DNA of 64,000 nt from Acidobacteriota bacterium (lineage in GTDB: Bacteria; Acidobacteriota; JAAYUB01), in the NCBI GenBank assembly GCA_029565065.1, contig JAKQOW010000017.1, forward strand, positions 1-64,000, read 5' to 3'. Within the stretch, counting starts at the first letter, position 1. Each line of letters begins with the position of its first letter. Under the pieces are notes generated by a model. That model saw only the letters and a list, made by a program, of their open reading frames with translations, was not told where the DNA came from and made no database searches. Of this stretch, positions 1-64,000 are shown piece by piece. The position numbers and the translations under genes were made by a program.

Positions 1-243
1 GGAGCGGCTCCGCCACGGCGAGGCGGCATGAGCCGGCGACGGCGCGCCGCGTTGCCCCTCCCCCTCGGGGGAGGGGCAACGCCAGGAGAAGCCTTGGAGA
101 TACCCTCTACCTTTTTGCAGAAGATACTTGACACAACTCGCTGTTTGAACCGAGTGGGGTCGAAGGCCGACCACGCATGCCGGTGACGCACCGGTCAAAC
201 AACTGTAATATAATCACGTCATCAAGTGTCGGCCCGAGCACCC
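1..243. other. Gene-free left end with long palindrome and CPBP leader
   Basis: No reading frame with coding character is visible here. The stretch holds a 13-bp perfect inverted repeat (arms 51-63 and 68-80, loop CTCG), a short A/T-rich stretch and the presumed leader of the following gene. The palindrome could be the terminator or repeat element of a gene lying left of the window, but no U-run follows it on the plus strand. Confidence 0.5.
209..214 (+). promoter_or_regulatory. -10 element (TATAAT) for the CPBP protease gene
   Basis: A perfect TATAAT lies 30 bp upstream of the chosen ATG at 244, predicting a transcript start near 221. No good -35 is visible at the usual spacing. Inferred from position and consensus only. 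Confidence 0.4.
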
Positions 244-1134
244 ATGAAGCGAACTCCCCTCATCGCCTACCTGGTTTTGGTGGCGCTCCTCAGCGCGGCT
301 TTCATCGCCGGGATGAAGGCCATGGGCCGGAGCGGGAACTACCTGGCCGGAGCCTACATGCTGGCCCCGGCCATCGCCGCCGCCCTGACGCGCCTGTTTT
401 TCTATCGGCCCGGATTCAGGGACGCTCGGCTCCATCTTGGAAGATGGCCGGATTATCTTCGGTTCTGGGGAATCACCCTGGGCGTCGTGATCCTCTCCTA
501 TGCCGTCTACACGTTGCTTGGCGCCATCCGCTGGGACTTCAGCGGCGAGACGTTCCTAGCGCAGCTGCTGAGCCAGCTGGCGGCGTCCGGCGAGCGGATT
601 GATGACCTGCCCGCGGGGCTTACGCCGCGGATGATGCTGATCATCTTCTTCATCGGCGGGCTGACACTGTTCAACGTCCCCCTGGTCGTCGCCGGATTCG
701 GCGAGGAATTCGGCTGGCGGGGGCTCCTGTTCCCGCTGCTCTGCCGGTCCCGGCGAATCCTCGGCTTCGTCGCCGGCGGCCTGATCTGGCTCGCTTGGCA
801 CGCGCCGCTGATGCTGGTCCTGCCGGACACCTCCGGCTTCACCGCCGGACAACACGCGCTCAATGCGGCCGTTCTGGCGGTCGGGGCCATCGCCTCGTTC
901 GTCTTCTTCGCCTGGGTGTACGCCAAATCGGGCACCATCTGGGTGCCGGCGCTGGCCCACGCCGTGTTCAACAACGGATCGCGGTCCTTCGCCTATTTCG
1001 CCGTCGTCGAGAACCAGATCCTGGCCAATGTCGGATTGATGCTGGCCATGCTGGCCGTCGTCGCCGTGCTGCACGTCCGGGGGGAGTGGGCGGCTTTTGA
1101 CGCGTTTTTCAGCCAGGGACAGCGGAAAGGTTGA
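244..1134 (+). CDS. CPBP-family intramembrane glutamic protease
   Basis: A 296-residue polytopic membrane protein of the CPBP/Abi (CAAX protease-like, Rce1) family, which cleaves substrates within the membrane. The three family motifs are visible: EExxxR (E154, E155, R159 in GEEFGWRG), a histidine in LAWHAP (H186) and HAVFN (H239, N243). Several hydrophobic segments surround them, starting directly at the N terminus (LIAYLVLVALLSAAF). I chose ATG 244; an in-frame GTG at 226 would add six residues, but neither has an obvious Shine-Dalgarno. Substrate unknown: bacterial members act in bacteriocin self-immunity, protein processing or signalling. It stands alone, with no immunity or peptide gene beside it. 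Family assignment is secure, role is not. Confidence 0.88.
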   Translation: MKRTPLIAYLVLVALLSAAFIAGMKAMGRSGNYLAGAYMLAPAIAAALTRLFFYRPGFRDARLHLGRWPDYLRFWGITLGVVILSYAVYTLLGAIRWDFSGETFLAQLLSQLAASGERIDDLPAGLTPRMMLIIFFIGGLTLFNVPLVVAGFGEEFGWRGLLFPLLCRSRRILGFVAGGLIWLAWHAPLMLVLPDTSGFTAGQHALNAAVLAVGAIASFVFFAWVYAKSGTIWVPALAHAVFNNGSRSFAYFAVVENQILANVGLMLAMLAVVAVLHVRGEWAAFDAFFSQGQRKG

Positions 1135-1215
1135 ACCGGTCGATGGTCGGGGTGTCATGACCGGCAAGAGGCCCACGAGTTGAATGCCGGCCGCTCCTCT
1201 GGCCCGGCGGCTGCA

Positions 1216-1884
1216 TCAGGAAGCTGCGGCGATGCTGGCGGCGGCGCAGGCCGCGACGCAGGCGGCCATGACGGCGGCGACCTGGTCGGCCACGGCTTTC
1301 CCGAACGCCTCATCCTTGGCCAGCTCGGCGAAGCGCTGCTTGGCCTTTTTCCGCTCGTCCCGGTCGGAGAAAACTTCGTCCACGAGGTCGCAGGCCCGGA
1401 CGAGGCTCACCAGGAAGCGGGTGCGCGCGTCGGGCGCGGTGGCGGTGAACGCGGCCTGGCGCAGCCGCCGGCGCACCTCCAGCTCCTCCAGCGGATTGGA
1501 GGTCGGGAAACGCTCCGCGGGGAACACCCACAGGATCCGGTGCTCCTCCCGGCGCAGGATGCGCTTCTGCACGAGCCGGTCGAGGTAGGTCCGCTGGATC
1601 GACTTGCGGCCGCCCAGCCGGGTCATCCAGCCGGCGATGGTCTTCGGCCTGGCGGCCGTCCGGAGCAGGCCGAGGCACTCGTCCAGGACCGCGTCGCCCG
1701 TGTCACCGGCCGGCGTGGCCACCAGTTTCTTGCCCTCGATCCGGACCTTCTCCTTCATGGCCAGTTCCATCAGGACGGCCGCGGCCAGCCCGAAGGGCAG
1801 GCCGATGGAGGCCGAGCACAGCACGGTCCCCTTGTCGTCGCGCAGGCTGAGCAGCAACAGCTCTTCGGCCAGGGTGAGTTTCAT
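1216..1884 (-). CDS. GOLPH3/VPS74 (GPP34) family protein
   Basis: A 222-residue soluble protein beginning MKLTLAEELLLLSL, the typical start of the GPP34 domain, followed by the glycine/leucine-rich helix characteristic of bacterial GOLPH3-like proteins. In eukaryotes GOLPH3 binds phosphatidylinositol 4-phosphate and retains glycosyltransferases in the Golgi. Bacterial relatives are common in Actinobacteria and some other phyla and their function is poorly known. The ATG at 1884 has an AGGAG about 10 bases upstream; the frame remains open further upstream but without coding character. The C-terminal tail is unusually rich in alanine (about the last 25 residues), perhaps a membrane-associating helix. 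No linked partner is visible; neighbours are an intergenic repeat island and a CPBP protease. Confidence 0.82.
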   Translation of the reverse strand: MKLTLAEELLLLSLRDDKGTVLCSASIGLPFGLAAAVLMELAMKEKVRIEGKKLVATPAGDTGDAVLDECLGLLRTAARPKTIAGWMTRLGGRKSIQRTYLDRLVQKRILRREEHRILWVFPAERFPTSNPLEELEVRRRLRQAAFTATAPDARTRFLVSLVRACDLVDEVFSDRDERKKAKQRFAELAKDEAFGKAVADQVAAVMAACVAACAAASIAAAS

Positions 1885-2041
1885 GGGCGGTTCTCCTCGC
1901 GCGCGACGACGTCCGCGCGCCGTGGATTGATTATACGGAATCAGACTGTTTGCCGCCACCCGCCGCGATAGCAGCGGCGTCCCCCCCGTTGCGAATCGCG
2001 GAGTCTGGCGCCTCATCTACATTTGACGCCATGACCGAAAA

Positions 2042-2196
2042 AGCCGTTGATTACGAGCACGATTACGATTACGAATTACGATTACGAATTACGATTACGA
2101 ATTACGATTACGAGCACGAACTCTCAACCTTCAACCCTCAACTCTCAACGAATGGGGACGAGCCCCGAGCCCCGAACCCCGAATCTCGAGCCTCGC
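2042..2196. repeat. Low-complexity intergenic repeat island (GATTAC-type)
   Basis: Three consecutive low-complexity blocks: about six copies of GATTACGA/ATTACGA (2048-2118), then CTCAAC/TTCAAC units (2119-2149), then CCGAGCC/CCGAACC units (2160-2195). The block lies between the start of the GOLPH3-like gene and the end of the HD-hydrolase gene, so it does not interrupt coding sequence. Its base composition (first part about one third G+C) contrasts sharply with its neighbours. It is not CRISPR-like: there are no spacers and units are 6-14 bp. Confidence 0.85.
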
Positions 2197-2198
2197 CG

Positions 2199-2750
2199 TC
2201 AGAGTCCCAGTTCCGCCGCGCTCGCCTGCATGGCGGCAAGCACCACGCCGATGTGCTCCTCGAGCTGCACGCCCAGCTCCTCGGCTCCCAGCCGGATCTC
2301 GTCGCGGTTGACGGCGCGGGCGAACGCCTTGTCCTTCATCTTCTTGATCACCGAGCGGACGCCCACCGCCTCCAGCTTCTTGTCGGGAGTGACCAGGGCG
2401 GCGGCGGTGATGAGGCCCACCAGCTCGTCCACGGCGAAGAGGGCCTTGGCCACGAGGGTGTCCCGCGGCACGCCGGTATAGCTGGCGTGGGCCAGGATGG
2501 CCCGGACCAGGGTCTCTTCCATCCCGAGCCGGCGCAGCTCCTCGGCGCCGCGGAATGGGTGGTTGTCGGCGTCGGGGTAGCGCTCGTAGTCGAAATCGTG
2601 GAGCAGCCCCACCACCCCCCAGATGTCGGCGTCCTCGCCGAAGCGGCGCGCGTAGGCGCGCATGGCTGCGGCCACGCCGTAGGCATGCTTACGCAGGCCG
2701 TCCTTCAGGGTCCATTCGTGGAGCAGGGTCAGGGCGTCGTCTCGAATCAT
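2199..2750 (-). CDS. HD-domain phosphohydrolase
   Basis: A 183-residue HD-domain protein. The metal ligands are visible as H23 (RKHAYG), the H51-D52 pair (LLHDFDYE) and later D118 in the helix AVDELVGL. The single-domain size and the motif GLLHDFDYERYPD are typical of small stand-alone HD hydrolases annotated as HDIG-domain proteins, which hydrolyse nucleotides or phosphate esters; the substrate cannot be deduced. I chose ATG 2750 because GAGGAGG lies 7-13 bases upstream. It lies just downstream of the amino-acid operon but is separated from it by a terminator hairpin (2805-2836), so it is probably transcribed separately. Confidence 0.8.
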   Translation of the reverse strand: MIRDDALTLLHEWTLKDGLRKHAYGVAAAMRAYARRFGEDADIWGVVGLLHDFDYERYPDADNHPFRGAEELRRLGMEETLVRAILAHASYTGVPRDTLVAKALFAVDELVGLITAAALVTPDKKLEAVGVRSVIKKMKDKAFARAVNRDEIRLGAEELGVQLEEHIGVVLAAMQASAAELGL

Positions 2751-2804
2751 GGCAAGCCTCCTCGGGTATCCTCCCGATTTCACCACAAAGGGAGGGCCGG
2801 GGCC

Positions 2805-2836
2805 AAGAAAAAAGCGGACGGCGAATGCCGTCCGCT
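2805..2836 (-). terminator. Intrinsic terminator of the minus-strand PLP-enzyme/homoserine dehydrogenase/AOR unit
   Basis: A 10-bp perfect stem (2813-2822 with 2827-2836, loop of four) is followed on the minus strand by a T-run (complement of the A-run 2808-2812). It lies 32 bp past the stop codon of the aldehyde:ferredoxin oxidoreductase gene. Classic rho-independent form. Confidence 0.85.
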
Positions 2837-2868
2837 GAAAGGGGTAGCCGTGGGCCGCGGGCCGCCGG

Positions 2869-4656
2869 TCAGATCGGGTTCAGCCCCAGCTCGGTGAGGG
2901 TGGCCGGCGTGGGCGCGCCGGCGGCGTCCCAGCCGCGCGCGGCGTAGTACATGTCCAGCCATTCGCCGAACTTCTCCTCGGTGAGGCGCCGTCCCTCGAA
3001 GAGCCCCGCCTCGTGGGGCTCCTGGAAGAAGCGCGGCGGCAGGGTGTCGTCGGCGCGGGTGCGGCCGTTGGCGATGTTGTAGAGGCGGGTCAGGTTGGAG
3101 ATCTTGTTGCCGAGCCGGTTCATGTCCGTCTCGCTCATGGGGATGCCGGTGCACTTCTCGAACACCGGCGCCAGCCGGTCGAGGTCGTACATCACGAAAT
3201 CGCAGACGATGAGGCAGTTCCGGGTGTTCACGACATCCTGGCCGATGCGGACGAAATCGGGCGTGCTCTCCCAGGAAAGCTCTTTCCGCATCTCCGCCGA
3301 GGCGGACCAGAACCGGGTGTGGGAGGCGAAATCGGACGTGGCCAGGGTCAGGCCCATGGAGGCGCATCCTTTGATGTTCACCCCCGACAGCTCCATGCCG
3401 GCGATCTGGATGGCGAAGTAGTCGCTCCCCTTGCCGATGCGCCGGGCGGCGATCCGGGTGCCCTCGGCGAGCAGGTCGCCGATCTTCTCACGGTGGGCGA
3501 TCTGGCGGAGCAGGGCGGCCTGGGCCTCGGCGCTGCCGAAATGGAGCGCGACGCCCCCGGTGTCCGCCGCGCTGATGATGCCCCGCTCGAACGCCTCCAT
3601 GGCGAAGGAGCAGACCACGCCTGCCGAGATGGTGTCGAGCCCCAGATCGTCGCACAGCCAGTTGGCATAGGCCACCGCCTCGGCCGAATCGATGTCGCAG
3701 CCGGAACCGAGAAAGGCGGTGGTCTCGTACTCGGGGCCCTCCACCTCGTAATTTCCCCAGCGCGCCTCCTTGGAGCAGCGGATGGCGCAGTTGAAGCAGC
3801 CGGTGCTCTTCCAGGCCAGCTTCTCGCGGCATGCCTCGGAAGTGATGCCTTCGTAGCCGGCGAACTGGGTGTCGCGCCAGTTGTGGGTGGGTAGGAAATG
3901 CCCCTGCTCCTGGCCCATGCGGATCCACATCATGGTGCCGAGGTCGTCGCGGCGCTGCCGGTTCGGGTGGGCGACGATGTCTTTGGTGAGCTGCCGGTTC
4001 AGCTCCTGGAAGCCGGCGGGGTCGTGGTAGGCGATTTTCTCGTCCCCCTCCACGACGAGCGCTTTGAGATTCTTGGCGCCCATGACCGCGCCGGCGCCGC
4101 CGCGGCCGTACTGGCGGTACAGCTCGGTGCCGATGCAGGCGAAGCGGACGCGGTTCTCGCCGGCCGGGCCGATCAGGGCCACGCGGGCCTTGGGGTAAGT
4201 TTCGCGAAGCGCCTTCTCCGCCTCGTAGATCCCTTTGCCCCAGAGGTGGGCGGCGTCCTCGAAGCGGACCTCGCCGGGGCGCACGTGGAGGTAGACCGGC
4301 CGGTCGCTCTCGCCGGTGATCCAGATCCAGTCGAGGCCGGCCTTCTTGAGCGCCGGTCCGAAGTGGCCGCCGGCGTGGGTGTCGAGGAACGTGCCGGTGA
4401 GCGGCGACTTGGTGCAGACCACCGAACGGGCGGACGTTTGGACCTGAGTGCCGGTGAACGGCCCGGTCATGAAGATGAGCGGATTTTCCGGAGCGAACGG
4501 GTCGTGGGTGACCAGCCCCCGGTCCACCATGAGTTTCAGGCCGGCGCCTTTGCCGCCGATCCAGCCGGCGAAGAGCGACGGATCGGGCTGGCCGAAACGG
4601 AACGTGCGATGGGTCAAGTCAACCTCGAGAAAGCGGTTCATGTAGCCCTTGTACAT
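2869..4656 (-). CDS. Aldehyde:ferredoxin oxidoreductase family protein (tungsten enzyme)
   Basis: A 595-residue member of the AOR family, cytoplasmic enzymes that oxidise aldehydes to carboxylic acids with ferredoxin, using a tungsto-bispterin and one [4Fe-4S] cluster. The first three cluster ligands form CxxCxxxC (C287, C290, C294 in CFNCAIRC); the fourth is C484 or C480 in the segment NCLIVCDF. The N-terminal domain has the usual glycine-rich pterin-binding stretch (GGKGAGL, 35-41; GRGGAGAVMGAKNLKA, 185-200). Length is normal for the family (about 600). ATG 4656 has AGGAGG just upstream. It is the last gene of a unit with homoserine dehydrogenase (28-bp gap) and a PLP enzyme, unusual company for an AOR. 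The exact aldehyde is unknown; presence of the enzyme suggests anaerobic ferredoxin-linked metabolism and a tungstate supply. Confidence 0.9.
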   Translation of the reverse strand: MYKGYMNRFLEVDLTHRTFRFGQPDPSLFAGWIGGKGAGLKLMVDRGLVTHDPFAPENPLIFMTGPFTGTQVQTSARSVVCTKSPLTGTFLDTHAGGHFGPALKKAGLDWIWITGESDRPVYLHVRPGEVRFEDAAHLWGKGIYEAEKALRETYPKARVALIGPAGENRVRFACIGTELYRQYGRGGAGAVMGAKNLKALVVEGDEKIAYHDPAGFQELNRQLTKDIVAHPNRQRRDDLGTMMWIRMGQEQGHFLPTHNWRDTQFAGYEGITSEACREKLAWKSTGCFNCAIRCSKEARWGNYEVEGPEYETTAFLGSGCDIDSAEAVAYANWLCDDLGLDTISAGVVCSFAMEAFERGIISAADTGGVALHFGSAEAQAALLRQIAHREKIGDLLAEGTRIAARRIGKGSDYFAIQIAGMELSGVNIKGCASMGLTLATSDFASHTRFWSASAEMRKELSWESTPDFVRIGQDVVNTRNCLIVCDFVMYDLDRLAPVFEKCTGIPMSETDMNRLGNKISNLTRLYNIANGRTRADDTLPPRFFQEPHEAGLFEGRRLTEEKFGEWLDMYYAARGWDAAGAPTPATLTELGLNPI

Positions 4657-4684
4657 GGCGTGCCTCCTGTGGGCGCCGGCGGCG

Positions 4685-5707
4685 TCAGTGCGCCCGGGCG
4701 ATGTGGAGCAGGTCGATGAGCATGCTGTAGCCGGTTTCGGTGCGGCCGGCGCCCGGGCCGACGACGGTCACGTCGCCCATGGCGCGGGACTTGATGGTGA
4801 CGGCGTTCGTGGCGCCCATCACGCCGGCCAGCGGGTGGCTCAGGGGGATCTGCATGGGCGCCACCGAGGCGTGCACCTTGCCCCCCTCGCGCCAGACCCG
4901 GCCGATGAGTTTGTAGCGGAATCCCTTCTGCTTGGCCTCGGCGATCGCCTCGGCGCTGATCTTCGTGATCCCGTCGCACGGGTAGTCAAACGGCTTCTTC
5001 GTGGCGCCGAAGACCGTGTTGGCCAGGATGGTCACCTTGGCCAGGGCGTCCCAGCCCAGCACGTCGGCGTCGGGGACCGCCTCGGCGTAGCCCAGCTCCT
5101 GGGCCTTCTTCAGGGCGTCGGCGTAGGACAGCCCCTCCTCCATCCGGGTCAGGATGTAGTTGGTGGTGCCGTTGAGGATGCCGCGGATCTCCTGAATGCC
5201 GCTGCCGGCCAGGGTCTCGCGGATGAGGTTGACGATCGGCGTGCCGCTCATGACCGTCCCCTCGTACAGGAAGTGCACGCCCCGCGCCTTGGCCATGGCC
5301 TGGAGCTCGGCGTAATGCAGCGCCAGGGGGCCCTTGTTGGTGGTCACCACGTGCATGCCGCGCTGGAGCGCCGCCTTGATGTGGGCGGTGGCCGGCTGGG
5401 CGGTCTTGATGTCGGTGTAGGTCGCCTCGAGCATCACGTCCGCCTCGGCCTCCTCGATGAGGGCCAGGGCGTCGCCCCGCACATAGGCCTGGGGCAGCTC
5501 GTTGAGGGAGTGGCCCGCCTTGAGTGTCTCCAGGGCCTTGGTCAGATTGATCCCGTCGGGGTGGTAGACCATGCCCTTCTGCATGTCGGCGATGCCCACC
5601 ACCGTCCAGTTCAAGCCGTACTCGTTGCGAAGCGCCTCGTGATTCTCCAGAAGCAGCTCGGCCAGCCCCTGGCCCACCGTCCCGAATCCGACGAACAATA
5701 GCCGCAT
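4685..5707 (-). CDS. hom: Homoserine dehydrogenase (no ACT domain)
   Basis: A 340-residue NAD(P)-dependent homoserine dehydrogenase, which reduces aspartate 4-semialdehyde to homoserine on the way to methionine and threonine. The N terminus carries the Rossmann motif VGFGTVGQG (6-14). The catalytic domain follows with the family segments EGTVMSGTPI, LNGTTNYILTRM and DADVLGWDALAK. The C-terminal ACT domain of feedback-regulated enzymes is absent, so this is a short, probably threonine-insensitive form. ATG 5707 is preceded by AGGAGG. It sits between a PLP-dependent sulfhydrylase-type enzyme and the AOR on one minus-strand unit, consistent with methionine synthesis through O-acylhomoserine. Confidence 0.9.
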   Translation of the reverse strand: MRLLFVGFGTVGQGLAELLLENHEALRNEYGLNWTVVGIADMQKGMVYHPDGINLTKALETLKAGHSLNELPQAYVRGDALALIEEAEADVMLEATYTDIKTAQPATAHIKAALQRGMHVVTTNKGPLALHYAELQAMAKARGVHFLYEGTVMSGTPIVNLIRETLAGSGIQEIRGILNGTTNYILTRMEEGLSYADALKKAQELGYAEAVPDADVLGWDALAKVTILANTVFGATKKPFDYPCDGITKISAEAIAEAKQKGFRYKLIGRVWREGGKVHASVAPMQIPLSHPLAGVMGATNAVTIKSRAMGDVTVVGPGAGRTETGYSMLIDLLHIARAH

Positions 5708-5756
5708 ACAGTCCTCCTATGCTTAATATGAATCTCGATGATGTTCCATGACTCCG

Positions 5757-5782
5757 CCCGATTCACCGATTAACCAATCACC
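5757..5782. repeat. Degenerate ATTCACCGATTAACC-type string overlapping a stop codon
   Basis: This short A/C-rich string shares the core ATTCACCGA and GATTAACC with a string at 48413-48446 (opposite orientation) and CCATTCACC with one at 14695-14712. It covers the stop codon and last codons of the PLP enzyme gene. Similarity was noticed by eye. Confidence 0.5.
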
Positions 5783-7146
5783 TTGAGCGCCTGTTCGAGG
5801 TCTGCGATGACGTCGTCGGGATGCTCGCCGCCCACGCACAGACGGATCATGGTGGGGGCCACGCCGGCGAGTTTCCGTCCGGTTTCGCCCTGCTGCTGGT
5901 GGGTCGAGATGGCCGGGATGGTGGCCACCGACTTGATCCGGCCGAGGTCCGTCGCCCGCCAGATGCGCTGGAAGCCGTCGAACACCCGGCGGGTCTCGGC
6001 GGCGGTGCCGCGGACGTCGAACGACATCAGGTGGCCGAAGGCCGGCTCGTCGCTGTCCGCCAGTTTCATGTAGCGCGCGGCCAGGGCGTGCAGCGGATGG
6101 CCGGGCAGGCCGAGGTAATCGACCCGCGCCACACGCGGATGTTCGGCCAGGTACCGGGCCACCTGCATCGTGTTGCGGGAGAAGAGCGCCATCTTCGTGC
6201 GCAGGAGGCGCAGGTCGCTGAGGAGGAAGAAGGCCGAGTGGGCCGACATGCAGGGGCCCGAGTCGCGGAACGGCCAGAGCTTGAGCCAGAGGCCGAAGTC
6301 AGCCTTGACCTCGGCGGGGAGATGCCGGCTGGTGACGGGCCGCCGGGCGACGATGGCGCCGCCGATGGTGAACCCGCCGCTCCCCACCGACTTGGTGAGG
6401 GAATGCACCACGATGTCGGCGCCGTGGGCGATCGGGCGCAGCAACGCCGGGGTGGCGATGGTGGCGTCCACGATGAGCGGAATCTCGTGGCGATGGGCCA
6501 CCGCCGCCACCGCGGCGATGTCGGCGCAGGCCTGCTGGGGGTTGGAGGGCATCTCGACGTACAGGAACCGGGTGCCGTCGTCGACCAGCTTTTCCCATTC
6601 GTCCATCTCCCACGGACGCGTCACCCAGCGCACCTGGGCGCCGCGCTCGCGCATGCGCAGGTTGAACAACTGGAACGTCCCGCCGTACACCTGGGCGGCG
6701 GAGACGAAATTCAGGTTGCGGATATCGCCGTCGCGGATCTCCAGGAACGGTTCCACGGCCTGCTTGATCGCCGACATCCCGGCCGAGGTGCAGAGCGCCG
6801 TGGTGTCGGCGCCGGTGCCGTATCCTTCGAGCAACGCCAGGGTTTCTTCCAGGTAGTAGACAGTGGGATTGTGGATGCGGGAATAGCACCAGGTGGGCAC
6901 CAGGTAGGCCAGACCGGCTTCCATCTCGTCGGAGTCTCGGTAGGCCTGGGAAGTGGACGGGTAGATGGGCTCGATGATGCCGCCCTGGCCGTTGGCGAAC
7001 GCCTCCTCGACGGAGTACATGCCGTGCACGGCGATGGTGTCGAACTTGAGCCGTTTGACCTGATCCCGGTAGGCGGTCCGCCGGGCGAGATAGGCCTCGG
7101 CCTCGCGCATGTATCGCCGCACACCTTCGGAGTAGCTGGAATCCAT
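5770..7146 (-). CDS. Cys/Met-metabolism PLP enzyme, probable O-acylhomoserine sulfhydrylase
   Basis: A 458-residue PLP enzyme of the Cys/Met metabolism family (cystathionine gamma-synthase, O-acetylhomoserine sulfhydrylase, methionine gamma-lyase). The Schiff-base lysine is K252 in HSLTKSVGSGG, the cofactor-binding aspartate is in VDATIATP (D228), and the phosphate-binding region is TSAGMSAI (120-127). It has an N-terminal extension of about 35 residues before the conserved TIAVHGM. ATG 7146 has GAGGAGG upstream; the longer frame to 7230 lacks a ribosome site. Being co-transcribed with homoserine dehydrogenase, the most likely role is sulfhydrylation of an activated homoserine, giving homocysteine; lyase activity cannot be excluded from sequence alone. 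A sigma70 promoter lies at 7245-7274. Confidence 0.85.
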   Translation of the reverse strand: MDSSYSEGVRRYMREAEAYLARRTAYRDQVKRLKFDTIAVHGMYSVEEAFANGQGGIIEPIYPSTSQAYRDSDEMEAGLAYLVPTWCYSRIHNPTVYYLEETLALLEGYGTGADTTALCTSAGMSAIKQAVEPFLEIRDGDIRNLNFVSAAQVYGGTFQLFNLRMRERGAQVRWVTRPWEMDEWEKLVDDGTRFLYVEMPSNPQQACADIAAVAAVAHRHEIPLIVDATIATPALLRPIAHGADIVVHSLTKSVGSGGFTIGGAIVARRPVTSRHLPAEVKADFGLWLKLWPFRDSGPCMSAHSAFFLLSDLRLLRTKMALFSRNTMQVARYLAEHPRVARVDYLGLPGHPLHALAARYMKLADSDEPAFGHLMSFDVRGTAAETRRVFDGFQRIWRATDLGRIKSVATIPAISTHQQQGETGRKLAGVAPTMIRLCVGGEHPDDVIADLEQALKVIG

Positions 7147-7244
7147 GACTGCCTCCTCAGACGGGATGATAGACGGACGATGAAATGTCTCGGAAAAGCT
7201 GGCCGGCGGGCCGATCGGATAGTTAAGCAAATCAGATGAGTTCG

Positions 7245-7274
7245 ATTATAGCCAACTCGGGGTGGCAAAGTCAA
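7245..7274 (-). promoter_or_regulatory. Sigma70 promoter of the amino-acid/AOR unit
   Basis: On the minus strand TTGACT (complement of 7269-7274) is followed after 18 bp by a perfect TATAAT (complement of 7245-7250). The predicted transcript starts near 7238, leaving a leader of about 90 nt in which I could not recognise a SAM riboswitch or T-box. Confidence 0.7.
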
Positions 7275-7347
7275 AACAACGGAAGAAAATATCGCAACGG
7301 GACCATGGACGCCAGCGGTTGGGACCGGCCGGCGGCGGCGGTCAGGC

Positions 7348-7755
7348 TCACTCGTCCACTGCGGCCGGGATGAACACGCGGCCGCTTTTGACGCCGTGGG
7401 TGCTGATGAGGCGGTCGGCCAGCTCCTGGACACGGCCGGCCGTGCCGCGGATCACCACCACCTCCAGGCAGTCGGTGTGCGTCAGGTGGATGTGCAGGTT
7501 CGACAGGACGTGCGTGTGGTGGTCGTGCTGGAGCTGGATCAGCCGCTGCGACAACTCGCGGCGGTGGTGGTCGTACACCATGGTCACGACGCCCACCACC
7601 TCGGCATTGCCCCGGATTTTCTCCGCCAGCAGGTGCTGGCGCATCAGGTGAGCCAGGGCGTCGGAGCGGTTCTTGAAACCTTCCGCCGCCAGCCGGCGGT
7701 CGAACGCCGTCAGCAGCTCCGCGTCGCAGGATACGCCGAATCGGGCCAGTTTCAT
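7348..7755 (-). CDS. nikR: Nickel-responsive transcriptional regulator NikR
   Basis: A 135-residue NikR, a tetrameric ribbon-helix-helix repressor that controls nickel uptake. The N-terminal RHH domain is residues 1-45 (MKLARFGVSCDAELL). The C-terminal ACT-like metal domain holds all four high-affinity Ni ligands at the expected places: H77 (QHDHH), H88 and H90 (LHIH) and C96 (DCLEVVV), corresponding to E. coli H76, H87, H89 and C95. ATG 7755 has GGAGG upstream; the frame stays open far upstream but overlaps recF antisense and is not credible. It is divergent from recF. No nickel transporter or hydrogenase gene lies in the window, and I did not find a convincing NikR operator beside it. Confidence 0.95.
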   Translation of the reverse strand: MKLARFGVSCDAELLTAFDRRLAAEGFKNRSDALAHLMRQHLLAEKIRGNAEVVGVVTMVYDHHRRELSQRLIQLQHDHHTHVLSNLHIHLTHTDCLEVVVIRGTAGRVQELADRLISTHGVKSGRVFIPAAVDE

Positions 7756-7920
7756 GGGCGCCTCCGCTGATGCCACGATTGCTTCGCATGGTAGCACAGG
7801 CGGAGCCGCTGCGCCCGGCATTTTCGGGCCGGGCGGGCGACGCGGCCCGTCTTGCATTTTGCCCGGGGCGGCCGTATGATGGCCGGAAGCCGGCGGCTGG
7901 AGCCGGCGGAACCGGAGCCC

Positions 7921-8994
7921 ATGCGCATCGAATCCCTGCACGCCTGCGCCTTCCGCAACCTGGCCGAGGAGCCGGTGGCGTTCGCGCCGGGCATCAACCT
8001 GTTCGCCGGACGCAACGGCCAGGGGAAGACCAGCCTGCTCGAGGCGCTCTACTGCGCCTGCTACACCAAGTCGTTCCGGACCCATCGCCTGGAGGAGTGC
8101 GTCCGCCACGGCGAGGGGGAGTTCCGCCTCCGCTGCCGGGTGGCGCGGGCGCCGCTGCCGCGGGTGCTGGAGGTGCGGGTGGGGTCGGCGGGCAAGGAAC
8201 TCCGGCTCGACGAGAAGGCGGCCGAAGTCACCGATTTTCTCGACACCGCCGCCATTCTCTGCATCACCGCCTCCCACCTGCGGGTGATCACCGAGGGGCC
8301 CGATGCACGCCGCCGGTTCTTCGACGGTCTGCTGGTCCTCTTCCGCCCCGAGTACCTGCACCGCCTGGCCGCCTACCGGCGGGTGGTGCGGCACCGCAAC
8401 GCGCTGCTGCGCCCGGGCGCCGCCGCCGCCGCGGTGCTGGAGCCGTGGGACCGCAAGCTCGTGCTGGCCGCGCGGGCGCTCGTCCACCACCGCGCGAGTT
8501 TCCTCGCGGAACTCGGGGCGGCCGACCTGCGCGACCGCTTTTCGCCGGCGGCGGTGGCGGTGCGCTACGCGCCGTCGCTCCCGGCCGAATTGCTGGCTGA
8601 CGAGGAGGCGGCCGTCGCCCACCTGGCATTGCACCGCGAACGGGAGCTCCAAGCGGGCCGGAGTCTGTACGGCCCGCACCTTGACCGGTTCGACTTTCAT
8701 CTCGACGGGTGCAATGTTCGCCGGTACGCTTCATCGGGCCAGAAGCGCAGCGTGCTGCTCAGCGTCTATCTCCAGGTGATGGACCTGTACCGGGAACAGC
8801 GGGGCGCCTTTCCCGTGGTCATGATCGACGACGTGGACATGGAACTCGACCTGGAGCGCCTGCGGGTGCTGCTGGGCCATCTCGACGCCAAAACCCAGAT
8901 CTTCCTCACCTCCTCGAAGCCGGAAATTTTCACCGCCATGCTTCCCGCCTGCGAGGTTTTTCAGATCGAAGCGGGTGGCGTCCGTAAGACTTAA
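7921..8994 (+). CDS. recF: DNA replication and repair protein RecF
   Basis: A 357-residue RecF, an SMC/ABC-type ATPase that with RecO and RecR loads RecA at single-strand gaps. Walker A is GRNGQGKTS (30-38), the ABC signature region is ASSGQKRSV near residue 264, and Walker B is VMIDDVDMELD, with an aspartate-rich form of the usual LLLDDV. ATG 7921 opens MRIESLHACAFRN, matching the normal start; a longer frame from 7852 adds non-homologous sequence. It lies 111 bp before gyrB, the classic order, but dnaA and dnaN do not precede it; instead nikR is divergent. It may be expressed from a promoter between 7756 and 7920. Confidence 0.93.
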   Translation: MRIESLHACAFRNLAEEPVAFAPGINLFAGRNGQGKTSLLEALYCACYTKSFRTHRLEECVRHGEGEFRLRCRVARAPLPRVLEVRVGSAGKELRLDEKAAEVTDFLDTAAILCITASHLRVITEGPDARRRFFDGLLVLFRPEYLHRLAAYRRVVRHRNALLRPGAAAAAVLEPWDRKLVLAARALVHHRASFLAELGAADLRDRFSPAAVAVRYAPSLPAELLADEEAAVAHLALHRERELQAGRSLYGPHLDRFDFHLDGCNVRRYASSGQKRSVLLSVYLQVMDLYREQRGAFPVVMIDDVDMELDLERLRVLLGHLDAKTQIFLTSSKPEIFTAMLPACEVFQIEAGGVRKT

Positions 8995-9056
8995 ATTTTC
9001 AACAAGTTACAATTACAGTTTCGGCGATTTTCCGCTTCGTTTTCAGGCCGCCGCCG

Positions 9057-9065
9057 TGGTATAAT
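9057..9065 (+). promoter_or_regulatory. Extended -10 promoter of gyrB
   Basis: TGGTATAAT (TG at 9057-9058, TATAAT at 9060-9065) lies 41 bp before the gyrB ATG in the A/T-rich gap after recF. No strong -35 is visible, as expected for an extended -10 promoter. It suggests gyrB is transcribed independently of recF. Confidence 0.6.
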
Positions 9066-9084
9066 CCTCCGTTTAAATTTGTGA

Positions 9085-11559
<2,475 letters not shown>

Positions 11560-11826
11560 CTTGAAAGTACCTCGCGCACTCCGTGCGCGAGTTCGGCCGC
11601 AGCCGGATCAGCCGGATCGCGACCGCATCCGCACCGATCAATCGACATTCCCGGGATTCTACCGCTGAAATTCCCTGTCTCATCGCCGAAATCCCCGCGA
11701 TTGTGCCGCGGGAACTAGCGGCCGCCAGACTGCAAGGTGCCCTGGAATCGCTTGCAACTCCGCGCATCCTTGCCTATCCTTGACAACCAGTAAAAGGAAT
11801 CGACCACGTGCTTCAGGGGGCCGGCC
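11560..11826. other. Intergenic region after gyrB
   Basis: No coding sequence seen. It begins with the stem-loop described separately and continues with non-repetitive sequence to the next ATG. A promoter for the following gene could lie here, but no clear consensus was found. Confidence 0.4.
11571..11591. repeat. Stem-loop after gyrB, paired with one at 48334-48354
   Basis: A 9-bp perfect stem (CTCGCGCAC at 11571-11579, GTGCGCGAG at 11583-11591) with loop TCC, preceded by GTAC, 11 bp after the gyrB stop. No U-run follows, so it is a poor intrinsic terminator. A homologous element follows the subtilase gene with the same loop and a compensatory base-pair change. Confidence 0.75.
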
Positions 11827-13239
11827 ATGAGGACCGACACGTTTGCGCACTGCAGCCGGATCGAGGTGCCCGCCGAATTTGCCTTTGCCTGGCACGAGCG
11901 CCCCGGCGCCCTGGAGCGCCTCACCCCGCCCTGGGATCGAGTGGCGGTGCGGGAGCGCGCGGGCAGTATCCGGGACGGCGATCGGGTGCTGCTCGCCCTC
12001 GGTGCCGGGCCGTTGCGGTTCGAATGGGAAGCGGTGCACGAGGGCTACGTCGCCGGTCGTGAATTCCGTGACGTGCAGCGCCGCGGGCCGTTCGCCCACT
12101 GGGCGCACACTCACCGCTTCGAGTCCGACGGAGCGGCGGCGGCGCGACACACCGACTCCATCGACTATGCCCTGCCCTTCGGGGCGGTGGGCCGCCTGCT
12201 GGGCGGGGGCGCGGTGCGCCGGCGCCTGGCGCGCACCTTCGCCCACCGCCACGCCGTGCTCGCGGCCGACCTGGCGGCGCACTGGCGGTGGCGCGACTGC
12301 GGCGCGCAGCGCGTCGCCGTCTCCGGGGCGAACGGATTCGTCGGATCGGCGCTGGCGGCATTCCTCACCGCCGGCGGCCATGAGGTCATCCGTCTCGGGC
12401 GCAGTCCCGCGCCTGGCGTGATCGCCGCGGGCGCGGGGTACGAGCGGCTCCGGCCCGAAGACCTGGCCGGTGTCGACGCCGTGATCCACCTGGCGGGCGA
12501 ATCCATCGCGTCCGGCCGCTGGTCCGCGGCGCGTAAGGAGCGAATCCGCGCCAGCCGCACGGGTCCCACCGCCCGCCTGGCGAAGGTGCTGGCCGCCATG
12601 CCGAAGCCCCCGACCGCCTTCCTCTGCGCGTCGGCTGTGGGAATTTACGGTGACACGGGGGACGCGGCGGCGGACGAGTCCGGGACGGCGGCTGAGGATT
12701 TCCTCGCGGGGGTGGTGCGGGACTGGGAGGCGGCCGCGGCGCTGGCGGCCGCGGCGGGGATCCGGGTGGTGAACCTGCGGTTCGGCGTGGTGCTCGGCGC
12801 CGCCGGCGGACTGCTGGCGCGGCTGTTGCCGCTGTTCCGGCTGGGGCTGGGCGGCCGCCTCGGCAGCGGCCGCCAGTGGCTAAGCTGGGTGGCCCGCGAC
12901 GACGTCGTGGGCGCCATCCACCACGCCCTGATGGACTCCGGCATGGCCGGGCCCGTGAACGTGACCGCCCCCGAGCCGGTCACCAACGCCGCATTCACGC
13001 GGACGCTTGCGGCGGTGCTCCGCCGCCCGGCGGTGTTTCCCGTGCCGGCGGCGGCGCTGCGGCTGGCGTTCGGCGAGCTGGCCGACGCGCTGATGCTCAC
13101 CGGCCAGCGGGCGCTGCCGGCGCGACTGCTCGCCGCTGGTTACTCGTTCCGGTTCCCCGACCTCGAGTCGGCCCTGCGCCACGAGCTGGGGCGAAGACCG
13201 AATCACCACACAGACACGGAGAACACAACGAATTACTGA
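11827..13239 (+). CDS. SRPBCC-TIGR01777 fusion (epimerase-like, YfcH family)
   Basis: A 470-residue two-domain protein. Residues ~1-155 form an SRPBCC/START-like ligand-binding domain (conserved SRIEVPAEFAFAWHERPGALERLTPPW). Residues ~160-455 form the TIGR01777 extended-SDR domain, with the nucleotide motif VSGANGFVGSAL (about 165-176), IHLAGESIASGRW and the family C-terminal segment GQRALPARLLAAGYSFRFPDLESAL. Proteins of this fused type are widespread in Acidobacteriota, Actinobacteria and Bacteroidota and have no firm function. The extended-SDR active-site tyrosine is in GIYGDTG, without a clear YxxxK. ATG 11827. The last 15 residues (RRPNHHTDTENTTNY) are polar, unlike the family, and come from a low-complexity intergenic string. 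Confidence 0.87.
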   Translation: MRTDTFAHCSRIEVPAEFAFAWHERPGALERLTPPWDRVAVRERAGSIRDGDRVLLALGAGPLRFEWEAVHEGYVAGREFRDVQRRGPFAHWAHTHRFESDGAAAARHTDSIDYALPFGAVGRLLGGGAVRRRLARTFAHRHAVLAADLAAHWRWRDCGAQRVAVSGANGFVGSALAAFLTAGGHEVIRLGRSPAPGVIAAGAGYERLRPEDLAGVDAVIHLAGESIASGRWSAARKERIRASRTGPTARLAKVLAAMPKPPTAFLCASAVGIYGDTGDAAADESGTAAEDFLAGVVRDWEAAAALAAAAGIRVVNLRFGVVLGAAGGLLARLLPLFRLGLGGRLGSGRQWLSWVARDDVVGAIHHALMDSGMAGPVNVTAPEPVTNAAFTRTLAAVLRRPAVFPVPAAALRLAFGELADALMLTGQRALPARLLAAGYSFRFPDLESALRHELGRRPNHHTDTENTTNY

Positions 13240-13240
13240 T
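13200..13240. repeat. CACACAGACACGGAG-type string forming a gene's C-terminal codons
   Basis: A C/A-rich low-complexity string (CACACAGACACGGAGAACAC) that reads through the last codons of the TIGR01777 gene to its stop at 13237-13239. It resembles the string CCACGAAGACACCAAG on the minus strand within 14778-14800. Noticed by eye. Confidence 0.55.
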
Positions 13241-13294
13241 GGTCAACCGGCGCCGACTTGTGGAACGGTCAGAGTGAGCGGAGGCCTAAAGACG

Positions 13295-13579
13295 ATGGAA
13301 CGGCGGGAAATAGCGGGGATCGCGCTGACGGTGCTGGCGGCCCTGGCGGTCGGCGGCCTGATCGGGGCGGGGATCGGCAACGGTCTGTATAGCCCCGCCG
13401 CCGGGGTGGCAGTGGCCGCTGCCATCGGGATTGCCACGGGGCTCCTGGTCCGCCTGCAGGTGCGGCGCAGCCGCCGGGCGCGACCGCCGCGGTCGGAACC
13501 GTCCACCCGCGCTCCGGCCGGCGGCAGCGGTGCCACGCACAGAGCCGACCAGGATCCGAATGTGGAGCCACGCGGTTGA
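13295..13579 (+). CDS. Small two-helix membrane protein, unknown function
   Basis: A 94-residue protein with two hydrophobic segments (about residues 6-25 and 32-53, glycine and alanine rich) and a basic, proline-rich cytoplasmic tail. I recognise no family. ATG 13295 has GGAGG at 13280-13284, about 10 bases upstream; an in-frame GTG at 13274 is an alternative. It sits between the TIGR01777 protein and the ZIP transporter and could be co-transcribed with the former (55-bp gap). Codon use resembles its neighbours, so I regard it as real but unassigned. Confidence 0.6.
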   Translation: MERREIAGIALTVLAALAVGGLIGAGIGNGLYSPAAGVAVAAAIGIATGLLVRLQVRRSRRARPPRSEPSTRAPAGGSGATHRADQDPNVEPRG

Positions 13580-13602
13580 GATTCGGAGCCGGATTCGATC
13601 GG

Positions 13603-13611
13603 TGATATAAT
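13603..13611 (+). promoter_or_regulatory. Extended -10 promoter of the ZIP transporter gene
   Basis: TGATATAAT (TG 13603-13604, TATAAT 13606-13611) lies 39 bp before the chosen ATG at 13650. It is of the same TGnTATAAT class as those before gyrB and the subtilase. Confidence 0.55.
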
Positions 13612-13649
13612 CACCCTCCGAAATCAGAACCCCGGATTTGTGGACCAGG

Positions 13650-14555
13650 ATGATGACCGAAGCCGTTTGGATCGCGTTTGGGCTGACCCTGTTCGCGGGG
13701 ATGGCCACCGGCATCGGCAGCATCATCGCCTTCACCGCCAAGCGGACCGACTACCGGTTCCTGTCGGTGGCCACGGGCTTCTCGGCGGGCGTGATGCTCT
13801 ACGTCGCGTTCGTGGAGATCTTCCTGAAGGGGACCGAGGCGCTGGTCGCGCGCTACGGCAACTACTGGGGCCACTGGGTGAACGCTGCCTCGTTCTTCGG
13901 CGGCATGCTGCTCATCGGCCTCATCGACAACCTGATCCCGGCCGCTGAAAACCCCCACGAGACCCCTTCCGAGGCGGAGACCCGACCGCTGCACGATCCC
14001 GCTGCGCCCCTGCCGGGGCCGCCGGGAGCGGCGGCCGCGCCACCGGCGCAGAGCCGGGCCGCCGACCCGGCCGACCACCATCACAAACTCCTGCGGATGG
14101 GCCTGTTCACCGCCATCGCCATCGGCATCCACAATTTTCCGGAGGGCCTGGCCACCTTCCTGGCGGCGCTGCAGAACCCGGGCCTCGGCGTGGCCATCGC
14201 CGTGGCGGTGGCGCTGCACAACATCCCCGAGGGGATCAGCGTCTCGGTGCCCATCTTCTACGCCACCGGCAACCGGCGGAAAGCCTTCTTCTACTCCTTC
14301 GCCAGCGGCGTGGCCGAGCCGGTGGGAGCGGTCATCGCCTACCTGGTCCTCCGGCTCGTCGTGGGCGGCCCCGCCGGCGTGGTCCCGCCGGAGCTGATGG
14401 GCATCCTGTTCGGCGGCGTGGCCGGCATCATGGTCTACATCAGCCTCGACGAGCTGCTGCCCACGAGCCGGGCCTACGGCCGGGGGCACGACAGCCTCCT
14501 GGGCTTGGTGGCGGGGATGGTGGTGATGGCGCTGAGCCTGCTGCTGATGAAGTGA
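13650..14555 (+). CDS. zupT: ZIP-family zinc transporter (ZupT-like)
   Basis: A 301-residue ZIP-family divalent-metal importer of the cytoplasmic membrane. Eight helices are expected. The metal-binding signature helices are visible as [14 protein letters not shown] and [15 protein letters not shown], the two HNxPEG motifs of ZupT. Between TM3 and TM4 is a long proline/alanine-rich loop (about residues 104-148) ending in ADHHHKLL, a likely cytoplasmic metal-sensing loop, longer than in E. coli ZupT (257 residues). The C terminus retains the family segment [15 protein letters not shown]. Start: ATG 13650 or 13653; an in-frame TTG at 13638 is possible. No Zur gene or metal-related neighbour is visible; the family transports Zn and also Fe, Mn and Co. 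Confidence 0.9.
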
Positions 14556-14820
14556 CGCGCCGGAGGGGCGTCGGTTGGGCGCCGCATCCGGAACGGCGGT
14601 GTTTGCCAAGAACCGAACCGCATTCCAAACCCCCATCGCTCATGCCGTCGAATCTCGCGGTTCGAAATTCAGGGTGTGCCTTTCGTTTCCCGCCTCCCCA
14701 TTCACCCGTTCACCGTTCTCCAATGACAAATGAAAATGATCAATGACCGATGACAAAAGGGAGGATCCCTTTGAGTGCTTGGTGTCTTCGTGGTGAAAAC
14801 GGCCCGCTGACAACCTCGGC
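14556..14820. repeat. Gene-free gap containing degenerate repeat strings
   Basis: No coding sequence seen. From 14695 the gap contains CCCATTCACCCGTTCACC, then ATGACAAATGAAAATGATCA-like short repeats (14725-14757), then a string whose complement reads CCACGAAGACACCAAG (14778-14800). These low-G+C strings resemble those at 5757, 13200 and 48413. They lie past the 3' ends of the two convergent genes flanking the gap. Confidence 0.6.
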
Positions 14821-16758
14821 TCACCTCAGCCGGAGCCGGATCCCGCCGTACACCGCCAGCTCCGACCAGCCGTAGCCGGCGATCTCCTCCAGGTCCTGGT
14901 TCAGCAGGTTGAACACCCGCCCGAAGAGCTCGAGCTCGTCCGACAGCGGGTACGTGGCGGACAGGTTGAGCAACGCGTACGGATCCAGGCGGACTCGCCG
15001 GGAGGGCCAGGAGGAAAAATCCAGGTCCGGCCGGGCGCCCTTGTACAGGAGCTGCACGGCCAGGTTCAGCTTCGCGACGGGCCGCACCGCCGCGGTGGCC
15101 GACACCAGGTGGGACGCGCGCCGCAGCAGCGAGTCGCCGGTGGCGCGATCCTCGCTCCGGGTGTAGGTGTACGCCGCGCCCAGGCGGAACCGCTCGTGCG
15201 GCGACCACTGGGCTTCGGCTTCCAGGCCGGCCGTGGCGGCGTCGTCCAGATTCTCGTAGCCGTCGCCGAACACGATGAGGCCGGCGTAGCGGTTGTAGAA
15301 GCCCGTGAGGCTCAGCCACAGCGTCTTGCCGAAGAGCATCTGGTCCACGCCGCCGTCGACGCTCCAGCTCTCCTCGGGTTCCAGGTCCGGGTTGCCGGTG
15401 TTGCCCCAGTCAGAGGGCGGCGCGTAGAGCTGGTACAGCGACGGCGCCTTGAAGCCGGTGCCCACGCTGCCGTGGAACCGGGTGCCGGATGCCGCCAGGT
15501 CCAGCACGGGCATGAGGCGGAAGTTGAGATCGGCCCCGAAGCGGTCGTGGTGGTCCAGGCGGACGCCGCCGGTGAGGAAGAACCGGCCGCCGAGCTGGAA
15601 CTGGTCCTGGACGTAGAGCGAGTGCATGTCGGCGCTCTGTCCGGGGAACGCGGACGTGTACGGGCCCCACAGGCTCTCGGAGTGGTAGTAGGAGTGGCCC
15701 TGCTCCCGCAGGTAATCGTAGCCGGCGGTGAGGGCATGCCCGTCGACGTAGAACAGCTCGTGCTGCCAGGTGAGCTGGTGGGTGATGCCCTTGTACAGCG
15801 CCTCGCTGGACTCGCCGGGGTGGGCGTTGTCGGCGAAGTTGAGGTATTCGCGGTCGGCGCCGGTGTAGGCGAAGGCGAGGCGCTGCCGCCAGAGCCCCGA
15901 GCCGTGGGTGTGGCGCAGCTCGGCGCCGGCCAGGAGCTGGCGCTCGTCCCCGGTGAAGTTGGGATCGTCGCCGTAGGGGCCGCCCGAATTGTCCAGGCCG
16001 CTGCGGCCGTCGAGGAACCGGAAATTGGCCGAAGCCGACAGGGCGGGCGAGAACGCGTACTCCAGCCGGCCGGTGGCGGTGGTGTTGCGCCAGCCGTCGG
16101 CTTCGGTGTTGCCGTCGCGGGTCGCCGCGGCCGAGAAGCCGTCGCTCGCGCTGTGCGAGACGCTGCCGGAGTAGCGCCAACCGCCGCCGGTGCCGGCCAC
16201 GCCGGCCCGGGCGCGCCAGGTGCCGTAGCTGCCGCCTTCGGCTTCGGCGTCGACCTCCGGCTTCCCTTCGCCGTGGCGGGTGATGACGTGGATCACCCCG
16301 CCGATGGCATCGGAGCCGAGCACGGTGCTCTGGGGACCGCGGATCACCTCGATCCGCTCCACGTTGTCCAGGGTCAGGTTGCCAAGGTCGGCCCCCCGGC
16401 TGGGGCTCATGGGGTCGTTGACGCGGACGCCGTCGAGCATGAGCAGGGTGTGCTCGGAGTTGGCGCCGCGCAGAAGCGCGGTGGTGACACTGCCCGCCGG
16501 CCCGGAGGTGGTGAGCTGGACGCCGGCCACGCCGGCCAGCGCGTCGGCCACGGTGGCGTAGCCCAGCCGCTCGAGCTCGGCGCGAGTGAGTACGGTGACC
16601 GAGTTGCCCACCGTGCGCAGCTCCGCCTCGGTGCGGGTGGCGGTGACGACGATTTCGGTCCGGATGCGGACCGGGGATTCGGCGGCGTCAGCGGCGACGG
16701 CCTGGGCCGCCGCGACACCCAGCCATCCGATCAGGAAAGCCAGAAACAGACGACGCAT
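14821..16758 (-). CDS. btuB: TonB-dependent vitamin B12 receptor, BtuB-like
   Basis: A 645-residue outer-membrane TonB-dependent receptor. Residues 1-22 are a signal peptide. Near residue 35 EIVVTATRTEAE resembles a TonB box followed by the plug domain (VTVLTRAELERLGYATVADALAGVAGVQL, LLRGANSEHTLLMLDGVRVND, IEVIRGPQSTVLGSDAIGGVIHVIT). The 22-strand barrel follows, with the terminal strand ending in aromatic/arginine alternation (YGGIRLRLR), though without a terminal Phe. The size matches BtuB (about 600). Assignment to cobalamin rather than another ligand rests on the cobalamin riboswitch in its leader. ATG 16758 has AGGAGG overlapping a small hairpin. No other B12 transport gene is present nearby. 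Confidence 0.92.
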   Translation of the reverse strand: MRRLFLAFLIGWLGVAAAQAVAADAAESPVRIRTEIVVTATRTEAELRTVGNSVTVLTRAELERLGYATVADALAGVAGVQLTTSGPAGSVTTALLRGANSEHTLLMLDGVRVNDPMSPSRGADLGNLTLDNVERIEVIRGPQSTVLGSDAIGGVIHVITRHGEGKPEVDAEAEGGSYGTWRARAGVAGTGGGWRYSGSVSHSASDGFSAAATRDGNTEADGWRNTTATGRLEYAFSPALSASANFRFLDGRSGLDNSGGPYGDDPNFTGDERQLLAGAELRHTHGSGLWRQRLAFAYTGADREYLNFADNAHPGESSEALYKGITHQLTWQHELFYVDGHALTAGYDYLREQGHSYYHSESLWGPYTSAFPGQSADMHSLYVQDQFQLGGRFFLTGGVRLDHHDRFGADLNFRLMPVLDLAASGTRFHGSVGTGFKAPSLYQLYAPPSDWGNTGNPDLEPEESWSVDGGVDQMLFGKTLWLSLTGFYNRYAGLIVFGDGYENLDDAATAGLEAEAQWSPHERFRLGAAYTYTRSEDRATGDSLLRRASHLVSATAAVRPVAKLNLAVQLLYKGARPDLDFSSWPSRRVRLDPYALLNLSATYPLSDELELFGRVFNLLNQDLEEIAGYGWSELAVYGGIRLRLR

Positions 16759-16765
16759 GGATCCT

Positions 16766-16789
16766 CCTATTCAACACGAGGTGAATAGG
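16766..16789 (-). promoter_or_regulatory. Candidate ribosome-site hairpin of the B12 riboswitch
   Basis: Inverted repeat CCTATTC/GAATAGG (16766-16772 and 16783-16789) lies directly before btuB. One arm overlaps the AGGAGG ribosome site, so formation of this stem could block translation. This would be the expression platform of the riboswitch; inferred from position only. Confidence 0.5.
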
Positions 16790-16875
16790 ATTCTCCGAAG
16801 GTTGGGGATGTCGGGATGACCGGAACGACGTGACGTGAAGTCGATCACCGTATCTTGTACCTCGAAGAATCCGAT

Positions 16876-17050
16876 GACGAGTCACAGGCAGGTCTTCTGG
16901 CTTCCGGATCGTTCTACCGGCCGCTCCTTCCCATCCCCCTTTCGGCGGGACAGTGGATCGCGCGGCGTTCGTCCCCGGTCACAGCGGCGGGACCGCGGCG
17001 GTTTTTCACCGCCTTCCCTTTTCAGCCCGGCGGGCGCCTGTGGCTCAAAC
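16876..17050 (-). ncRNA. Cobalamin (B12) riboswitch
   Basis: The minus strand carries the hallmark segments of the cobalamin riboswitch in order: AAAAGGGAAGGCGGTGAAAA, then CGGTCCCGCCGCTGTGA, then CCACTG (B12-box-like), then GGAAGCCAGAAGACCTGCC. It lies about 120 nt upstream of the btuB start and downstream of a good promoter, so it should repress the receptor when B12 is plentiful. Boundaries are approximate. Confidence 0.95.
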
Positions 17051-17060
17051 AACCGCTTCC

Positions 17061-17089
17061 ACTATACCCCCGCCACCGGTCCGAGTCAA
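17061..17089 (-). promoter_or_regulatory. Sigma70 promoter of the B12-riboswitch/btuB transcript
   Basis: On the minus strand TTGACT (complement of 17084-17089) and TATAGT (complement of 17061-17066) are spaced by 17 bp. The transcript would start near 17054, directly ahead of the riboswitch aptamer. Confidence 0.75.
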
Positions 17090-17145
17090 CGGTCACCGGT
17101 GAGTTCCTCCTTGATGGCGGCCCGGCGAGCCGATAGAATAGGACC

Positions 17146-20067
17146 GTGACTTCCGATTCCCACCATCGGCGCGCAGACGGTCCTGCCGCGGACCCGAATG
17201 AGGGGCCGGAAACCGTCGTTCTGCCAAGCCGATCCGGAGCCACGCCGCCACACCGCCACGAGGAAGAGCCGCTGTCGCCGCCTGCGCCGAGCGCGGCCGC
17301 GGACACCGGCCGCGCCGCCGCGCTGCCCGAAGCCCCCACCGAGGAAACCGGCTGGCCCGCGCCGGGTTGGGCCCTGTACCGCTGCGAACGCCTCCTCGGC
17401 GTGGGCGGCATGGGCCGCGTGTACCTGGCTTGGGACAACCGGCTGAACCGGCGGGTGGCGGTCAAGTTCCTGTCCGGCGACGATCCCGAATGCGTGCAGC
17501 GCTTCTTCCGCGAGGCGCGGGCCCAGGCCCGCATCGACCATCCCCACGTGGGCAAAGTGTACGAAGTGGGCGAGGTGCACGGCCGGCCCTACATCGCCAT
17601 GCAGTACATCGAGGGCCAGGCCCTGAGCGCGGCCGCCGCGGGAATGTCGCTGGAGCAGAAGGTGCTGATCGTTCGGCAGGCGGCCGAGGCAGTCCACGCC
17701 GCCCACCGGATGGGGCTCATCCACCGGGACATCAAGCCGGCCAACATCATGGTGGAGACGAACGAGGACGGGACGCTGACCCCCTTCGTGGTAGATTTCG
17801 GCCTGGTCCGGGAGATGGGCGGCGAGGCGCTCACCGTGAGCGGAACCTCCTTGGGGACGCCGGCCTACGTGTCGCCGGAACAAGCCCTGGGCCAGGCGGG
17901 GGCGGTGGACCGCCGTGCGGACGTCTACAGCCTGGGCGCTACGCTCTACGCCCTGCTGGCCGGTCATCCCCCGTTCGAAGCGGCCACGCCCGTCGAGGCG
18001 CTCCTGCAGGCCATCAACAAGGAACCCGATTCGCTGCGTGTGCACGCGCCGGCCGTGCCCGTGGACCTCGAGTGCGTGGTCATGAAGTGTCTGGAGAAGG
18101 ATCCCCGCCGGCGCTACGATTCGGCCCGGGCGCTCGCCGACGAACTGGACCGATTCCTCAACGGCGAGCCGATCCAGGCCCGCCCGCCGGGTCTGGTGGA
18201 ACGCATCGGCAAGCGCCTGCGCAAGCACAAGGCCGTAGTGGCCGTGGCGGGAGTCGCCCTGGTGGCGACGGCCGTGCTGCTGGCCCTCTGGTGGCAGGCG
18301 CGCCGCGCCGCCGCCGAGCAGGCGGAGCTAGCCCAGCGGTTCGGCCAGCGGGTGGAGCAGGTGGAAGGGGTGTTGTGGCGAGCCCAGTCGCTGGACATCC
18401 ACGACATCCGACCAGCCAAGGCCATGGTGCGCCGGGCCATGCAGGCCATCGAGCGGGAGATGCACGCGCGGGGCGGGGTGGCCGCCGGCCCGGGCCACTC
18501 GGCGCTGGGGCGCGGTTACCTGGCGCTGCACGACTTCGACCGGGCCCGGGAGCACCTGGAGCGCGCCTGGAACCTGGACCACCGGACACCCGAGGTCGCC
18601 TTCGCCCTGGGGAGCGCCTTGGGACAGATCTTTTTCCGCGAGGAACAGGCGCTCTACAAGATTCAGGGCAAGAAGCAGCGGGAAGCCCGCCGGGATGAAA
18701 TCGTGCGCACCTTGCGCGAGCCGGCCTGCCGCTACCTGCGGGCCGGCGCCGGCTTGAACACCGATTGCCCCGAGTGGCCGGAAGCGCTTCTGGCCTTCTA
18801 CGAAGGCAGGTTGCGGGACGCCCTGGCCAAGGCCGGGAAGGCGTTTCACCGGCTGCCGTGGCTCTACGAGGCGAAGATCCTGGAAGGCCGGATCTGGCGG
18901 GGGGACGGCGCCGGGCACCGGGTCGCCGGGCGCTACACCGAGGCGGAGGCCGCCTACCGCCGCGGAGCGGAAGCGTATGAAGCCGCGATTCGGGTGGCGC
19001 CGAGCGACGCCCAGGTCCGACTCGATCTGGCCAACCTGTGGGCCGACGTCATCTTCATGGGAGTCTGGTACACCGGCCAACCGGATCCCGCCGCCTATCC
19101 CCGGACGCTGGCCGCAGCAGGTGAGGCGCAGCGGATCGATCCAGACCTGCTGGACACGTACACAGTCATCATCGACACCCGATCCAGTTGGATGGAACAC
19201 CTGTTCAACACCGGCCAGCCCGCCGACACCGAGGCGGCGGAAGCGGTCCGGGTGACCGAGGAGGCGCTGCGGCGCCAACCGGACAGCGTCACCTTTCTGG
19301 ACAAGGTGGCCACGGTGTACTGGCAATGCGGCAAACTGGCGATGACCCGGCGGGAGGATCCCCAGCCGCTGTTCCTCAAGGGCATCGCCTCCGTGGACCG
19401 GTTGCTGGCGGTGGATCCGGACAACGTGGTGGCCCTCAACACGCACGGCCTGATCCACATGGACCTGGGCCTCTATCGGAAAAGCCAGGGGGCGGATCCC
19501 ACGGCCAACTTCGAGGCGGCCGCCGGGAGCCTGGAACGGGCGCTGGCGGTCGGCCGGGAAAACGTATCTTCCGGCGTGAACCTGGCCCTAGCCCTTCTGA
19601 GCCTGATGGAGTACCAGATCCAGTTCGGCCAGGGCGATCCGCCGGCGCTCGCTCGCCGGGCTGAAGCGGCCCTGGCGGCCGCCGAGAAAGCGAATCCCAA
19701 CACGCACTGGACCCACCGCACCCGGGCGGGTGTCCACCTGGCGATGGCCCGCTGGCGGGCGACGCGGAGCGAGCCGTTGGCCGCCGAAGTCACCGCGGCG
19801 CGGGCGGCGCTGGCGCGCGCCGGGGCGATCAATCCGAACGACGAGATGATCGGCCTGTACCTGGCCGAGTGCGAGCTCTGCACGCTGTACGATGCGATGG
19901 CCGGCGACCGGGACTGGCGGCCCGCCCTGCGGGCGGCGCGGCGGCAGGCGGCGGCGCTCGCCGCCGGGCCGCTGGCCGACAACGGCCGCCACCTGGCCTG
20001 GAAACTGGACCGGCTGGAGCGGATCGGGCGCGCCGGCGGCCGGCCCGACCCCAAGACCATCATGTGA
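17146..20067 (+). CDS. Membrane Ser/Thr protein kinase with TPR array (PknB-type)
   Basis: A 973-residue Hanks-type kinase. A proline-rich N-terminal stretch (1-75) precedes the kinase domain (about 78-340): glycine loop LGVGGMGRV (84-92), Lys107 in VAVKF, catalytic HRDIKPAN (193-200), DFG at 217-219 and SPEQA at 243-247. One transmembrane helix is at about 363-383, so the C-terminal ~590 residues should lie outside the cytoplasm. That part is helical with TPR-like repeats (for example [28 protein letters not shown] broken into helix pairs). All catalytic residues are present, so it should be active. GTG 17146 is the start, with AGGA upstream. It is divergent from btuB and 55 bp before upp. 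Substrates unknown; this architecture is common in Acidobacteriota and Planctomycetes. Confidence 0.92.
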
Positions 20068-20122
20068 CGCGCGTCCGCCGCGGCGCCGGGCGCCGCCACC
20101 ATTCGCAACGGGAGGAAACACC

Positions 20123-20749
20123 ATGGGATTCCGGGTTGTCCAACATCCCCTGATCGCTCACAAGCTGGGCCTGCTGCGGGACGTCTCGTGCCCCACGTCC
20201 AAGTTCCGCCGGCTGGCCGAGGAGATCACCAACCTCCTCACCTACGAAGCCACCCGCGACCTGGAGCTGGAACCGATGGAAGTAAGCGGCTGGGCCGGCG
20301 CGGTCCAAGTGCAGCGGCTGTCGGGCAAGAAGGTGGCCGTGGTGCCGATCCTGCGGGCCGGGATCGGCATGCTGCCCGGCGTGCTGGACCTGATCCCGTC
20401 GGCGCGGGTGAACATCATCGGGATCTACCGAAACGAGGAAACGCTGGAGCCGGTGACCTACTACCGGAAGCTCTCCCACGACGTCGACGCCCGCACCGCC
20501 ATCATCGTGGATCCCATGCTGGCCACCGGCAACTCGCTGCGGGCCACCATCGATTACCTGAAGGCCGCCGGCTGCCACCGGATCAAGGTGCTCTGCCTGG
20601 TGGCGGCGCCCGAGGGCGTGGCCAACCTGGAGCGGCACGCGCCGGAGGTGGAAATCTATTCCGCCGCCCTGGACGACCACCTCAACGCGAACGGCTACAT
20701 TCTGCCCGGCCTGGGCGACGCAGGCGACCGGCTGTTCGGCACCAAGTAA
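20123..20749 (+). CDS. upp: Uracil phosphoribosyltransferase
   Basis: A 208-residue uracil phosphoribosyltransferase that makes UMP from uracil and PRPP in pyrimidine salvage. Family features: [11 protein letters not shown], the PRPP-binding motif [11 protein letters not shown] and the uracil-binding C terminus [17 protein letters not shown]. Length matches E. coli Upp (208). ATG 20123 has GGAGG at 20111-20115. It follows the kinase by 55 bp with no terminator seen, so the two may be co-transcribed, but no functional link is implied. Confidence 0.97.
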
Positions 20750-20806
20750 GCGAGCCGCGGCTGCGCGGGCGGGCCGGCGGCGCGCTGCGGCGGGGACCGC
20801 GCCGGT

Positions 20807-22090
20807 TCACATGGAAGCGTCCTGGACCACCACCCAGCTGTCGCCCCGGCGGTGGAGCACGAGCAGGGTCAGGCCGCTGGAGGTGGCTGTGGCGGTGGCG
20901 ATGGTCCAGCGCGCCAGCACCGATACGGCGTGGATCCGCCCGGGGCGCGCGTCCCCCAGCAACGACACCTCCCGCCCCCGGACCGGCAGAATCTCCAGAA
21001 TCTCAAACGACAAGCGGCCCCGTGCGGCCTCGTCCGGATACGACTGCCGGTAGCGCGCCAGCACCTCGGCCCGGCCGCGGGTGAGCCCCTTGGGCGAGGC
21101 GAAGGCGGCTTCCTCGGCGTAGACCGAGCAGAAGGCCTCGAGGTCGCCCCGGTTCCACGCCTCGGCCTGTCGCTCCAGGAGCTGTGCGACATCGCGGCGG
21201 GCGGCGTCCGCCTCCCGGACCGCGGCCAGGCGATCCCACAGGCCGCAGCCGTAGGTGGCCAGGAACTCCGGATCTTCGGCCAGCGCCGGGTCGGCCAGCA
21301 CCTCATCGGCGGCGGCAAACCGGTGGCCGGTCTCCGTGAGCCATACGAACAGCTCATCCCACTGGGCGGCGCTCACTTCGGTGGCGTGGAGGAGCAGGAT
21401 CTGCGGCGCGGCGCGACCCACCAGCCGGTCGCCCCGCCGCTCCTGGTCGCGGACGGACAGGCGCAGCGAGGACTGGTAGTCCTCCGCGAGGCGGTTCATG
21501 GCCGCGGCGTCGCCGGCGCGGCGGGCGGTCACCCACGGCTCCTCGAAGGCATAGTCCTGGGTGTCCAGCGTCACCGGCAGGTTGCGCTGTCCCGTCTCGG
21601 CCAGGTAGCGGCGTACCGCGGCCCAATCGGCGGCGGTGTTCCCCTCGCGGAGCATCGGGTAACGGAAGAAGCGCGGCGTCCGCCCCCGCGGCGCCAGCCG
21701 CTCCGCCAGCCGCACTCGGCACGCTTCGGCGTCGGCGACAAACGCCGCGGCGCCGACGCGGGTCAGGTCCGGATGGGTGGCGGTGTGGTTGCCCAGCTCG
21801 TGGCCGGCCGCCAGCCACGCGTCGAGCAGGGCCAGATCGTCGGGGCCCTGGACGTTGCGCCAGGTGACCATCCCCACGGCGGTGACGCCGTGCCGGGCCA
21901 GCGCGGCCAGCAGCGCCTCGGTGATCCGCCGCCGCTCGGCCGGATCGGGGTGGAGCCGCGCCGAAGTCAAGGGCAGGTCATCCACGGTGACCAGCAGCGG
22001 CCGGCGCCCGTCCGCCGGTTGCGCCGGCGCCCCGGTTCCGGCGAGGACGCACACGGTGAAGGCGAAGCAGAGACTTCTGGCAATGGACAT
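20807..22090 (-). CDS. Exported polysaccharide deacetylase with C-terminal SnoaL-like domain
   Basis: A 427-residue protein with a signal peptide (MSIARSLCFAFTVCVLAGTGAPAQ, cleavage near 24 residues). It is followed by a NodB/CE4-type deacetylase domain: VTVDDLPL (metal-binding aspartates), GHELGNHTATHPDLT (H-x3-H metal pair) and RYPMLREGNT. The last ~130 residues (QLLERQAEAWNRGDLEAFCSVYAEEAAFASPKGLTRGR) match the SnoaL/DUF4440 NTF2-like fold. CE4 enzymes remove acetyl groups from peptidoglycan or other glycans; the fused NTF2-like domain is of unknown use. Start ATG 22090 with GAGG upstream. It lies downstream of the DUF1365-CFA gene (113-bp gap), possibly in the same unit. Confidence 0.83.
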   Translation of the reverse strand: MSIARSLCFAFTVCVLAGTGAPAQPADGRRPLLVTVDDLPLTSARLHPDPAERRRITEALLAALARHGVTAVGMVTWRNVQGPDDLALLDAWLAAGHELGNHTATHPDLTRVGAAAFVADAEACRVRLAERLAPRGRTPRFFRYPMLREGNTAADWAAVRRYLAETGQRNLPVTLDTQDYAFEEPWVTARRAGDAAAMNRLAEDYQSSLRLSVRDQERRGDRLVGRAAPQILLLHATEVSAAQWDELFVWLTETGHRFAAADEVLADPALAEDPEFLATYGCGLWDRLAAVREADAARRDVAQLLERQAEAWNRGDLEAFCSVYAEEAAFASPKGLTRGRAEVLARYRQSYPDEAARGRLSFEILEILPVRGREVSLLGDARPGRIHAVSVLARWTIATATATSSGLTLLVLHRRGDSWVVVQDASM

Positions 22091-22203
22091 GGCGACCTCG
22101 AAATGGTGTTTTCGACTGTCGAGTCGGCGATCAGGATCCCGGACGCCCCACCCTCGCGCCGCGGCTTCAGTGCGGATCGCTTCAGGCGCACCCGGAACGG
22201 TGC

Positions 22204-24207
22204 TCATCGGCAGCGCAACTTTTCCCAGGGAGCCTGCGGGACGCCGGGTCGGGCCAGGACCAGCTGCAGATCGTTCAGGTAGCGCTCGGCGAACGCCCCC
22301 TCGCAGTAGGAGAAATAATACACCCACTTCCGGATGAACGCATCATCGAAGCCCAGCGCCCGTACCGCCGGGGTATTGGCCAGGAAGCGCCGCCGCCACT
22401 CCGCCAGGGTCGGGGCGTAGTGGACGCCGATGTTCTCCAGATCCTGGACTACCAGCTCCGAGTGATCCTTCATCGCCCGGCTCAGCGCGTCCAGCGACGG
22501 CAGCATCCCGCCCGGGAAGATGTGCTTCTGGATCCAGTCGGGTTGGCGGCGGTAGGCGTCGTAGCGCTGGTCGGGGATGGTGATCACCTGGACCACCGCC
22601 CAGCCGCCCGGTTTCAGGAGTTCGTCGACGCGGGCGAAAAAGGTGCCGAGGTAGCGATGGCCCACCGCTTCGAGCATCTCGATGGATACGATTCGGTCGA
22701 AGCGGCCCGGCACGTGGCGGTAATCGCACAGCTCCACCGCCACGCGCTCCGCCAGCCCCGCAGCGCGGACGCGCTCCCGCGCCAGCGCCAGCTGCTCCTC
22801 GCTCAGGGTGATGGTGGTCACCCGGCAGCCCGTCTCGCGGGCCGCGGCGATGGCGAACGCCCCCCAGCCGGAGCCGATCTCCAGGAGGTGGTCGCCGGGA
22901 CCGGGGGCGGCCTTCGCGAGCAGCCGCGCGATCTTGCGGCGCTGGGCCTCCTCCAGACTGAGATCGGGCGCGTCGAACAGGGCGCACGAGTACATCATCG
23001 CCTCGTCGAGGAAGAGTCGGTACATCGCGTTGCTCAGGTCGTAGTGGTCGCGGATGTTCGCCCGGCTGCCGAGCAGCGTGTTGCGCCGCCGGCCGTGGCG
23101 CAGCCGGTTGGCGACGCGGCTGACAGCGGCGGTGGCCAGGTTGCCGGAGGCGAGCGCCGCGCGGTTGCGGATGAACAGCCGGACGGCGCCGGTCAGGTCG
23201 GCGCAGTCCCAGTCGCCGTCGGCGTACGATTCGCCGAAGCCGATGTCGCCGCCCCAGACCAGGCGCGGGAACAGCCGCCAGTTGCGGAGTTCCAGCCGCA
23301 CCGGCGCCGGCGCGGCGGGATCGCCGAACGACTGCTCGGCGCCGGCGGGCGGCGCCACCTCCAGCCGGCCGTGGGCCAGCCGCCGGAGCAGGCCGTAGAC
23401 CAGCCGCCGGCAGATCCGTTCGTGCCAGGTCGGGGGCCGGCGGCCGATGGTCATGGGGCAGGCGGGATCGGGGCGGGCGTGCACGGGGAGCTGCCGCTGG
23501 AAGTAGAGTCGGGCGGCCTGCCAGGTGATGCGCGGGATGCTCAGGGCCGCAGCCAGAGGTTGGCGGGCCACCGTGCGAGCCAGGACGCCGGAGGTGAGAG
23601 GCTGGGGGGCGCCGTGGAGTCGGGCGGTCATGATCCGCTCGCCGTCGCGCTCCAGGTGGATGCGGATGTCCAGCGGCCCGGCGGGATCGGTGAATTCGAA
23701 GGCATACGTCCCCCGCTGGTCGTTGAAGGGCGAGACGTGGAACGCCTTGTCGGCGCAGTAACGGAGCGGCCACTCGCCGGGCGGCCCCGCGGGCCGGTTC
23801 AGGATGTACACGTGGCGCTCGCCGAAGGTGTTGTTCACCTCGGCCACCACCAAGGCCACGGCGCCGTCGGGGCAGTGGCAGAAATAAAAGCTCACCGGGT
23901 TGAAGACGTAGTGCCAGTAGCGGGCCGCGGTCACAAGCTCGATCCGGCCGAAGGGGCCGTCGTGCCCGTGCCGGTGGAGCAGCGTCAGGAGCTTGTCGCG
24001 GATGGGTTCGCGGCCTGCGGTCAGGTAGTCCCGGTCGTGGATGGCCACCGGGCGGATCCGGTTGTAGCCGAACGCGGCGATCCGGCGGTCCAGTTCGGGC
24101 AGTTCGTCGAGGTCGAAGGCGTACCAGTAGAGGGGATAGCGGAACACGTGCCGCACCGGCCGCAGCCGAGCGTGGCTCACTTCGCCCACGTAGATGCGTG
24201 AGTTCAT
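22204..24207 (-). CDS. DUF1365-cyclopropane fatty-acyl-phospholipid synthase fusion
   Basis: A 667-residue fusion of two proteins usually encoded by adjacent genes. Residues 1-~245 are DUF1365 (MNSRIYVGEVSHARLRPVRH, VFNPVSFYFCH, EVNNTFGERHVY). Residues ~270-667 are an SAM-dependent cyclopropane synthase: EIGSGWGAFA (SAM site), DHYDLSNAMYRLFLDEAMMYSCALF, SIEMLEAVGHRYLGTFF and YFSYCEGAFAERYLNDLQLVL. The frame is unbroken across the junction; an internal ATG at 23454 has no ribosome site. The start overlaps the stop of the FAD oxidoreductase gene by 4 bp, so translation is probably coupled. Such clusters are known in Proteobacteria, where they modify membrane unsaturated lipids and respond to singlet oxygen; the product here is unknown. 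Confidence 0.9.
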   Translation of the reverse strand: MNSRIYVGEVSHARLRPVRHVFRYPLYWYAFDLDELPELDRRIAAFGYNRIRPVAIHDRDYLTAGREPIRDKLLTLLHRHGHDGPFGRIELVTAARYWHYVFNPVSFYFCHCPDGAVALVVAEVNNTFGERHVYILNRPAGPPGEWPLRYCADKAFHVSPFNDQRGTYAFEFTDPAGPLDIRIHLERDGERIMTARLHGAPQPLTSGVLARTVARQPLAAALSIPRITWQAARLYFQRQLPVHARPDPACPMTIGRRPPTWHERICRRLVYGLLRRLAHGRLEVAPPAGAEQSFGDPAAPAPVRLELRNWRLFPRLVWGGDIGFGESYADGDWDCADLTGAVRLFIRNRAALASGNLATAAVSRVANRLRHGRRRNTLLGSRANIRDHYDLSNAMYRLFLDEAMMYSCALFDAPDLSLEEAQRRKIARLLAKAAPGPGDHLLEIGSGWGAFAIAAARETGCRVTTITLSEEQLALARERVRAAGLAERVAVELCDYRHVPGRFDRIVSIEMLEAVGHRYLGTFFARVDELLKPGGWAVVQVITIPDQRYDAYRRQPDWIQKHIFPGGMLPSLDALSRAMKDHSELVVQDLENIGVHYAPTLAEWRRRFLANTPAVRALGFDDAFIRKWVYYFSYCEGAFAERYLNDLQLVLARPGVPQAPWEKLRCR

Positions 24208-25475
24208 AGCTCGAGCCCGAACCGGCGGCAGACGGCCAGGCCCGACGCCACGGCGTCCTCGTGGAAGCCCCAGCGGTGGTAGCTGCCGCAGAAGTGGGTG
24301 TGGCGCGGACCGCTCAGGACGGGCAGCTCCGCCTGGCTGGCCAGCGCTTCGGTCGTGTACATCGGGTGGGTGTAGAGCATCTCGGCGACCGTGCAGCCGG
24401 GCGCCGGGGGCTGCGGCCGGTTGAGGGACACGCAGTACTCCCGGGCGGCGGCCAGCCCCTGGAGCCGGTTCATGTGGTAGGTCACCGACTGGCGGCTCTC
24501 GCCGTCGGCGCCGGCCGCGCGGGCGTAGTTCCAGGCGGCCCAGGCGCGGCGCAGGGGCGGCAGCGCGGCGGCGTCGGTGTGGAGCACCGTGTGGTTGCGG
24601 TTGTAGCGCCAGGCGCCGAGGAGGCGGGTTTCGTCCGGCGTCGGGTCCTCGAGCAGCGCCAGCGCTTCGTCGGCATGGGTGGCGATGACGGCACGGTGAA
24701 AGCGCCGGCTGGCGCCGTCGGCCAGGCGCACCGTGACGCCGTCGGCGTCGCGGCGCACGCCGGCCACCGCCGTGCCGGGGCGGAGTTCGCCGCGGAAGGC
24801 GGCGGCGAAGGCCTTGACGTAGCTGTGGGAGCCGCCGGCGACGGTCTGCCACTGGGGCCGGTCCCTGAGGGTGAGCAGGCCGTGGTTGCCGAAGAAGCGG
24901 ATGAACGACTCCGCCGGGAACGCCAGCATCTCGCGGGTCGGGGTGGACCAGATGGCCGCACCCATGGGCAGGAGGTAGTCGTCGCGGAAGGCGCGACCGA
25001 GCCCCAGGTCCGCCAGGTAGTCGCCGAGCGTCCGCCCGGCCAGCCGACCCGCGGCGAGGTCATCGCCGGCGCGGCGGCCGAAGCGGCCGATATCGCGGAG
25101 CATGCCCAGGAAGGCGGGCCGCAGCAGGTTGCGCCGCTGGGCGAACAGCCCGTTCAGATCGGTGCCGGCGTAGACCAGGCCGGTGGCGCGGCAGGTGAAG
25201 CTGAAGCTCATCTCGCTGGCGCGGGCGGCCACGCCGAGATCGTCCAGGAGCCGGATGAAGTTCGGATAGGTGCGGGTGTTGAAGACGATGAAGCCGGTGT
25301 CCACCGGCGTGCCGGCGTCGGGTCCGTCGGGGATGACCACGGTGTGAGTGTGTCCGCCCAGGTAGTCGTTTTTCTCGTATACCGTGACCCGGTGTCGCCG
25401 CTGGAGCACGTGGGCGGCGGTCAGCCCGGCCACGCCGCAGCCGATGACGGCGATGTCGAGGGATTGTGTGTCCAT
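24204..25475 (-). CDS. NAD(P)/FAD-dependent oxidoreductase (amine-oxidase family)
   Basis: A 423-residue flavoprotein beginning with the dinucleotide motif IAVIGCGVAGLTAAHVL and VYEKNDYLGGHTHTV, typical of the amine-oxidase/phytoene-desaturase family members found next to DUF1365 and CFA genes. Other matching segments are DTGFIVFNTRTYPNF and GGSHSYVKAF, and the C-terminal FCGSYHRWGFHEDAVASGL closes the FAD fold. Its function in the cluster is probably a redox step on an acyl chain, inferred only from neighbours. ATG 25475 was chosen over longer frames because the Rossmann motif begins about 7 residues in. It heads the unit; a TATAAT on the minus strand lies 76 bp upstream, divergent from the SDR gene. 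Confidence 0.87.
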   Translation of the reverse strand: MDTQSLDIAVIGCGVAGLTAAHVLQRRHRVTVYEKNDYLGGHTHTVVIPDGPDAGTPVDTGFIVFNTRTYPNFIRLLDDLGVAARASEMSFSFTCRATGLVYAGTDLNGLFAQRRNLLRPAFLGMLRDIGRFGRRAGDDLAAGRLAGRTLGDYLADLGLGRAFRDDYLLPMGAAIWSTPTREMLAFPAESFIRFFGNHGLLTLRDRPQWQTVAGGSHSYVKAFAAAFRGELRPGTAVAGVRRDADGVTVRLADGASRRFHRAVIATHADEALALLEDPTPDETRLLGAWRYNRNHTVLHTDAAALPPLRRAWAAWNYARAAGADGESRQSVTYHMNRLQGLAAAREYCVSLNRPQPPAPGCTVAEMLYTHPMYTTEALASQAELPVLSGPRHTHFCGSYHRWGFHEDAVASGLAVCRRFGLEL

Positions 25476-25550
25476 GTGTCGGCCCGTTCCCGTCGCGCGT
25501 GAAGCCGGTGGCGACCGGCGAAGGCGCGGAATGATTGTGAGTGCAAGGTT

Positions 25551-25556
25551 ATTATA
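25551..25556 (-). promoter_or_regulatory. -10 element for the FAD oxidoreductase/CFA unit
   Basis: Minus-strand TATAAT (complement of 25551-25556) sits inside the palindrome GGTTATTATAACC in the divergent gap 25476-25680. The symmetric sequence could also be an operator. Inference. Confidence 0.4.
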
Positions 25557-25680
25557 ACCGCAGATGCGGCCGGCACGCGCGGAGATTCTCCGCCGACTCC
25601 GCCGCCGCCCGGGAGAAAGCGGACCGGGGCACCCGCGCCGCATCCAAGTGGGCAGCGGAACCCAACGCGGAGGGGCCTCG

Positions 25681-26475
25681 ATGATCGCAGCACCCGTGGC
25701 CTGGATCACCGGCGCCAGCTCCGGCATCGGCCGGGAGCTGGCCCGCCGGCTGCACCGTGAGGGATACCGCCTGGCCCTGACCGCCCGGCGCGCCGATGCC
25801 CTGGAAGCATTGAGGGCGGAGCTGGAGGGGCCGGCTGGCGATCGGGTGCTGGCGCTACCGGCCGACGTGACCCGGACGGAGGAACTCGCGGCCGCCTACG
25901 GCGAACTGCGGGCGCGTTGGGGCGTGCCGGACCTGGCGGTGGCCAACGCCGGCGTCCACCAGGGCGGCCGGGGCGCGCAGCTCGACTGGCCCAACTGCCG
26001 GCGTGTGCTGGACACCAACCTGCTCGGCACGGTGCACACCGTCGCATTGACGGCACCAGACATGGCGGCACGGGGCAGCGGTACCGTCGTCGGCATCGCC
26101 TCGCTGGCTGGCTACCGCGGCCTGCCCGGCACGGGCGCATACTGTGCCGGCAAGGCCGGCCTCATCGCGTTTCTGGAGAGCATCCGCTTCGAGCTGGAGC
26201 CGCGGGGTGTCCGGGTGGTCGTGGTCAACCCGGGCTTCGTCCGCACCCCCATGACCGACCAGAACGACTTCCCCATGCCGTTCCTCATCGACGCCCCTGC
26301 CGCAGCCGAGGCCATCTGGCGGGGCCTGCGCCGCGGCCGCCGCGAGATCGCCTTCCCCGTCCCCTTCGCCTGGCTGGTAAAGCTCATGCGCATCATCCCT
26401 TACCCGCTGTACCACGCCGTCGTAGCGGCCGTTGCCGCCCGCCGCGCTGGTACCCGTCAGCCGAACGGCGTATAA
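25681..26475 (+). CDS. Short-chain dehydrogenase/reductase
   Basis: A 264-residue classical SDR. Cofactor motif TGASSGIG (10-17), NAG in VANAGVHQ, active-site YxxxK in GAYCAGKAG, and the segment VVNPGFVRTPMT. The basic residues after the glycine motif (ALTARR) favour NADP(H). A hydrophobic C-terminal part (FAWLVKLMRIIPYPLYHAVVAAVA) suggests membrane association, common in SDRs of lipid metabolism. ATG 25681 has GGAGGGG upstream. It is divergent from the FAD-DUF1365-CFA unit; an SDR is a regular companion of that cluster in other bacteria. Substrate unknown. The stop codon overlaps a TATAAT that may serve the next gene. Confidence 0.88.
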   Translation: MIAAPVAWITGASSGIGRELARRLHREGYRLALTARRADALEALRAELEGPAGDRVLALPADVTRTEELAAAYGELRARWGVPDLAVANAGVHQGGRGAQLDWPNCRRVLDTNLLGTVHTVALTAPDMAARGSGTVVGIASLAGYRGLPGTGAYCAGKAGLIAFLESIRFELEPRGVRVVVVNPGFVRTPMTDQNDFPMPFLIDAPAAAEAIWRGLRRGRREIAFPVPFAWLVKLMRIIPYPLYHAVVAAVAARRAGTRQPNGV

Positions 26476-26476
26476 T
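26471..26476 (+). promoter_or_regulatory. -10 element for the AlgB-like regulator gene
   Basis: TATAAT spans the SDR stop codon and lies 58 bp before the regulator's ATG. No clear -35 was seen. Position-based inference. Confidence 0.35.
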
Positions 26477-26534
26477 GCCGCCCATGCATCGTTCACCGAA
26501 CGGAGGTGAACAGGCCGGCGGAGAATAGAAAAAA

Positions 26535-27896
26535 ATGAGCCGCACCCTGGAGCGCGTTCCCAACCTGAACATCCTCATCGTCGATGACGAGGCCAATATC
26601 CGCCGGACCATGGCGATGTGCCTGGAGAGCGAAGGACACGCGGTGACCGGTGTGGATTCGGGTCTGGCGGCCATCGAGGCGACCGATCGGCGGGTGTACG
26701 ACCTCATCTTCCTGGACCTGCGGCTGGAAAACGAGAACGGGCTCGACTTCATCCCTCGCCTGCTGGCGGCGGCTCCGTCGGCGCGCATTGTGGTGGTGAC
26801 GGCGTATGCATCTATCGAGTCCGCCGTTGCGGCCATCCGGAGCGGGGCCTTCGATTTTCTGGCCAAGCCGTTCGACCCGGAACAGATCCGCTTGATCGCC
26901 CGGCAGGTGGGAGCTTTCCGAAGACTGGAACATGAGGTGACCGAGCTGCGAAGCGACCTGGACCGGGTGCATCCGGAGCAGGATTTCCAGACGGCGTGTC
27001 CGGCGATGCAGCGGGCGGTGGAGATGGCCCGTCAGGTAGCTGCAGCCGAGGCCACGGTGCTCCTGAACGGCGAGAGCGGAACCGGCAAGACGGTGCTGGT
27101 CCGGGCGATCCACCGATGGAGCCCACGGGCGGGGAAGCCGTTCGCGGTGGTCTCGTGCGCCAGCCTGAATCCGGAACTCCTGGAAAGCGAGCTGTTTGGC
27201 CATATCAAAGGCGCATTCACGGGCGCCGTGCGAGACAATCCCGGCCGGATCGCGGCGTGCGAGGGGGGGACGCTCCTGCTGGACGAGGTGGGGGATCTGC
27301 CGCCGCCGATCCAGCCCAAGCTGCTCCGGTTCCTGCAGGATCGGGAATATGAACGCGTTGGGCAGTCAATCACCCGGCATGCGGATGTGCGGATCATCGC
27401 CGCCACCGGCGCCGACCTGAAGCAGGCCGTGGCGAACGAACGGTTCAGAGAGGACCTCTATTACCGGCTCAACGTCATCCCCATCTGCCTGCCGCCGCTG
27501 CGGGAGAGGCGGGAGGACGTATCGACCATGGCTGACCGGTTGCTGGCCGTCTTAAACCAGGCTAATCGGAAACATGTCGAGGGGTTCACTGCGGATGCCC
27601 GGGCGACTCTTCAGGACTATCGCTGGCCGGGCAACATCCGGGAGCTGCGAAACGTGGTGGAACGTGCCGTGATCCTGTGCCGCGGAGCCCGTATCGGGAC
27701 GGAGCACCTGCCCGAAGAGTTGGTGGGCCCCCGTCAGCTCGTCCGGCTGGGCGATCCCGTACCGCTGTCCACCATCGAAGAGCAGCACATTCGCCGGATC
27801 CTGGCCAGCGCCCTGAGCCTGCAGGCTGCGGCGGAGATACTGGACGTGGACCCGGCCACGCTATGGCGACGCCGCAAGCAGTACGGCCTCGAGTAA
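26535..27896 (+). CDS. Sigma54-dependent response regulator, AlgB/NtrC-like
   Basis: A 453-residue three-domain activator. The receiver domain spans 11-127 with phosphoacceptor D61 (LIFLDLRL). The AAA+ domain spans ~150-375 with Walker A GESGTGK (179-185), the sigma54-contacting GAFTGA (226-231) and LLLDEVGDLP. A C-terminal Fis-type helix-turn-helix follows (LQAAAEILDVDPATLWRRRK). Sequence around GAFTGAVRDNPGRIAACEGG closely follows AlgB of Pseudomonas, and the next gene encodes a KinB-like sensor. It should activate sigma54 promoters when phosphorylated; a sigma54-like site lies just downstream at 28030-28045. ATG 26535, with GGAG 12-15 bases upstream. Confidence 0.92.
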   Translation: MSRTLERVPNLNILIVDDEANIRRTMAMCLESEGHAVTGVDSGLAAIEATDRRVYDLIFLDLRLENENGLDFIPRLLAAAPSARIVVVTAYASIESAVAAIRSGAFDFLAKPFDPEQIRLIARQVGAFRRLEHEVTELRSDLDRVHPEQDFQTACPAMQRAVEMARQVAAAEATVLLNGESGTGKTVLVRAIHRWSPRAGKPFAVVSCASLNPELLESELFGHIKGAFTGAVRDNPGRIAACEGGTLLLDEVGDLPPPIQPKLLRFLQDREYERVGQSITRHADVRIIAATGADLKQAVANERFREDLYYRLNVIPICLPPLRERREDVSTMADRLLAVLNQANRKHVEGFTADARATLQDYRWPGNIRELRNVVERAVILCRGARIGTEHLPEELVGPRQLVRLGDPVPLSTIEEQHIRRILASALSLQAAAEILDVDPATLWRRRKQYGLE

Positions 27897-28029
27897 CCAA
27901 TCGCCTGAATCACCCCCCACTCCCTTCTTTGTCGTGCAATATGCAATCCGCCTGAGCAGCGATCGGGCATTTTGCATGCTGGTTGTGCCGAAAACACCCG
28001 GCCCGCAGCCCTTTGGCCGTATTCCGGAT

Positions 28030-28045
28030 TGGCATCCGTTGTGCA
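28030..28045 (+). promoter_or_regulatory. Candidate sigma54 promoter before the KinB-like/Trk operon
   Basis: TGGCATCCGTTGTGCA matches the -24/-12 consensus TGGCACRNNNNTTGCW at 13 of 16 positions counting free positions, with correctly spaced GG (28031-28032) and GC (28043-28044). It lies 58 bp before the kinase ATG. An inverted repeat GTTCGGC/GCCGAAC (28057-28063, 28072-28078) follows. Weaker than the two sites near 53.7 and 54.7 kb. Confidence 0.45.
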
Positions 28046-28102
28046 TTTATCCGATTGTTCGGCGGGCAATGGCCGAACGGATCCCATCTCAGAGGCAGCC
28101 TC

Positions 28103-29935
28103 ATGACGCTCCGCTTGAAGATATTGTTCGGTTACGGAATGGCCTTCTTGCTGACGGGGATCGTCCTGGTCTGGGCGGTCCACAACCTGGTTGATCTGGG
28201 CCAAGCTTCGGAGGCCATCCTCAGGGAGAATTACAAGAGCATCCAGGCCGCTGGGCAGATGATGAATGCCGTGGAAGAGCAGGATGCAGCCGTGCTCCAG
28301 GTGCTGCTCGGCGATAGTCTGGCGGGCCGGGCCCGCTTCCGGCAAAACGAAGCCCGTTTCTTCGAATGGCTGGGTCGGGCAAAAGACAACATCACCGTCA
28401 CCGGCGAGGCCGGGGTCATCGAAGAATTGGACCGCAGATATGCCGCCTACCGGTCGGCCGCGACAGACAGCCTGGTCGCGCTGGACCCGTCGCGTGTGGA
28501 GGCGAGGGAAGACAGTCAGAGCCGGTTGGCCCCGCTGTCCAGGGCCGTCCGGGAACAGTCGGAGCGCCTGCGGCGGCTGAATGAACAGGCGATGTTCGGC
28601 ACCAGCCGGCAGGCCCGACGATTAGCCCGGCAGGCGGTGTGGTCCACCAGCGGCGTCGGCTTGATGGCGATGACGATTGGGCTGGTCGTCAGCGTCCTGC
28701 TGTCCAAGCGCCTGGTTCGCCCGTTGCACCGGCTGGCGGCTGCAGCCCAGCGGGTTGGCCAGGGACACTACGACGTGGAGCTGCCTGTCGACAGCCGGGA
28801 CGAGCTTGGCCTGCTGACGGGGGAGTTCAACGCGATGGCCCGCCGGCTCAAGGATTACCGGGATATGAACGTGGAAGAGATCATGGCCGAAAAGAAACGG
28901 GGCGAGGCCATCCTGCGGAGCATCGAGGACGGTATCCTGGTGATCGACCCGGACCTGCGGGTGACCCATATCAACCTCACCGCCCTCACCCTGTTGGCGG
29001 TGACGTCCGAACAAGCCATCGGGCGGCACTTTCTGGAGGTGATCAATGATGAGGGCCTGCTCGCCCTCCTGAGGCAGACAGCCGACACACGGGAAGCCCC
29101 GCATCTGGGCGAGGACCGAATGATCCTGACGCTGAATCGGGGCGGAGAAACACGCCACTGCACCTTCGCCGTGACGCCGGTGAGCGGCAGCGGATCGGCG
29201 TTGCTGTGTGTGGTCCTGTTGCTTCGCGACGTGACGAGATTCCGTGAACTGGACCGGCTGAAAAGCCAGTTCGTAATGACCGCTTCCCACGAGTTGCGCA
29301 CACCTCTGACCAGCATCAGTATGAGCATCGGCTTGTTGCGGGAGCGGGCCATCGATCGCCTGGATGACGCGCAACGCCAGCTGCTGGACGTGGCGTACCA
29401 GGAATCGAACCGCTTGAGGGCGCTGGTCAACGATCTGCTGGATCTCGAAAAGATCGAATCGGGACGAATCGAAATGCAGTTTGAAAAAGTGCCCGTGTCG
29501 CGATTGGCCGAACGGGTCCTGGCCATCTTTAGGCCGCAGACTGACAAGGCTCATGTGACCCTGGTGGCGAGCCTGCCCGAAGAACCGGTTTTTGTGCGCG
29601 CGGACAGTTCCAAGATCTCCTGGGTGCTCACCAACCTGATTTCCAATGCGCTGCGTTACGTGTCGTCCGGCGGTCATATAGACATCCGGGCTGAACGGGC
29701 AGGCGAATTCGTGCACGTGTCCGTCCGGGACGACGGCCGCGGCATACCCCGGGAGTTTCAGGACAGGATCTTTGACAAGTTCGTTCAGGTCGGCGACAGC
29801 CGGGACAACCGTGGAAGCGGTCTGGGACTGGCCATTTGCCGGGAAATAGTCCGCGCCCACACGGGGACCATCTGGGTGGACTCCGAACCGGGCAGCGGCA
29901 GCACATTCACCTTCACCCTGCCGGTGATGGAATAA
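28103..29935 (+). CDS. Sensor histidine kinase, KinB-like
   Basis: A 610-residue membrane sensor. TM1 is about 6-28, a ~150-residue extracytoplasmic helical sensor follows (29-178), TM2 is about 181-200, then HAMP (200-255), PAS (about 265-380, GILVIDPDLRVTHIN), HisKA with H396 in MTASHELRTPL, and HATPase_c (NLISNALRYVSSG; DDGRGIPREF; GSGLGLAICREIV). The order matches KinB, the partner of AlgB. ATG 28103 has AGAGG upstream. It lies 206 bp after the regulator gene and heads a run of genes with short gaps or overlaps through trkH, so it may sense a signal tied to potassium or osmotic status; that link is inferred from gene order. Confidence 0.92.
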   Translation: MTLRLKILFGYGMAFLLTGIVLVWAVHNLVDLGQASEAILRENYKSIQAAGQMMNAVEEQDAAVLQVLLGDSLAGRARFRQNEARFFEWLGRAKDNITVTGEAGVIEELDRRYAAYRSAATDSLVALDPSRVEAREDSQSRLAPLSRAVREQSERLRRLNEQAMFGTSRQARRLARQAVWSTSGVGLMAMTIGLVVSVLLSKRLVRPLHRLAAAAQRVGQGHYDVELPVDSRDELGLLTGEFNAMARRLKDYRDMNVEEIMAEKKRGEAILRSIEDGILVIDPDLRVTHINLTALTLLAVTSEQAIGRHFLEVINDEGLLALLRQTADTREAPHLGEDRMILTLNRGGETRHCTFAVTPVSGSGSALLCVVLLLRDVTRFRELDRLKSQFVMTASHELRTPLTSISMSIGLLRERAIDRLDDAQRQLLDVAYQESNRLRALVNDLLDLEKIESGRIEMQFEKVPVSRLAERVLAIFRPQTDKAHVTLVASLPEEPVFVRADSSKISWVLTNLISNALRYVSSGGHIDIRAERAGEFVHVSVRDDGRGIPREFQDRIFDKFVQVGDSRDNRGSGLGLAICREIVRAHTGTIWVDSEPGSGSTFTFTLPVME

Positions 29936-29946
29936 AGAGGAACGAC

Positions 29947-30648
29947 ATGGGTAACACAGCAAGGATTTTGATTGTGGATGACGAACGGAGCATCCGGCTG
30001 ACTCTGGTTCAGGCGCTCGAATCGCCTGAGCGGACGGTCGAGGCGGCGGTCAACGGCGAGGAAGCCCTGCTTTATCTCGAACGGGAGCGGTACCGGGTGA
30101 TTCTCCTGGACCTGCGCCTGCCGGGCATGGACGGGCTAGATGTATTGAAGCGGATCCGGAGCAAGCAGCCCGAAGCGGCAGTGATCATCATCACCGCCCA
30201 CGGCAGCATCGACGCCGCCGTGGAAGCCATGAAGCGGGGAGCGGCGGATTTTCTGCAGAAGCCGTTCATCCCCGATGAAGTGCGGCAGCAAGTTGACCGT
30301 CTGATTACAAGGCAGGCGGGGCCGCCGGATATGGTCGCCGACTACTTCGACCGGCTGGCCAGGGCCCGCCAATTGATGGCGGACGACCGCCTGAATGAAG
30401 CCGAACTTGAAGTCAGGGCCGCCATCGCCTTGGACCCGGATCGGCCGGCGGCATTCAACCTCATGGGCGCCATCCATGAACAGCGCCAGGATCCGCTGAC
30501 CGCCATCCGGGAATACCGGGCCGCCCTGGCCCTGGCTCCCGCGTACGAGCCGGCGCAACGAAACCTGGAACGGCTGACCAGCTGGCCCCGTTCGGGTCGC
30601 ATCATGCTGGAAGAACCCACAGGGAAGCCGGAGGATAAGGGGAAGTGA
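29947..30648 (+). CDS. Response-regulator receiver protein with C-terminal TPR
   Basis: A 233-residue protein. The receiver domain (residues ~5-120) has the acidic pair DDE (11-13), phosphoacceptor in LLDLRLPGMDG (about D58), T in ITAHG and the conserved lysine in LQKPF. After a linker, residues ~140-215 form TPR helices (RQLMADDRLNEAELEVRAAI; NLMGAIHEQRQDPLTAIREY). No DNA-binding or enzymatic output domain is present, so it probably acts by protein contact. It starts 11 bp after the KinB-like kinase with AGAGG upstream, and its stop overlaps the next start (GTGA). It is the natural second target of the kinase, perhaps linking it to the TrkA proteins. Confidence 0.9.
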   Translation: MGNTARILIVDDERSIRLTLVQALESPERTVEAAVNGEEALLYLERERYRVILLDLRLPGMDGLDVLKRIRSKQPEAAVIIITAHGSIDAAVEAMKRGAADFLQKPFIPDEVRQQVDRLITRQAGPPDMVADYFDRLARARQLMADDRLNEAELEVRAAIALDPDRPAAFNLMGAIHEQRQDPLTAIREYRAALALAPAYEPAQRNLERLTSWPRSGRIMLEEPTGKPEDKGK

Positions 30649-31088
30649 GCGCTCATCACTATGTCGTTATCGTCGGCTGCGGGCAAACCGGCTCCCGACT
30701 GGCCAACCGGCTCAGTGCCCAGGGCCAGAGCGTGGTGGTGATCGACCGCCGGCCGGAATCATTCGCGGCGCTGAGCCTTGAGTTCAGCGGCTTCAGCCTG
30801 GAGGGGGACGGCACCGACTCGGCCTGCCTGGAGCAGGCCAAGATTGGTCAGGCCGACCTGGTGGTTGCCGCCACCCGCGAAGACGCCGTGAACATGATGG
30901 TTGCTCAACTCGCCCACCGGGTGTACAGGGTGCCTCGGGTGGTGGCCCGGGTGTTTCATCCCGAGCGGGCTTCCTTCTGCCGGGAGTTGGGCCTGACGAC
31001 CATTTGTCCCGCGGACGCCACTGCCGATGCCGTCCTGGGACTGGTGGGTTTTGGGAACAGCTCCTGCGGGTGCCGGGAGGACTCATGA
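30645..31088 (+). CDS. TrkA-N (RCK) domain protein, short form
   Basis: A 147-residue protein made of a single RCK_N/TrkA-N nucleotide-binding domain: IVGCGQTGSRLA (glycine motif, ~9-20), VVVIDRRPE and GDGTDSACLEQAKIGQADLVVAAT. Such domains bind NAD(H) or ATP/ADP and gate Trk/Ktr potassium channels. It lacks the C-terminal TrkA_C domain. The start is a GTG overlapping the preceding stop by 4 bp, with GGAGG upstream. Its stop overlaps the next start. With the following TrkA-type protein it would give two RCK subunits for one TrkH, mirroring the duplicated halves of E. coli TrkA but in separate genes. Confidence 0.88.
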   Translation: MSAHHYVVIVGCGQTGSRLANRLSAQGQSVVVIDRRPESFAALSLEFSGFSLEGDGTDSACLEQAKIGQADLVVAATREDAVNMMVAQLAHRVYRVPRVVARVFHPERASFCRELGLTTICPADATADAVLGLVGFGNSSCGCREDS

Positions 31089-31762
31089 AAATCCTTGTGG
31101 CGGGTGGCGGGAAGCCGCTCTATTTCTTGTGTCGCCGGTTTCTGGCGAAGGGTTGCCGGGTCACCGTGGTCAACCGCGATGCGGACGAGTGCGGTCGTTT
31201 GTCCCGTCAACTTCGGGCGATCGTGGTGCATGGGGACGGCACGGATCCCGTCAAGCTGGAGGAGGCCGGGGTGCGGGAAGCCGACGTGGTGCTGGCGATC
31301 ACGCCGCACGATCCGGACAACCTGGTCATCTGCCAGCTGGCGGCGCGTTGCTTCAGCGTGCCTCATGTCATCGCCGTCGTCAACGATCCGGATAACGAAA
31401 CGGCCTTCCAAAAATTGGGGGTCAATGCGTTTGCAACCACCCGGATCATCGCCGGCCTGATCGAACAGCGGGCGGCTTTCCAGGAAATCACCAGCCTGAT
31501 CCCCCTGGGCGAAGGCCGGGTGATCGTGACAGACATCCTTCTCCAGGCGGATATGCCGGCCGCCAACCGGTCTCTGCGGGAGCTTGAACTGCCGCCGGAT
31601 GCCCTGGTGGCTTGCCTGGTGCGCCAGGGACAGGCGGTCATTCCCCGGGGGGGCACGCAACTGCTGCCCGACGATCGGGTGATGCTGATCTCGTTGCCGG
31701 AAAACCACGGCCCGGCCCTTCGAGCGATTACCGGTGAGCGGAAAGGCCAGGCGCGAACATGA
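31085..31762 (+). CDS. trkA: Trk potassium uptake regulatory protein TrkA
   Basis: A 225-residue TrkA/KtrA protein. Residues 1-~125 are the RCK_N domain (MKILVAGGGKPLYFLCRRF, with GGGKP in place of the usual GxGxxG; HGDGTDPVKLEEAGVREADVVLAITPHDPDNLVICQLA in separate segments). Residues ~140-220 are a TrkA_C domain (ADMPAANRSLRELELPPDALVACLVRQGQAVIPRGGTQLLPDDRV). It binds the cytoplasmic face of TrkH and gates potassium uptake. The altered glycine motif may weaken nucleotide binding, perhaps compensated by the companion RCK protein. ATG 31085 overlaps the previous stop; its own stop overlaps the trkH start (ATGA). Confidence 0.9.
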   Translation: MKILVAGGGKPLYFLCRRFLAKGCRVTVVNRDADECGRLSRQLRAIVVHGDGTDPVKLEEAGVREADVVLAITPHDPDNLVICQLAARCFSVPHVIAVVNDPDNETAFQKLGVNAFATTRIIAGLIEQRAAFQEITSLIPLGEGRVIVTDILLQADMPAANRSLRELELPPDALVACLVRQGQAVIPRGGTQLLPDDRVMLISLPENHGPALRAITGERKGQART

Positions 31763-33252
31763 ATCGCATCGAATTTCTGGCCAGCCGATACCGGGCTATC
31801 CTCGCGTACACTGGTCTGATGTTTCTCCTGGTCGCCGGTTTGATGCTGACTCCGTTGCTGGTGCTCGTGGCGTGGCCGGATGAAGCGGTCCAGGCTGCGT
31901 GCTTCATCGTGCCCGCCGTGGTTATGGCGGGTGCGGGGTGGATCCTGTGGCGTATGTTCCGTCCGCGGGGAGCGGCTGTGCTTTCGGCGGCGGAGGGGGG
32001 GGTGATCGTCCTGATGAGCTGGAGCGGGGCGATCTTCGCTAGTGCGATGCCCTTCATCCCGGCGGCGTCGCTCAATCTCACCCAGGCCGTGTTCGAGGCG
32101 GTGAGCGGCTGGACCACCACTGGCCTGTCGGTGGTGGATGTCACCCAGGTGTCGCACATGGTGCTGCTGTGGCGGAGCATGATGCAACTCGCAGGTGGGG
32201 CAGGGTTGGTCGTCATCATGCTGGCGGCTCTGGCGGGGCCGATTGGGCCTGGCTTGTCCATCGCCGAGGGCCGGACGGACCAGTTGGTGCCGCAGGTTCG
32301 CCGATCCGTCCGCCTGGTCGTGCTCATCTACGGTATCTATATGGTCCTGGGGGTGGGGGGGCTCCGGCTGGTCGGCTTGACATGGTTTGATGCGGTCAAT
32401 CATGCGTTTCCGGCGATCTCAACCGGCGGGTTCTCCTCGTACCCGGACAGCGTCGGCCACTGGGACCGTCCGCTTGTCGAAGGTGTTCTCATCGGTTTGA
32501 TGATTCTGGGCAATCTCAATTTCTTGACCGCTTACCTCTTACTGCGGGGCCGTTTACGGTCGGTGGTCCGCAATGGCGAAATTCGGTTGATGGCGCTGCT
32601 GATCCCCGTCAGTGCCGTTGTGGCGTATCTGGCCACCTGTCGGGCGTTGTACCCGGCCCCGTGGAAAGCAGTCCGGGTCGCCGTCTTCGAGACCATTTCC
32701 GCGCTCACAACCACCGGATTCCAGACCGTGACTTACGGTTCCTGGAACGGGCCGGGCGTCTGGGTGCTCATCGTGCTCATGCTCATCGGCGGCGGAGTCT
32801 GCTCCACGGCGGGAGGCATCAAGCAATACCGCGTCCATCTATTGTTCCGGGTCATGCTGGGCGAATTGCGACGCCTGCTGCTGCCCCGATCGGCAGTGGT
32901 GTCGGAGCCCCTGTGGCAGGGAGAATACAAGGTTTTCCTCCAGGACGCACAGATCCGGCAGGTGGTTGCCTTCGTCTGCCTATACCTGTCCACCTATGCG
33001 GTGGGCAGCCTGCTCCTGATGATGACCGGCAGCGCCCTGGAACCGGCGCTGTTCGAATTCGCTTCGGCACTTGGCACGGTGGGCTTGTCGGTGGGAGTGA
33101 CCGCACGCGGGGCGCATCCGGTGGCGCTGTGGACCATGTCCACCGGCATGTTCTTGGGCCGCCTGGAATTCGTGGTGATCCTGGTCACTCTGATCAAGCT
33201 GGGCCGGGATTTTCAACAGGCGGTGCGTTTCACTTCCCGCAACCGGGTGTAG
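31759..33252 (+). CDS. trkH: Trk-type potassium uptake channel subunit TrkH
   Basis: A 497-residue SKT-family potassium channel. Four pore-loop repeats each carry the selectivity glycine: SGWTTTGLSV, AISTGGFSSY, ALTTTGFQTV and ALGTVGLSVG. About ten to twelve hydrophobic segments surround them, including the N-terminal LAYTGLMFLLVAGLMLTPLL. The intramembrane-loop region GGGVCSTAGGIKQYR matches the conserved CSTAGGIK of TrkH. It is the last gene of the coupled trkA-trkA-trkH set. A new promoter follows 9 bp after the stop, marking the operon end. Expression is probably set by the two-component system at the head of the region. Confidence 0.94.
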   Translation: MNRIEFLASRYRAILAYTGLMFLLVAGLMLTPLLVLVAWPDEAVQAACFIVPAVVMAGAGWILWRMFRPRGAAVLSAAEGGVIVLMSWSGAIFASAMPFIPAASLNLTQAVFEAVSGWTTTGLSVVDVTQVSHMVLLWRSMMQLAGGAGLVVIMLAALAGPIGPGLSIAEGRTDQLVPQVRRSVRLVVLIYGIYMVLGVGGLRLVGLTWFDAVNHAFPAISTGGFSSYPDSVGHWDRPLVEGVLIGLMILGNLNFLTAYLLLRGRLRSVVRNGEIRLMALLIPVSAVVAYLATCRALYPAPWKAVRVAVFETISALTTTGFQTVTYGSWNGPGVWVLIVLMLIGGGVCSTAGGIKQYRVHLLFRVMLGELRRLLLPRSAVVSEPLWQGEYKVFLQDAQIRQVVAFVCLYLSTYAVGSLLLMMTGSALEPALFEFASALGTVGLSVGVTARGAHPVALWTMSTGMFLGRLEFVVILVTLIKLGRDFQQAVRFTSRNRV

Positions 33253-33258
33253 GGAGAA

Positions 33259-33267
33259 TGCTATAAT
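33259..33267 (+). promoter_or_regulatory. Extended -10 promoter of the zinc-ribbon gene
   Basis: TGCTATAAT (TG 33259-33260, TATAAT 33262-33267) begins 7 bp after the trkH stop. The predicted transcript start near 33274 leaves a very short leader before the TTG at 33287. Confidence 0.6.
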
Positions 33268-33286
33268 CAAAGCCATTCCACAGGTA

Positions 33287-33598
33287 TTGCGGCCCCCCTC
33301 GGGAGGGCGGCGGGCGGCGCCGGACGAGGAGCCGGTGGCCGGTACCGACCCCTTCGGCGCGGCGGGCGGCCTGACGCCATGTGCCGCCTGCGGGGCCCTC
33401 CGTGGGGAGTGCCGGTCGCCCGGGATACCGGAATTGATGGTGCCGGTGCGCTGCGCCTGCGACAACACCCGCCGCTGCTGCTGATGCGGTCGTCCGCTCC
33501 AAGCCTTCGCCACCGGCCCGTGGCGCTGGGATCCCGACGCGAGGGCGCCGGTCTACGTCCCTGCCTGGCAAGTCCTGGAGCATCGCTGCGGCCACTGA
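33287..33598 (+). pseudogene. Small zinc-ribbon-like protein interrupted by in-frame TGA
   Basis: A 104-codon frame with a TGA at codon 66 (33482-33484) and coding character on both sides. Before it: PCAACGALRGEC, then VRCACDNTRRCC; after it: CGRPLQAF, WDPDAR and a terminal EHRCGH. The cysteines pair across the TGA as RCCxCGRPL, so the stop lies inside a CxxC metal-binding knuckle. The pattern CxxCG-RGEC-CxCDN-RCxxCG...HRC is one I associate with a small zinc-ribbon family of unknown function in environmental bacteria (recollection, not checked). Possible explanations: recent nonsense mutation (CGA to TGA), a sequencing error, or recoding. The start is uncertain: TTG 33287 or GTG 33335. TGA is the normal stop of many genes here. 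Confidence 0.65.
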
Positions 33599-33742
33599 GG
33601 GTGTCCCCTCGACCCAAACCGGAAGATTCGCGGGGCACAGCCCCTCAGGTCACCGCCAGCAGCTGGTGGGGCTGCTCGGGAGGATGGGCGGAGTCGACGT
33701 CGGGGTCCGCGCACCGATGTCGGCGAAACGGGCGGTGGCGAT

Positions 33743-34633
33743 TTACCCCACCGGAGAATCGGGATCCGTCGGCGGTGGCATGGGCGGCTGCGGCGCCGCT
33801 GCGCGCGCTTCGAAGCTCGGCGCCTTCGTGGCGCCAGACGAAGCAGCCGGTGAGTCGGGATCCGGCTGGGGGATGGGCGGCGGGGTCGGGGCCGCAGCGC
33901 GGACGTCGAAACCCACCAGGTTGATCGCGTCATCGGGGTCGGGCGGATCGGGCGGGGAGGGGACAGGTTCCGGATCCGGGGTGGGGACGCCGTACCGCGG
34001 ATCGGGCGGATGGGGTTGGCCGGTGTCAGGCAGGGAAGGCGGTTTGGGGCCGCCCTGTTTTAGCGTTTCAACCAGGTTCAGCTGCGGCGGGCCGACGCCC
34101 TTGCGGCCGTCGGGCCGCTTGGGGGTGTCCGGGTAGCCGCCGCCCCCCGGTCCCGCCGGGTCGGGCGAGGTGGCCGTGGGGCCGATGTCGTGGCTGAAGG
34201 GCAGCTCATCGATCAAGCCCCCCGGCTGCTTGCCCAGGTCGGACGAATCGGGGAGCCGGGTCTGGGGGGGGCGCAATCCCTGGCTCGGCAGCTCCACTCC
34301 GAGCCGGCCCGCCTGCTCCGCCACGCCGCCGGCGGAGTGTAATTTGCCCATGTTCACTCTCAGCTGGTTGGCGGTGAAGACCGGCTGGTGGCTGTCCAGC
34401 CCCGAGTTGTATTTTTCATCCGAATAGGGATCTTTTCCGGACGTATTCCCGCCGGGGGGCGAAGGGGGTTTGTCGCTTTCGCCCGGATCCCACTGGGGCG
34501 GCTGATACTCGACCATCCGGTCATTCACCGGCGCATTCGGTGCGCCGTCCGCCGCGAGTCGGTTCGGTCCGAGCGGATCCCCTTCGGGGATGTCGACAGC
34601 TCCGAACGGATCGACACTGTTCGCAATCTTCAT
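33743..34633 (-). CDS. Proline-rich, probably disordered protein of unknown function
   Basis: A 296-residue, highly acidic and proline-rich protein with almost no predicted secondary structure, no signal peptide and no membrane segment. The C-terminal third is dominated by PDP/PPP runs and contains a duplicated unit: VRAAAPTPPPIPQPDPDSP and ARAAAPQPPMPPPTDPDSP, separated by about 15 residues. One ordered-looking stretch is around residues 93-125 (HQPVFTANQLRVNMGKLH). I recognise no family. It is judged real because ATG 34633 has an excellent GAGGAGG at proper spacing, and codon use follows neighbours. It is flanked by the zinc-ribbon gene (convergent) and an ICMT-like gene (same strand). Confidence 0.6.
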   Translation of the reverse strand: MKIANSVDPFGAVDIPEGDPLGPNRLAADGAPNAPVNDRMVEYQPPQWDPGESDKPPSPPGGNTSGKDPYSDEKYNSGLDSHQPVFTANQLRVNMGKLHSAGGVAEQAGRLGVELPSQGLRPPQTRLPDSSDLGKQPGGLIDELPFSHDIGPTATSPDPAGPGGGGYPDTPKRPDGRKGVGPPQLNLVETLKQGGPKPPSLPDTGQPHPPDPRYGVPTPDPEPVPSPPDPPDPDDAINLVGFDVRAAAPTPPPIPQPDPDSPAASSGATKAPSFEARAAAPQPPMPPPTDPDSPVG

Positions 34634-34754
34634 GATGCCTCCTCAAACCAATGGAGAATGGAATGATCTGCACCTATTATCGGGAGCATCCGCCGGGACG
34701 TAAATCCGAACAATCGAAGATTGTGTGGGAATAATCTCAGGTCAGGGTAGGGCG

Positions 34755-35525
34755 TCACTGCCCGAGCGCCAGAAAGCGCCAGAAGCGGAGTGTGTCCCGG
34801 GTGCGGGGGAAAAACGCCGGCGTCCGTCGGCGGTACTCCGAGTAGCCGTCGCCGAACCGCGCCACGAGTTCCCGCTCCTCGACGGTGCGGAGCCACACCG
34901 TCAATCCCAGCGGCACGAACAAGCCGAAGGTCACCGCCGCCCAGGTGCCTCGCCATAGTCCCAGGGCCAGGCCGAGGCGCACCACTCCCGAGTAGGCCGG
35001 GTGACGCAGGAATCCGTAGACGGCCGATTCCACCAGGCGCCCCTTGGCCGGGAAATACACGTACAGCATGGCCAGGTTGTCGAAGCCGAAATGGAGGATC
35101 GCCCGTGCGAAGAGCGCGACGCCCGTGAGGGCGAGATACACGCCGGCCGCCGCGGCGGCGGCGGCCGGCCAGCCGCTCCAGATGCGCGGGCCCGGCATCA
35201 CCGGGGTGTGCAGGATGGCCGCCCAGATCATGGAGACTCCGGGGAGGGCGAAGGCGGTGAAGGCGCGGGCGTACGCGGCGTCTCCGTGACGGGTTCGCAG
35301 CCGGGCCCGGCGGTGAAAGAACTGCCGCAGGGTGAAGTAGGCGGCGGCGATCACCGCCAGCGGCCCGGCCAGCGTCCAGCCGGGCCACCTAGCGTCCAGG
35401 CCCAGCATGGCGGCGAAGGGGAGCGCGAACGCGACGAATCCGATGAGGCCCAGGCGCAGGCGCCCGGCAATCGTTGTCAGGTCTGGGAAATGCAGGGTGA
35501 GTCTGTCCAGTCCGGGGACAGGCAT
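34755..35525 (-). CDS. Isoprenylcysteine/phospholipid methyltransferase-like membrane protein
   Basis: A 256-residue membrane protein with about six hydrophobic segments and a C-terminal catalytic region of the ICMT/PEMT type: GFLRHPAYSGVVRLGLAL (the RHPxYxG SAM-contacting motif) and the acidic/aromatic tail motif EERELVARFGDGYSEYRRRTPAFFPR. Members methylate isoprenylcysteine, phospholipid or other small lipophilic acceptors; bacterial substrates are mostly unknown. ATG 35525 has GGAAGG upstream. It lies 74 bp past an M28 peptidase gene on the same strand and 121 bp before the proline-rich gene. Confidence 0.8.
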   Translation of the reverse strand: MPVPGLDRLTLHFPDLTTIAGRLRLGLIGFVAFALPFAAMLGLDARWPGWTLAGPLAVIAAAYFTLRQFFHRRARLRTRHGDAAYARAFTAFALPGVSMIWAAILHTPVMPGPRIWSGWPAAAAAAAGVYLALTGVALFARAILHFGFDNLAMLYVYFPAKGRLVESAVYGFLRHPAYSGVVRLGLALGLWRGTWAAVTFGLFVPLGLTVWLRTVEERELVARFGDGYSEYRRRTPAFFPRTRDTLRFWRFLALGQ

Positions 35526-35599
35526 GACCGCCTTCCTTCCGGCAGCCGGCTGTTGCGACTTCAGTCCGACGGTTGAGTCCCGGACGTTATTGTCTCACA

Positions 35600-37066
35600 T
35601 CAGGGGCCCGGTTGCACGGCATCGCCATCGGCCAGGCGGGCGGCGATGGCGCCGGTGAGCCGGGCCATGGCGCCCAGGATCTCCGGGTTGATCCGGTAGA
35701 TGGTATCGCCCGGCTCGTGGTATGCCAGGTGCGGCCCGGTGGACGACAGGCTGACGCACGGGATCCCCAGTTGGAAGAACGGGGCGAAGTCGCTGGAGCG
35801 CACGCCCACGCGCGTGATGGCCCGCTTGTTGCGGATCAGCCCGACCTCGGCGTCGGCCGCATCGACCACCGGGAGCAGCGCCGCACTGTAGCCGCACCAG
35901 GCGCCGTCGCCGGCGCCGGCCATGTCGATGTTGATCATGGCGGCGGCCTGCCGCATCCCGTAGGGGAGGCCGGCGGCGAAGGTGTGGGAGCCCTGCAGCC
36001 CCGTTTCCTCGGCGCCGAACAGGACGAAGATCACGGTGCGCCGGGGCTTCTCCGGCCACAGGTTCATGGTCCGCGCCAGCTCCATGACCACCGCGGAGCC
36101 GCTGGCATTGTCGTTGGCGCCCGGGTAGATGAAGCCGAGGTGCGGGCCGCATCCGTCGAAGTGGGCGCCGACGATGACGCACTCGTCGCGCAGCGCCGGA
36201 TCGGCGCCGGGGATGAAGGCGGCGATGTTGTAGCCCTGGCTGTCGGGCACGTGGCGGGAGACCACCCGCAGGCGGAGCCGGCCCGACAGGTCGAACGACA
36301 GGGGCCGGCGGTAGCGCCGCAGGTCGTCGCGGAGGTCCTTGGCGGTGGTGGAGCGGGCGGCCAGGATCTTGTCGGCCACGGTGTAGCTGATCTCTGCGGG
36401 GGTGAAACCGGCGAGCCAGTCGCCATTGGTGTTCATCTGGGGCTGTTCATAGATGTAAACCAGGCCGAGGGCGCCCCGCTCCCGCGCCGTGCGCAGGCGG
36501 GTGCGGTGCTGGTCATGGTCGGTGAAACGGTCGTCGGCGGGATCCGGCGTGCCGCGGAAGCAGACGACGAACTTCCCCTTCGGGTCGATCCCGGCATAGT
36601 CGTCGTAACCCAGCTCCGGCGCGGCGATGCCCCAGCCGGCGAAAACCATGCCGGCGGTGTGGTCGCCGCTGTCGCTGAACGACAGGGGCAGGTAGTCCTT
36701 GTTGGGTTCCAGCCGCAGTTCCTGCTCCGGGGCCGCCGGGGTAGGGCCGGGCAGGTACAGGATCGCCTCGGCCTCCTCCAGCACCGTGTGCGGGGCGGGG
36801 AACTGCTGGAGGTAGCCGCCGGAGAACGCCGGCTCCAGGCCCCAGAGGCGGAACTGATCGGCGGCCCAACGGGCGGCGGCGGTGTAGCCGGGGTGGCCCG
36901 TCAGCCGGCCGGCGTACTCCGGCCCGGCCAGCGTCTTGCAGATGGAGTAGGCGCTGACGGGATTGGGGGCGACGGTGACGCGGCCGGCGGCAGTCGGCTC
37001 GTCGTCGGCGGCCAGGATCACACCGGCCAGGGCGGTAAACAACACAGCGATCAAACAGCAACGCAT
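35600..37066 (-). CDS. Exported M28-family zinc aminopeptidase
   Basis: A 488-residue peptidase with a signal peptide (1-20). A PA-type insert domain is visible between residues ~130 and 265 (GMVFAGWGIAAPELGYDDYAG). The M28 catalytic domain holds the two-zinc site: H302 and D304 (GAHFDG), bridging D319 (GANDNASG), general base E353 with ligand E354 (GAEETG), D381 (NIDMAG) and a C-terminal histidine in YHEPGDT. It probably removes N-terminal residues from peptides in the periplasm or outside the cell. ATG 37066 with GGGAGA upstream; ten further in-frame codons upstream lack a ribosome site. It fits with the secreted subtilase and amidase nearby as part of a proteolytic lifestyle. Confidence 0.9.
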   Translation of the reverse strand: MRCCLIAVLFTALAGVILAADDEPTAAGRVTVAPNPVSAYSICKTLAGPEYAGRLTGHPGYTAAARWAADQFRLWGLEPAFSGGYLQQFPAPHTVLEEAEAILYLPGPTPAAPEQELRLEPNKDYLPLSFSDSGDHTAGMVFAGWGIAAPELGYDDYAGIDPKGKFVVCFRGTPDPADDRFTDHDQHRTRLRTARERGALGLVYIYEQPQMNTNGDWLAGFTPAEISYTVADKILAARSTTAKDLRDDLRRYRRPLSFDLSGRLRLRVVSRHVPDSQGYNIAAFIPGADPALRDECVIVGAHFDGCGPHLGFIYPGANDNASGSAVVMELARTMNLWPEKPRRTVIFVLFGAEETGLQGSHTFAAGLPYGMRQAAAMINIDMAGAGDGAWCGYSAALLPVVDAADAEVGLIRNKRAITRVGVRSSDFAPFFQLGIPCVSLSSTGPHLAYHEPGDTIYRINPEILGAMARLTGAIAARLADGDAVQPGP

Positions 37067-37210
37067 GACATTCTCCCTCGAAACAAAGTGGTCCACACAG
37101 TCCGAAAAGGTATTCTACGGAACGGAGGGACCAAAGGATATTTGAAATGCACCGTCAGATCCTGACGACTCCGAGCGACCTGACCGCTTCCGGATGGAGG
37201 CCGGGGGTCG

Positions 37211-40200
37211 TCAGGGAGCGGCGGCCTGGCGGGCCAGCCAGCCGAAGCCGCGGGTGGCGGCGTCGCGCCGCAGAGTCTCCAACCCGGCACGGCCGGTCTC
37301 GCGGCGGCCCGACGCCAGCTCCGCCCTGGCCAGCCACAGTCGGACCTCCAACTCCAGTTCCACCAGGCCGAGGCGGCGGCACTCGGCCAGCGTGCGCTGC
37401 AGCCGCTCCGCGGCGCGGCTGGCCGGCCCCGCCACAATCTGCTGGCGCGCCTCCATCAAGTTCAGCCGGAGCATCAAAACCGCGGACTGAATTTTCGCCG
37501 CGACCGACCGGGCCGCGGCCAGTTCCCGAGCTGCCGCGTCGGCCTGACCGTGGTCCAGGGCGATGGCGGCGAGCGTCAAGCGCGCGCTCAGCGCCCCGTC
37601 GGCAACGTCCGACTGCTGGAACGCGGCCAGTGCCTGTTCCGCCAGCGCCTGGGCTTCGGCGGCGCGTCCCTCGCGGAGCGCCACCCCGGCCAGCGCCAGG
37701 TGGCTGAGGGGCAGTTCGGCGGCCTCGTTGATCTCGGTGCGGATCGCCAACGCCTGTTCGTGCAGCCGGCGGGCCGCCGCCAGGTCGCCGGCGGCCGCCT
37801 CAAGCTCCCCTTGACCGAACAGCGCCCAGGCCTCCAGGCTCCGGACGCCGTTGGCCCGCGTCAGTTCCAGCGACTGCCGGTACAGACGCCGCGCCTCCGG
37901 CAGATTGCCCCGCAACCGCTCCACCTCGCCCAGATTGGCCAGCACCAACATCTGGCCTGGCTTATCGCCGATCTCCTTCCGGATCGCCAGCGACTCCCGG
38001 TACAACGCGCCGGCTTCCTCGAGGCGCCCGAGGTCGAACAGGATGGTGGCCAGGTTGTTCTGGATCAGCGCCACACCGCTGCGATTGCCGGTGGCTTCGA
38101 AGGCCTGGCGGGCCTGTTCGAACATGAGCCGCGCCCGCTCGTAGTCGCCCTGGATGTAGTAGATGTTGGCGATGTTGTTGCGAATCGTGGCCATTCCCTC
38201 GGTTTCACCCAATTCCTCCAGGATGGCCAGCGCCTCCCGCTGCAGCTTGAGTGCGCCGGACAGATCCCCGCCCACCTTGCAGATCACGGCCAGGTTGCCG
38301 AGCGCGGCGGCTTCGCCCATCCGGGAGCCGATGGCCCGGCTGAGACGCAGGGACTCGGTCAAGTCGCGCTTGGCCGCGGCATGATCGCCCTGATCGTAGC
38401 GGATGTTGGCCAAGGCTCGCAGCGCCTGGGCCTGGCCGCCCCGATCACCGAGGGCGGCGAAGATTTCCTGGGCTGCTGCCGCCGCGGCCTGCGCCGGTTT
38501 CAATTCGCCCATCTCCCGGTAGGCGCCGGACTGGAGGAGCAGCGCCCGCGCCGTGAGCGACCGCGTTTCGGCCGTCCGGCCTTTATCCGCGGCCCGGCCG
38601 GCCGCCGCCGCCTGCCGCCGGTAGTCGGACTGGCTGCCCGCCGCGGACGCCTCGGCCAGGTCCACGCGCGGGTCGTCTCCGGCGGGGGCGGGCAGCTTCC
38701 GCAACTGCGCCACCGTGGCCAGGGCGTCGGCTCCCTGCCCAACGGCCACCTGGGCGGAGGCCAAATGGAGTCCATATTCGAGATTGTCGGGGTAGAAGAT
38801 CCAGAGACTGTGGTAGATCTCCACCGCCTGGGGCCACTGGCGTTCCGCCTCGTGATAGCGGGCTTCGATGCGGAGGCGTGTCTCCCGGTCCAGCGACCGG
38901 CTCAGGGCGAACGCCTTCGCCGACGCGGCGCGCGCCTCGGCGTCGTGGCCGAGGGCGGTCCAACTGGCGGCCAGGGCTTCCCAAGCCGGTGGGTAGGCCG
39001 GGTCGAGTCGGGTGGCTTCCAGAAGGCGGTCCCGGGCCGACTGGGCGTCGAAGACCCGCAACCGCGCCAGACCCTCGGCGTAGAGCCGGAGCACCCGAGC
39101 GTCCGCCGGGCGGACGACGAGCGCGGTCTGGTCGCCGGCGGATACGGCGCCGCCGAGCGCGGCGCGTAGGCGGCCGCCTAGCCGGGCGACCAGATCGAAG
39201 ACGTCCGCCTCCTGGCCGGTCTCGCCCAGCGTGGCCAGCGTCTCGCCCGACACCGTGTCCTGCACGCGGACGTCGAGGCGGATCCGGCCGCCGCCCCGTT
39301 CACCCAGTGCCAGGTAGGATCCCAGCACCACCACGTCGGTTCCGAGGTTGCGCCGGATGCGCTGCAGCGTGTCGGACGCCAGCGTGTCGGCCTCCGGTAA
39401 CGCCAGCTCGATGCGCATCCGGGCGATGTTCTCCCCTGGAATCAGGCGGAGCTGGCTGGCGGGCCCCAGTTCGGTGCGGACCATCTCGGCCAGCGCGGTG
39501 GCCAGCCAGTCGGTCTCGGGCCGGCCGGACAGGTTCTTGAATCCCAGCACGGCCACGGCGCGGCGCATGGCCACCGCCGCATCATCCGGTTTGGACGGCG
39601 GCGGCATCAGCACGCCGGTCCGCCACAACAGGACGCCGCCGGCGACCAGGGCCAGCGCCAGCGCCGCGCCGACGAGCCAGCGGCGCGCCGGACGGCGCGC
39701 CGCCGCGTGAACGATTTGCGAGCCGCCATCCGCCGTTTCCCCGCGCAGGGCGGCGGCGACAGACCGGGCGTCGGGAAAACGCGCCGCGGGTTCCCGCTGC
39801 AGGCACCGGAGAATCGCCGTTTCCCATTTCGGATTCAGGCCGGGGAGGTGGGCCGACGGCGGGACCGGCGCCTCCCGCAACCGCTTGAGCGCCGTGGCCA
39901 GCGGCGTATCGGCCACGAAGGGCCAGGTGCCGGTCACAGCGCGGTAGAGCACCACGCCCAGCGCATAGATGTCGGCGGCGGCGGTGACCGGGCCGCCTTC
40001 CACCTGCTCCGGGGCCATGAACGTGGGCGTGCCGGAGATCTGGCCCGTCACCGTGAGCGCGTCCAGCGGCGAGTCGCTGTCGACGCTGGAGCGGGCCATG
40101 CCGAAGTCGGTGATCACCGCCCGTTCGCCTGCGGCGCCCTCGTGGGTGGGGATCAGCATGACGTTGCCGGTTTTGAAGTCCCGGTGCACGATGCCGGCCT

Positions 40201-40897
40201 GATGGGCGGCGTCGAGGGCGGCGCAGATCTGCTCCGCCAGGGGCAGCGCCGCCGCCGGTTCCAGCCGGCCCACCCGGTTCAGACGCTCGGCGAGCGTCTC
40301 GCCGGGAATCAGTTCCATGGTCAGGAAGAAGACGCCTGGTTCCTCCCCGCCCGCCTCCGGCGGCCAGTGGTGGATGCCCAGGTCGAAGATGCGGCAGACA
40401 TTGGGATGGGTGACCTTGCGGGCCAGGTGGATTTCCCGCTTGAAGCGGTTGACGGCGTTTTCGTCGCCGGCGATCTCGGGGCGGATGGTCTTGAGGGCGA
40501 CCCGCTCGTGCAGCTCGGTGTCCTCGACCTCGTACACCTCGCCCATCCCGCCGCGGCCGATGAAGCGGATCACCCGGTAGCGCCCGGCCACGAGCTCGCC
40601 CGGACCGAACAAGCTCATCCGGAACGCGCGCCCGCCGCAGGAGGGGTGCGTGTCAGCCACCGTGCCGGAGGTGCGCAAGGTCGCGTCACCGCTGGACGGG
40701 CCCGGCGGCCAGTCAGGCGCATCGAGTCCGCCGGGCAGATCCGCCAGCAGGCGTCCCGCGGGTTCCCACGGCGCGTCGGGCGACAACCGCGTCGGCGTGT
40801 CGGGACGGACGCGACCCTCGCGGGCCGCGGCCCGCACGCCCTCGGCGTCCAGGGGACCGACGACGTCGTTGCCGATCTGGAAGTAATACCTGGCCAT
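37211..40897 (-). CDS. Ser/Thr protein kinase with N-terminal GYF_2 domain and TPR array
   Basis: A 1,228-residue multidomain kinase. Residues 1-56 match the GYF_2 domain (YYFQIGNDVVGPLDAEGV... TRLSPDAPWEPAGRL). The kinase domain is ~106-385: GRGGMGEVY (114-122), K136 in VALKT, HRDFKTGN (238-245), DFG 264-266 and APEQV. A single TM is at ~405-430. The extracytoplasmic half begins with an adenylate-cyclase-associated-type FlgO-like region (AVAVLGFKNLSGRPETDWLATALAEMV), then about a dozen TPRs to the end (for example GDLSGALKLQREALAILEELG). ATG 40897 has GGAGG ten bases upstream. It is 55 bp downstream of the amidase gene. The TolB/FlgO-like plus TPR part is typical of large acidobacterial kinases and CadC-like regulators; ligand unknown. 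Confidence 0.93.
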   Translation of the reverse strand: MARYYFQIGNDVVGPLDAEGVRAAAREGRVRPDTPTRLSPDAPWEPAGRLLADLPGGLDAPDWPPGPSSGDATLRTSGTVADTHPSCGGRAFRMSLFGPGELVAGRYRVIRFIGRGGMGEVYEVEDTELHERVALKTIRPEIAGDENAVNRFKREIHLARKVTHPNVCRIFDLGIHHWPPEAGGEEPGVFFLTMELIPGETLAERLNRVGRLEPAAALPLAEQICAALDAAHQAGIVHRDFKTGNVMLIPTHEGAAGERAVITDFGMARSSVDSDSPLDALTVTGQISGTPTFMAPEQVEGGPVTAAADIYALGVVLYRAVTGTWPFVADTPLATALKRLREAPVPPSAHLPGLNPKWETAILRCLQREPAARFPDARSVAAALRGETADGGSQIVHAAARRPARRWLVGAALALALVAGGVLLWRTGVLMPPPSKPDDAAVAMRRAVAVLGFKNLSGRPETDWLATALAEMVRTELGPASQLRLIPGENIARMRIELALPEADTLASDTLQRIRRNLGTDVVVLGSYLALGERGGGRIRLDVRVQDTVSGETLATLGETGQEADVFDLVARLGGRLRAALGGAVSAGDQTALVVRPADARVLRLYAEGLARLRVFDAQSARDRLLEATRLDPAYPPAWEALAASWTALGHDAEARAASAKAFALSRSLDRETRLRIEARYHEAERQWPQAVEIYHSLWIFYPDNLEYGLHLASAQVAVGQGADALATVAQLRKLPAPAGDDPRVDLAEASAAGSQSDYRRQAAAAGRAADKGRTAETRSLTARALLLQSGAYREMGELKPAQAAAAAAQEIFAALGDRGGQAQALRALANIRYDQGDHAAAKRDLTESLRLSRAIGSRMGEAAALGNLAVICKVGGDLSGALKLQREALAILEELGETEGMATIRNNIANIYYIQGDYERARLMFEQARQAFEATGNRSGVALIQNNLATILFDLGRLEEAGALYRESLAIRKEIGDKPGQMLVLANLGEVERLRGNLPEARRLYRQSLELTRANGVRSLEAWALFGQGELEAAAGDLAAARRLHEQALAIRTEINEAAELPLSHLALAGVALREGRAAEAQALAEQALAAFQQSDVADGALSARLTLAAIALDHGQADAAARELAAARSVAAKIQSAVLMLRLNLMEARQQIVAGPASRAAERLQRTLAECRRLGLVELELEVRLWLARAELASGRRETGRAGLETLRRDAATRGFGWLARQAAAP

Positions 40898-40952
40898 CAG
40901 TCCAGCTGCCTCCTAATACCCGTTCATGATCATGTGCCCTCCGGGCGCCGCG

Positions 40953-42614
40953 TCAGAAGCCGGGCGGCCGCCGGCCCGCGAACGGCCCGCCGTCCTGGAA
41001 CGCCGCGGCGGCGGCCAGCACGGCGCTCTCGTCGAAGAGCCGGCCGATGAAGGTGATGCTGGTGGGCGCGCCCTTGGCGTCCAGTCCGTCGGGCACCACC
41101 ACGCAGGGGTGGCCGGTCAGGTTGGTCCGGAGGAGCGTGTCGCCCTCGAAAGCCGGGGCCACCAGCACGTCGATGTTTTCGAAGAGGGCGTTCGTGTCCG
41201 CGACGAGCCGTGTCCGGAGACGATTGGCCTGGATGTACTCCACCGCCGGGATGAACCGGGCCGAGCGAAAGACGTTGGGCCAGGCGTCGCGGGTTTGGCG
41301 CGCCATGCGGTCCAGGCCGCCGGAGCGGGTGAGCTCGTCGAAGGCCGCCGCCGCCTCGGCGCTCAGGATGAAGGCGAGGGAATCGACGGGACCCGGCGGC
41401 AGCTCCACCGGCTCGAGGCGCGCGCCGAGTTGCCGCAGCGTCGCCAGCGATGCGGTGTTGTTGGCGCGAGCCGGGTAGTCGCCCTCGAACAGGGGCTTCA
41501 GGTAGCCGAAGCGCAGCCGGTCCAGCGGCAGGCGGGCGGGGATCCGGTAGGGGGCATCCGTCACGGTGGGATCCAGTCCGTCGGGACCGCGGATGGCGTC
41601 GAGGATCACCGCGCAGTCGTCGGCCGAGCGGGCGATGGGGCCGATCTTGTCCATGGACCAGCTCAGGGCCATGGCGCCCGCCCGGGAGACGCGGCCGAAC
41701 GTGGGCCGGAGCCCCGTCACGCCGCAGCGCGTGCACGGCGAGACGATGGAACCCCACGTCTCGGTGCCGATGGCAAAGCCCACCAGGCCGGCGGCCGTGG
41801 CCGAAGCCGAGCCGGCCGACGAGCCGCTGGAGCCCTCCTTCAGGTTCCAGGGATTGCGGGTCTGGCCGCCGAACCAGACATCCCCCCACGCCAGCTCGCC
41901 GAGGGTGAGCTTGGCCACGAGCACGGCACCCGCCTCTTCCAGACGGCGGACCACGGTGGCCGTGTCGGCGAACACCTGGTCGCGGTAGGGAGTCGTTCCC
42001 CAGGTGGTGGGGTAGCCGGGGACGGCCAGCAGGTCTTTGGCGCCGTACGGGATCCCGTGCAGGGGGCCGCGCCAGCGCCCCGCAGCGATCTCAGCGTCGG
42101 CCCGCCGGGCCTGCTCCCGCGCCAGCGTCTCGGTGAGCGTGACCACGCAGTGAAGCTGCGGATCGTGCCGCTTGAGCCGGCCCAGGTACATCTCGGTCAG
42201 TTCCATCGAGGTGACCTGCCGGGTGCGCACCAGCTCGGCCAGCTCGGTGACCGGGCGGAAGGCCAGCTCCTCGAGGTCCGTCGGCCGGGTGAGCTGTCGC
42301 CCGGTCGGCGGGGCGGCGGCGGCCGCCGGAGCGGGCGGCACGGCGGCGCGGGGATGGAACTCCAGCGCCGGGGGCAGGTCGTTGGGGATGGACTCCCGGC
42401 GGATGGCCGCGTAGGCTTTCAGGTTGTCCTGCAGGTCTTCCGACATGAGCTGGAGCTGGGGTGTGGTCAGGGTCAGTCCCCACAGCACCCGCGCCGAACG
42501 GATCAGGAGCTCCGCGGCGGAGACTTCCGCCGGGCCGCGCGCCAGATAGCCGCCGCCGAACCCGAGGGTCAGGGCCGCTGCCGCCATGCCGATCCAGAGG
42601 AGTTTGTGTTTCAT
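40953..42614 (-). CDS. Exported amidase-signature hydrolase
   Basis: A 553-residue amidase-signature enzyme with a signal peptide or anchor (MKHKLLWIGMAAAALTLGFGGGYLA) and a ~100-residue N-terminal region rich in proline and alanine. The Ser-Ser-Lys triad is traceable: K193 (GIPYGAKD), the serine cluster GSSGSSAGS (261-269) and nucleophile S289 in TETWGSIVSPC. The usual GGSSGG and GSIRxPA are slightly altered, so activity on an unusual amide is possible. Family members hydrolyse aliphatic or aryl amides, or fatty-acid amides. ATG 42614 was chosen at the signal sequence. It follows the flavin reductase gene (56-bp gap) on the same strand. Confidence 0.88.
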   Translation of the reverse strand: MKHKLLWIGMAAAALTLGFGGGYLARGPAEVSAAELLIRSARVLWGLTLTTPQLQLMSEDLQDNLKAYAAIRRESIPNDLPPALEFHPRAAVPPAPAAAAAPPTGRQLTRPTDLEELAFRPVTELAELVRTRQVTSMELTEMYLGRLKRHDPQLHCVVTLTETLAREQARRADAEIAAGRWRGPLHGIPYGAKDLLAVPGYPTTWGTTPYRDQVFADTATVVRRLEEAGAVLVAKLTLGELAWGDVWFGGQTRNPWNLKEGSSGSSAGSASATAAGLVGFAIGTETWGSIVSPCTRCGVTGLRPTFGRVSRAGAMALSWSMDKIGPIARSADDCAVILDAIRGPDGLDPTVTDAPYRIPARLPLDRLRFGYLKPLFEGDYPARANNTASLATLRQLGARLEPVELPPGPVDSLAFILSAEAAAAFDELTRSGGLDRMARQTRDAWPNVFRSARFIPAVEYIQANRLRTRLVADTNALFENIDVLVAPAFEGDTLLRTNLTGHPCVVVPDGLDAKGAPTSITFIGRLFDESAVLAAAAAFQDGGPFAGRRPPGF

Positions 42615-42670
42615 GCAGTCACCTTGGCGGCGCGCCCGTGCGGAGGGCGCGCGAATTGCCGCACGCGGAG

Positions 42671-43204
42671 TCAGCCGCGGCCAGACGATCCGGCGCCGCG
42701 GATCCAGACGTGCGTGATCCGGCCGATGTACAGCCGGTGGTAATCCCGGTCCGGGTAGTGGTCCGCCAGCTCCGCATCCAGGAAGCGGGCGGGATCCAGG
42801 TCCTGGCTGTACAGGGTCCGGCACTCGATGACCAGCCGAGCCTCGGCGAACGCCACGCCGCCCCCGGCGCCGGTGACGGGCGTCAGCCCGGCGGCCGCCG
42901 CCTTGTCGAGGTCGCGGCCCGAGCGGGTGCCGCACAGCTCCAGCGCCGGCCGGTGCCGCTCCTCGAAGAAGGAGAGCGTGTACACCGGGTGGCGCTCCAT
43001 GAAGCCGAAGGTGTGGCGGACGGGCCGGACGAAGCAGAACGCCACCGGCTGGTTCCAGAGCACGCCCACCCCGCCCCAGCTGGCGGTCATGGGGTTGCAG
43101 TCGCCCGGCGTGCCCGCGGTGAGCAGCATCCAGTCGGCGCCGATGAGGCGGAACGGATTGTCGGGGATTTCCTCGGGATTGATGGGGCGAAATTCCGGCG
43201 TCAT
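42671..43204 (-). CDS. Flavin reductase-like FMN-binding protein
   Basis: A 177-residue protein of the flavin reductase-like (split-barrel FMN-binding) family: MLLTAGTPGDCNPMTASWGGVGVLWNQP contains the typical N-M-T-x-S-W FMN contact, followed by FVRPVRHTF and HPVYTLSFF, as in the small anaerobe-type flavoredoxin-like proteins. Such proteins bind FMN and pass electrons to partner enzymes. Start ATG 43204 (an in-frame GTG two codons earlier is possible). A minus-strand extended -10 lies 51 bp upstream at 43255-43263. It is followed by the amidase gene; no obvious functional link. Confidence 0.87.
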   Translation of the reverse strand: MTPEFRPINPEEIPDNPFRLIGADWMLLTAGTPGDCNPMTASWGGVGVLWNQPVAFCFVRPVRHTFGFMERHPVYTLSFFEERHRPALELCGTRSGRDLDKAAAAGLTPVTGAGGGVAFAEARLVIECRTLYSQDLDPARFLDAELADHYPDRDYHRLYIGRITHVWIRGAGSSGRG

Positions 43205-43254
43205 GGTCACGCTCGCTGCGGCCTGGCGGTCGAGTGGGATCGAGTGCTGGCCGT

Positions 43255-43263
43255 ATTATACCA
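43255..43263 (-). promoter_or_regulatory. Extended -10 promoter of the flavin reductase-amidase unit
   Basis: Minus-strand TGGTATAAT (complement of 43255-43263), 51 bp before the chosen ATG. It lies back to back with the subtilase promoter at 43331-43339. Confidence 0.6.
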
Positions 43264-43330
43264 GAGCCGGACCGCTGCCGGGGCATCCGGCGAAGCGTGG
43301 TGCGATTTTGCCCGGCCGGCGGGGGCCCCG

Positions 43331-43339
43331 TGCTATAAT
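43331..43339 (+). promoter_or_regulatory. Extended -10 promoter of the subtilase gene
   Basis: TGCTATAAT, 49 bp before the ATG at 43388; identical in form to the element before the zinc-ribbon gene. Confidence 0.6.
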
Positions 43340-43387
43340 TCGGTTCACTTTGGGGTCGTAAGACGAAAACCCTATCGGAGGTGCTTC

Positions 43388-46300
43388 ATGATGCGCGCAC
43401 AGAGAGCCGGATCCAGGCTCGGATTCCTGCTGGTCGTCCTGCTGGCGGGAACCGCGGGCGTATGGGCCGGCCAAATTCTGACGGACCGGCCGGTCCTCTT
43501 CCCGGGGACGGCCCAGCCCATAGATGATCCGCAGCAGTTCTACTCGCAGGCCGCCGCGCGGGGCGAACTGGTCCTGCTCAAGGCGGCGATCTTCGACCCG
43601 CTGCAAAGCGGGGCGCCCGATCTCGGCGCCTGGGTGCCCGACTATCTGAAAGGGCAGCCGCTCGACGGAAAGTACTACCTGGTCCAGTTCGCCGGGCCCA
43701 TCCGTCCCATCGACCGGCAGGCGCTCGAAGCCGCCGGCGCCCGGATCTTCGACTACGTGCCGAACCACGCCCTGGTGGTCCGCCTCAGCGGCGCGCAGTA
43801 TGACAAGGTCAGCCGCCTGGCCGGCGTGCGCTGGATCGGCGACTACCAGTCCGGTTTCCGTGTGGCGCCGGCGCTGGCGGCCGAACTGCGCGCCCGCTTC
43901 GCCGGGGCGGCGGACGACACCCACCGGCTCTCGGTGGACTTCTTCCCCGGGGGCGACCTGGCCGGCGGGATCGAGAGCCTGGTGAACCGGTTCGTGAGTG
44001 ACCGCCGGTTCAACTTCGCGCAGAGCGGTCGCAACACCGTGGTCTTCGAAGTGTCCCGCGACATCCTGTCGGCGTTCGTGGAGCACGTCCTGAGCCTCAA
44101 CGACGTGCGCTGGGTGGAGCGGCGGGAACTGGATCGGCCGCTGAACGACAATTCCTACTGGATGGGCCAGAGCGGCGACACCGTCGGCAAGACGACGCCC
44201 ATCTTCGACCAAGGCATCCTCGGCCAGGGCCAAGTCATCGCCATCGCCGACAGCGGCCTGGACAAGGACATGTGCTTCTTTATCAACACCGCCGGCGGCG
44301 CGGTGCTGGCCAGCCAGACCGTGGAGCCGCCGAACGTGCTCACCGTGAACAACACCCAGCGCAAGCTCATTGCCTACAACATCCTGCCGGGATCCGAAGA
44401 CGGCGACCACGCCGCCCACGGCTACCACGGCACCCACACCTCCGGCTCCGCCACGGGTGACGATTACCACACGCCGGCCTCGCCTGCGGCCGCCGGTCAC
44501 GACACCGGCGACGGGATGGCTCCCCTGGCCAAGCTCGTCATCCAGGACGGCGGCCGGTCCGACAGCCCCTACCTCTATTTCCCCTGGCCGTTTTACGACA
44601 TGTGGGCCCAGGACCGCGCCAGCGGCGTCCATGTCGCCTCCAACAGCTGGGGCGTCGAGAACAATCTCTACACCACCGCCTGCACCTACACCGACATGTT
44701 CGTCTGGGACAACGAGGATTTCCTGATCGTCGTTTCCTCCGGCAACGCCGGGCCCACGCCCGAAACCCTGAACTACCTCTGCACCTCGAAGAACGTCATC
44801 GCCGTGGCGGCCACCACCAACGGCAGCACCGGCGCCAACTCCATCGCCTCGTTCTCCTCGAAGGGGCCGGCGGCCGACGGCCGCTACAAGCCGGATCTCG
44901 CCCTGCCGGGCGACTACATCGTCTCGGCCCGCGGCGAGACCGCCGCCAACAACTGCAACACGATCGCCATGAGCGGCACCAGCATGGCGGCGCCCACCGT
45001 CGCCGGCTTCAGCGCCCTGGCGCGCCAGTACTTCACCGAGGGGTGGTATCCGTCGGGCGTCAAGACGCCGGCGGACGCCTTCACCCCTTCGGCGGCGCTG
45101 CTCAAGGCGGTGCTGATCAACTCCTGCGCCAACATGTCCGGCGGCAACACCGGCCGGGTGGGCAAGGAGGACGCGCCGGCCGCCGGGCAGGGCTGGGGCC
45201 GGGTGCTTCTGGACAACGCCCTCTACTTCAACGCCAAGGCGGACGCCCGCCAGCTCCTGGTGTGGGATGTGGCCAACGCCAGCGGTCTGACCACCGGTGG
45301 CGTCCGGGAATATCCCCTGCAGGTCGCGGCGGGCCAGCCGCTGAAGGTCACCCTGGTCTGGACCGACCCGCCGGGCTCGGAGAGCGCCGCCATCACCCTG
45401 GTCAATAACCTCGATCTCGAGGTGGTCGGTCCGGGCGGCGTCCGCTACGCCGGCAACCAGTGGAACGCGGAGCTGACCAACGACCTGAAGGAATCGAAGA
45501 CCGATCCCACCGGCACCGACACCCTCAACAACGTCGAGGGTGTTCTGGTCAAATCGCCGGCCGCCGGCGCCTACACCATCCGGATTTTCGGCACCAACAT
45601 CCCCGGTTTCGCCGGCACGGGCTTCCAGGGCTTCGGCCTCGTGGCCACGGGCGGCGTGACGCTGGCCGCCACGGGGGTGATCAACATCCAGTCCGTCGAG
45701 GTGAACGACGCGGCCGGCAACAACGACGGCGTCATCGATCCGGGCGAGACCATCAACCTGAACATCACGCTGGAAAACACCGGCGGCGCGGCGGTCAACT
45801 CCACAAATGGGACGCTCGCCACCGCCACCACCGGCATCACCGTGAGCACGCCCGGCGGCACTTACGGCACCATCGACGCCGGCGGCAGCCAGATCAACGC
45901 GGCGCCGTTCGTGTTCCAGGTGGACGGCTCGGTGGCCCCCAGCACGGTGATCGATTTCGTCCTGACCATCAACAGCAGCGCCGGCTCCTTCGCCCGGCCC
46001 TTCCAGCTCCGGGTGCTGCCGAGCTCTCCGCCGGAGCTGACCAACCTGATCATCGCCGAGAAGGGGCTGTACGACGCGGGTTACCCGACCTTCGTGGACT
46101 TCGTCATGCAGTTCGACTACGCCGATCCGGACGCCGACCTGCAGTGGTTCTACTTCCTGTTCCGGGTCAACGGCGAGGACGTCACCGCCCTGCCGTACCC
46201 GGTCAACGCCTCCAGCCTGACCGGCCCCAGCGGCCAGGCCATCCTGGATCCGTTCAGCGTCTGGCAGATGGTGGCGACCAACGTGGGCGAGACGATCCAG

Positions 46301-48328
46301 GTGTACGGCTACCTGGAGGATTCGCAGGGGAACCGGAGCGAGATCGTCGAATCCAACATCGAGCCGGTCACCCTGGGGGTCACCCCCGTCACGCCGAGCG
46401 GGCTCGACGACGACGACTCGATCTACATCCCCTTCGCCGGCGGGTTCACTTTCCCGTTCTACGGCAAGCTCTACACCGGCTGCTACATCAACTCCGACGG
46501 CAACATCACCTTCGAAGCCGGCTTCGAGTACCAGCAGCGCGGCCCGCTCGCCTTCCTCAATAACATGCCCCGCATCGCCGGCCTCTTCACCGATCTGGCC
46601 AAGTCGGTCGGGGACAACAAGATCCTGGTGAACGCCCAGGCCGACCGGTTCGCGGTCACCTATGACCGGCTGGAACAGTGGGCGCAGACCGGACCCACGG
46701 GCACCCACACCGTCACCATCACCCTGTTCCCGGACGGCGCGGTGGAGTTCGCCTGGGGCACCTGCACCATGACCCAGTCGCAGACCGAGTACAGCGGAGG
46801 ACCGGAATGGAAGGGCGTCGTGGGGCTGAGCCCCGGCGCGATCCTGGACCACCCATCCGGCGATTTTTCCGCCCTGACCAGCCCGGTGCCCATCCCCGCC
46901 GGCCTGCCCATCTACCAGGCATTCGCCAAGGCCGACGCTTTCGACCTGTCCAACACATCCATGCGCTTTGAACCGGCGGCGCCCTTCATTCCGGTGCAGC
47001 GCGCCTACTTCCCGCGCATGGCCTACGCGCCCGGCGCGTGGACCGAAGGGTACGGGTTCGTGAACACCGGCGCGGCGGACGCCAACGTCCGGTTCACGTC
47101 GTTCGACGCCGTGGGGAACACCGCCGAGGTGTCGGACTTCTGGAGCTGGCCGGCGGGCAGCCAGGGCGCCTACCAGGTGGAGGGGATTCTGGGACTGACC
47201 CAGGCCACCGACGGCTGGGTGCTGGCCGAGAGCGACCAGAGCGGCCTGCTCGGCTTTTTCGTCACCCAGCAGTTCACCGGCGGCGGCCTGACGGGCCTGG
47301 ACGGTGCGGCGGTATGGACGGACACCATGAGCTTCGGCTTCCTGCCCATGGTGCGGGCCACCGGTACGTTTTCCACCGAGTTGTTCATCGCGAACCCGAC
47401 GGCGGAGGCGATCACGGTGTTGCTGTTCGGCTATGACAACGTGACCACCTACGACGGCGGAGAACACGTCATCCCCGCAGGCGGCTTCGTCAAGCTGGAC
47501 GCGGCGACCACCTTCGGCGCCGCGTTCGACGGCGTGGCCAGGATCACCTTGCCGGGAGCTGACAAAGCCGGTGCCGATCACGCCACCGCCGGAGCCGGTT
47601 TCATCGGCAACGCGGTGATCCGGGACGGCGACGCCGCAATCAGCTCGCTGAACATCCGGCCGCTCGGAGAAACCCTCCTGTATGCCCCCCACGTGGTGTT
47701 CATGCCCGACGTCTACTACACCGAACTGGTTCTGTGGAACTACCATGACACGGACGCCGTGGCCACCATCACCCCGTATCGCGCCGACGGGACCGTCATC
47801 GGCGCGCCCTTCCAGGTGACCGTGCCCGCCCTGAAGTTCGTTCAGCTGCGCGACACGGAATTGGGCCTGCCGTCGGGCGTGACCACCGAGGGATGGCTCC
47901 AGGTGGATTCCACCCTGGCGCTGTCGAGCTGCCTCACCTTCGGCAATCCGGTGGACAACCACTACATGTCCACCCTGCCGCTGGAGCGCGAGGGCAAGGA
48001 CGACTTCTACTACGCCCAGGTCGCCAGCGGCAACGCCGGCGGCGTGAGCTTCTTCACCGGCATCGCCGTGGTGAACACGAACGTGGCTCCGGTGGACGTC
48101 ACCATCAAAGTCTTCCTCAGCAACGGCATCCAGAACGGCAACACCGTGGTGCGGACCCTGGCCCCGGGTGAAAAGTATGTCCGCTTGCTGTCCCAGATCG
48201 AGGGGATCGGCACGCTTCAGGCCCAGACCAGCGGCTACATCCACGTGACCGCGGCGAATGACGTCTTCTCGTTTGTCATATTCGGTAACGACGCACTGGA
48301 CTTCCTCTGCGCCGTCCCGGCTCAGTAA
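43388..48328 (+). CDS. Large secreted subtilisin-like serine protease (S8)
   Basis: A 1,646-residue exported protease. Signal peptide 1-28; propeptide-like region to ~245; S8 catalytic domain ~265-640 with the triad D288 (IADSG), H347 (HGTHTSG) and S532 (SGTSMAAP), and oxyanion N453 (SSGNAGP). A jelly-roll/P-like domain follows (VTLVWTDPPGSE..., ending FGLVATGG, ~700). Then comes a CARDB-like beta domain (IDPGETINLNITLENTGGA) and a nidogen-like segment (YIPFAGGFTFPFYGKLYTG). The C terminus has four similar ~100-residue beta domains starting near YFPRMAYAPGAWTEG, FLPMVRATGTFSTE, YAPHVVFMPDVYYTE and FYYAQVASGNAGGVS. No sortase, GlyGly-CTERM or type IX signal is evident at the end. ATG 43388 has GGAGG upstream. 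Role: extracellular protein degradation, probably while bound to a surface or particle. Confidence 0.93.
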   Translation: MMRAQRAGSRLGFLLVVLLAGTAGVWAGQILTDRPVLFPGTAQPIDDPQQFYSQAAARGELVLLKAAIFDPLQSGAPDLGAWVPDYLKGQPLDGKYYLVQFAGPIRPIDRQALEAAGARIFDYVPNHALVVRLSGAQYDKVSRLAGVRWIGDYQSGFRVAPALAAELRARFAGAADDTHRLSVDFFPGGDLAGGIESLVNRFVSDRRFNFAQSGRNTVVFEVSRDILSAFVEHVLSLNDVRWVERRELDRPLNDNSYWMGQSGDTVGKTTPIFDQGILGQGQVIAIADSGLDKDMCFFINTAGGAVLASQTVEPPNVLTVNNTQRKLIAYNILPGSEDGDHAAHGYHGTHTSGSATGDDYHTPASPAAAGHDTGDGMAPLAKLVIQDGGRSDSPYLYFPWPFYDMWAQDRASGVHVASNSWGVENNLYTTACTYTDMFVWDNEDFLIVVSSGNAGPTPETLNYLCTSKNVIAVAATTNGSTGANSIASFSSKGPAADGRYKPDLALPGDYIVSARGETAANNCNTIAMSGTSMAAPTVAGFSALARQYFTEGWYPSGVKTPADAFTPSAALLKAVLINSCANMSGGNTGRVGKEDAPAAGQGWGRVLLDNALYFNAKADARQLLVWDVANASGLTTGGVREYPLQVAAGQPLKVTLVWTDPPGSESAAITLVNNLDLEVVGPGGVRYAGNQWNAELTNDLKESKTDPTGTDTLNNVEGVLVKSPAAGAYTIRIFGTNIPGFAGTGFQGFGLVATGGVTLAATGVINIQSVEVNDAAGNNDGVIDPGETINLNITLENTGGAAVNSTNGTLATATTGITVSTPGGTYGTIDAGGSQINAAPFVFQVDGSVAPSTVIDFVLTINSSAGSFARPFQLRVLPSSPPELTNLIIAEKGLYDAGYPTFVDFVMQFDYADPDADLQWFYFLFRVNGEDVTALPYPVNASSLTGPSGQAILDPFSVWQMVATNVGETIQVYGYLEDSQGNRSEIVESNIEPVTLGVTPVTPSGLDDDDSIYIPFAGGFTFPFYGKLYTGCYINSDGNITFEAGFEYQQRGPLAFLNNMPRIAGLFTDLAKSVGDNKILVNAQADRFAVTYDRLEQWAQTGPTGTHTVTITLFPDGAVEFAWGTCTMTQSQTEYSGGPEWKGVVGLSPGAILDHPSGDFSALTSPVPIPAGLPIYQAFAKADAFDLSNTSMRFEPAAPFIPVQRAYFPRMAYAPGAWTEGYGFVNTGAADANVRFTSFDAVGNTAEVSDFWSWPAGSQGAYQVEGILGLTQATDGWVLAESDQSGLLGFFVTQQFTGGGLTGLDGAAVWTDTMSFGFLPMVRATGTFSTELFIANPTAEAITVLLFGYDNVTTYDGGEHVIPAGGFVKLDAATTFGAAFDGVARITLPGADKAGADHATAGAGFIGNAVIRDGDAAISSLNIRPLGETLLYAPHVVFMPDVYYTELVLWNYHDTDAVATITPYRADGTVIGAPFQVTVPALKFVQLRDTELGLPSGVTTEGWLQVDSTLALSSCLTFGNPVDNHYMSTLPLEREGKDDFYYAQVASGNAGGVSFFTGIAVVNTNVAPVDVTIKVFLSNGIQNGNTVVRTLAPGEKYVRLLSQIEGIGTLQAQTSGYIHVTAANDVFSFVIFGNDALDFLCAVPAQ

Positions 48329-48333
48329 TGTAC

Positions 48334-48354
48334 CTCGCGCCCTCCGGGCGCGAG
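48334..48354. repeat. Stem-loop after the subtilase gene, homologous to 11571-11591
   Basis: A 9-bp stem (CTCGCGCCC/GGGCGCGAG) with loop TCC and preceding GTAC, 5 bp after the subtilase stop. It differs from the gyrB copy only at one base pair (C-G here, A-T there), a compensatory change that preserves the stem. Confidence 0.75.
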
Positions 48355-48371
48355 ATCGTTCGACGCCCATC

Positions 48372-48406
48372 CCCCGGCCCGCCTCCAGCGGGCCGGGGTT
48401 CTTTTT
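48372..48406 (+). terminator. Intrinsic terminator of the subtilase gene
   Basis: An 11-bp G/C stem (48372-48382 with 48388-48398, loop of five) followed by TTCTTTTT. Strong rho-independent form, 43 bp after the stop codon. Confidence 0.9.
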
Positions 48407-48412
48407 GGGGAC

Positions 48413-48446
48413 GGTGCATCGGTTAATCGATGAGTCGGTGAATGGG
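48413..48446. repeat. Degenerate GGTTAATCGATGAGTCGGTG string
   Basis: The complement of this string shares CCATTCACCGA and GATTAACC with 5757-5782 and CCATTCACC with 14695-14712. It lies in the 250-bp gene-free gap 48329-48578 between two terminators. Noticed by eye. Confidence 0.5.
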
Positions 48447-48532
48447 TGCTCTCAGCACTTCGCGACTGGTGGCCGCCGGGTGATTCAATCAGCCACTTTT
48501 CTTTTGGGTCGCTTTGGCATATTCAAATGAAA

Positions 48533-48558
48533 AGCCGGACGGGAAGGCCCGTCCGGCT
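48533..48558 (-). terminator. Intrinsic terminator of the exported coiled-coil-like protein gene
   Basis: An 11-bp stem (48533-48543 with 48548-48558) read on the minus strand is followed by TTTTCATTT. It lies 21 bp past the stop codon at 48579. Confidence 0.75.
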
Positions 48559-48578
48559 CATGAGATTGGGTGATGTGG

Positions 48579-49895
48579 TTATTTCGGGACGTTGGCGATG
48601 AGCATCTGGTAGGAGTCGCCGGTCCAGTGGTCCACGAAGGGGGGCGCCTTGGGCGGGTTGTTCCCCTCGGCGGCCAGCACGGTCATCTTGAACACGCGGC
48701 AGATCTCCTTGGAGTTGTTCTGGATGCTGGCGATGTACACGGGCAGGCCCCACTGGATGGTCTGGCCCAGGATGTTCTTCTTGGTGCTCACCCAGTTGCC
48801 GGCGACGCTGGCGGCGATGGCCTTCTCCTTGGGATACACCTCGTTGAAGTAGCGGATGGCCGCCGCCGTCAATGTGCCCGTGCTGCCCGGTCCGGCGAAG
48901 CTGCTGGAGTTGGAAGGGAACTTGGCCGTCTTGAGCTGTTCGGCCGCCGCCGCCTTGATGCCGGCGCGGGATTTTTGGATTGCCGCCAGTTGCTCGTTCA
49001 CCGCCGCGTTGTTCGGGTCGAGCCGGTGAGCGGCGTCAAGCTGCTCGGCGTGCCGGGCCAACTGGGATTCCGACTTCTGGGCGGTGTTTTTCATCTCGAG
49101 CTGGACCTGCTTGAGAATTCCCGCCGCCTGGTTCACCGGTCCCTCGTTGACCAACTTCAGCATGCGCTCCAGATCCCGGTAGTCCTGGCCCGCCGAGCAG
49201 TCCGGACGCTGGTTTTCCGGATCGTAGTGGCCCTTGCGGGTGTTCTCGGGCGTCAGCTCGAAGAGCTTGCGGTCGATGGTGTCGGTGTCCCGACCGTACT
49301 TGGCGCCGAAGGCCTCCAGTCGCTTGCGGGCTTCGGGGACGTCCGCCCGGCGCAACTGCTCCAGCTTGGCCAGGGTGTCGCTCAGGGTGTTCTCGCTGTA
49401 CATGACCTCGCCGTTGTGGTTGAAGATCGCCTTGTACTTGGTTTCGAAGGACTCGAAGTAATCGCAGAACGCCTGCCAGTCCGCCTTGACCTCCTCCTTG
49501 CTCAGGCCGCCGGAGACGGACGCGCCCGAGGGGGACGCGGATGATCCGGGCGATCCGGATGTCGCGGTGGAACCGCTGGTCGAAGAACCGCCGCCCGCGG
49601 CGGGCTTCACCATGGCAATCTGCTTTTTCCATCCGCGGGACTTGTTTTCCCAGACCCCGATCTCCGCATACTCAGGATCCATGGCCCGGACCTTTTCGAT
49701 GAGGCTGTCGGCTTCCTTGAGCTTGGCCTCGATCTCCGGCAGGTTGTCCGGGAGTGACAGGTTGTCCAGGGCGCGGAACACGGCGTTGACCTGCCGCCCG
49801 AGGGCGCGCAGCTCCGGGCTGATGGCGCCGAGGGCCAGGCCCAGGGCGCACGCAATCAGAACGAACGTGCCCCACTTTCTAAGCGGTTCATGCAT
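48579..49895 (-). CDS. Exported or membrane-anchored helical protein, unknown function
   Basis: A 438-residue protein I do not recognise. Residues ~9-27 form one hydrophobic segment (signal peptide or anchor). A short helical region follows to ~95. A Gly/Ser/Thr-rich linker (about 98-130) leads to a long, mostly helical and charged region to ~340 (SKEEVKADWQAFCDYFESF; NTLSDTLAKLEQLRR; HAEQLDAAHRLDPNNAAVNEQ). A more mixed C-terminal domain ends with VFKMTVLAAEG. Two cysteines (C144 in AFCDY, another in CSAGQD) are not in a known pattern. ATG 49895 has AAGGAGG upstream; the gene ends before a good terminator, so it appears to be a single-gene unit. Codon use is normal. It may be a periplasmic scaffold. 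Confidence 0.7.
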   Translation of the reverse strand: MHEPLRKWGTFVLIACALGLALGAISPELRALGRQVNAVFRALDNLSLPDNLPEIEAKLKEADSLIEKVRAMDPEYAEIGVWENKSRGWKKQIAMVKPAAGGGSSTSGSTATSGSPGSSASPSGASVSGGLSKEEVKADWQAFCDYFESFETKYKAIFNHNGEVMYSENTLSDTLAKLEQLRRADVPEARKRLEAFGAKYGRDTDTIDRKLFELTPENTRKGHYDPENQRPDCSAGQDYRDLERMLKLVNEGPVNQAAGILKQVQLEMKNTAQKSESQLARHAEQLDAAHRLDPNNAAVNEQLAAIQKSRAGIKAAAAEQLKTAKFPSNSSSFAGPGSTGTLTAAAIRYFNEVYPKEKAIAASVAGNWVSTKKNILGQTIQWGLPVYIASIQNNSKEICRVFKMTVLAAEGNNPPKAPPFVDHWTGDSYQMLIANVPK

Positions 49896-50173
49896 GATGG
49901 CCTCCTTATATTTCCCACGGTGGTGGGCCGGTCGGATCGCATCCGAATCCGTTCGGTTAGAGTGCCGATTGCCCCAATTTTCGCAAAAATATTTGGTCGC
50001 CGTCAACCGGACGGACAACACCCGACCACAGGGTCCGTGGGATGAACCGGACAGGACGCGGGACCAACCGCCTGTTCCGGGTGAGAAAAGTCGAATCCCG
50101 GCCGATATTCTCTTCGTATAAGTGAACGGTTTAACACACGTCACGCTTTGAGTGTCTGTACCCGGAGGTCCGC
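49896..50173. other. Divergent intergenic region
   Basis: No coding sequence seen. It contains an A/T-rich patch (49975-50000) and a TATAAG at 50117-50122 that could be the -10 of the plus-strand NTF2-like gene. Confidence 0.35.
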
Positions 50174-50638
50174 ATGTGGATGCCGAGCCTGCTCCTGATG
50201 GCGGCATGGATGGCGGTGGTGCCTGGGGGAACGGCACCGGACGCGACGACCGACCAGGCGGCCATCGAAGCGTGCGTGCGCGACTACATCGAAGGCTGGT
50301 ACACGGGGGACGCGGCCCGCATGGACCGGGCGCTCCATCCGGAACTGGCCAAACGGGGCGTGTTGCAAAGCCCGGGCGCGGGACGGCTGTTCCTGCAGCC
50401 CATCGGCAAGTCGGCCATGGTGGCGTACACCGGCGCCGGCGCCGGCAAGCTGAAGCCGGGTGAAGAGATGAAGCTGTCCATCGAGATCCTGTCGGTGGAC
50501 CGCACGGTGGCCAGCGTCCGGGTCGTGTCGCTGAAGTTCACCGATCATTGCCACCTGGCCAGGCTGGACGGGGAATGGAAGATCGTGAACGTGGTGTGGG
50601 AGCCGGCGGCCCCGCCGCCGCCTCCGCCACCGAAATGA
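50174..50638 (+). CDS. Exported NTF2-like (putative lumazine-binding) protein
   Basis: A 154-residue small protein. A hydrophobic N terminus (LLLMAAWMAVVPGGTAP) looks like a signal peptide. The rest matches the NTF2-like 'putative lumazine-binding' family: AIEACVRDYIEGWYTGDAARMDRALHPELAKR, ISVDRT-type strands and the closing DGEWKIVNVVWE. It ends in a run of prolines (PAAPPPPPPPK). These proteins are cone-shaped binding folds with no known enzymatic activity in most cases. ATG 50174 has GGAGG five bases upstream. It is followed by a terminator and stands alone. Confidence 0.8.
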   Translation: MWMPSLLLMAAWMAVVPGGTAPDATTDQAAIEACVRDYIEGWYTGDAARMDRALHPELAKRGVLQSPGAGRLFLQPIGKSAMVAYTGAGAGKLKPGEEMKLSIEILSVDRTVASVRVVSLKFTDHCHLARLDGEWKIVNVVWEPAAPPPPPPPK

Positions 50639-50710
50639 CGCGAGCGCCGTCAGCCAGGGGATGGGCGGACGGCGCCATCGGATTCCCTTCGGGGGAAGAC
50701 TCCTCTGCAC

Positions 50711-50743
50711 CGGGGCGGCCGTGCGGCCGCCCCGTTCCTTTCT
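50711..50743 (+). terminator. Intrinsic terminator between convergent genes
   Basis: A 10-bp G/C-rich stem (50711-50720 with 50725-50734, loop GTGC) followed by TTCCTTTCT on the plus strand. It separates the NTF2-like gene from the convergent histidine kinase gene. Confidence 0.7.
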
Positions 50744-52100
50744 AGAAGTGGAGGCGGAAGGCGGCGCCCTCGCCGGGCCGGCTCTGGACGGTGATGGAGC
50801 CGCGGTGCATTCGCATGATCCGCCGCGACAGGCTCAGCCCGATGCCGGAGCCCTCCTTCTTCGTGGTGAAGAAGGGGATGAAAATCTTGGCCTGGGCCTC
50901 TTCGGTGATGCCGCAGCCGTTGTCGCGGACCTCGACGATCACCCGTCCGCGCTCGCCCAGCCAGGCCCCGAGTTCGAGGCGGGGGTCAGGCCGGCCGCGG
51001 ACCGCGTCCGCCGCGTTGATGAGGAGGTTCAGGAGCACCTGGTCCAACAGTTCCGGGTCGGCGGTGAGTTCCAGGCTTTCAGGGTCGACGGTTACGGAGA
51101 GAATGATTCCAGCGGCGATGATCCGCTCCTGCATCAGGTGTTGCATGCGGGTGAAGACTTCCCGAACGGGGAACACCTGGAAGTGTGGCGCTGGGATGTG
51201 GGTGAGGCTGCGGTAGGCCTGCACGAACTGCATCAGCCCGCGGCTCCGTTTGTGGATGGTCTGAAGCGCCTCCCGGATGTCCCGGATCTGCTCCGGATCG
51301 CCCGGCGGGGGCGGCCCGGCCGTACCGGCGTCGGGCCGATTGGCAGCGAACATGTCGCTGGCGGTGGCGGCCAGCGAGGCGATGGGGGTCATGGAATTCA
51401 TGATCTCGTGGGTGAGCACCCGGGTCAAGTTCTGCCAGGCTTCCGTTTCCTTCTCCTCCAGTTCGCCGTGGATGTCCTGCAGCGAGGCCAGCCGGAAGAG
51501 GCGGTCCCGCTGTTTGAACTCGGTGACGGCGATGGCCAGTTGCACCGGTTCGGCGTCGTGGAACACCCGGACCAGGGCCCGCTGCCCCGGCGTGAGTTCC
51601 ACCAGCACCCGGACCAGTTCCGGGCTGACCGGTTGCAGGGAGTCGAGATGGGCCAGCCGGGCGACGCCTAGCAGCCGCTTGGCGGTGCGGTTGGCCAGAT
51701 CCACGGCGCCGTCGGGTCGGTAGACCACCAAGCCGATCCCCACGTGCTGGACGATGGTTTCCAGATAGTGGGCCTGGGCTTCCTTTTCCAGGCGGTGCTT
51801 CTGAAATTCGCCGATGACCTCGGCGATGGCGGCGTCCAGCTCGCGGAACGGTGCGCCGAGCGGGCTCCGGGTGAAGGATTGGGAGAAGTCAGCATAGCGG
51901 ACGGCCAATAGAAACCGGCCCAGGCTCTGCTGGGTCCGCTCCACGTAGCGGGCGAGGGCGAACGCCGTGTAAACGGCGATGGCGGCCAGCACACCGGCCA
52001 CCGGCAAACTGTACCGGGCCAGGTAGATCGCCAAGCCGATGGCCGCCGCCAGCAGCAGCACGCGCAGCGCGATCTGGACACGGAACCGTTTCAGGACCAC
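50742..52100 (-). CDS. Sensor histidine kinase (PAS-HATPase), partner of the adjacent NtrC-type regulator
   Basis: A 452-residue sensor kinase. Two N-terminal hydrophobic segments (~10-29 and 33-52) with almost no external loop suggest sensing within or near the membrane. A HAMP-like/linker region leads to a PAS domain (~105-215, HVGIGLVVYRPDGAVDLANRTAKRL). The phosphoacceptor is H231 in RVLTHEIMNSMTPI, an NtrB-like H-box with MNS in place of LRN/LRT. The HATPase_c domain shows NLLINAADAV, DNGCGI and GSGIGLSLSRRIM. It begins 15 bp after the regulator gene on the same strand, so the two are co-transcribed; order regulator then kinase. Confidence 0.93.
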   Translation of the reverse strand: MVLKRFRVQIALRVLLLAAAIGLAIYLARYSLPVAGVLAAIAVYTAFALARYVERTQQSLGRFLLAVRYADFSQSFTRSPLGAPFRELDAAIAEVIGEFQKHRLEKEAQAHYLETIVQHVGIGLVVYRPDGAVDLANRTAKRLLGVARLAHLDSLQPVSPELVRVLVELTPGQRALVRVFHDAEPVQLAIAVTEFKQRDRLFRLASLQDIHGELEEKETEAWQNLTRVLTHEIMNSMTPIASLAATASDMFAANRPDAGTAGPPPPGDPEQIRDIREALQTIHKRSRGLMQFVQAYRSLTHIPAPHFQVFPVREVFTRMQHLMQERIIAAGIILSVTVDPESLELTADPELLDQVLLNLLINAADAVRGRPDPRLELGAWLGERGRVIVEVRDNGCGITEEAQAKIFIPFFTTKKEGSGIGLSLSRRIMRMHRGSITVQSRPGEGAAFRLHF

Positions 52101-52115
52101 GGCGGGCGATCCTCG

Positions 52116-53492
<1,377 letters not shown>

Positions 53493-53530
53493 GGTGGCGC
53501 TCCGGCTCGTTTGTCTGCAAATGCGCTACC

Positions 53531-53539
53531 ATTGTAGCA
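53531..53539 (-). promoter_or_regulatory. Extended -10 promoter of the regulator-kinase pair
   Basis: Minus-strand TGCTACAAT (complement of 53531-53539), 39 bp before the regulator ATG. It is 56 bp from the palindrome at 53595-53610, so the regulator could influence its own transcription. Confidence 0.45.
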
Positions 53540-53594
53540 TATCGATTGAAACCCTTGCGGGTGGGCGTTTCCTCAACAGGCTGCCCGGCCGGCA

Positions 53595-53621
53595 TGTTCG
53601 AAAACGGACAGGTGCTGTCCG
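53595..53621. promoter_or_regulatory. Candidate enhancer palindrome (UAS1)
   Basis: TGTTCGAAAACGGACA (53595-53610), followed by GGTGC and another TGTCCG half-site (53616-53621). It is near-identical to UAS2 at 54601 and shares the downstream GGTGCTGT. Centred about 128 bp upstream of the -24 element at 53730. Proposed binding site of the adjacent NtrC-type regulator. Confidence 0.6.
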
Positions 53622-53728
53622 CCGGAGAACAGTAGCCCTCGTGAAATGATCGCTGCCTGATCCGTGAGAGGCGCGATCTGCAACGGTTTGGGGGGATCTG
53701 CCGACAGGACCGAAGCCGCTCCGGACAA

Positions 53729-53744
53729 TGGCATGAAGGTTGCA
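53729..53744 (+). promoter_or_regulatory. Sigma54 promoter of the LytTR gene
   Basis: TGGCATGAAGGTTGCA matches the consensus TGGCACRNNNNTTGCW at every fixed position but one (T for C at position 6). The predicted transcript start near 53755 leaves a short leader with GGGGGAAG before ATG 53769, and rules out the earlier in-frame ATG at 53733. Confidence 0.8.
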
Positions 53745-53768
53745 CAGCTGGAGCGGGGGAAGACTCCT

Positions 53769-54182
53769 ATGAGCAACAACACGATCATCGCCGAAATGAG
53801 CAGCAGGCTGCATGAGCTGCTGCCCATCAGCCCACCGCCGGCCGCGCCCGGACGCCGACTGATTCTGAAAACCGACGGTCGCTTCATCCTCATGGACGAG
53901 GCGAAGGTGGACTGGGTCGAGTCAGCCGGGAACTATGTCTGCGTCCACGCCGACGGCGCCACCCACATCGTTCGGGAAACGTTGACCCGCTTCGCCGAGC
54001 GGCTTGATCCGCAGCAGTTCCAGCGCATCCACCGCACCACGGTGATCAATGTGGCCAGGGTCCGGGAGCTCCTGCCGTTCCAGCGCGGGGATTACCTGGT
54101 GATCCTGACGGACGGGACCGAGCGGATCCTGAGCCGCAGGTACCGCGACCAGTTCATGGCCGATGTGACGTTCGGCCTCTGA
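53769..54182 (+). CDS. LytTR DNA-binding domain protein
   Basis: A 137-residue protein consisting of a ~35-residue N-terminal stretch and a LytTR DNA-binding domain (RFILMDEAKVDWVESAGNYVCVHADG... FQRIHRTTVINVARVREL... DYLVILTDGTERILSRRYRDQF). It lacks the receiver domain of LytR/AgrA-type regulators, so its activity is set by its amount or a partner. ATG 53769 is preceded by GGGGGAAG and follows the sigma54 promoter; earlier in-frame ATG 53733 lies within that promoter. It lies between the NtrC-type regulator and the ABC-exporter operon, and is probably a second-tier regulator of the same circuit. Confidence 0.9.
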   Translation: MSNNTIIAEMSSRLHELLPISPPPAAPGRRLILKTDGRFILMDEAKVDWVESAGNYVCVHADGATHIVRETLTRFAERLDPQQFQRIHRTTVINVARVRELLPFQRGDYLVILTDGTERILSRRYRDQFMADVTFGL

Positions 54183-54456
54183 CGGGCTGCGTCCCGGCCG
54201 GGACGCGGTGATTCAACTCACCCACCGATCCTTTCCCGTTTGCTCCTCGCTCCAGGAATCGCAGTTCCTGCCGGTCGCAAGCAATACGACGATAGTGCGG
54301 ACAACCATGCAGGCCGATCCATGCGGTGTGTCAACTGGCCGGGGCGGCCGCCCCAGATATTTGGTTTCATATGCTGGTCCCGGGCTGTCCCGGAATGCCG
54401 GTTCTGCTGAATGGGTGGCCCCAATGGTGGGTCGTTGCGTGCCCGTGTATACATTA

Positions 54457-54502
54457 ATTGTTGGGTGTCCAAAATTCCAATTGTTGGGTGTCCAAAATTC
54501 CA
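54457..54502. repeat. Perfect 23-bp tandem duplication
   Basis: Two adjacent identical copies, 54457-54479 and 54480-54502, each beginning ATTGTTGGGTGTCC and ending AAAATTCCA. Possibly paired binding sites for a regulator such as the LytTR protein, which typically binds direct repeats; this is inference. Confidence 0.85.
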
Positions 54503-54600
54503 TTTCCAATTGATCGGTTTAAACTGTCGGGCAGATGGCGGGTGTCCCGGTTCGCTTTCCGCGGCACATTTTCAGTTTAAGAGGTAGAGAAGGGGACGGG

Positions 54601-54616
54601 TGTCCGAATTCGGACA
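54601..54616. promoter_or_regulatory. Candidate enhancer palindrome (UAS2)
   Basis: TGTCCGAATTCGGACA is a perfect 16-bp palindrome centred about 118 bp upstream of the -24 element at 54726. It and its right flank GGTGCTGT match UAS1 at 53595. Confidence 0.65.
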
Positions 54617-54724
54617 GGTGCTGTGCCGCCCGGGGACACGCTAAGATCGGTGGCGTGGGGGGGGCCCCAGCGATTCTTAGAAATTTCAAGGCATTGCAGA
54701 CTGTGCCAGCCGCATGGCGTTCAC

Positions 54725-54740
54725 TGGCACACCGCTTGCG
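54725..54740 (+). promoter_or_regulatory. Sigma54 promoter of the adaptor/ABC exporter operon
   Basis: TGGCACACCGCTTGCG matches TGGCACRNNNNTTGCW at every position except the last. The start of transcription would be near 54751, directly before AAGGAG and ATG 54765. Confidence 0.85.
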
Positions 54741-54764
54741 ATACCGTCGGCAAGGAGAAACCCG

Positions 54765-56021
54765 ATGAGCATGGACCGCCCCCTGAAGAAGAAACGCCTA
54801 ACCCTGCGAAACGCCCTTCGTTTCGGTCTTCCTGTCCTGTTTGTCGCTGCGGTGGCCTACCTGCTGGTCTTCCAATCCCACGCCACCACCCTGCGGGTCC
54901 AGGAGGAGCACCTGACCGTCGCCGCGGTGCGCCGCGGCCCCTTCCAGGAGTTCATCCCCGTGATCGGCAGCGTCCAGCCCATCAACACCATGTATCTCAA
55001 CGCCGAGGAAGGCGGGCGGGTGGAGCACCTCTATCTGAAGGCCGGTGCGTTCGTGCGGGCGGGGGAACCCATCCTGAAGCTCACCAACACCGACCTGCTC
55101 CTGGACATCATGTACCGCGAGGCCGAGTTCTTCCAGCAAAACAACAACCTGCGCACGGCGCAGTTGTCCCTGGAGCAGTACCGTTTCGAACTGGACCAGC
55201 AACTGGCCGACGTGGAGCACGAGCTGGAGCGCGCCCGCCGGGAGTACCGCAACCAGAGCGCGCTGTACGGGGAAAAACTGGTCTCCAAGGACACGTTCGA
55301 CGCCGCCCGGGAAACCTTCGAGTACGCCGAGAAGAAGCGCGCCCTGACCATGGAAACGCGACAACGGGAGCTGGCGTTCCGCGACCAGCAGATCGCCCAG
55401 TTGGAGGAGTCGGTGACCCGCATCCGGGAGAATCTGGCGGTGGTGCGGCAGAAGCTGGACAACCTGGTCATCCGGGCGCCGGTGACGGGCCAGCTCACCT
55501 CGCTCCAGGCGGAACTCGGCCAGTCGAAGACGCCCGGCGAGCAACTGGGCCAGATCGACATTCTGGACGGCTTCAAGGTCCGGGCGCCCATCGACGAGCA
55601 CTACATCGCCCGGATCGGCACCGGCCTGCGGGGGACCTTCGAACTGGCCGGCGTGTCCTACGAGCTCCGCGTGAAGCAGGTCTTCCCGGAGGTGCGGGAC
55701 GGGCGGTTCGAAGTGGATCTGGAGTTCGGCGGCCAGGAACCCGGCGGCATCCGCCGGGGGCAGAGTCTGCACATCCGCCTGGAACTGGGCGACGTGGGCG
55801 AGGCGCTGCTGCTGCCCACCGGCGGTTTCTTCCAGAAGACGGGCGGCAACTGGATCTATCTCGTGGAACCCGGCGGCCGGTCGGCCGTCCGGCACCCCAT
55901 CCGCCTGGGCCGCCAGAATCCCGAATACTACGAGGTGGTGGACGGCCTGCGCCCGGGCGACCGGGTGGTCACCTCCTCGTATGATAACTACGGCGACATG
56001 GATCGCCTGGTCTTCCAATAG
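54765..56021 (+). CDS. Periplasmic adaptor (membrane-fusion protein) of an ABC exporter
   Basis: A 418-residue HlyD/MacA-like adaptor. One N-terminal TM (about 18-37), then a biotinyl-lipoyl half-motif (EEGGRVEHLYLKAGAFVRAGEPILKL), a long coiled-coil hairpin (about 115-235, rich in Glu/Gln/Arg) and the second lipoyl half (VIRAPVTGQLTSL). A beta-barrel region (FKVRAPIDEHYIARIGTG) and a membrane-proximal domain complete it (GDRVVTSSYDNYGDMDRLVF). ATG 54765 has AAGGAG upstream. It links an inner-membrane MacB-type transporter to the outer membrane; no TolC gene is visible. It is followed by two ATPase genes and FtsX-type permeases, all on one strand with gaps of 22 to 65 bp. Confidence 0.9.
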   Translation: MSMDRPLKKKRLTLRNALRFGLPVLFVAAVAYLLVFQSHATTLRVQEEHLTVAAVRRGPFQEFIPVIGSVQPINTMYLNAEEGGRVEHLYLKAGAFVRAGEPILKLTNTDLLLDIMYREAEFFQQNNNLRTAQLSLEQYRFELDQQLADVEHELERARREYRNQSALYGEKLVSKDTFDAARETFEYAEKKRALTMETRQRELAFRDQQIAQLEESVTRIRENLAVVRQKLDNLVIRAPVTGQLTSLQAELGQSKTPGEQLGQIDILDGFKVRAPIDEHYIARIGTGLRGTFELAGVSYELRVKQVFPEVRDGRFEVDLEFGGQEPGGIRRGQSLHIRLELGDVGEALLLPTGGFFQKTGGNWIYLVEPGGRSAVRHPIRLGRQNPEYYEVVDGLRPGDRVVTSSYDNYGDMDRLVFQ

Positions 56022-56063
56022 GGGGAAGACCCGTCCGCATTATCCGGCGCATAGGAGTCCCAC

Positions 56064-56752
<689 letters not shown>

Positions 56753-56774
56753 AACTCCGACGGGAGGTGGCAGC

Positions 56775-57458
56775 ATGATCCGGTTGCGTGACATCACCCG
56801 GTATTACACGAACGGATTCGTCAAGACCTTCGTGCTGCGAGGCGTCCGGCTGGACGTGGCCGAGGGGGAGTTCCTGACCATCATGGGCCCCTCGGGCGCC
56901 GGCAAGTCCACCCTGCTCCACATCCTGGGCATGCTCGATGCGACGTCGGAAGGGGAGTATTACTTTCACGACATCCCGGTCCACGAGCTGACGGAGCGGC
57001 GCCGGACCGAGCTGCACCAGCAGAACATCGGCTTCGTCTTCCAGAGCTACCACCTCATCGACGACCTGACCGTCTACGAGAACCTCGAGACGCCCCTGCT
57101 GTACAAGAAGGTGAAGGCCGCCGAGCGTAAAAGCTTGGTCGCCGACATGCTGGACCGGTTCGGGATCGTCGCCAAGAAGGACCTGTTCCCGGCCCAGCTC
57201 TCCGGCGGGCAGCAGCAACTGGTGGCGGTGGCCCGGGCGATGATCATCCATCCCCGGCTCATCCTGGCCGACGAGCCCACGGGCAACCTGAACTCCAAGC
57301 AGGGCGAGGAGATCATGGCGCTGTTCCGTGAGCTGAACCGGGCCGGGACGACCATCATCCAGGTGACCCACTCGGAGAAGAACGCCGCCTACAGCCACCG
57401 GATCATCCACCTCTGCGACGGGTGGGTGACGGGCCATCAACTGGCGGCGAGCGGCTGA
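56775..57458 (+). CDS. ABC transporter ATP-binding protein (MacB/LolD type)
   Basis: A 227-residue complete ATPase: Walker A GPSGAGKST, Q-loop FVFQSYHL, signature LSGGQQQLVAVARA (L in place of the usual R after QQQ), Walker B LILADEPTGNL and H-loop VTHSEKNA. It belongs to the LolD/MacB-N class that powers FtsX-type permeases. I chose ATG 56775, with GGGAGG at a good distance; an in-frame ATG at 56745 overlaps the end of the preceding gene. With the frameshifted neighbour it makes a pair of distinct ATPases for several permeases; if that neighbour is truly broken this one might serve all. Confidence 0.93.
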   Translation: MIRLRDITRYYTNGFVKTFVLRGVRLDVAEGEFLTIMGPSGAGKSTLLHILGMLDATSEGEYYFHDIPVHELTERRRTELHQQNIGFVFQSYHLIDDLTVYENLETPLLYKKVKAAERKSLVADMLDRFGIVAKKDLFPAQLSGGQQQLVAVARAMIIHPRLILADEPTGNLNSKQGEEIMALFRELNRAGTTIIQVTHSEKNAAYSHRIIHLCDGWVTGHQLAASG

Positions 57459-57523
57459 GCGCCGGGGGGCGCGCGGTACCTGCAACCGCTTGACTGGTGG
57501 AGGCCGGACTTCGGGGGAAGACC

Positions 57524-59962
57524 ATGTGGCTTCGACACTTTCATTCAAGCTGGCGATATCTTTCGAGACACAAAGGCTATGCCGGTCTCAACATCATCGG
57601 CTTGACCGCCGGGATGGTCACCTGCATCCTCATCTCGCTGTGGGTTTGGGACGAGCAGCACTACGACGTCCATCACCTCAAAGCCGACCGCATCTATCGG
57701 GCGACCCGGCAGGTCCGGTTCGGGGGAGTGGACGCCTGGATGGGCACCCTGGAACCGCCGGCGGCGGCGATGTTCCGCCAGGAGTTCCCCGAGGTTGAGG
57801 CGACCGTCCGGATCCGGCATTACGACGCGTGCGTGGTCCGCACCGGTCCGGTAGTATTCAAGGAAACCCGGCTGGCATTCGCCGATCCGTCGCTGTTCGA
57901 CATGTTCACCCTGCCGCTGCTGCAGGGGGACGGGGGCGGGGCGCTGGCGGAGCCTCGCCGGCTGCTGGTCAGTCGAACCAGCGCCCGCAAGTATTTCGGC
58001 GCCGGAGATGCGGTGGGGCGCACGCTGACCCTGGATGGGATGGGCGACTTTCAGATTGCCGGTGTGTTTCAGGACATGCCCGCCGCCGGCCATTTCCACT
58101 TCGACCTGATCGGCTCCATGACGTCGCTGGCCGAGGCCCGCGAAGCCAACTGGACCACCAGCAACTTTTATACCTATCTCCTGCTGCGACCCGGGGCCGA
58201 CCCGCGGGCGATCGAGAAAAAATACGTTCAGGTCATGACCAAGCACGTCGGCCCGCTGTTCGAATCCTTCTTCGGCAAGTCGGTGGCCCAGGCCATCGCC
58301 GATGGTCAGTTCCGCCTGCAATTGATTCTGCAGCCCCTCCGGTCGATCCACCTGCATTCCAAACTGCGATACGAATTCGAGCCGAACGGCGACGCCACGT
58401 ACGTGTACCTGTTTGCCGTGGCGGCCCTGCTGGTGCTGGGAGTGGCCGTCGTCAACTACGTCAACCTGGCGACGGCCCAGGCGATTGGACGGGCTCGCGA
58501 GGTGGGCATCCGCAAATCCATCGGCGCCTCCCGGTCGCAGCTCGCCCTCCAGTTTCTCGCGGAACCCTTCATGCTGAGCCTGCTGGCCCTCGGACTGGCC
58601 ATGAGCCTGGTGGTGATGGTGTTGCCGTTATTCAACGAACTGACCGGCAAGACGCTCGGATTGTCTATGATCGCCATCAGTTCGTGGGTCGCCCTGGGTG
58701 TCGGCCTGATTGCCGTCACCAGCTTTTTGGCCGGCGGCTACCCGGCTCTGGCTCTTTCCGCTTTCCAGCCGGTCCGGGTGCTGAAAAGCGGGTGGTGTGC
58801 CGGCGGCCGGGGTCATTGGCTCCGCCGGAGCCTGGTGATATTCCAATTCACCGTTTCCGGGCTGCTGATCATCGGTGTTTTGGTGGTTTCCCGCCAGATC
58901 GAATATGCCCAGACCAAAAACCTGGGCTACGAGAAGGAACAGGTCCTCGTCCTGGATAACGCCCATCTGCTCGGAATCCAGGCCGACGCTTTCAAGAACG
59001 AGATGCTGGGCGATCCCCGGATCACCCATGCCACCATCTCCGGGTGTCTGCCGGTGCCTTCGAGCGTGTTCAACTATACGGCTTACGCCGACAGGCGGAT
59101 TGACGAGGCTCACGCCATCCCCGTTTCCGGCTTCCAGGTGGATGTGGACTATCTGCCGACCCTCGGATTGAAGCTGGTGGCCGGCCGAAACTTTTCGCGG
59201 GCCCACGGCACGGATGACCGGGCGGTCATCGTCAATCGGGCCCTGGCCCGGCAATGCGGCTGGAGAGAACCGGTGGGACACAAACTCGGCATTCCGGGGG
59301 ATGATGCGATCAACCGGGGTCAGGTGGTCCTGGACGAATACACCGTCATCGGGGTGGTCGATGACTTCCACTTCGAGACCCTGCACAGCACCATCCGCCC
59401 GCTGGTGCTGCGGCTGGGCCACCAGCCGGAGCTGATCGCCTTCCGGTTCGTCGCCGGGTCGGCCGAAGAAGTGGTGACGCGGTTGCGGCAAACCTGGCTG
59501 CGCGTCGCTCCGGATCAACCGTTTGAATACTATTTTTTGGACGAACGGTTCGACTCGATGTACCGCGCTGAAGACAAGGTTCGGAGGGTTTTGGCCGTGT
59601 TTGTCGTCCTGGCCGTGGGAGTCGGTTGCCTGGGGTTGATGGGATTGGCGGCGTTCATGGCGGAGCGCCGGGCCCGCGAGATGAGCATTCGGAAGGTGTG
59701 CGGAGCCTCGGCAGCGGATGTCCTCGGGCGAATGCTGCGGGAGTTCGTTCTCCTGGTCTGCGTGGCCAATGCGCTGGCCCTGCCGCTGGCGGTCTATGGG
59801 GCGAACCGTTGGCTGGCCCAATACGCCTATCCCGCACCGCTGGGTGTCGGCCTGTTTGTGGTGTCGTTCGCGTTGACCCTGGTCGTCGCCCTGCTGACCG
59901 TTGCTTGGCATGTCCTCCAGGTGGCGCGGGCCGATCCGGTCATCGCCTTGCGCTATGAGTAG
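57524..59962 (+). CDS. FtsX/MacB-type ABC permease, duplicated (about 800 residues)
   Basis: An 812-residue permease with two MacB_PCD/FtsX halves. A TM near residue 30 precedes a periplasmic domain (about 50-290). Then three TMs (LFAVAALLVLGVAVVNYVNL, AEPFMLSLLALGLAMSLVV and SWVALGVGLIAVTSFLAGG). After the second half-domain (from about 430, FQFTVSGLLIIGVLVVS) three further TMs follow near the C terminus. The coupling-type motifs AREVGIRKSIGASRSQL and AREMSIRKVCGASAADVL appear in each half. The closing RADPVIALRYE is the family end. It resembles the long permeases common in Acidobacteriota and Bacteroidota. ATG 57524 has GGGGGAAG upstream. It is the first of at least three paralogues in tandem. 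Confidence 0.92.
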   Translation: MWLRHFHSSWRYLSRHKGYAGLNIIGLTAGMVTCILISLWVWDEQHYDVHHLKADRIYRATRQVRFGGVDAWMGTLEPPAAAMFRQEFPEVEATVRIRHYDACVVRTGPVVFKETRLAFADPSLFDMFTLPLLQGDGGGALAEPRRLLVSRTSARKYFGAGDAVGRTLTLDGMGDFQIAGVFQDMPAAGHFHFDLIGSMTSLAEAREANWTTSNFYTYLLLRPGADPRAIEKKYVQVMTKHVGPLFESFFGKSVAQAIADGQFRLQLILQPLRSIHLHSKLRYEFEPNGDATYVYLFAVAALLVLGVAVVNYVNLATAQAIGRAREVGIRKSIGASRSQLALQFLAEPFMLSLLALGLAMSLVVMVLPLFNELTGKTLGLSMIAISSWVALGVGLIAVTSFLAGGYPALALSAFQPVRVLKSGWCAGGRGHWLRRSLVIFQFTVSGLLIIGVLVVSRQIEYAQTKNLGYEKEQVLVLDNAHLLGIQADAFKNEMLGDPRITHATISGCLPVPSSVFNYTAYADRRIDEAHAIPVSGFQVDVDYLPTLGLKLVAGRNFSRAHGTDDRAVIVNRALARQCGWREPVGHKLGIPGDDAINRGQVVLDEYTVIGVVDDFHFETLHSTIRPLVLRLGHQPELIAFRFVAGSAEEVVTRLRQTWLRVAPDQPFEYYFLDERFDSMYRAEDKVRRVLAVFVVLAVGVGCLGLMGLAAFMAERRAREMSIRKVCGASAADVLGRMLREFVLLVCVANALALPLAVYGANRWLAQYAYPAPLGVGLFVVSFALTLVVALLTVAWHVLQVARADPVIALRYE

Positions 59963-60012
59963 CGAGCACCGTTCCGGATGTTGAGGAGACGTTCAGTTCT
60001 CGAGGTGAATGC

Positions 60013-62442
60013 ATGATCCGACACTGGGTGAAAATCGCCTGGCGCCACGCTGTCCGCCACAAGGGCTACAGCCTGATCATCGTGGGGGGGCTGGCCCTAG
60101 CCATGGCCGCCAGCCTGTTGATTCTGGCGCATGTCAGCGAAGAACTGAGCTACGAGCGGGACTTTCCCAAGGCCGACCGCATCGATCGGGTGATCCGGGA
60201 GTTCTACGATCCGCCCGGCGCCGTGGCCAAGGTGTGCCCGCCGCTGGGGCAGGCCATGGAGCGGCGCATGCCGGAAGTGGAGCTCTTCGCCCGGTTCCAT
60301 CCCCTGGAAGAACGGGTGTGGCGGTGGCAGCGCCCGGACGGCGCCGTTTCACGCTTCCGGGAAACCGGGGGCTTTTTCGCCGATCCGGCGGCCATCGCGA
60401 TGTTCGACCTGAATTTCATCGCCGGAGACCCGGCCACGGCCCTGGCGCGGCCGGACGCCATCGTGCTCACCGCCGCGCTGGCCCGGAAGCACTTCCCCGG
60501 ACGCAATCCGGTGGGTGAAGTGATCGTGGACGACGACACCAACACCGCCTTCACCGTCACCGGCATATTCGAAGACCTGCCCGCCGCCACCCACCTGCGC
60601 TTCACGTACCTGATGCCCATGCAGACACTGTTTGCCCTGTTGGCCGGGATGGGAGAAGACGGCCTGGAGGAAAACCGCTTCTGGGACGGCATGTACCTGT
60701 ACGTGCTGCGCTCGCCGGGCGCCGACCGCGGCCGGCTCGAGGCCCGGCTGCCGGACCTCACCGTGGAGAATTTCATGGGCAGCGGGCGGACCCGGGAGCA
60801 GATCCTGGCCGGCACGCAGTACCGTCTGCAGCCCATCACCGACATCCACCTGCGCTCGAAGCTGATCCAGGAGATGGGCCCCAACAGCGACATCGCCTAC
60901 GTCTGGATTTTCTCCGCCGTCGCCGGGCTGATCATGCTTGTCGCGGTGGCCAATTTCATCAACATCACCACGGCCCTGGCGTTCAAGCGGATGAAAGAGG
61001 TGGGGATCAAGAAGGCGGTCGGCGCCCGGCGTGGCCAATTGATCGGCCAGTATCTGGGCGAGGCGTTCGGCTTCATCCTGGCGGCCGGCCTGCTGGCCGC
61101 CGGGTTGCTGTGGTTGGCGGCGCCGCTGTACGCCGAGCTGGCGGGAAAGCCGCTCGCCCTGGACCATCTGGTGGGGATCGGGCCTTTGACCTGGGTCTGG
61201 CTGGCCGGCGCCCTGGCCACCCTGCTGGCCGGTGGTTACCCGGCCCTCGCCCTGGCCCGGTTCCAGACGGTGGACACCCTCAAGGGGGTCCGGTTGCCCC
61301 GCTCTTCGGCCGCCGTCCTGCGGAAGAGCCTGGTGGTGGTCCAGTTCGTGATTTCGGCGTTCATGATCTTCGGCGCCCTGGTCATCCACCGGCAGATGGA
61401 TTTCTTCCAGAGCAAGGAGTTGGGCTTCGACAAGGTTGACGTGGCCGCGGTGCCGCTGGATGGCCAGCTCCGGAAGACGATCACCGCCGATGCCGCGACC
61501 ATCAAGGACGAGTTGGAAACACTCGCCGCAGTGCGCCAGGTGGGGCTGACCAACGAGCTGCCCGGGGAGGGCGGCAGTTTCAGTTTGGAACCGGTCCGAC
61601 TGGAGTCCGAACCCGAGGATGTCCAGCGGCCCTCGTTCCGGTGGATGCGGGTGGACGAGGATTTCATGTCCACCCTGGGGATCCGCGTGGTGTCCGGTCG
61701 GGCGTTCCGGCGGATGGCCCCGGGCGCGACGGCCCTCATCGTCAACGAGACGGCGGCGCGGATGCTCGGACTGGATGATCCCGTGGGCGCCCGGGTCGTC
61801 TCGCCGCGCGCCAAATCTGAAATCATCGGAGTGGTTCGGGATTTCCATTTCGACTCGCTGCACCATCCGGTGGAGCCGCTGGTGCTGCACTACGAGCCCG
61901 CCCGGGCCCGCTTTCTGCTGGTGAAGGTGGAGCCGGGGCGGATGTCCGCGGCCTTGGCGGCGATCCGGGGGAAGATCGCCGAGCTGGCTCCCGGCGGGCT
62001 ATTCGACTACGCCCTGCTGGATGAGAACCTCAACCGCCTGTACCGGTCCGAGGACCGCATCGGGCGGCTGTTCGCGCTGTTCGCCGGCCTGGGCGTCGTC
62101 ATCGCCTGCCTGGGCCTGGTGGGCCTGTCGACCTACTCGGCGGAGGTGCGGACGAAGGAGATCGGCGTCCGCAAGGTGCTCGGCGCCACGGCGGCGGGCA
62201 CTGTCTGGCTGCTGGTGTCCGAATACTGCCGGTGGGTGTTGCTCGCGAGCGCCGTGGCGCTGGCCGGCGGGTATTACCTGATGACCCGCTGGCTGGAGCA
62301 GTTCGCCTTCCGCACCGAAATCGACGCCGGAGTATTCGTCGTCACCGTTTTACTCGCGGTCTGCACCGCCATCTTGGCTGTCGGCGGGCAGGCGCTGCGG
62401 GCCGCCCGATCCAGGCCAGTGGACGCCCTGCGCTACGAGTAA
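60013..62442 (+). CDS. FtsX/MacB-type ABC permease, duplicated (second paralogue)
   Basis: An 809-residue paralogue of the preceding permease with the same order: N-terminal TM (SLIIVGGLALAMAASLLILA), periplasmic domain, three TMs with MKEVGIKKAVGARRGQLIG, and a second half with IGVVRDFHFDSLHHP and TKEIGVRKVLGATAAG. It ends SRPVDALRYE, nearly the same C terminus as its neighbour, evidence of tandem duplication. It begins 50 bp after the first permease. The two may form a heterodimer with one or both ATPases. ATG 60013 has AGGTG upstream. Confidence 0.92.
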   Translation: MIRHWVKIAWRHAVRHKGYSLIIVGGLALAMAASLLILAHVSEELSYERDFPKADRIDRVIREFYDPPGAVAKVCPPLGQAMERRMPEVELFARFHPLEERVWRWQRPDGAVSRFRETGGFFADPAAIAMFDLNFIAGDPATALARPDAIVLTAALARKHFPGRNPVGEVIVDDDTNTAFTVTGIFEDLPAATHLRFTYLMPMQTLFALLAGMGEDGLEENRFWDGMYLYVLRSPGADRGRLEARLPDLTVENFMGSGRTREQILAGTQYRLQPITDIHLRSKLIQEMGPNSDIAYVWIFSAVAGLIMLVAVANFINITTALAFKRMKEVGIKKAVGARRGQLIGQYLGEAFGFILAAGLLAAGLLWLAAPLYAELAGKPLALDHLVGIGPLTWVWLAGALATLLAGGYPALALARFQTVDTLKGVRLPRSSAAVLRKSLVVVQFVISAFMIFGALVIHRQMDFFQSKELGFDKVDVAAVPLDGQLRKTITADAATIKDELETLAAVRQVGLTNELPGEGGSFSLEPVRLESEPEDVQRPSFRWMRVDEDFMSTLGIRVVSGRAFRRMAPGATALIVNETAARMLGLDDPVGARVVSPRAKSEIIGVVRDFHFDSLHHPVEPLVLHYEPARARFLLVKVEPGRMSAALAAIRGKIAELAPGGLFDYALLDENLNRLYRSEDRIGRLFALFAGLGVVIACLGLVGLSTYSAEVRTKEIGVRKVLGATAAGTVWLLVSEYCRWVLLASAVALAGGYYLMTRWLEQFAFRTEIDAGVFVVTVLLAVCTAILAVGGQALRAARSRPVDALRYE

Positions 62443-62465
62443 CGATGGCTGGGAAGGAGAAGACC

Positions 62466-62708
62466 ATGAGCCTCAAGGATATTTTGGAAAAGATGCGGGC
62501 GGCGGGCGACCCGGTCCTGCTGCAGGACGGCGACGGCGAGTGGCGGGCGGCGGAGCTGCTGGAGCGACTCTCGCCGCTGCGGCTCCGCACCGCGGCCTAC
62601 CTGCAACCGGGCCTCTACATTGCCGAAATCAGCCCGGGCGGCTACCTGGGGCGGGTGCTGTTCCGGTTGCACCGCCCGGACCCGCCCGTTGACGGTCCTG
62701 TGATCTGA
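62466..62708 (+). CDS. Small 80-residue protein within the permease operon, unknown function
   Basis: An 80-residue protein, MSLKDILEKMRAAGDPVLL at its start and PGLYIAEISPGGYLGRVLFR near its end. I recognise no family. It has no signal peptide or membrane segment, so should be cytoplasmic. It is in-frame and translated behind a clear GGAAGGAGAAG; start ATG 62466 (62445 is an in-frame alternative). It lies 23 bp after one permease and 15 bp before the next, in the same direction and with the same codon bias, so it is likely a genuine operon member, perhaps a permease accessory or regulator. Confidence 0.65.
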   Translation: MSLKDILEKMRAAGDPVLLQDGDGEWRAAELLERLSPLRLRTAAYLQPGLYIAEISPGGYLGRVLFRLHRPDPPVDGPVI

Positions 62709-62723
62709 ACGGAGGGGACGGCC

Positions 62724-64000
62724 ATGATCTGGATTCTGCTCAAACAAACACTGCGGGGCATTTTTCGAGACAAGTTCCACTCGTTCATCAACGTGTTCGG
62801 ACTGGGGCTGGGCATCGCCTGCTGCATCATCGGCCTGCTGTTCATCCAGGACGAATGGTCCGCCGACCGGCGCCACGCCAACGCCGGGCGGATCTACCGG
62901 TACGGGGTGCAGATGACCATCGGCGGCGTCACCGGCGTCCAGACAACCTGCAACGCGGCCGCCGGGCCGTTGCTGAAGGAGTTCATCCCGGGAATCGAAT
63001 CGTACATCCGCATCGGCTCCGCGGGTGAGATCCTGGTCAAGCACAAGGCCGATGCCTTCCAGGAAGAGAATTTCCTCTGGGCCGATCCCGGGCTGCTCAC
63101 CGCGTTCAGCCATTCGTTCGTCCACGGGAATCCGGCGGACGGTTTGAACCGGAACAACACCATGGTGCTGACCCGGTCCCTGGCCCGAAAAATTTTTGGT
63201 GAACGCAATCCCGTGGGCCAGATGCTGGAGATTGAAAACCATGGCCCGTTCGAGATCACCGGCGTGATCGCCGACCCGCCGCTCAGCGACCATCTGCAAT
63301 TCACCGCGCTGCTGTCTTTCTCCACTCTGTTCAAGGGCCTCGACCAGGCGGAGTTGTTCCAGCCGTCCAATCTGTCCGGAGACATGGGCTACGGATTGTA
63401 TTTCCTGTTCGCGCCGGGATTCACCGCCGAGGAATTCGCCGCCCAGGAGCGTCGGTTTTACGGCAAGTATCAGGCGGCCGTGGACGGCATCCAGTATCTC
63501 GGCCTGGTCGAGCCCCTGACGGACATCCGCCTGCGGTCGAGCCTGGATTCCGGCCAGGCTGCTGTCAACGCCCGTTTCCTGTTCTGGTTTGGCGGCATCG
63601 TCCTCTTCATCCTCTTTCTGGCCTGTGTCAACTATGTCAACCTGACCACTGCCCGGGCCAGCAAGCGAGCCAAGGAGATCGGGATCAAGAAGGTCGTCGG
63701 CTCCAGCCATGGAGCGCTGGTGGCCCACCTGCTCACCGAGTCGCTCGTGTTCGTGCTGGTGGCCCTGGCGGCCGGAATCATCCTGGCCCAGATCATCCTG
63801 GCGCTGACGCCGCTCAACGAGGTGATCGGCAAGAACCTCCAGGTCAACCCGCTTTCGAATCCCATCCTGCTGCCGGCGCTCGCGGCCATCTGGGTGGTCG
63901 TCGGCGTGCTGGCCGGCCTGTATCCCGCGTTCTACCTGGCGCGCCTGTCGCCGGTGCGGACACTCAAGGGAAAAGCCGGCTCCCCGGCCGCGGGACGGTT
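62724..64000 (+). CDS. FtsX/MacB-type ABC permease, third paralogue (truncated by window end)
   Basis: An open frame of at least 425 residues, continuing past 64000. It starts MIWILLKQTLRGIFRDK with GGAGGGGACGG upstream, has an N-terminal TM (INVFGLGLGIACCIIGLLF), a periplasmic domain, then a TM with the family motif CVNYVNLTTARASKRAKEIGIKKVVGSS and further TMs (VFVLVALAAGIILAQIILAL; AIWVVVGVLAGLYPAFYLA). Only the first half is visible; by analogy the full protein is about 800 residues. It lies 15 bp after the 80-residue protein gene. Confidence 0.9.
   Translation, partial: MIWILLKQTLRGIFRDKFHSFINVFGLGLGIACCIIGLLFIQDEWSADRRHANAGRIYRYGVQMTIGGVTGVQTTCNAAAGPLLKEFIPGIESYIRIGSAGEILVKHKADAFQEENFLWADPGLLTAFSHSFVHGNPADGLNRNNTMVLTRSLARKIFGERNPVGQMLEIENHGPFEITGVIADPPLSDHLQFTALLSFSTLFKGLDQAELFQPSNLSGDMGYGLYFLFAPGFTAEEFAAQERRFYGKYQAAVDGIQYLGLVEPLTDIRLRSSLDSGQAAVNARFLFWFGGIVLFILFLACVNYVNLTTARASKRAKEIGIKKVVGSSHGALVAHLLTESLVFVLVALAAGIILAQIILALTPLNEVIGKNLQVNPLSNPILLPALAAIWVVVGVLAGLYPAFYLARLSPVRTLKGKAGSPAAGR

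Follow-up and report, generated by a model that had tools for sequence, protein, structure and literature searches.

The window analysed here, a stretch of 64,000 nucleotides from an Acidobacteriota genome, contains a short frame on the plus strand (33287-33598), which translation shows to be broken by a single internal stop, TGA 33482-33484, and closed by a terminal TGA at 33596-33598. The frame lies between a block of regulatory and Trk genes and a convergent ORF. The features of the locus are the following:

25533-33252, plus strand: block of genes for an SDR, an NtrC-type regulator, a histidine kinase, a response regulator, two TrkA proteins and TrkH; its right edge abuts the probable remnant, and it is absent at the same place in the same-genus genome G002
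33259-33267, plus strand: probable extended -10 promoter element TGCTATAAT, directly 5' of the probable remnant (sequence, over-representation)
9057-9065, 13603-13611, 33259-33267 and 43331-43339, as well as 43255-43263 on the minus strand: copies of TGNTATAAT (motif count)
33299-33598, plus strand: probable remnant of a gene from an uncharacterised family of 190-275-aa proteins, covering the zinc-ribbon-like C-terminal domain, with one interruption of the frame (homology, profile, alignment)
33335-33337, plus strand: in-frame GTG, a weak start candidate behind AGGAG at 33327-33331, which resembles a ribosome-binding site, with a spacing of 3 nt (sequence, inference)
33482-33484, plus strand: in-frame TGA, at a position occupied by Arg in four homologues, by Ala in one and by the codon TGG in the same-genus relic (sequence, alignment)
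33743-34633, minus strand: convergent Pro/Gly-rich ORF of 296 aa without a Pfam match, the right-hand syntenic marker, 88% identical in G002

The frame, its internal TGA, the cysteine motifs and the extended -10 element had been described in an earlier sequence-only reading of this DNA, and all of them are borne out by sequence and translation. The coding character which that reading saw on both sides of the stop is supported by homology rather than by composition, as matches cross the TGA. An intact homologue, searched back against the window's genome, aligns with 33299-33589 (E 2.3e-13), and a profile built from three intact homologues of Acidobacteriota origin aligns with 33302-33592 (E 3.3e-16; profile positions 6-105 of 108). 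Homologues ending at the TGA had been named as a refutation of that reading; those that were found run past it.

The extended -10 element starts just past the trkH stop at 33252. Its perfect motif TGNTATAAT is found five times in the window versus 0.06 expected, and the other copies that were inspected lie a short distance before likely gene starts, which suggests that these copies are strong extended -10 promoters in a GC-rich genome. Because the motif is over-represented and the inspected copies precede gene starts, the copy at 33259-33267 is credible and, on these sequence grounds, probably a real promoter. A scan with sigma-70 and terminator consensus sequences found nothing.

A rare family of cysteine-rich proteins

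When 396 genomes of the phylum were searched with a C-terminal query, three intact homologues came up (L017, L018 and L023), and later scans added L072 as well as L074, the latter in an IMG/VR contig. Carriers of homologues with a name are Acidobacteria bacterium RA.bin134 (L070) and Candidatus Saccharicenans subterraneus (L071). The family is rare, being present in 4 of the 396 genomes when the window's own is counted, and homologue and profile searches found only one copy in that genome. A 77-aa query against 99 relatives, along with a peptide scan of genome contigs and plasmids, yielded no true homologue; a weak match, L005, was rejected, since the stretch in question shows no related protein.

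Intact homologues measure 190-275 aa, and their alignment contains eight conserved cysteines and a conserved histidine, all of which are present in the window copy. Over about 100 residues the window copy is co-linear with this unnamed Acidobacteriota family (L070-L074) and shares its pattern C-x2-C...RGEC ... V-x-C-x-C-x-N ... C-x2-C ... VP ... H-x-C. Including the eight cysteines and the histidine, it retains 23 of the 39 residues that are invariant across five homologues. It differs from the family in three respects: the N-terminal part of about 130-145 residues is missing, the TGA falls within the last CxxC, and the motifs KLNANFY and HVPGF, which are invariant or nearly so in the homologues, are altered. 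The first 130-145 or so residues of the homologues have no counterpart in the window or elsewhere in its genome, and the frame 33287-33598 holds no convincing start. The element is therefore a truncated C-terminal domain of the family. The small zinc-ribbon gene proposed from the sequence is thus zinc-ribbon-like as stated, yet not complete, since it corresponds to the C-terminal 100 or so residues of a 190-275-aa protein.

At the position of the TGA the five homologues carry Arg, Arg, Arg, Ala and Arg (codons CGC, CGC, CGC and CGG for Arg, GCA for Ala). These are sense codons throughout, with neither TGC nor TGT among them, which answers the proposal to look up the relatives' codon at this site. 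As the homologues carry Arg or Ala here, a change from an Arg codon, as had been guessed, would be the simplest path to the stop, and Arg is the residue in four of the five.

Going by the cysteine pattern, the family would bind zinc. Neither Pfam nor NCBIfam holds a model for the remnant or for the three intact homologues, PADLOC gave no match for two homologues, and Rfam returned nothing above threshold. A PHROGs match and the matches of a PDB sequence search were at chance level and were set aside. An AlphaFold model of an intact homologue is of low confidence (pLDDT 57) and found no Foldseek match at E<=0.001; we therefore claim no function on the basis of fold. The genes adjacent to intact homologues share no common theme and include an M49 peptidase, a PARG-like protein, TauE, an ABC ATPase, an esterase, a beta-lactamase-like protein, and BrxL with a serine recombinase. 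In the IMG/VR contig with an intact homologue, BrxL carries a C-terminal MIT_C (phospholipase D-like) domain (L074:76-2235), and the serine recombinase lies at L074:8732-10306.

The corresponding locus in a same-genus genome

The window and G002 share the flanks of the locus, namely an amine-oxidase-like gene (95% identical) with the next gene on the left, and the Pro-rich ORF on the right; beyond the latter, G002 has an ORF equal in length to the M28 peptidase of the window. The Pro/Gly-rich ORF itself occurs in the window's genome (G000) and in G002 and was not found in G001, G003, G004 or G005. In G002 these flanks enclose no counterpart of the 7.7-kb two-component/Trk block at 25533-33252, and accordingly synteny breaks at the remnant. 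The GC content of the block is mostly lower than that of its flanks (0.60-0.66 versus about 0.70-0.73). The block is likely a lineage-specific insertion, and on the simplest reading its insertion removed the 5' end of the gene; alternatively, the block was possibly deleted in G002. As for other relatives, the amine-oxidase match in G001 lies at a contig end, and in G003 reading by eye revealed neither trk genes nor a family copy beside the amine oxidase.

Between the same flanks G002 harbours a relic of this gene, which aligns with the window copy over 135 bp at 76% identity (E 4e-21). It has TGG where the window copy has TGA, and all five aligned cysteines are replaced, their TGC codons having become AGC, GGC, CGC, CGC and GGC. 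Codon differences between the two copies comprise 18 nonsynonymous and 2 synonymous ones. Seven of the differing sites are invariant in the homologues, and at 7 of 7 it is G002, not the window copy, that departs from the common residue. Nonsynonymous decay is hence clear in the G002 relic, while the window copy retains its cysteines. Given the relic at the sister locus and the changes on the G002 side at invariant sites, the gene probably predates the split of the two lineages; judged by sequence comparison, it would be long dead in G002 and would have been under constraint until recently in the lineage of the window.

Decay, error or recoding of the TGA

We consider it probable that the feature is a recent remnant of a zinc-ribbon-like gene, truncated at its 5' end and interrupted by a nonsense codon. 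Before this species and G002 parted, their ancestor would have possessed an uncharacterised gene for a protein of about 190-275 aa with an eight-cysteine C-terminal region. In the lineage of the window, the start and the 5' part of about 130-145 codons would have been lost at the synteny breakpoint beside the trk block, and the TGA would have arisen by nonsense mutation of an Arg-type codon within the last CxxC; decay of this locus would have gone much further in G002. Any translation would halt at the TGA and yield a peptide without the last two conserved cysteines and the histidine. The damage in the window copy appears young, because its eight conserved cysteines survive and those in the alignable part of G002 are gone. 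The element resembles ordinary bacterial pseudogenes in its missing start and N-terminus, its premature stop, the sister-species relic with nonsynonymous decay and its position at a synteny breakpoint. It differs from them in an unusually intact set of cysteines and in the probable promoter directly upstream.

This degree of preservation (23 of 39 invariant residues, all cysteines and the histidine, a probable promoter) speaks against a remnant and fits a short form that was working until recently. The explanation that ranks next, though we regard it as unlikely, is a short zinc-ribbon gene that works from its own promoter at 33259 and in which the TGA stems from faulty base calling or assembly consensus, or represents a minor strain allele. 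A single base change would suffice, the genome is a draft of 184 contigs, the extended -10 motif looks real, and the retained cysteines and homologue-invariant residues are as this explanation would have them. However, the N-terminal half of the homologues and a convincing start are both missing, KLNANFY and HVPGF are altered, and the sister locus in G002 is a relic.

Suppression or readthrough of the TGA, for example by a near-cognate tRNA-Trp, would allow a functional zinc ribbon to be made at a low level. The cysteines and the histidine downstream of the stop are preserved, and G002 has TGG at this position. Yet nothing speaks specifically for readthrough, the N-terminal part is missing here too, and the G002 copy with its TGG is itself decayed, so that we hold this explanation to be very improbable. 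As regards an alternative genetic code, the tRNA-Trp found in the window's genome has the anticodon CCA, and the gene set examined there reads normally under table 11.

Decoding of the TGA as selenocysteine, which would make the element a new selenoprotein with a CCUC motif, ranks lower again and is most unlikely, even though the genome is equipped for it. A search for selA, selB and selC had been proposed, and the Sec machinery is indeed present: the genome encodes SelA (E 5e-117), SelB (E 1.4e-16), a tRNA-Sec with the anticodon TCA and an FdhA with an in-frame TGA at a VDHCARTU site. This Acidobacteriota lineage thus appears to decode selenocysteine. The SECIS element of this formate dehydrogenase (FdhA, L063:1651-1800) is a textbook one, with a perfect 7-bp stem and a GGUCU loop that lies 18 nt after the TGA. 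The candidate structure at the remnant is the following:

33508-33525, plus strand: 6-bp hairpin, CGCCAC-CGGCCC-GTGGCG, with the loop CGGCCC 29 nt after the TGA; a weak SECIS look-alike, judged to be a chance structure

Of the two hairpins reported in the sequence-only reading, this one is exact, whereas the 4-bp hairpin lies at 33486-33497, one base off the reported 33485-33496. The loop had been said to lack the usual G-U element; the loop is indeed not of the GGU type, but its second position is a G, and the hairpin passes a loose bacterial SECIS (bSECIS) model (PMC13188914). SECIS-like hairpins are common, however, being found with 6 bp at 4.8% and with 4 bp at 38% of the 1514 TGAs in the window. 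The folding energy downstream of the TGA equals that of shuffled sequences (z-score 0.20), and the hairpin is unlike the FdhA SECIS of the same genome.

In a published selenoprotein search, more than half of the homologues had to pair the TGA with Cys, and single sequences were treated as candidates only, because of possible sequencing errors (PMC1088965). Here, Cys is found at this position in 0 of 5 homologues, the TGA is carried by the window copy alone when the five homologues and G002 are compared, and G002 combines TGG with the loss of the aligned cysteines. The element shares with bacterial selenoproteins that have an in-coding SECIS, such as the FdhA of this genome, an in-frame TGA, coding sequence beyond it and a Sec-decoding genome; unlike them, it lacks a Cys partner, a conserved TGA and a GGU-type loop, and its folding energy is average. 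A variant in which the promoter drives a short zinc-ribbon protein, with the UGA in its knuckle (C-C-U-C) read as Sec where relatives have Arg, ranks last and is extremely improbable. Of the three options raised earlier, knockout, assembly error and recoding, a loss-of-function stop fits the homologues, while selenocysteine recoding is left without a Cys partner, a second TGA carrier or a convincing SECIS.

The probable remnant thus carries a caution: where a genome has a complete Sec system, an in-frame TGA amid cysteines mimics a selenoprotein, and it is the homologues, the relic and the control for the chance rate of hairpins that argue for a decaying gene. At the same time, the analysis brings to light a rare, uncharacterised family of cysteine-rich proteins.
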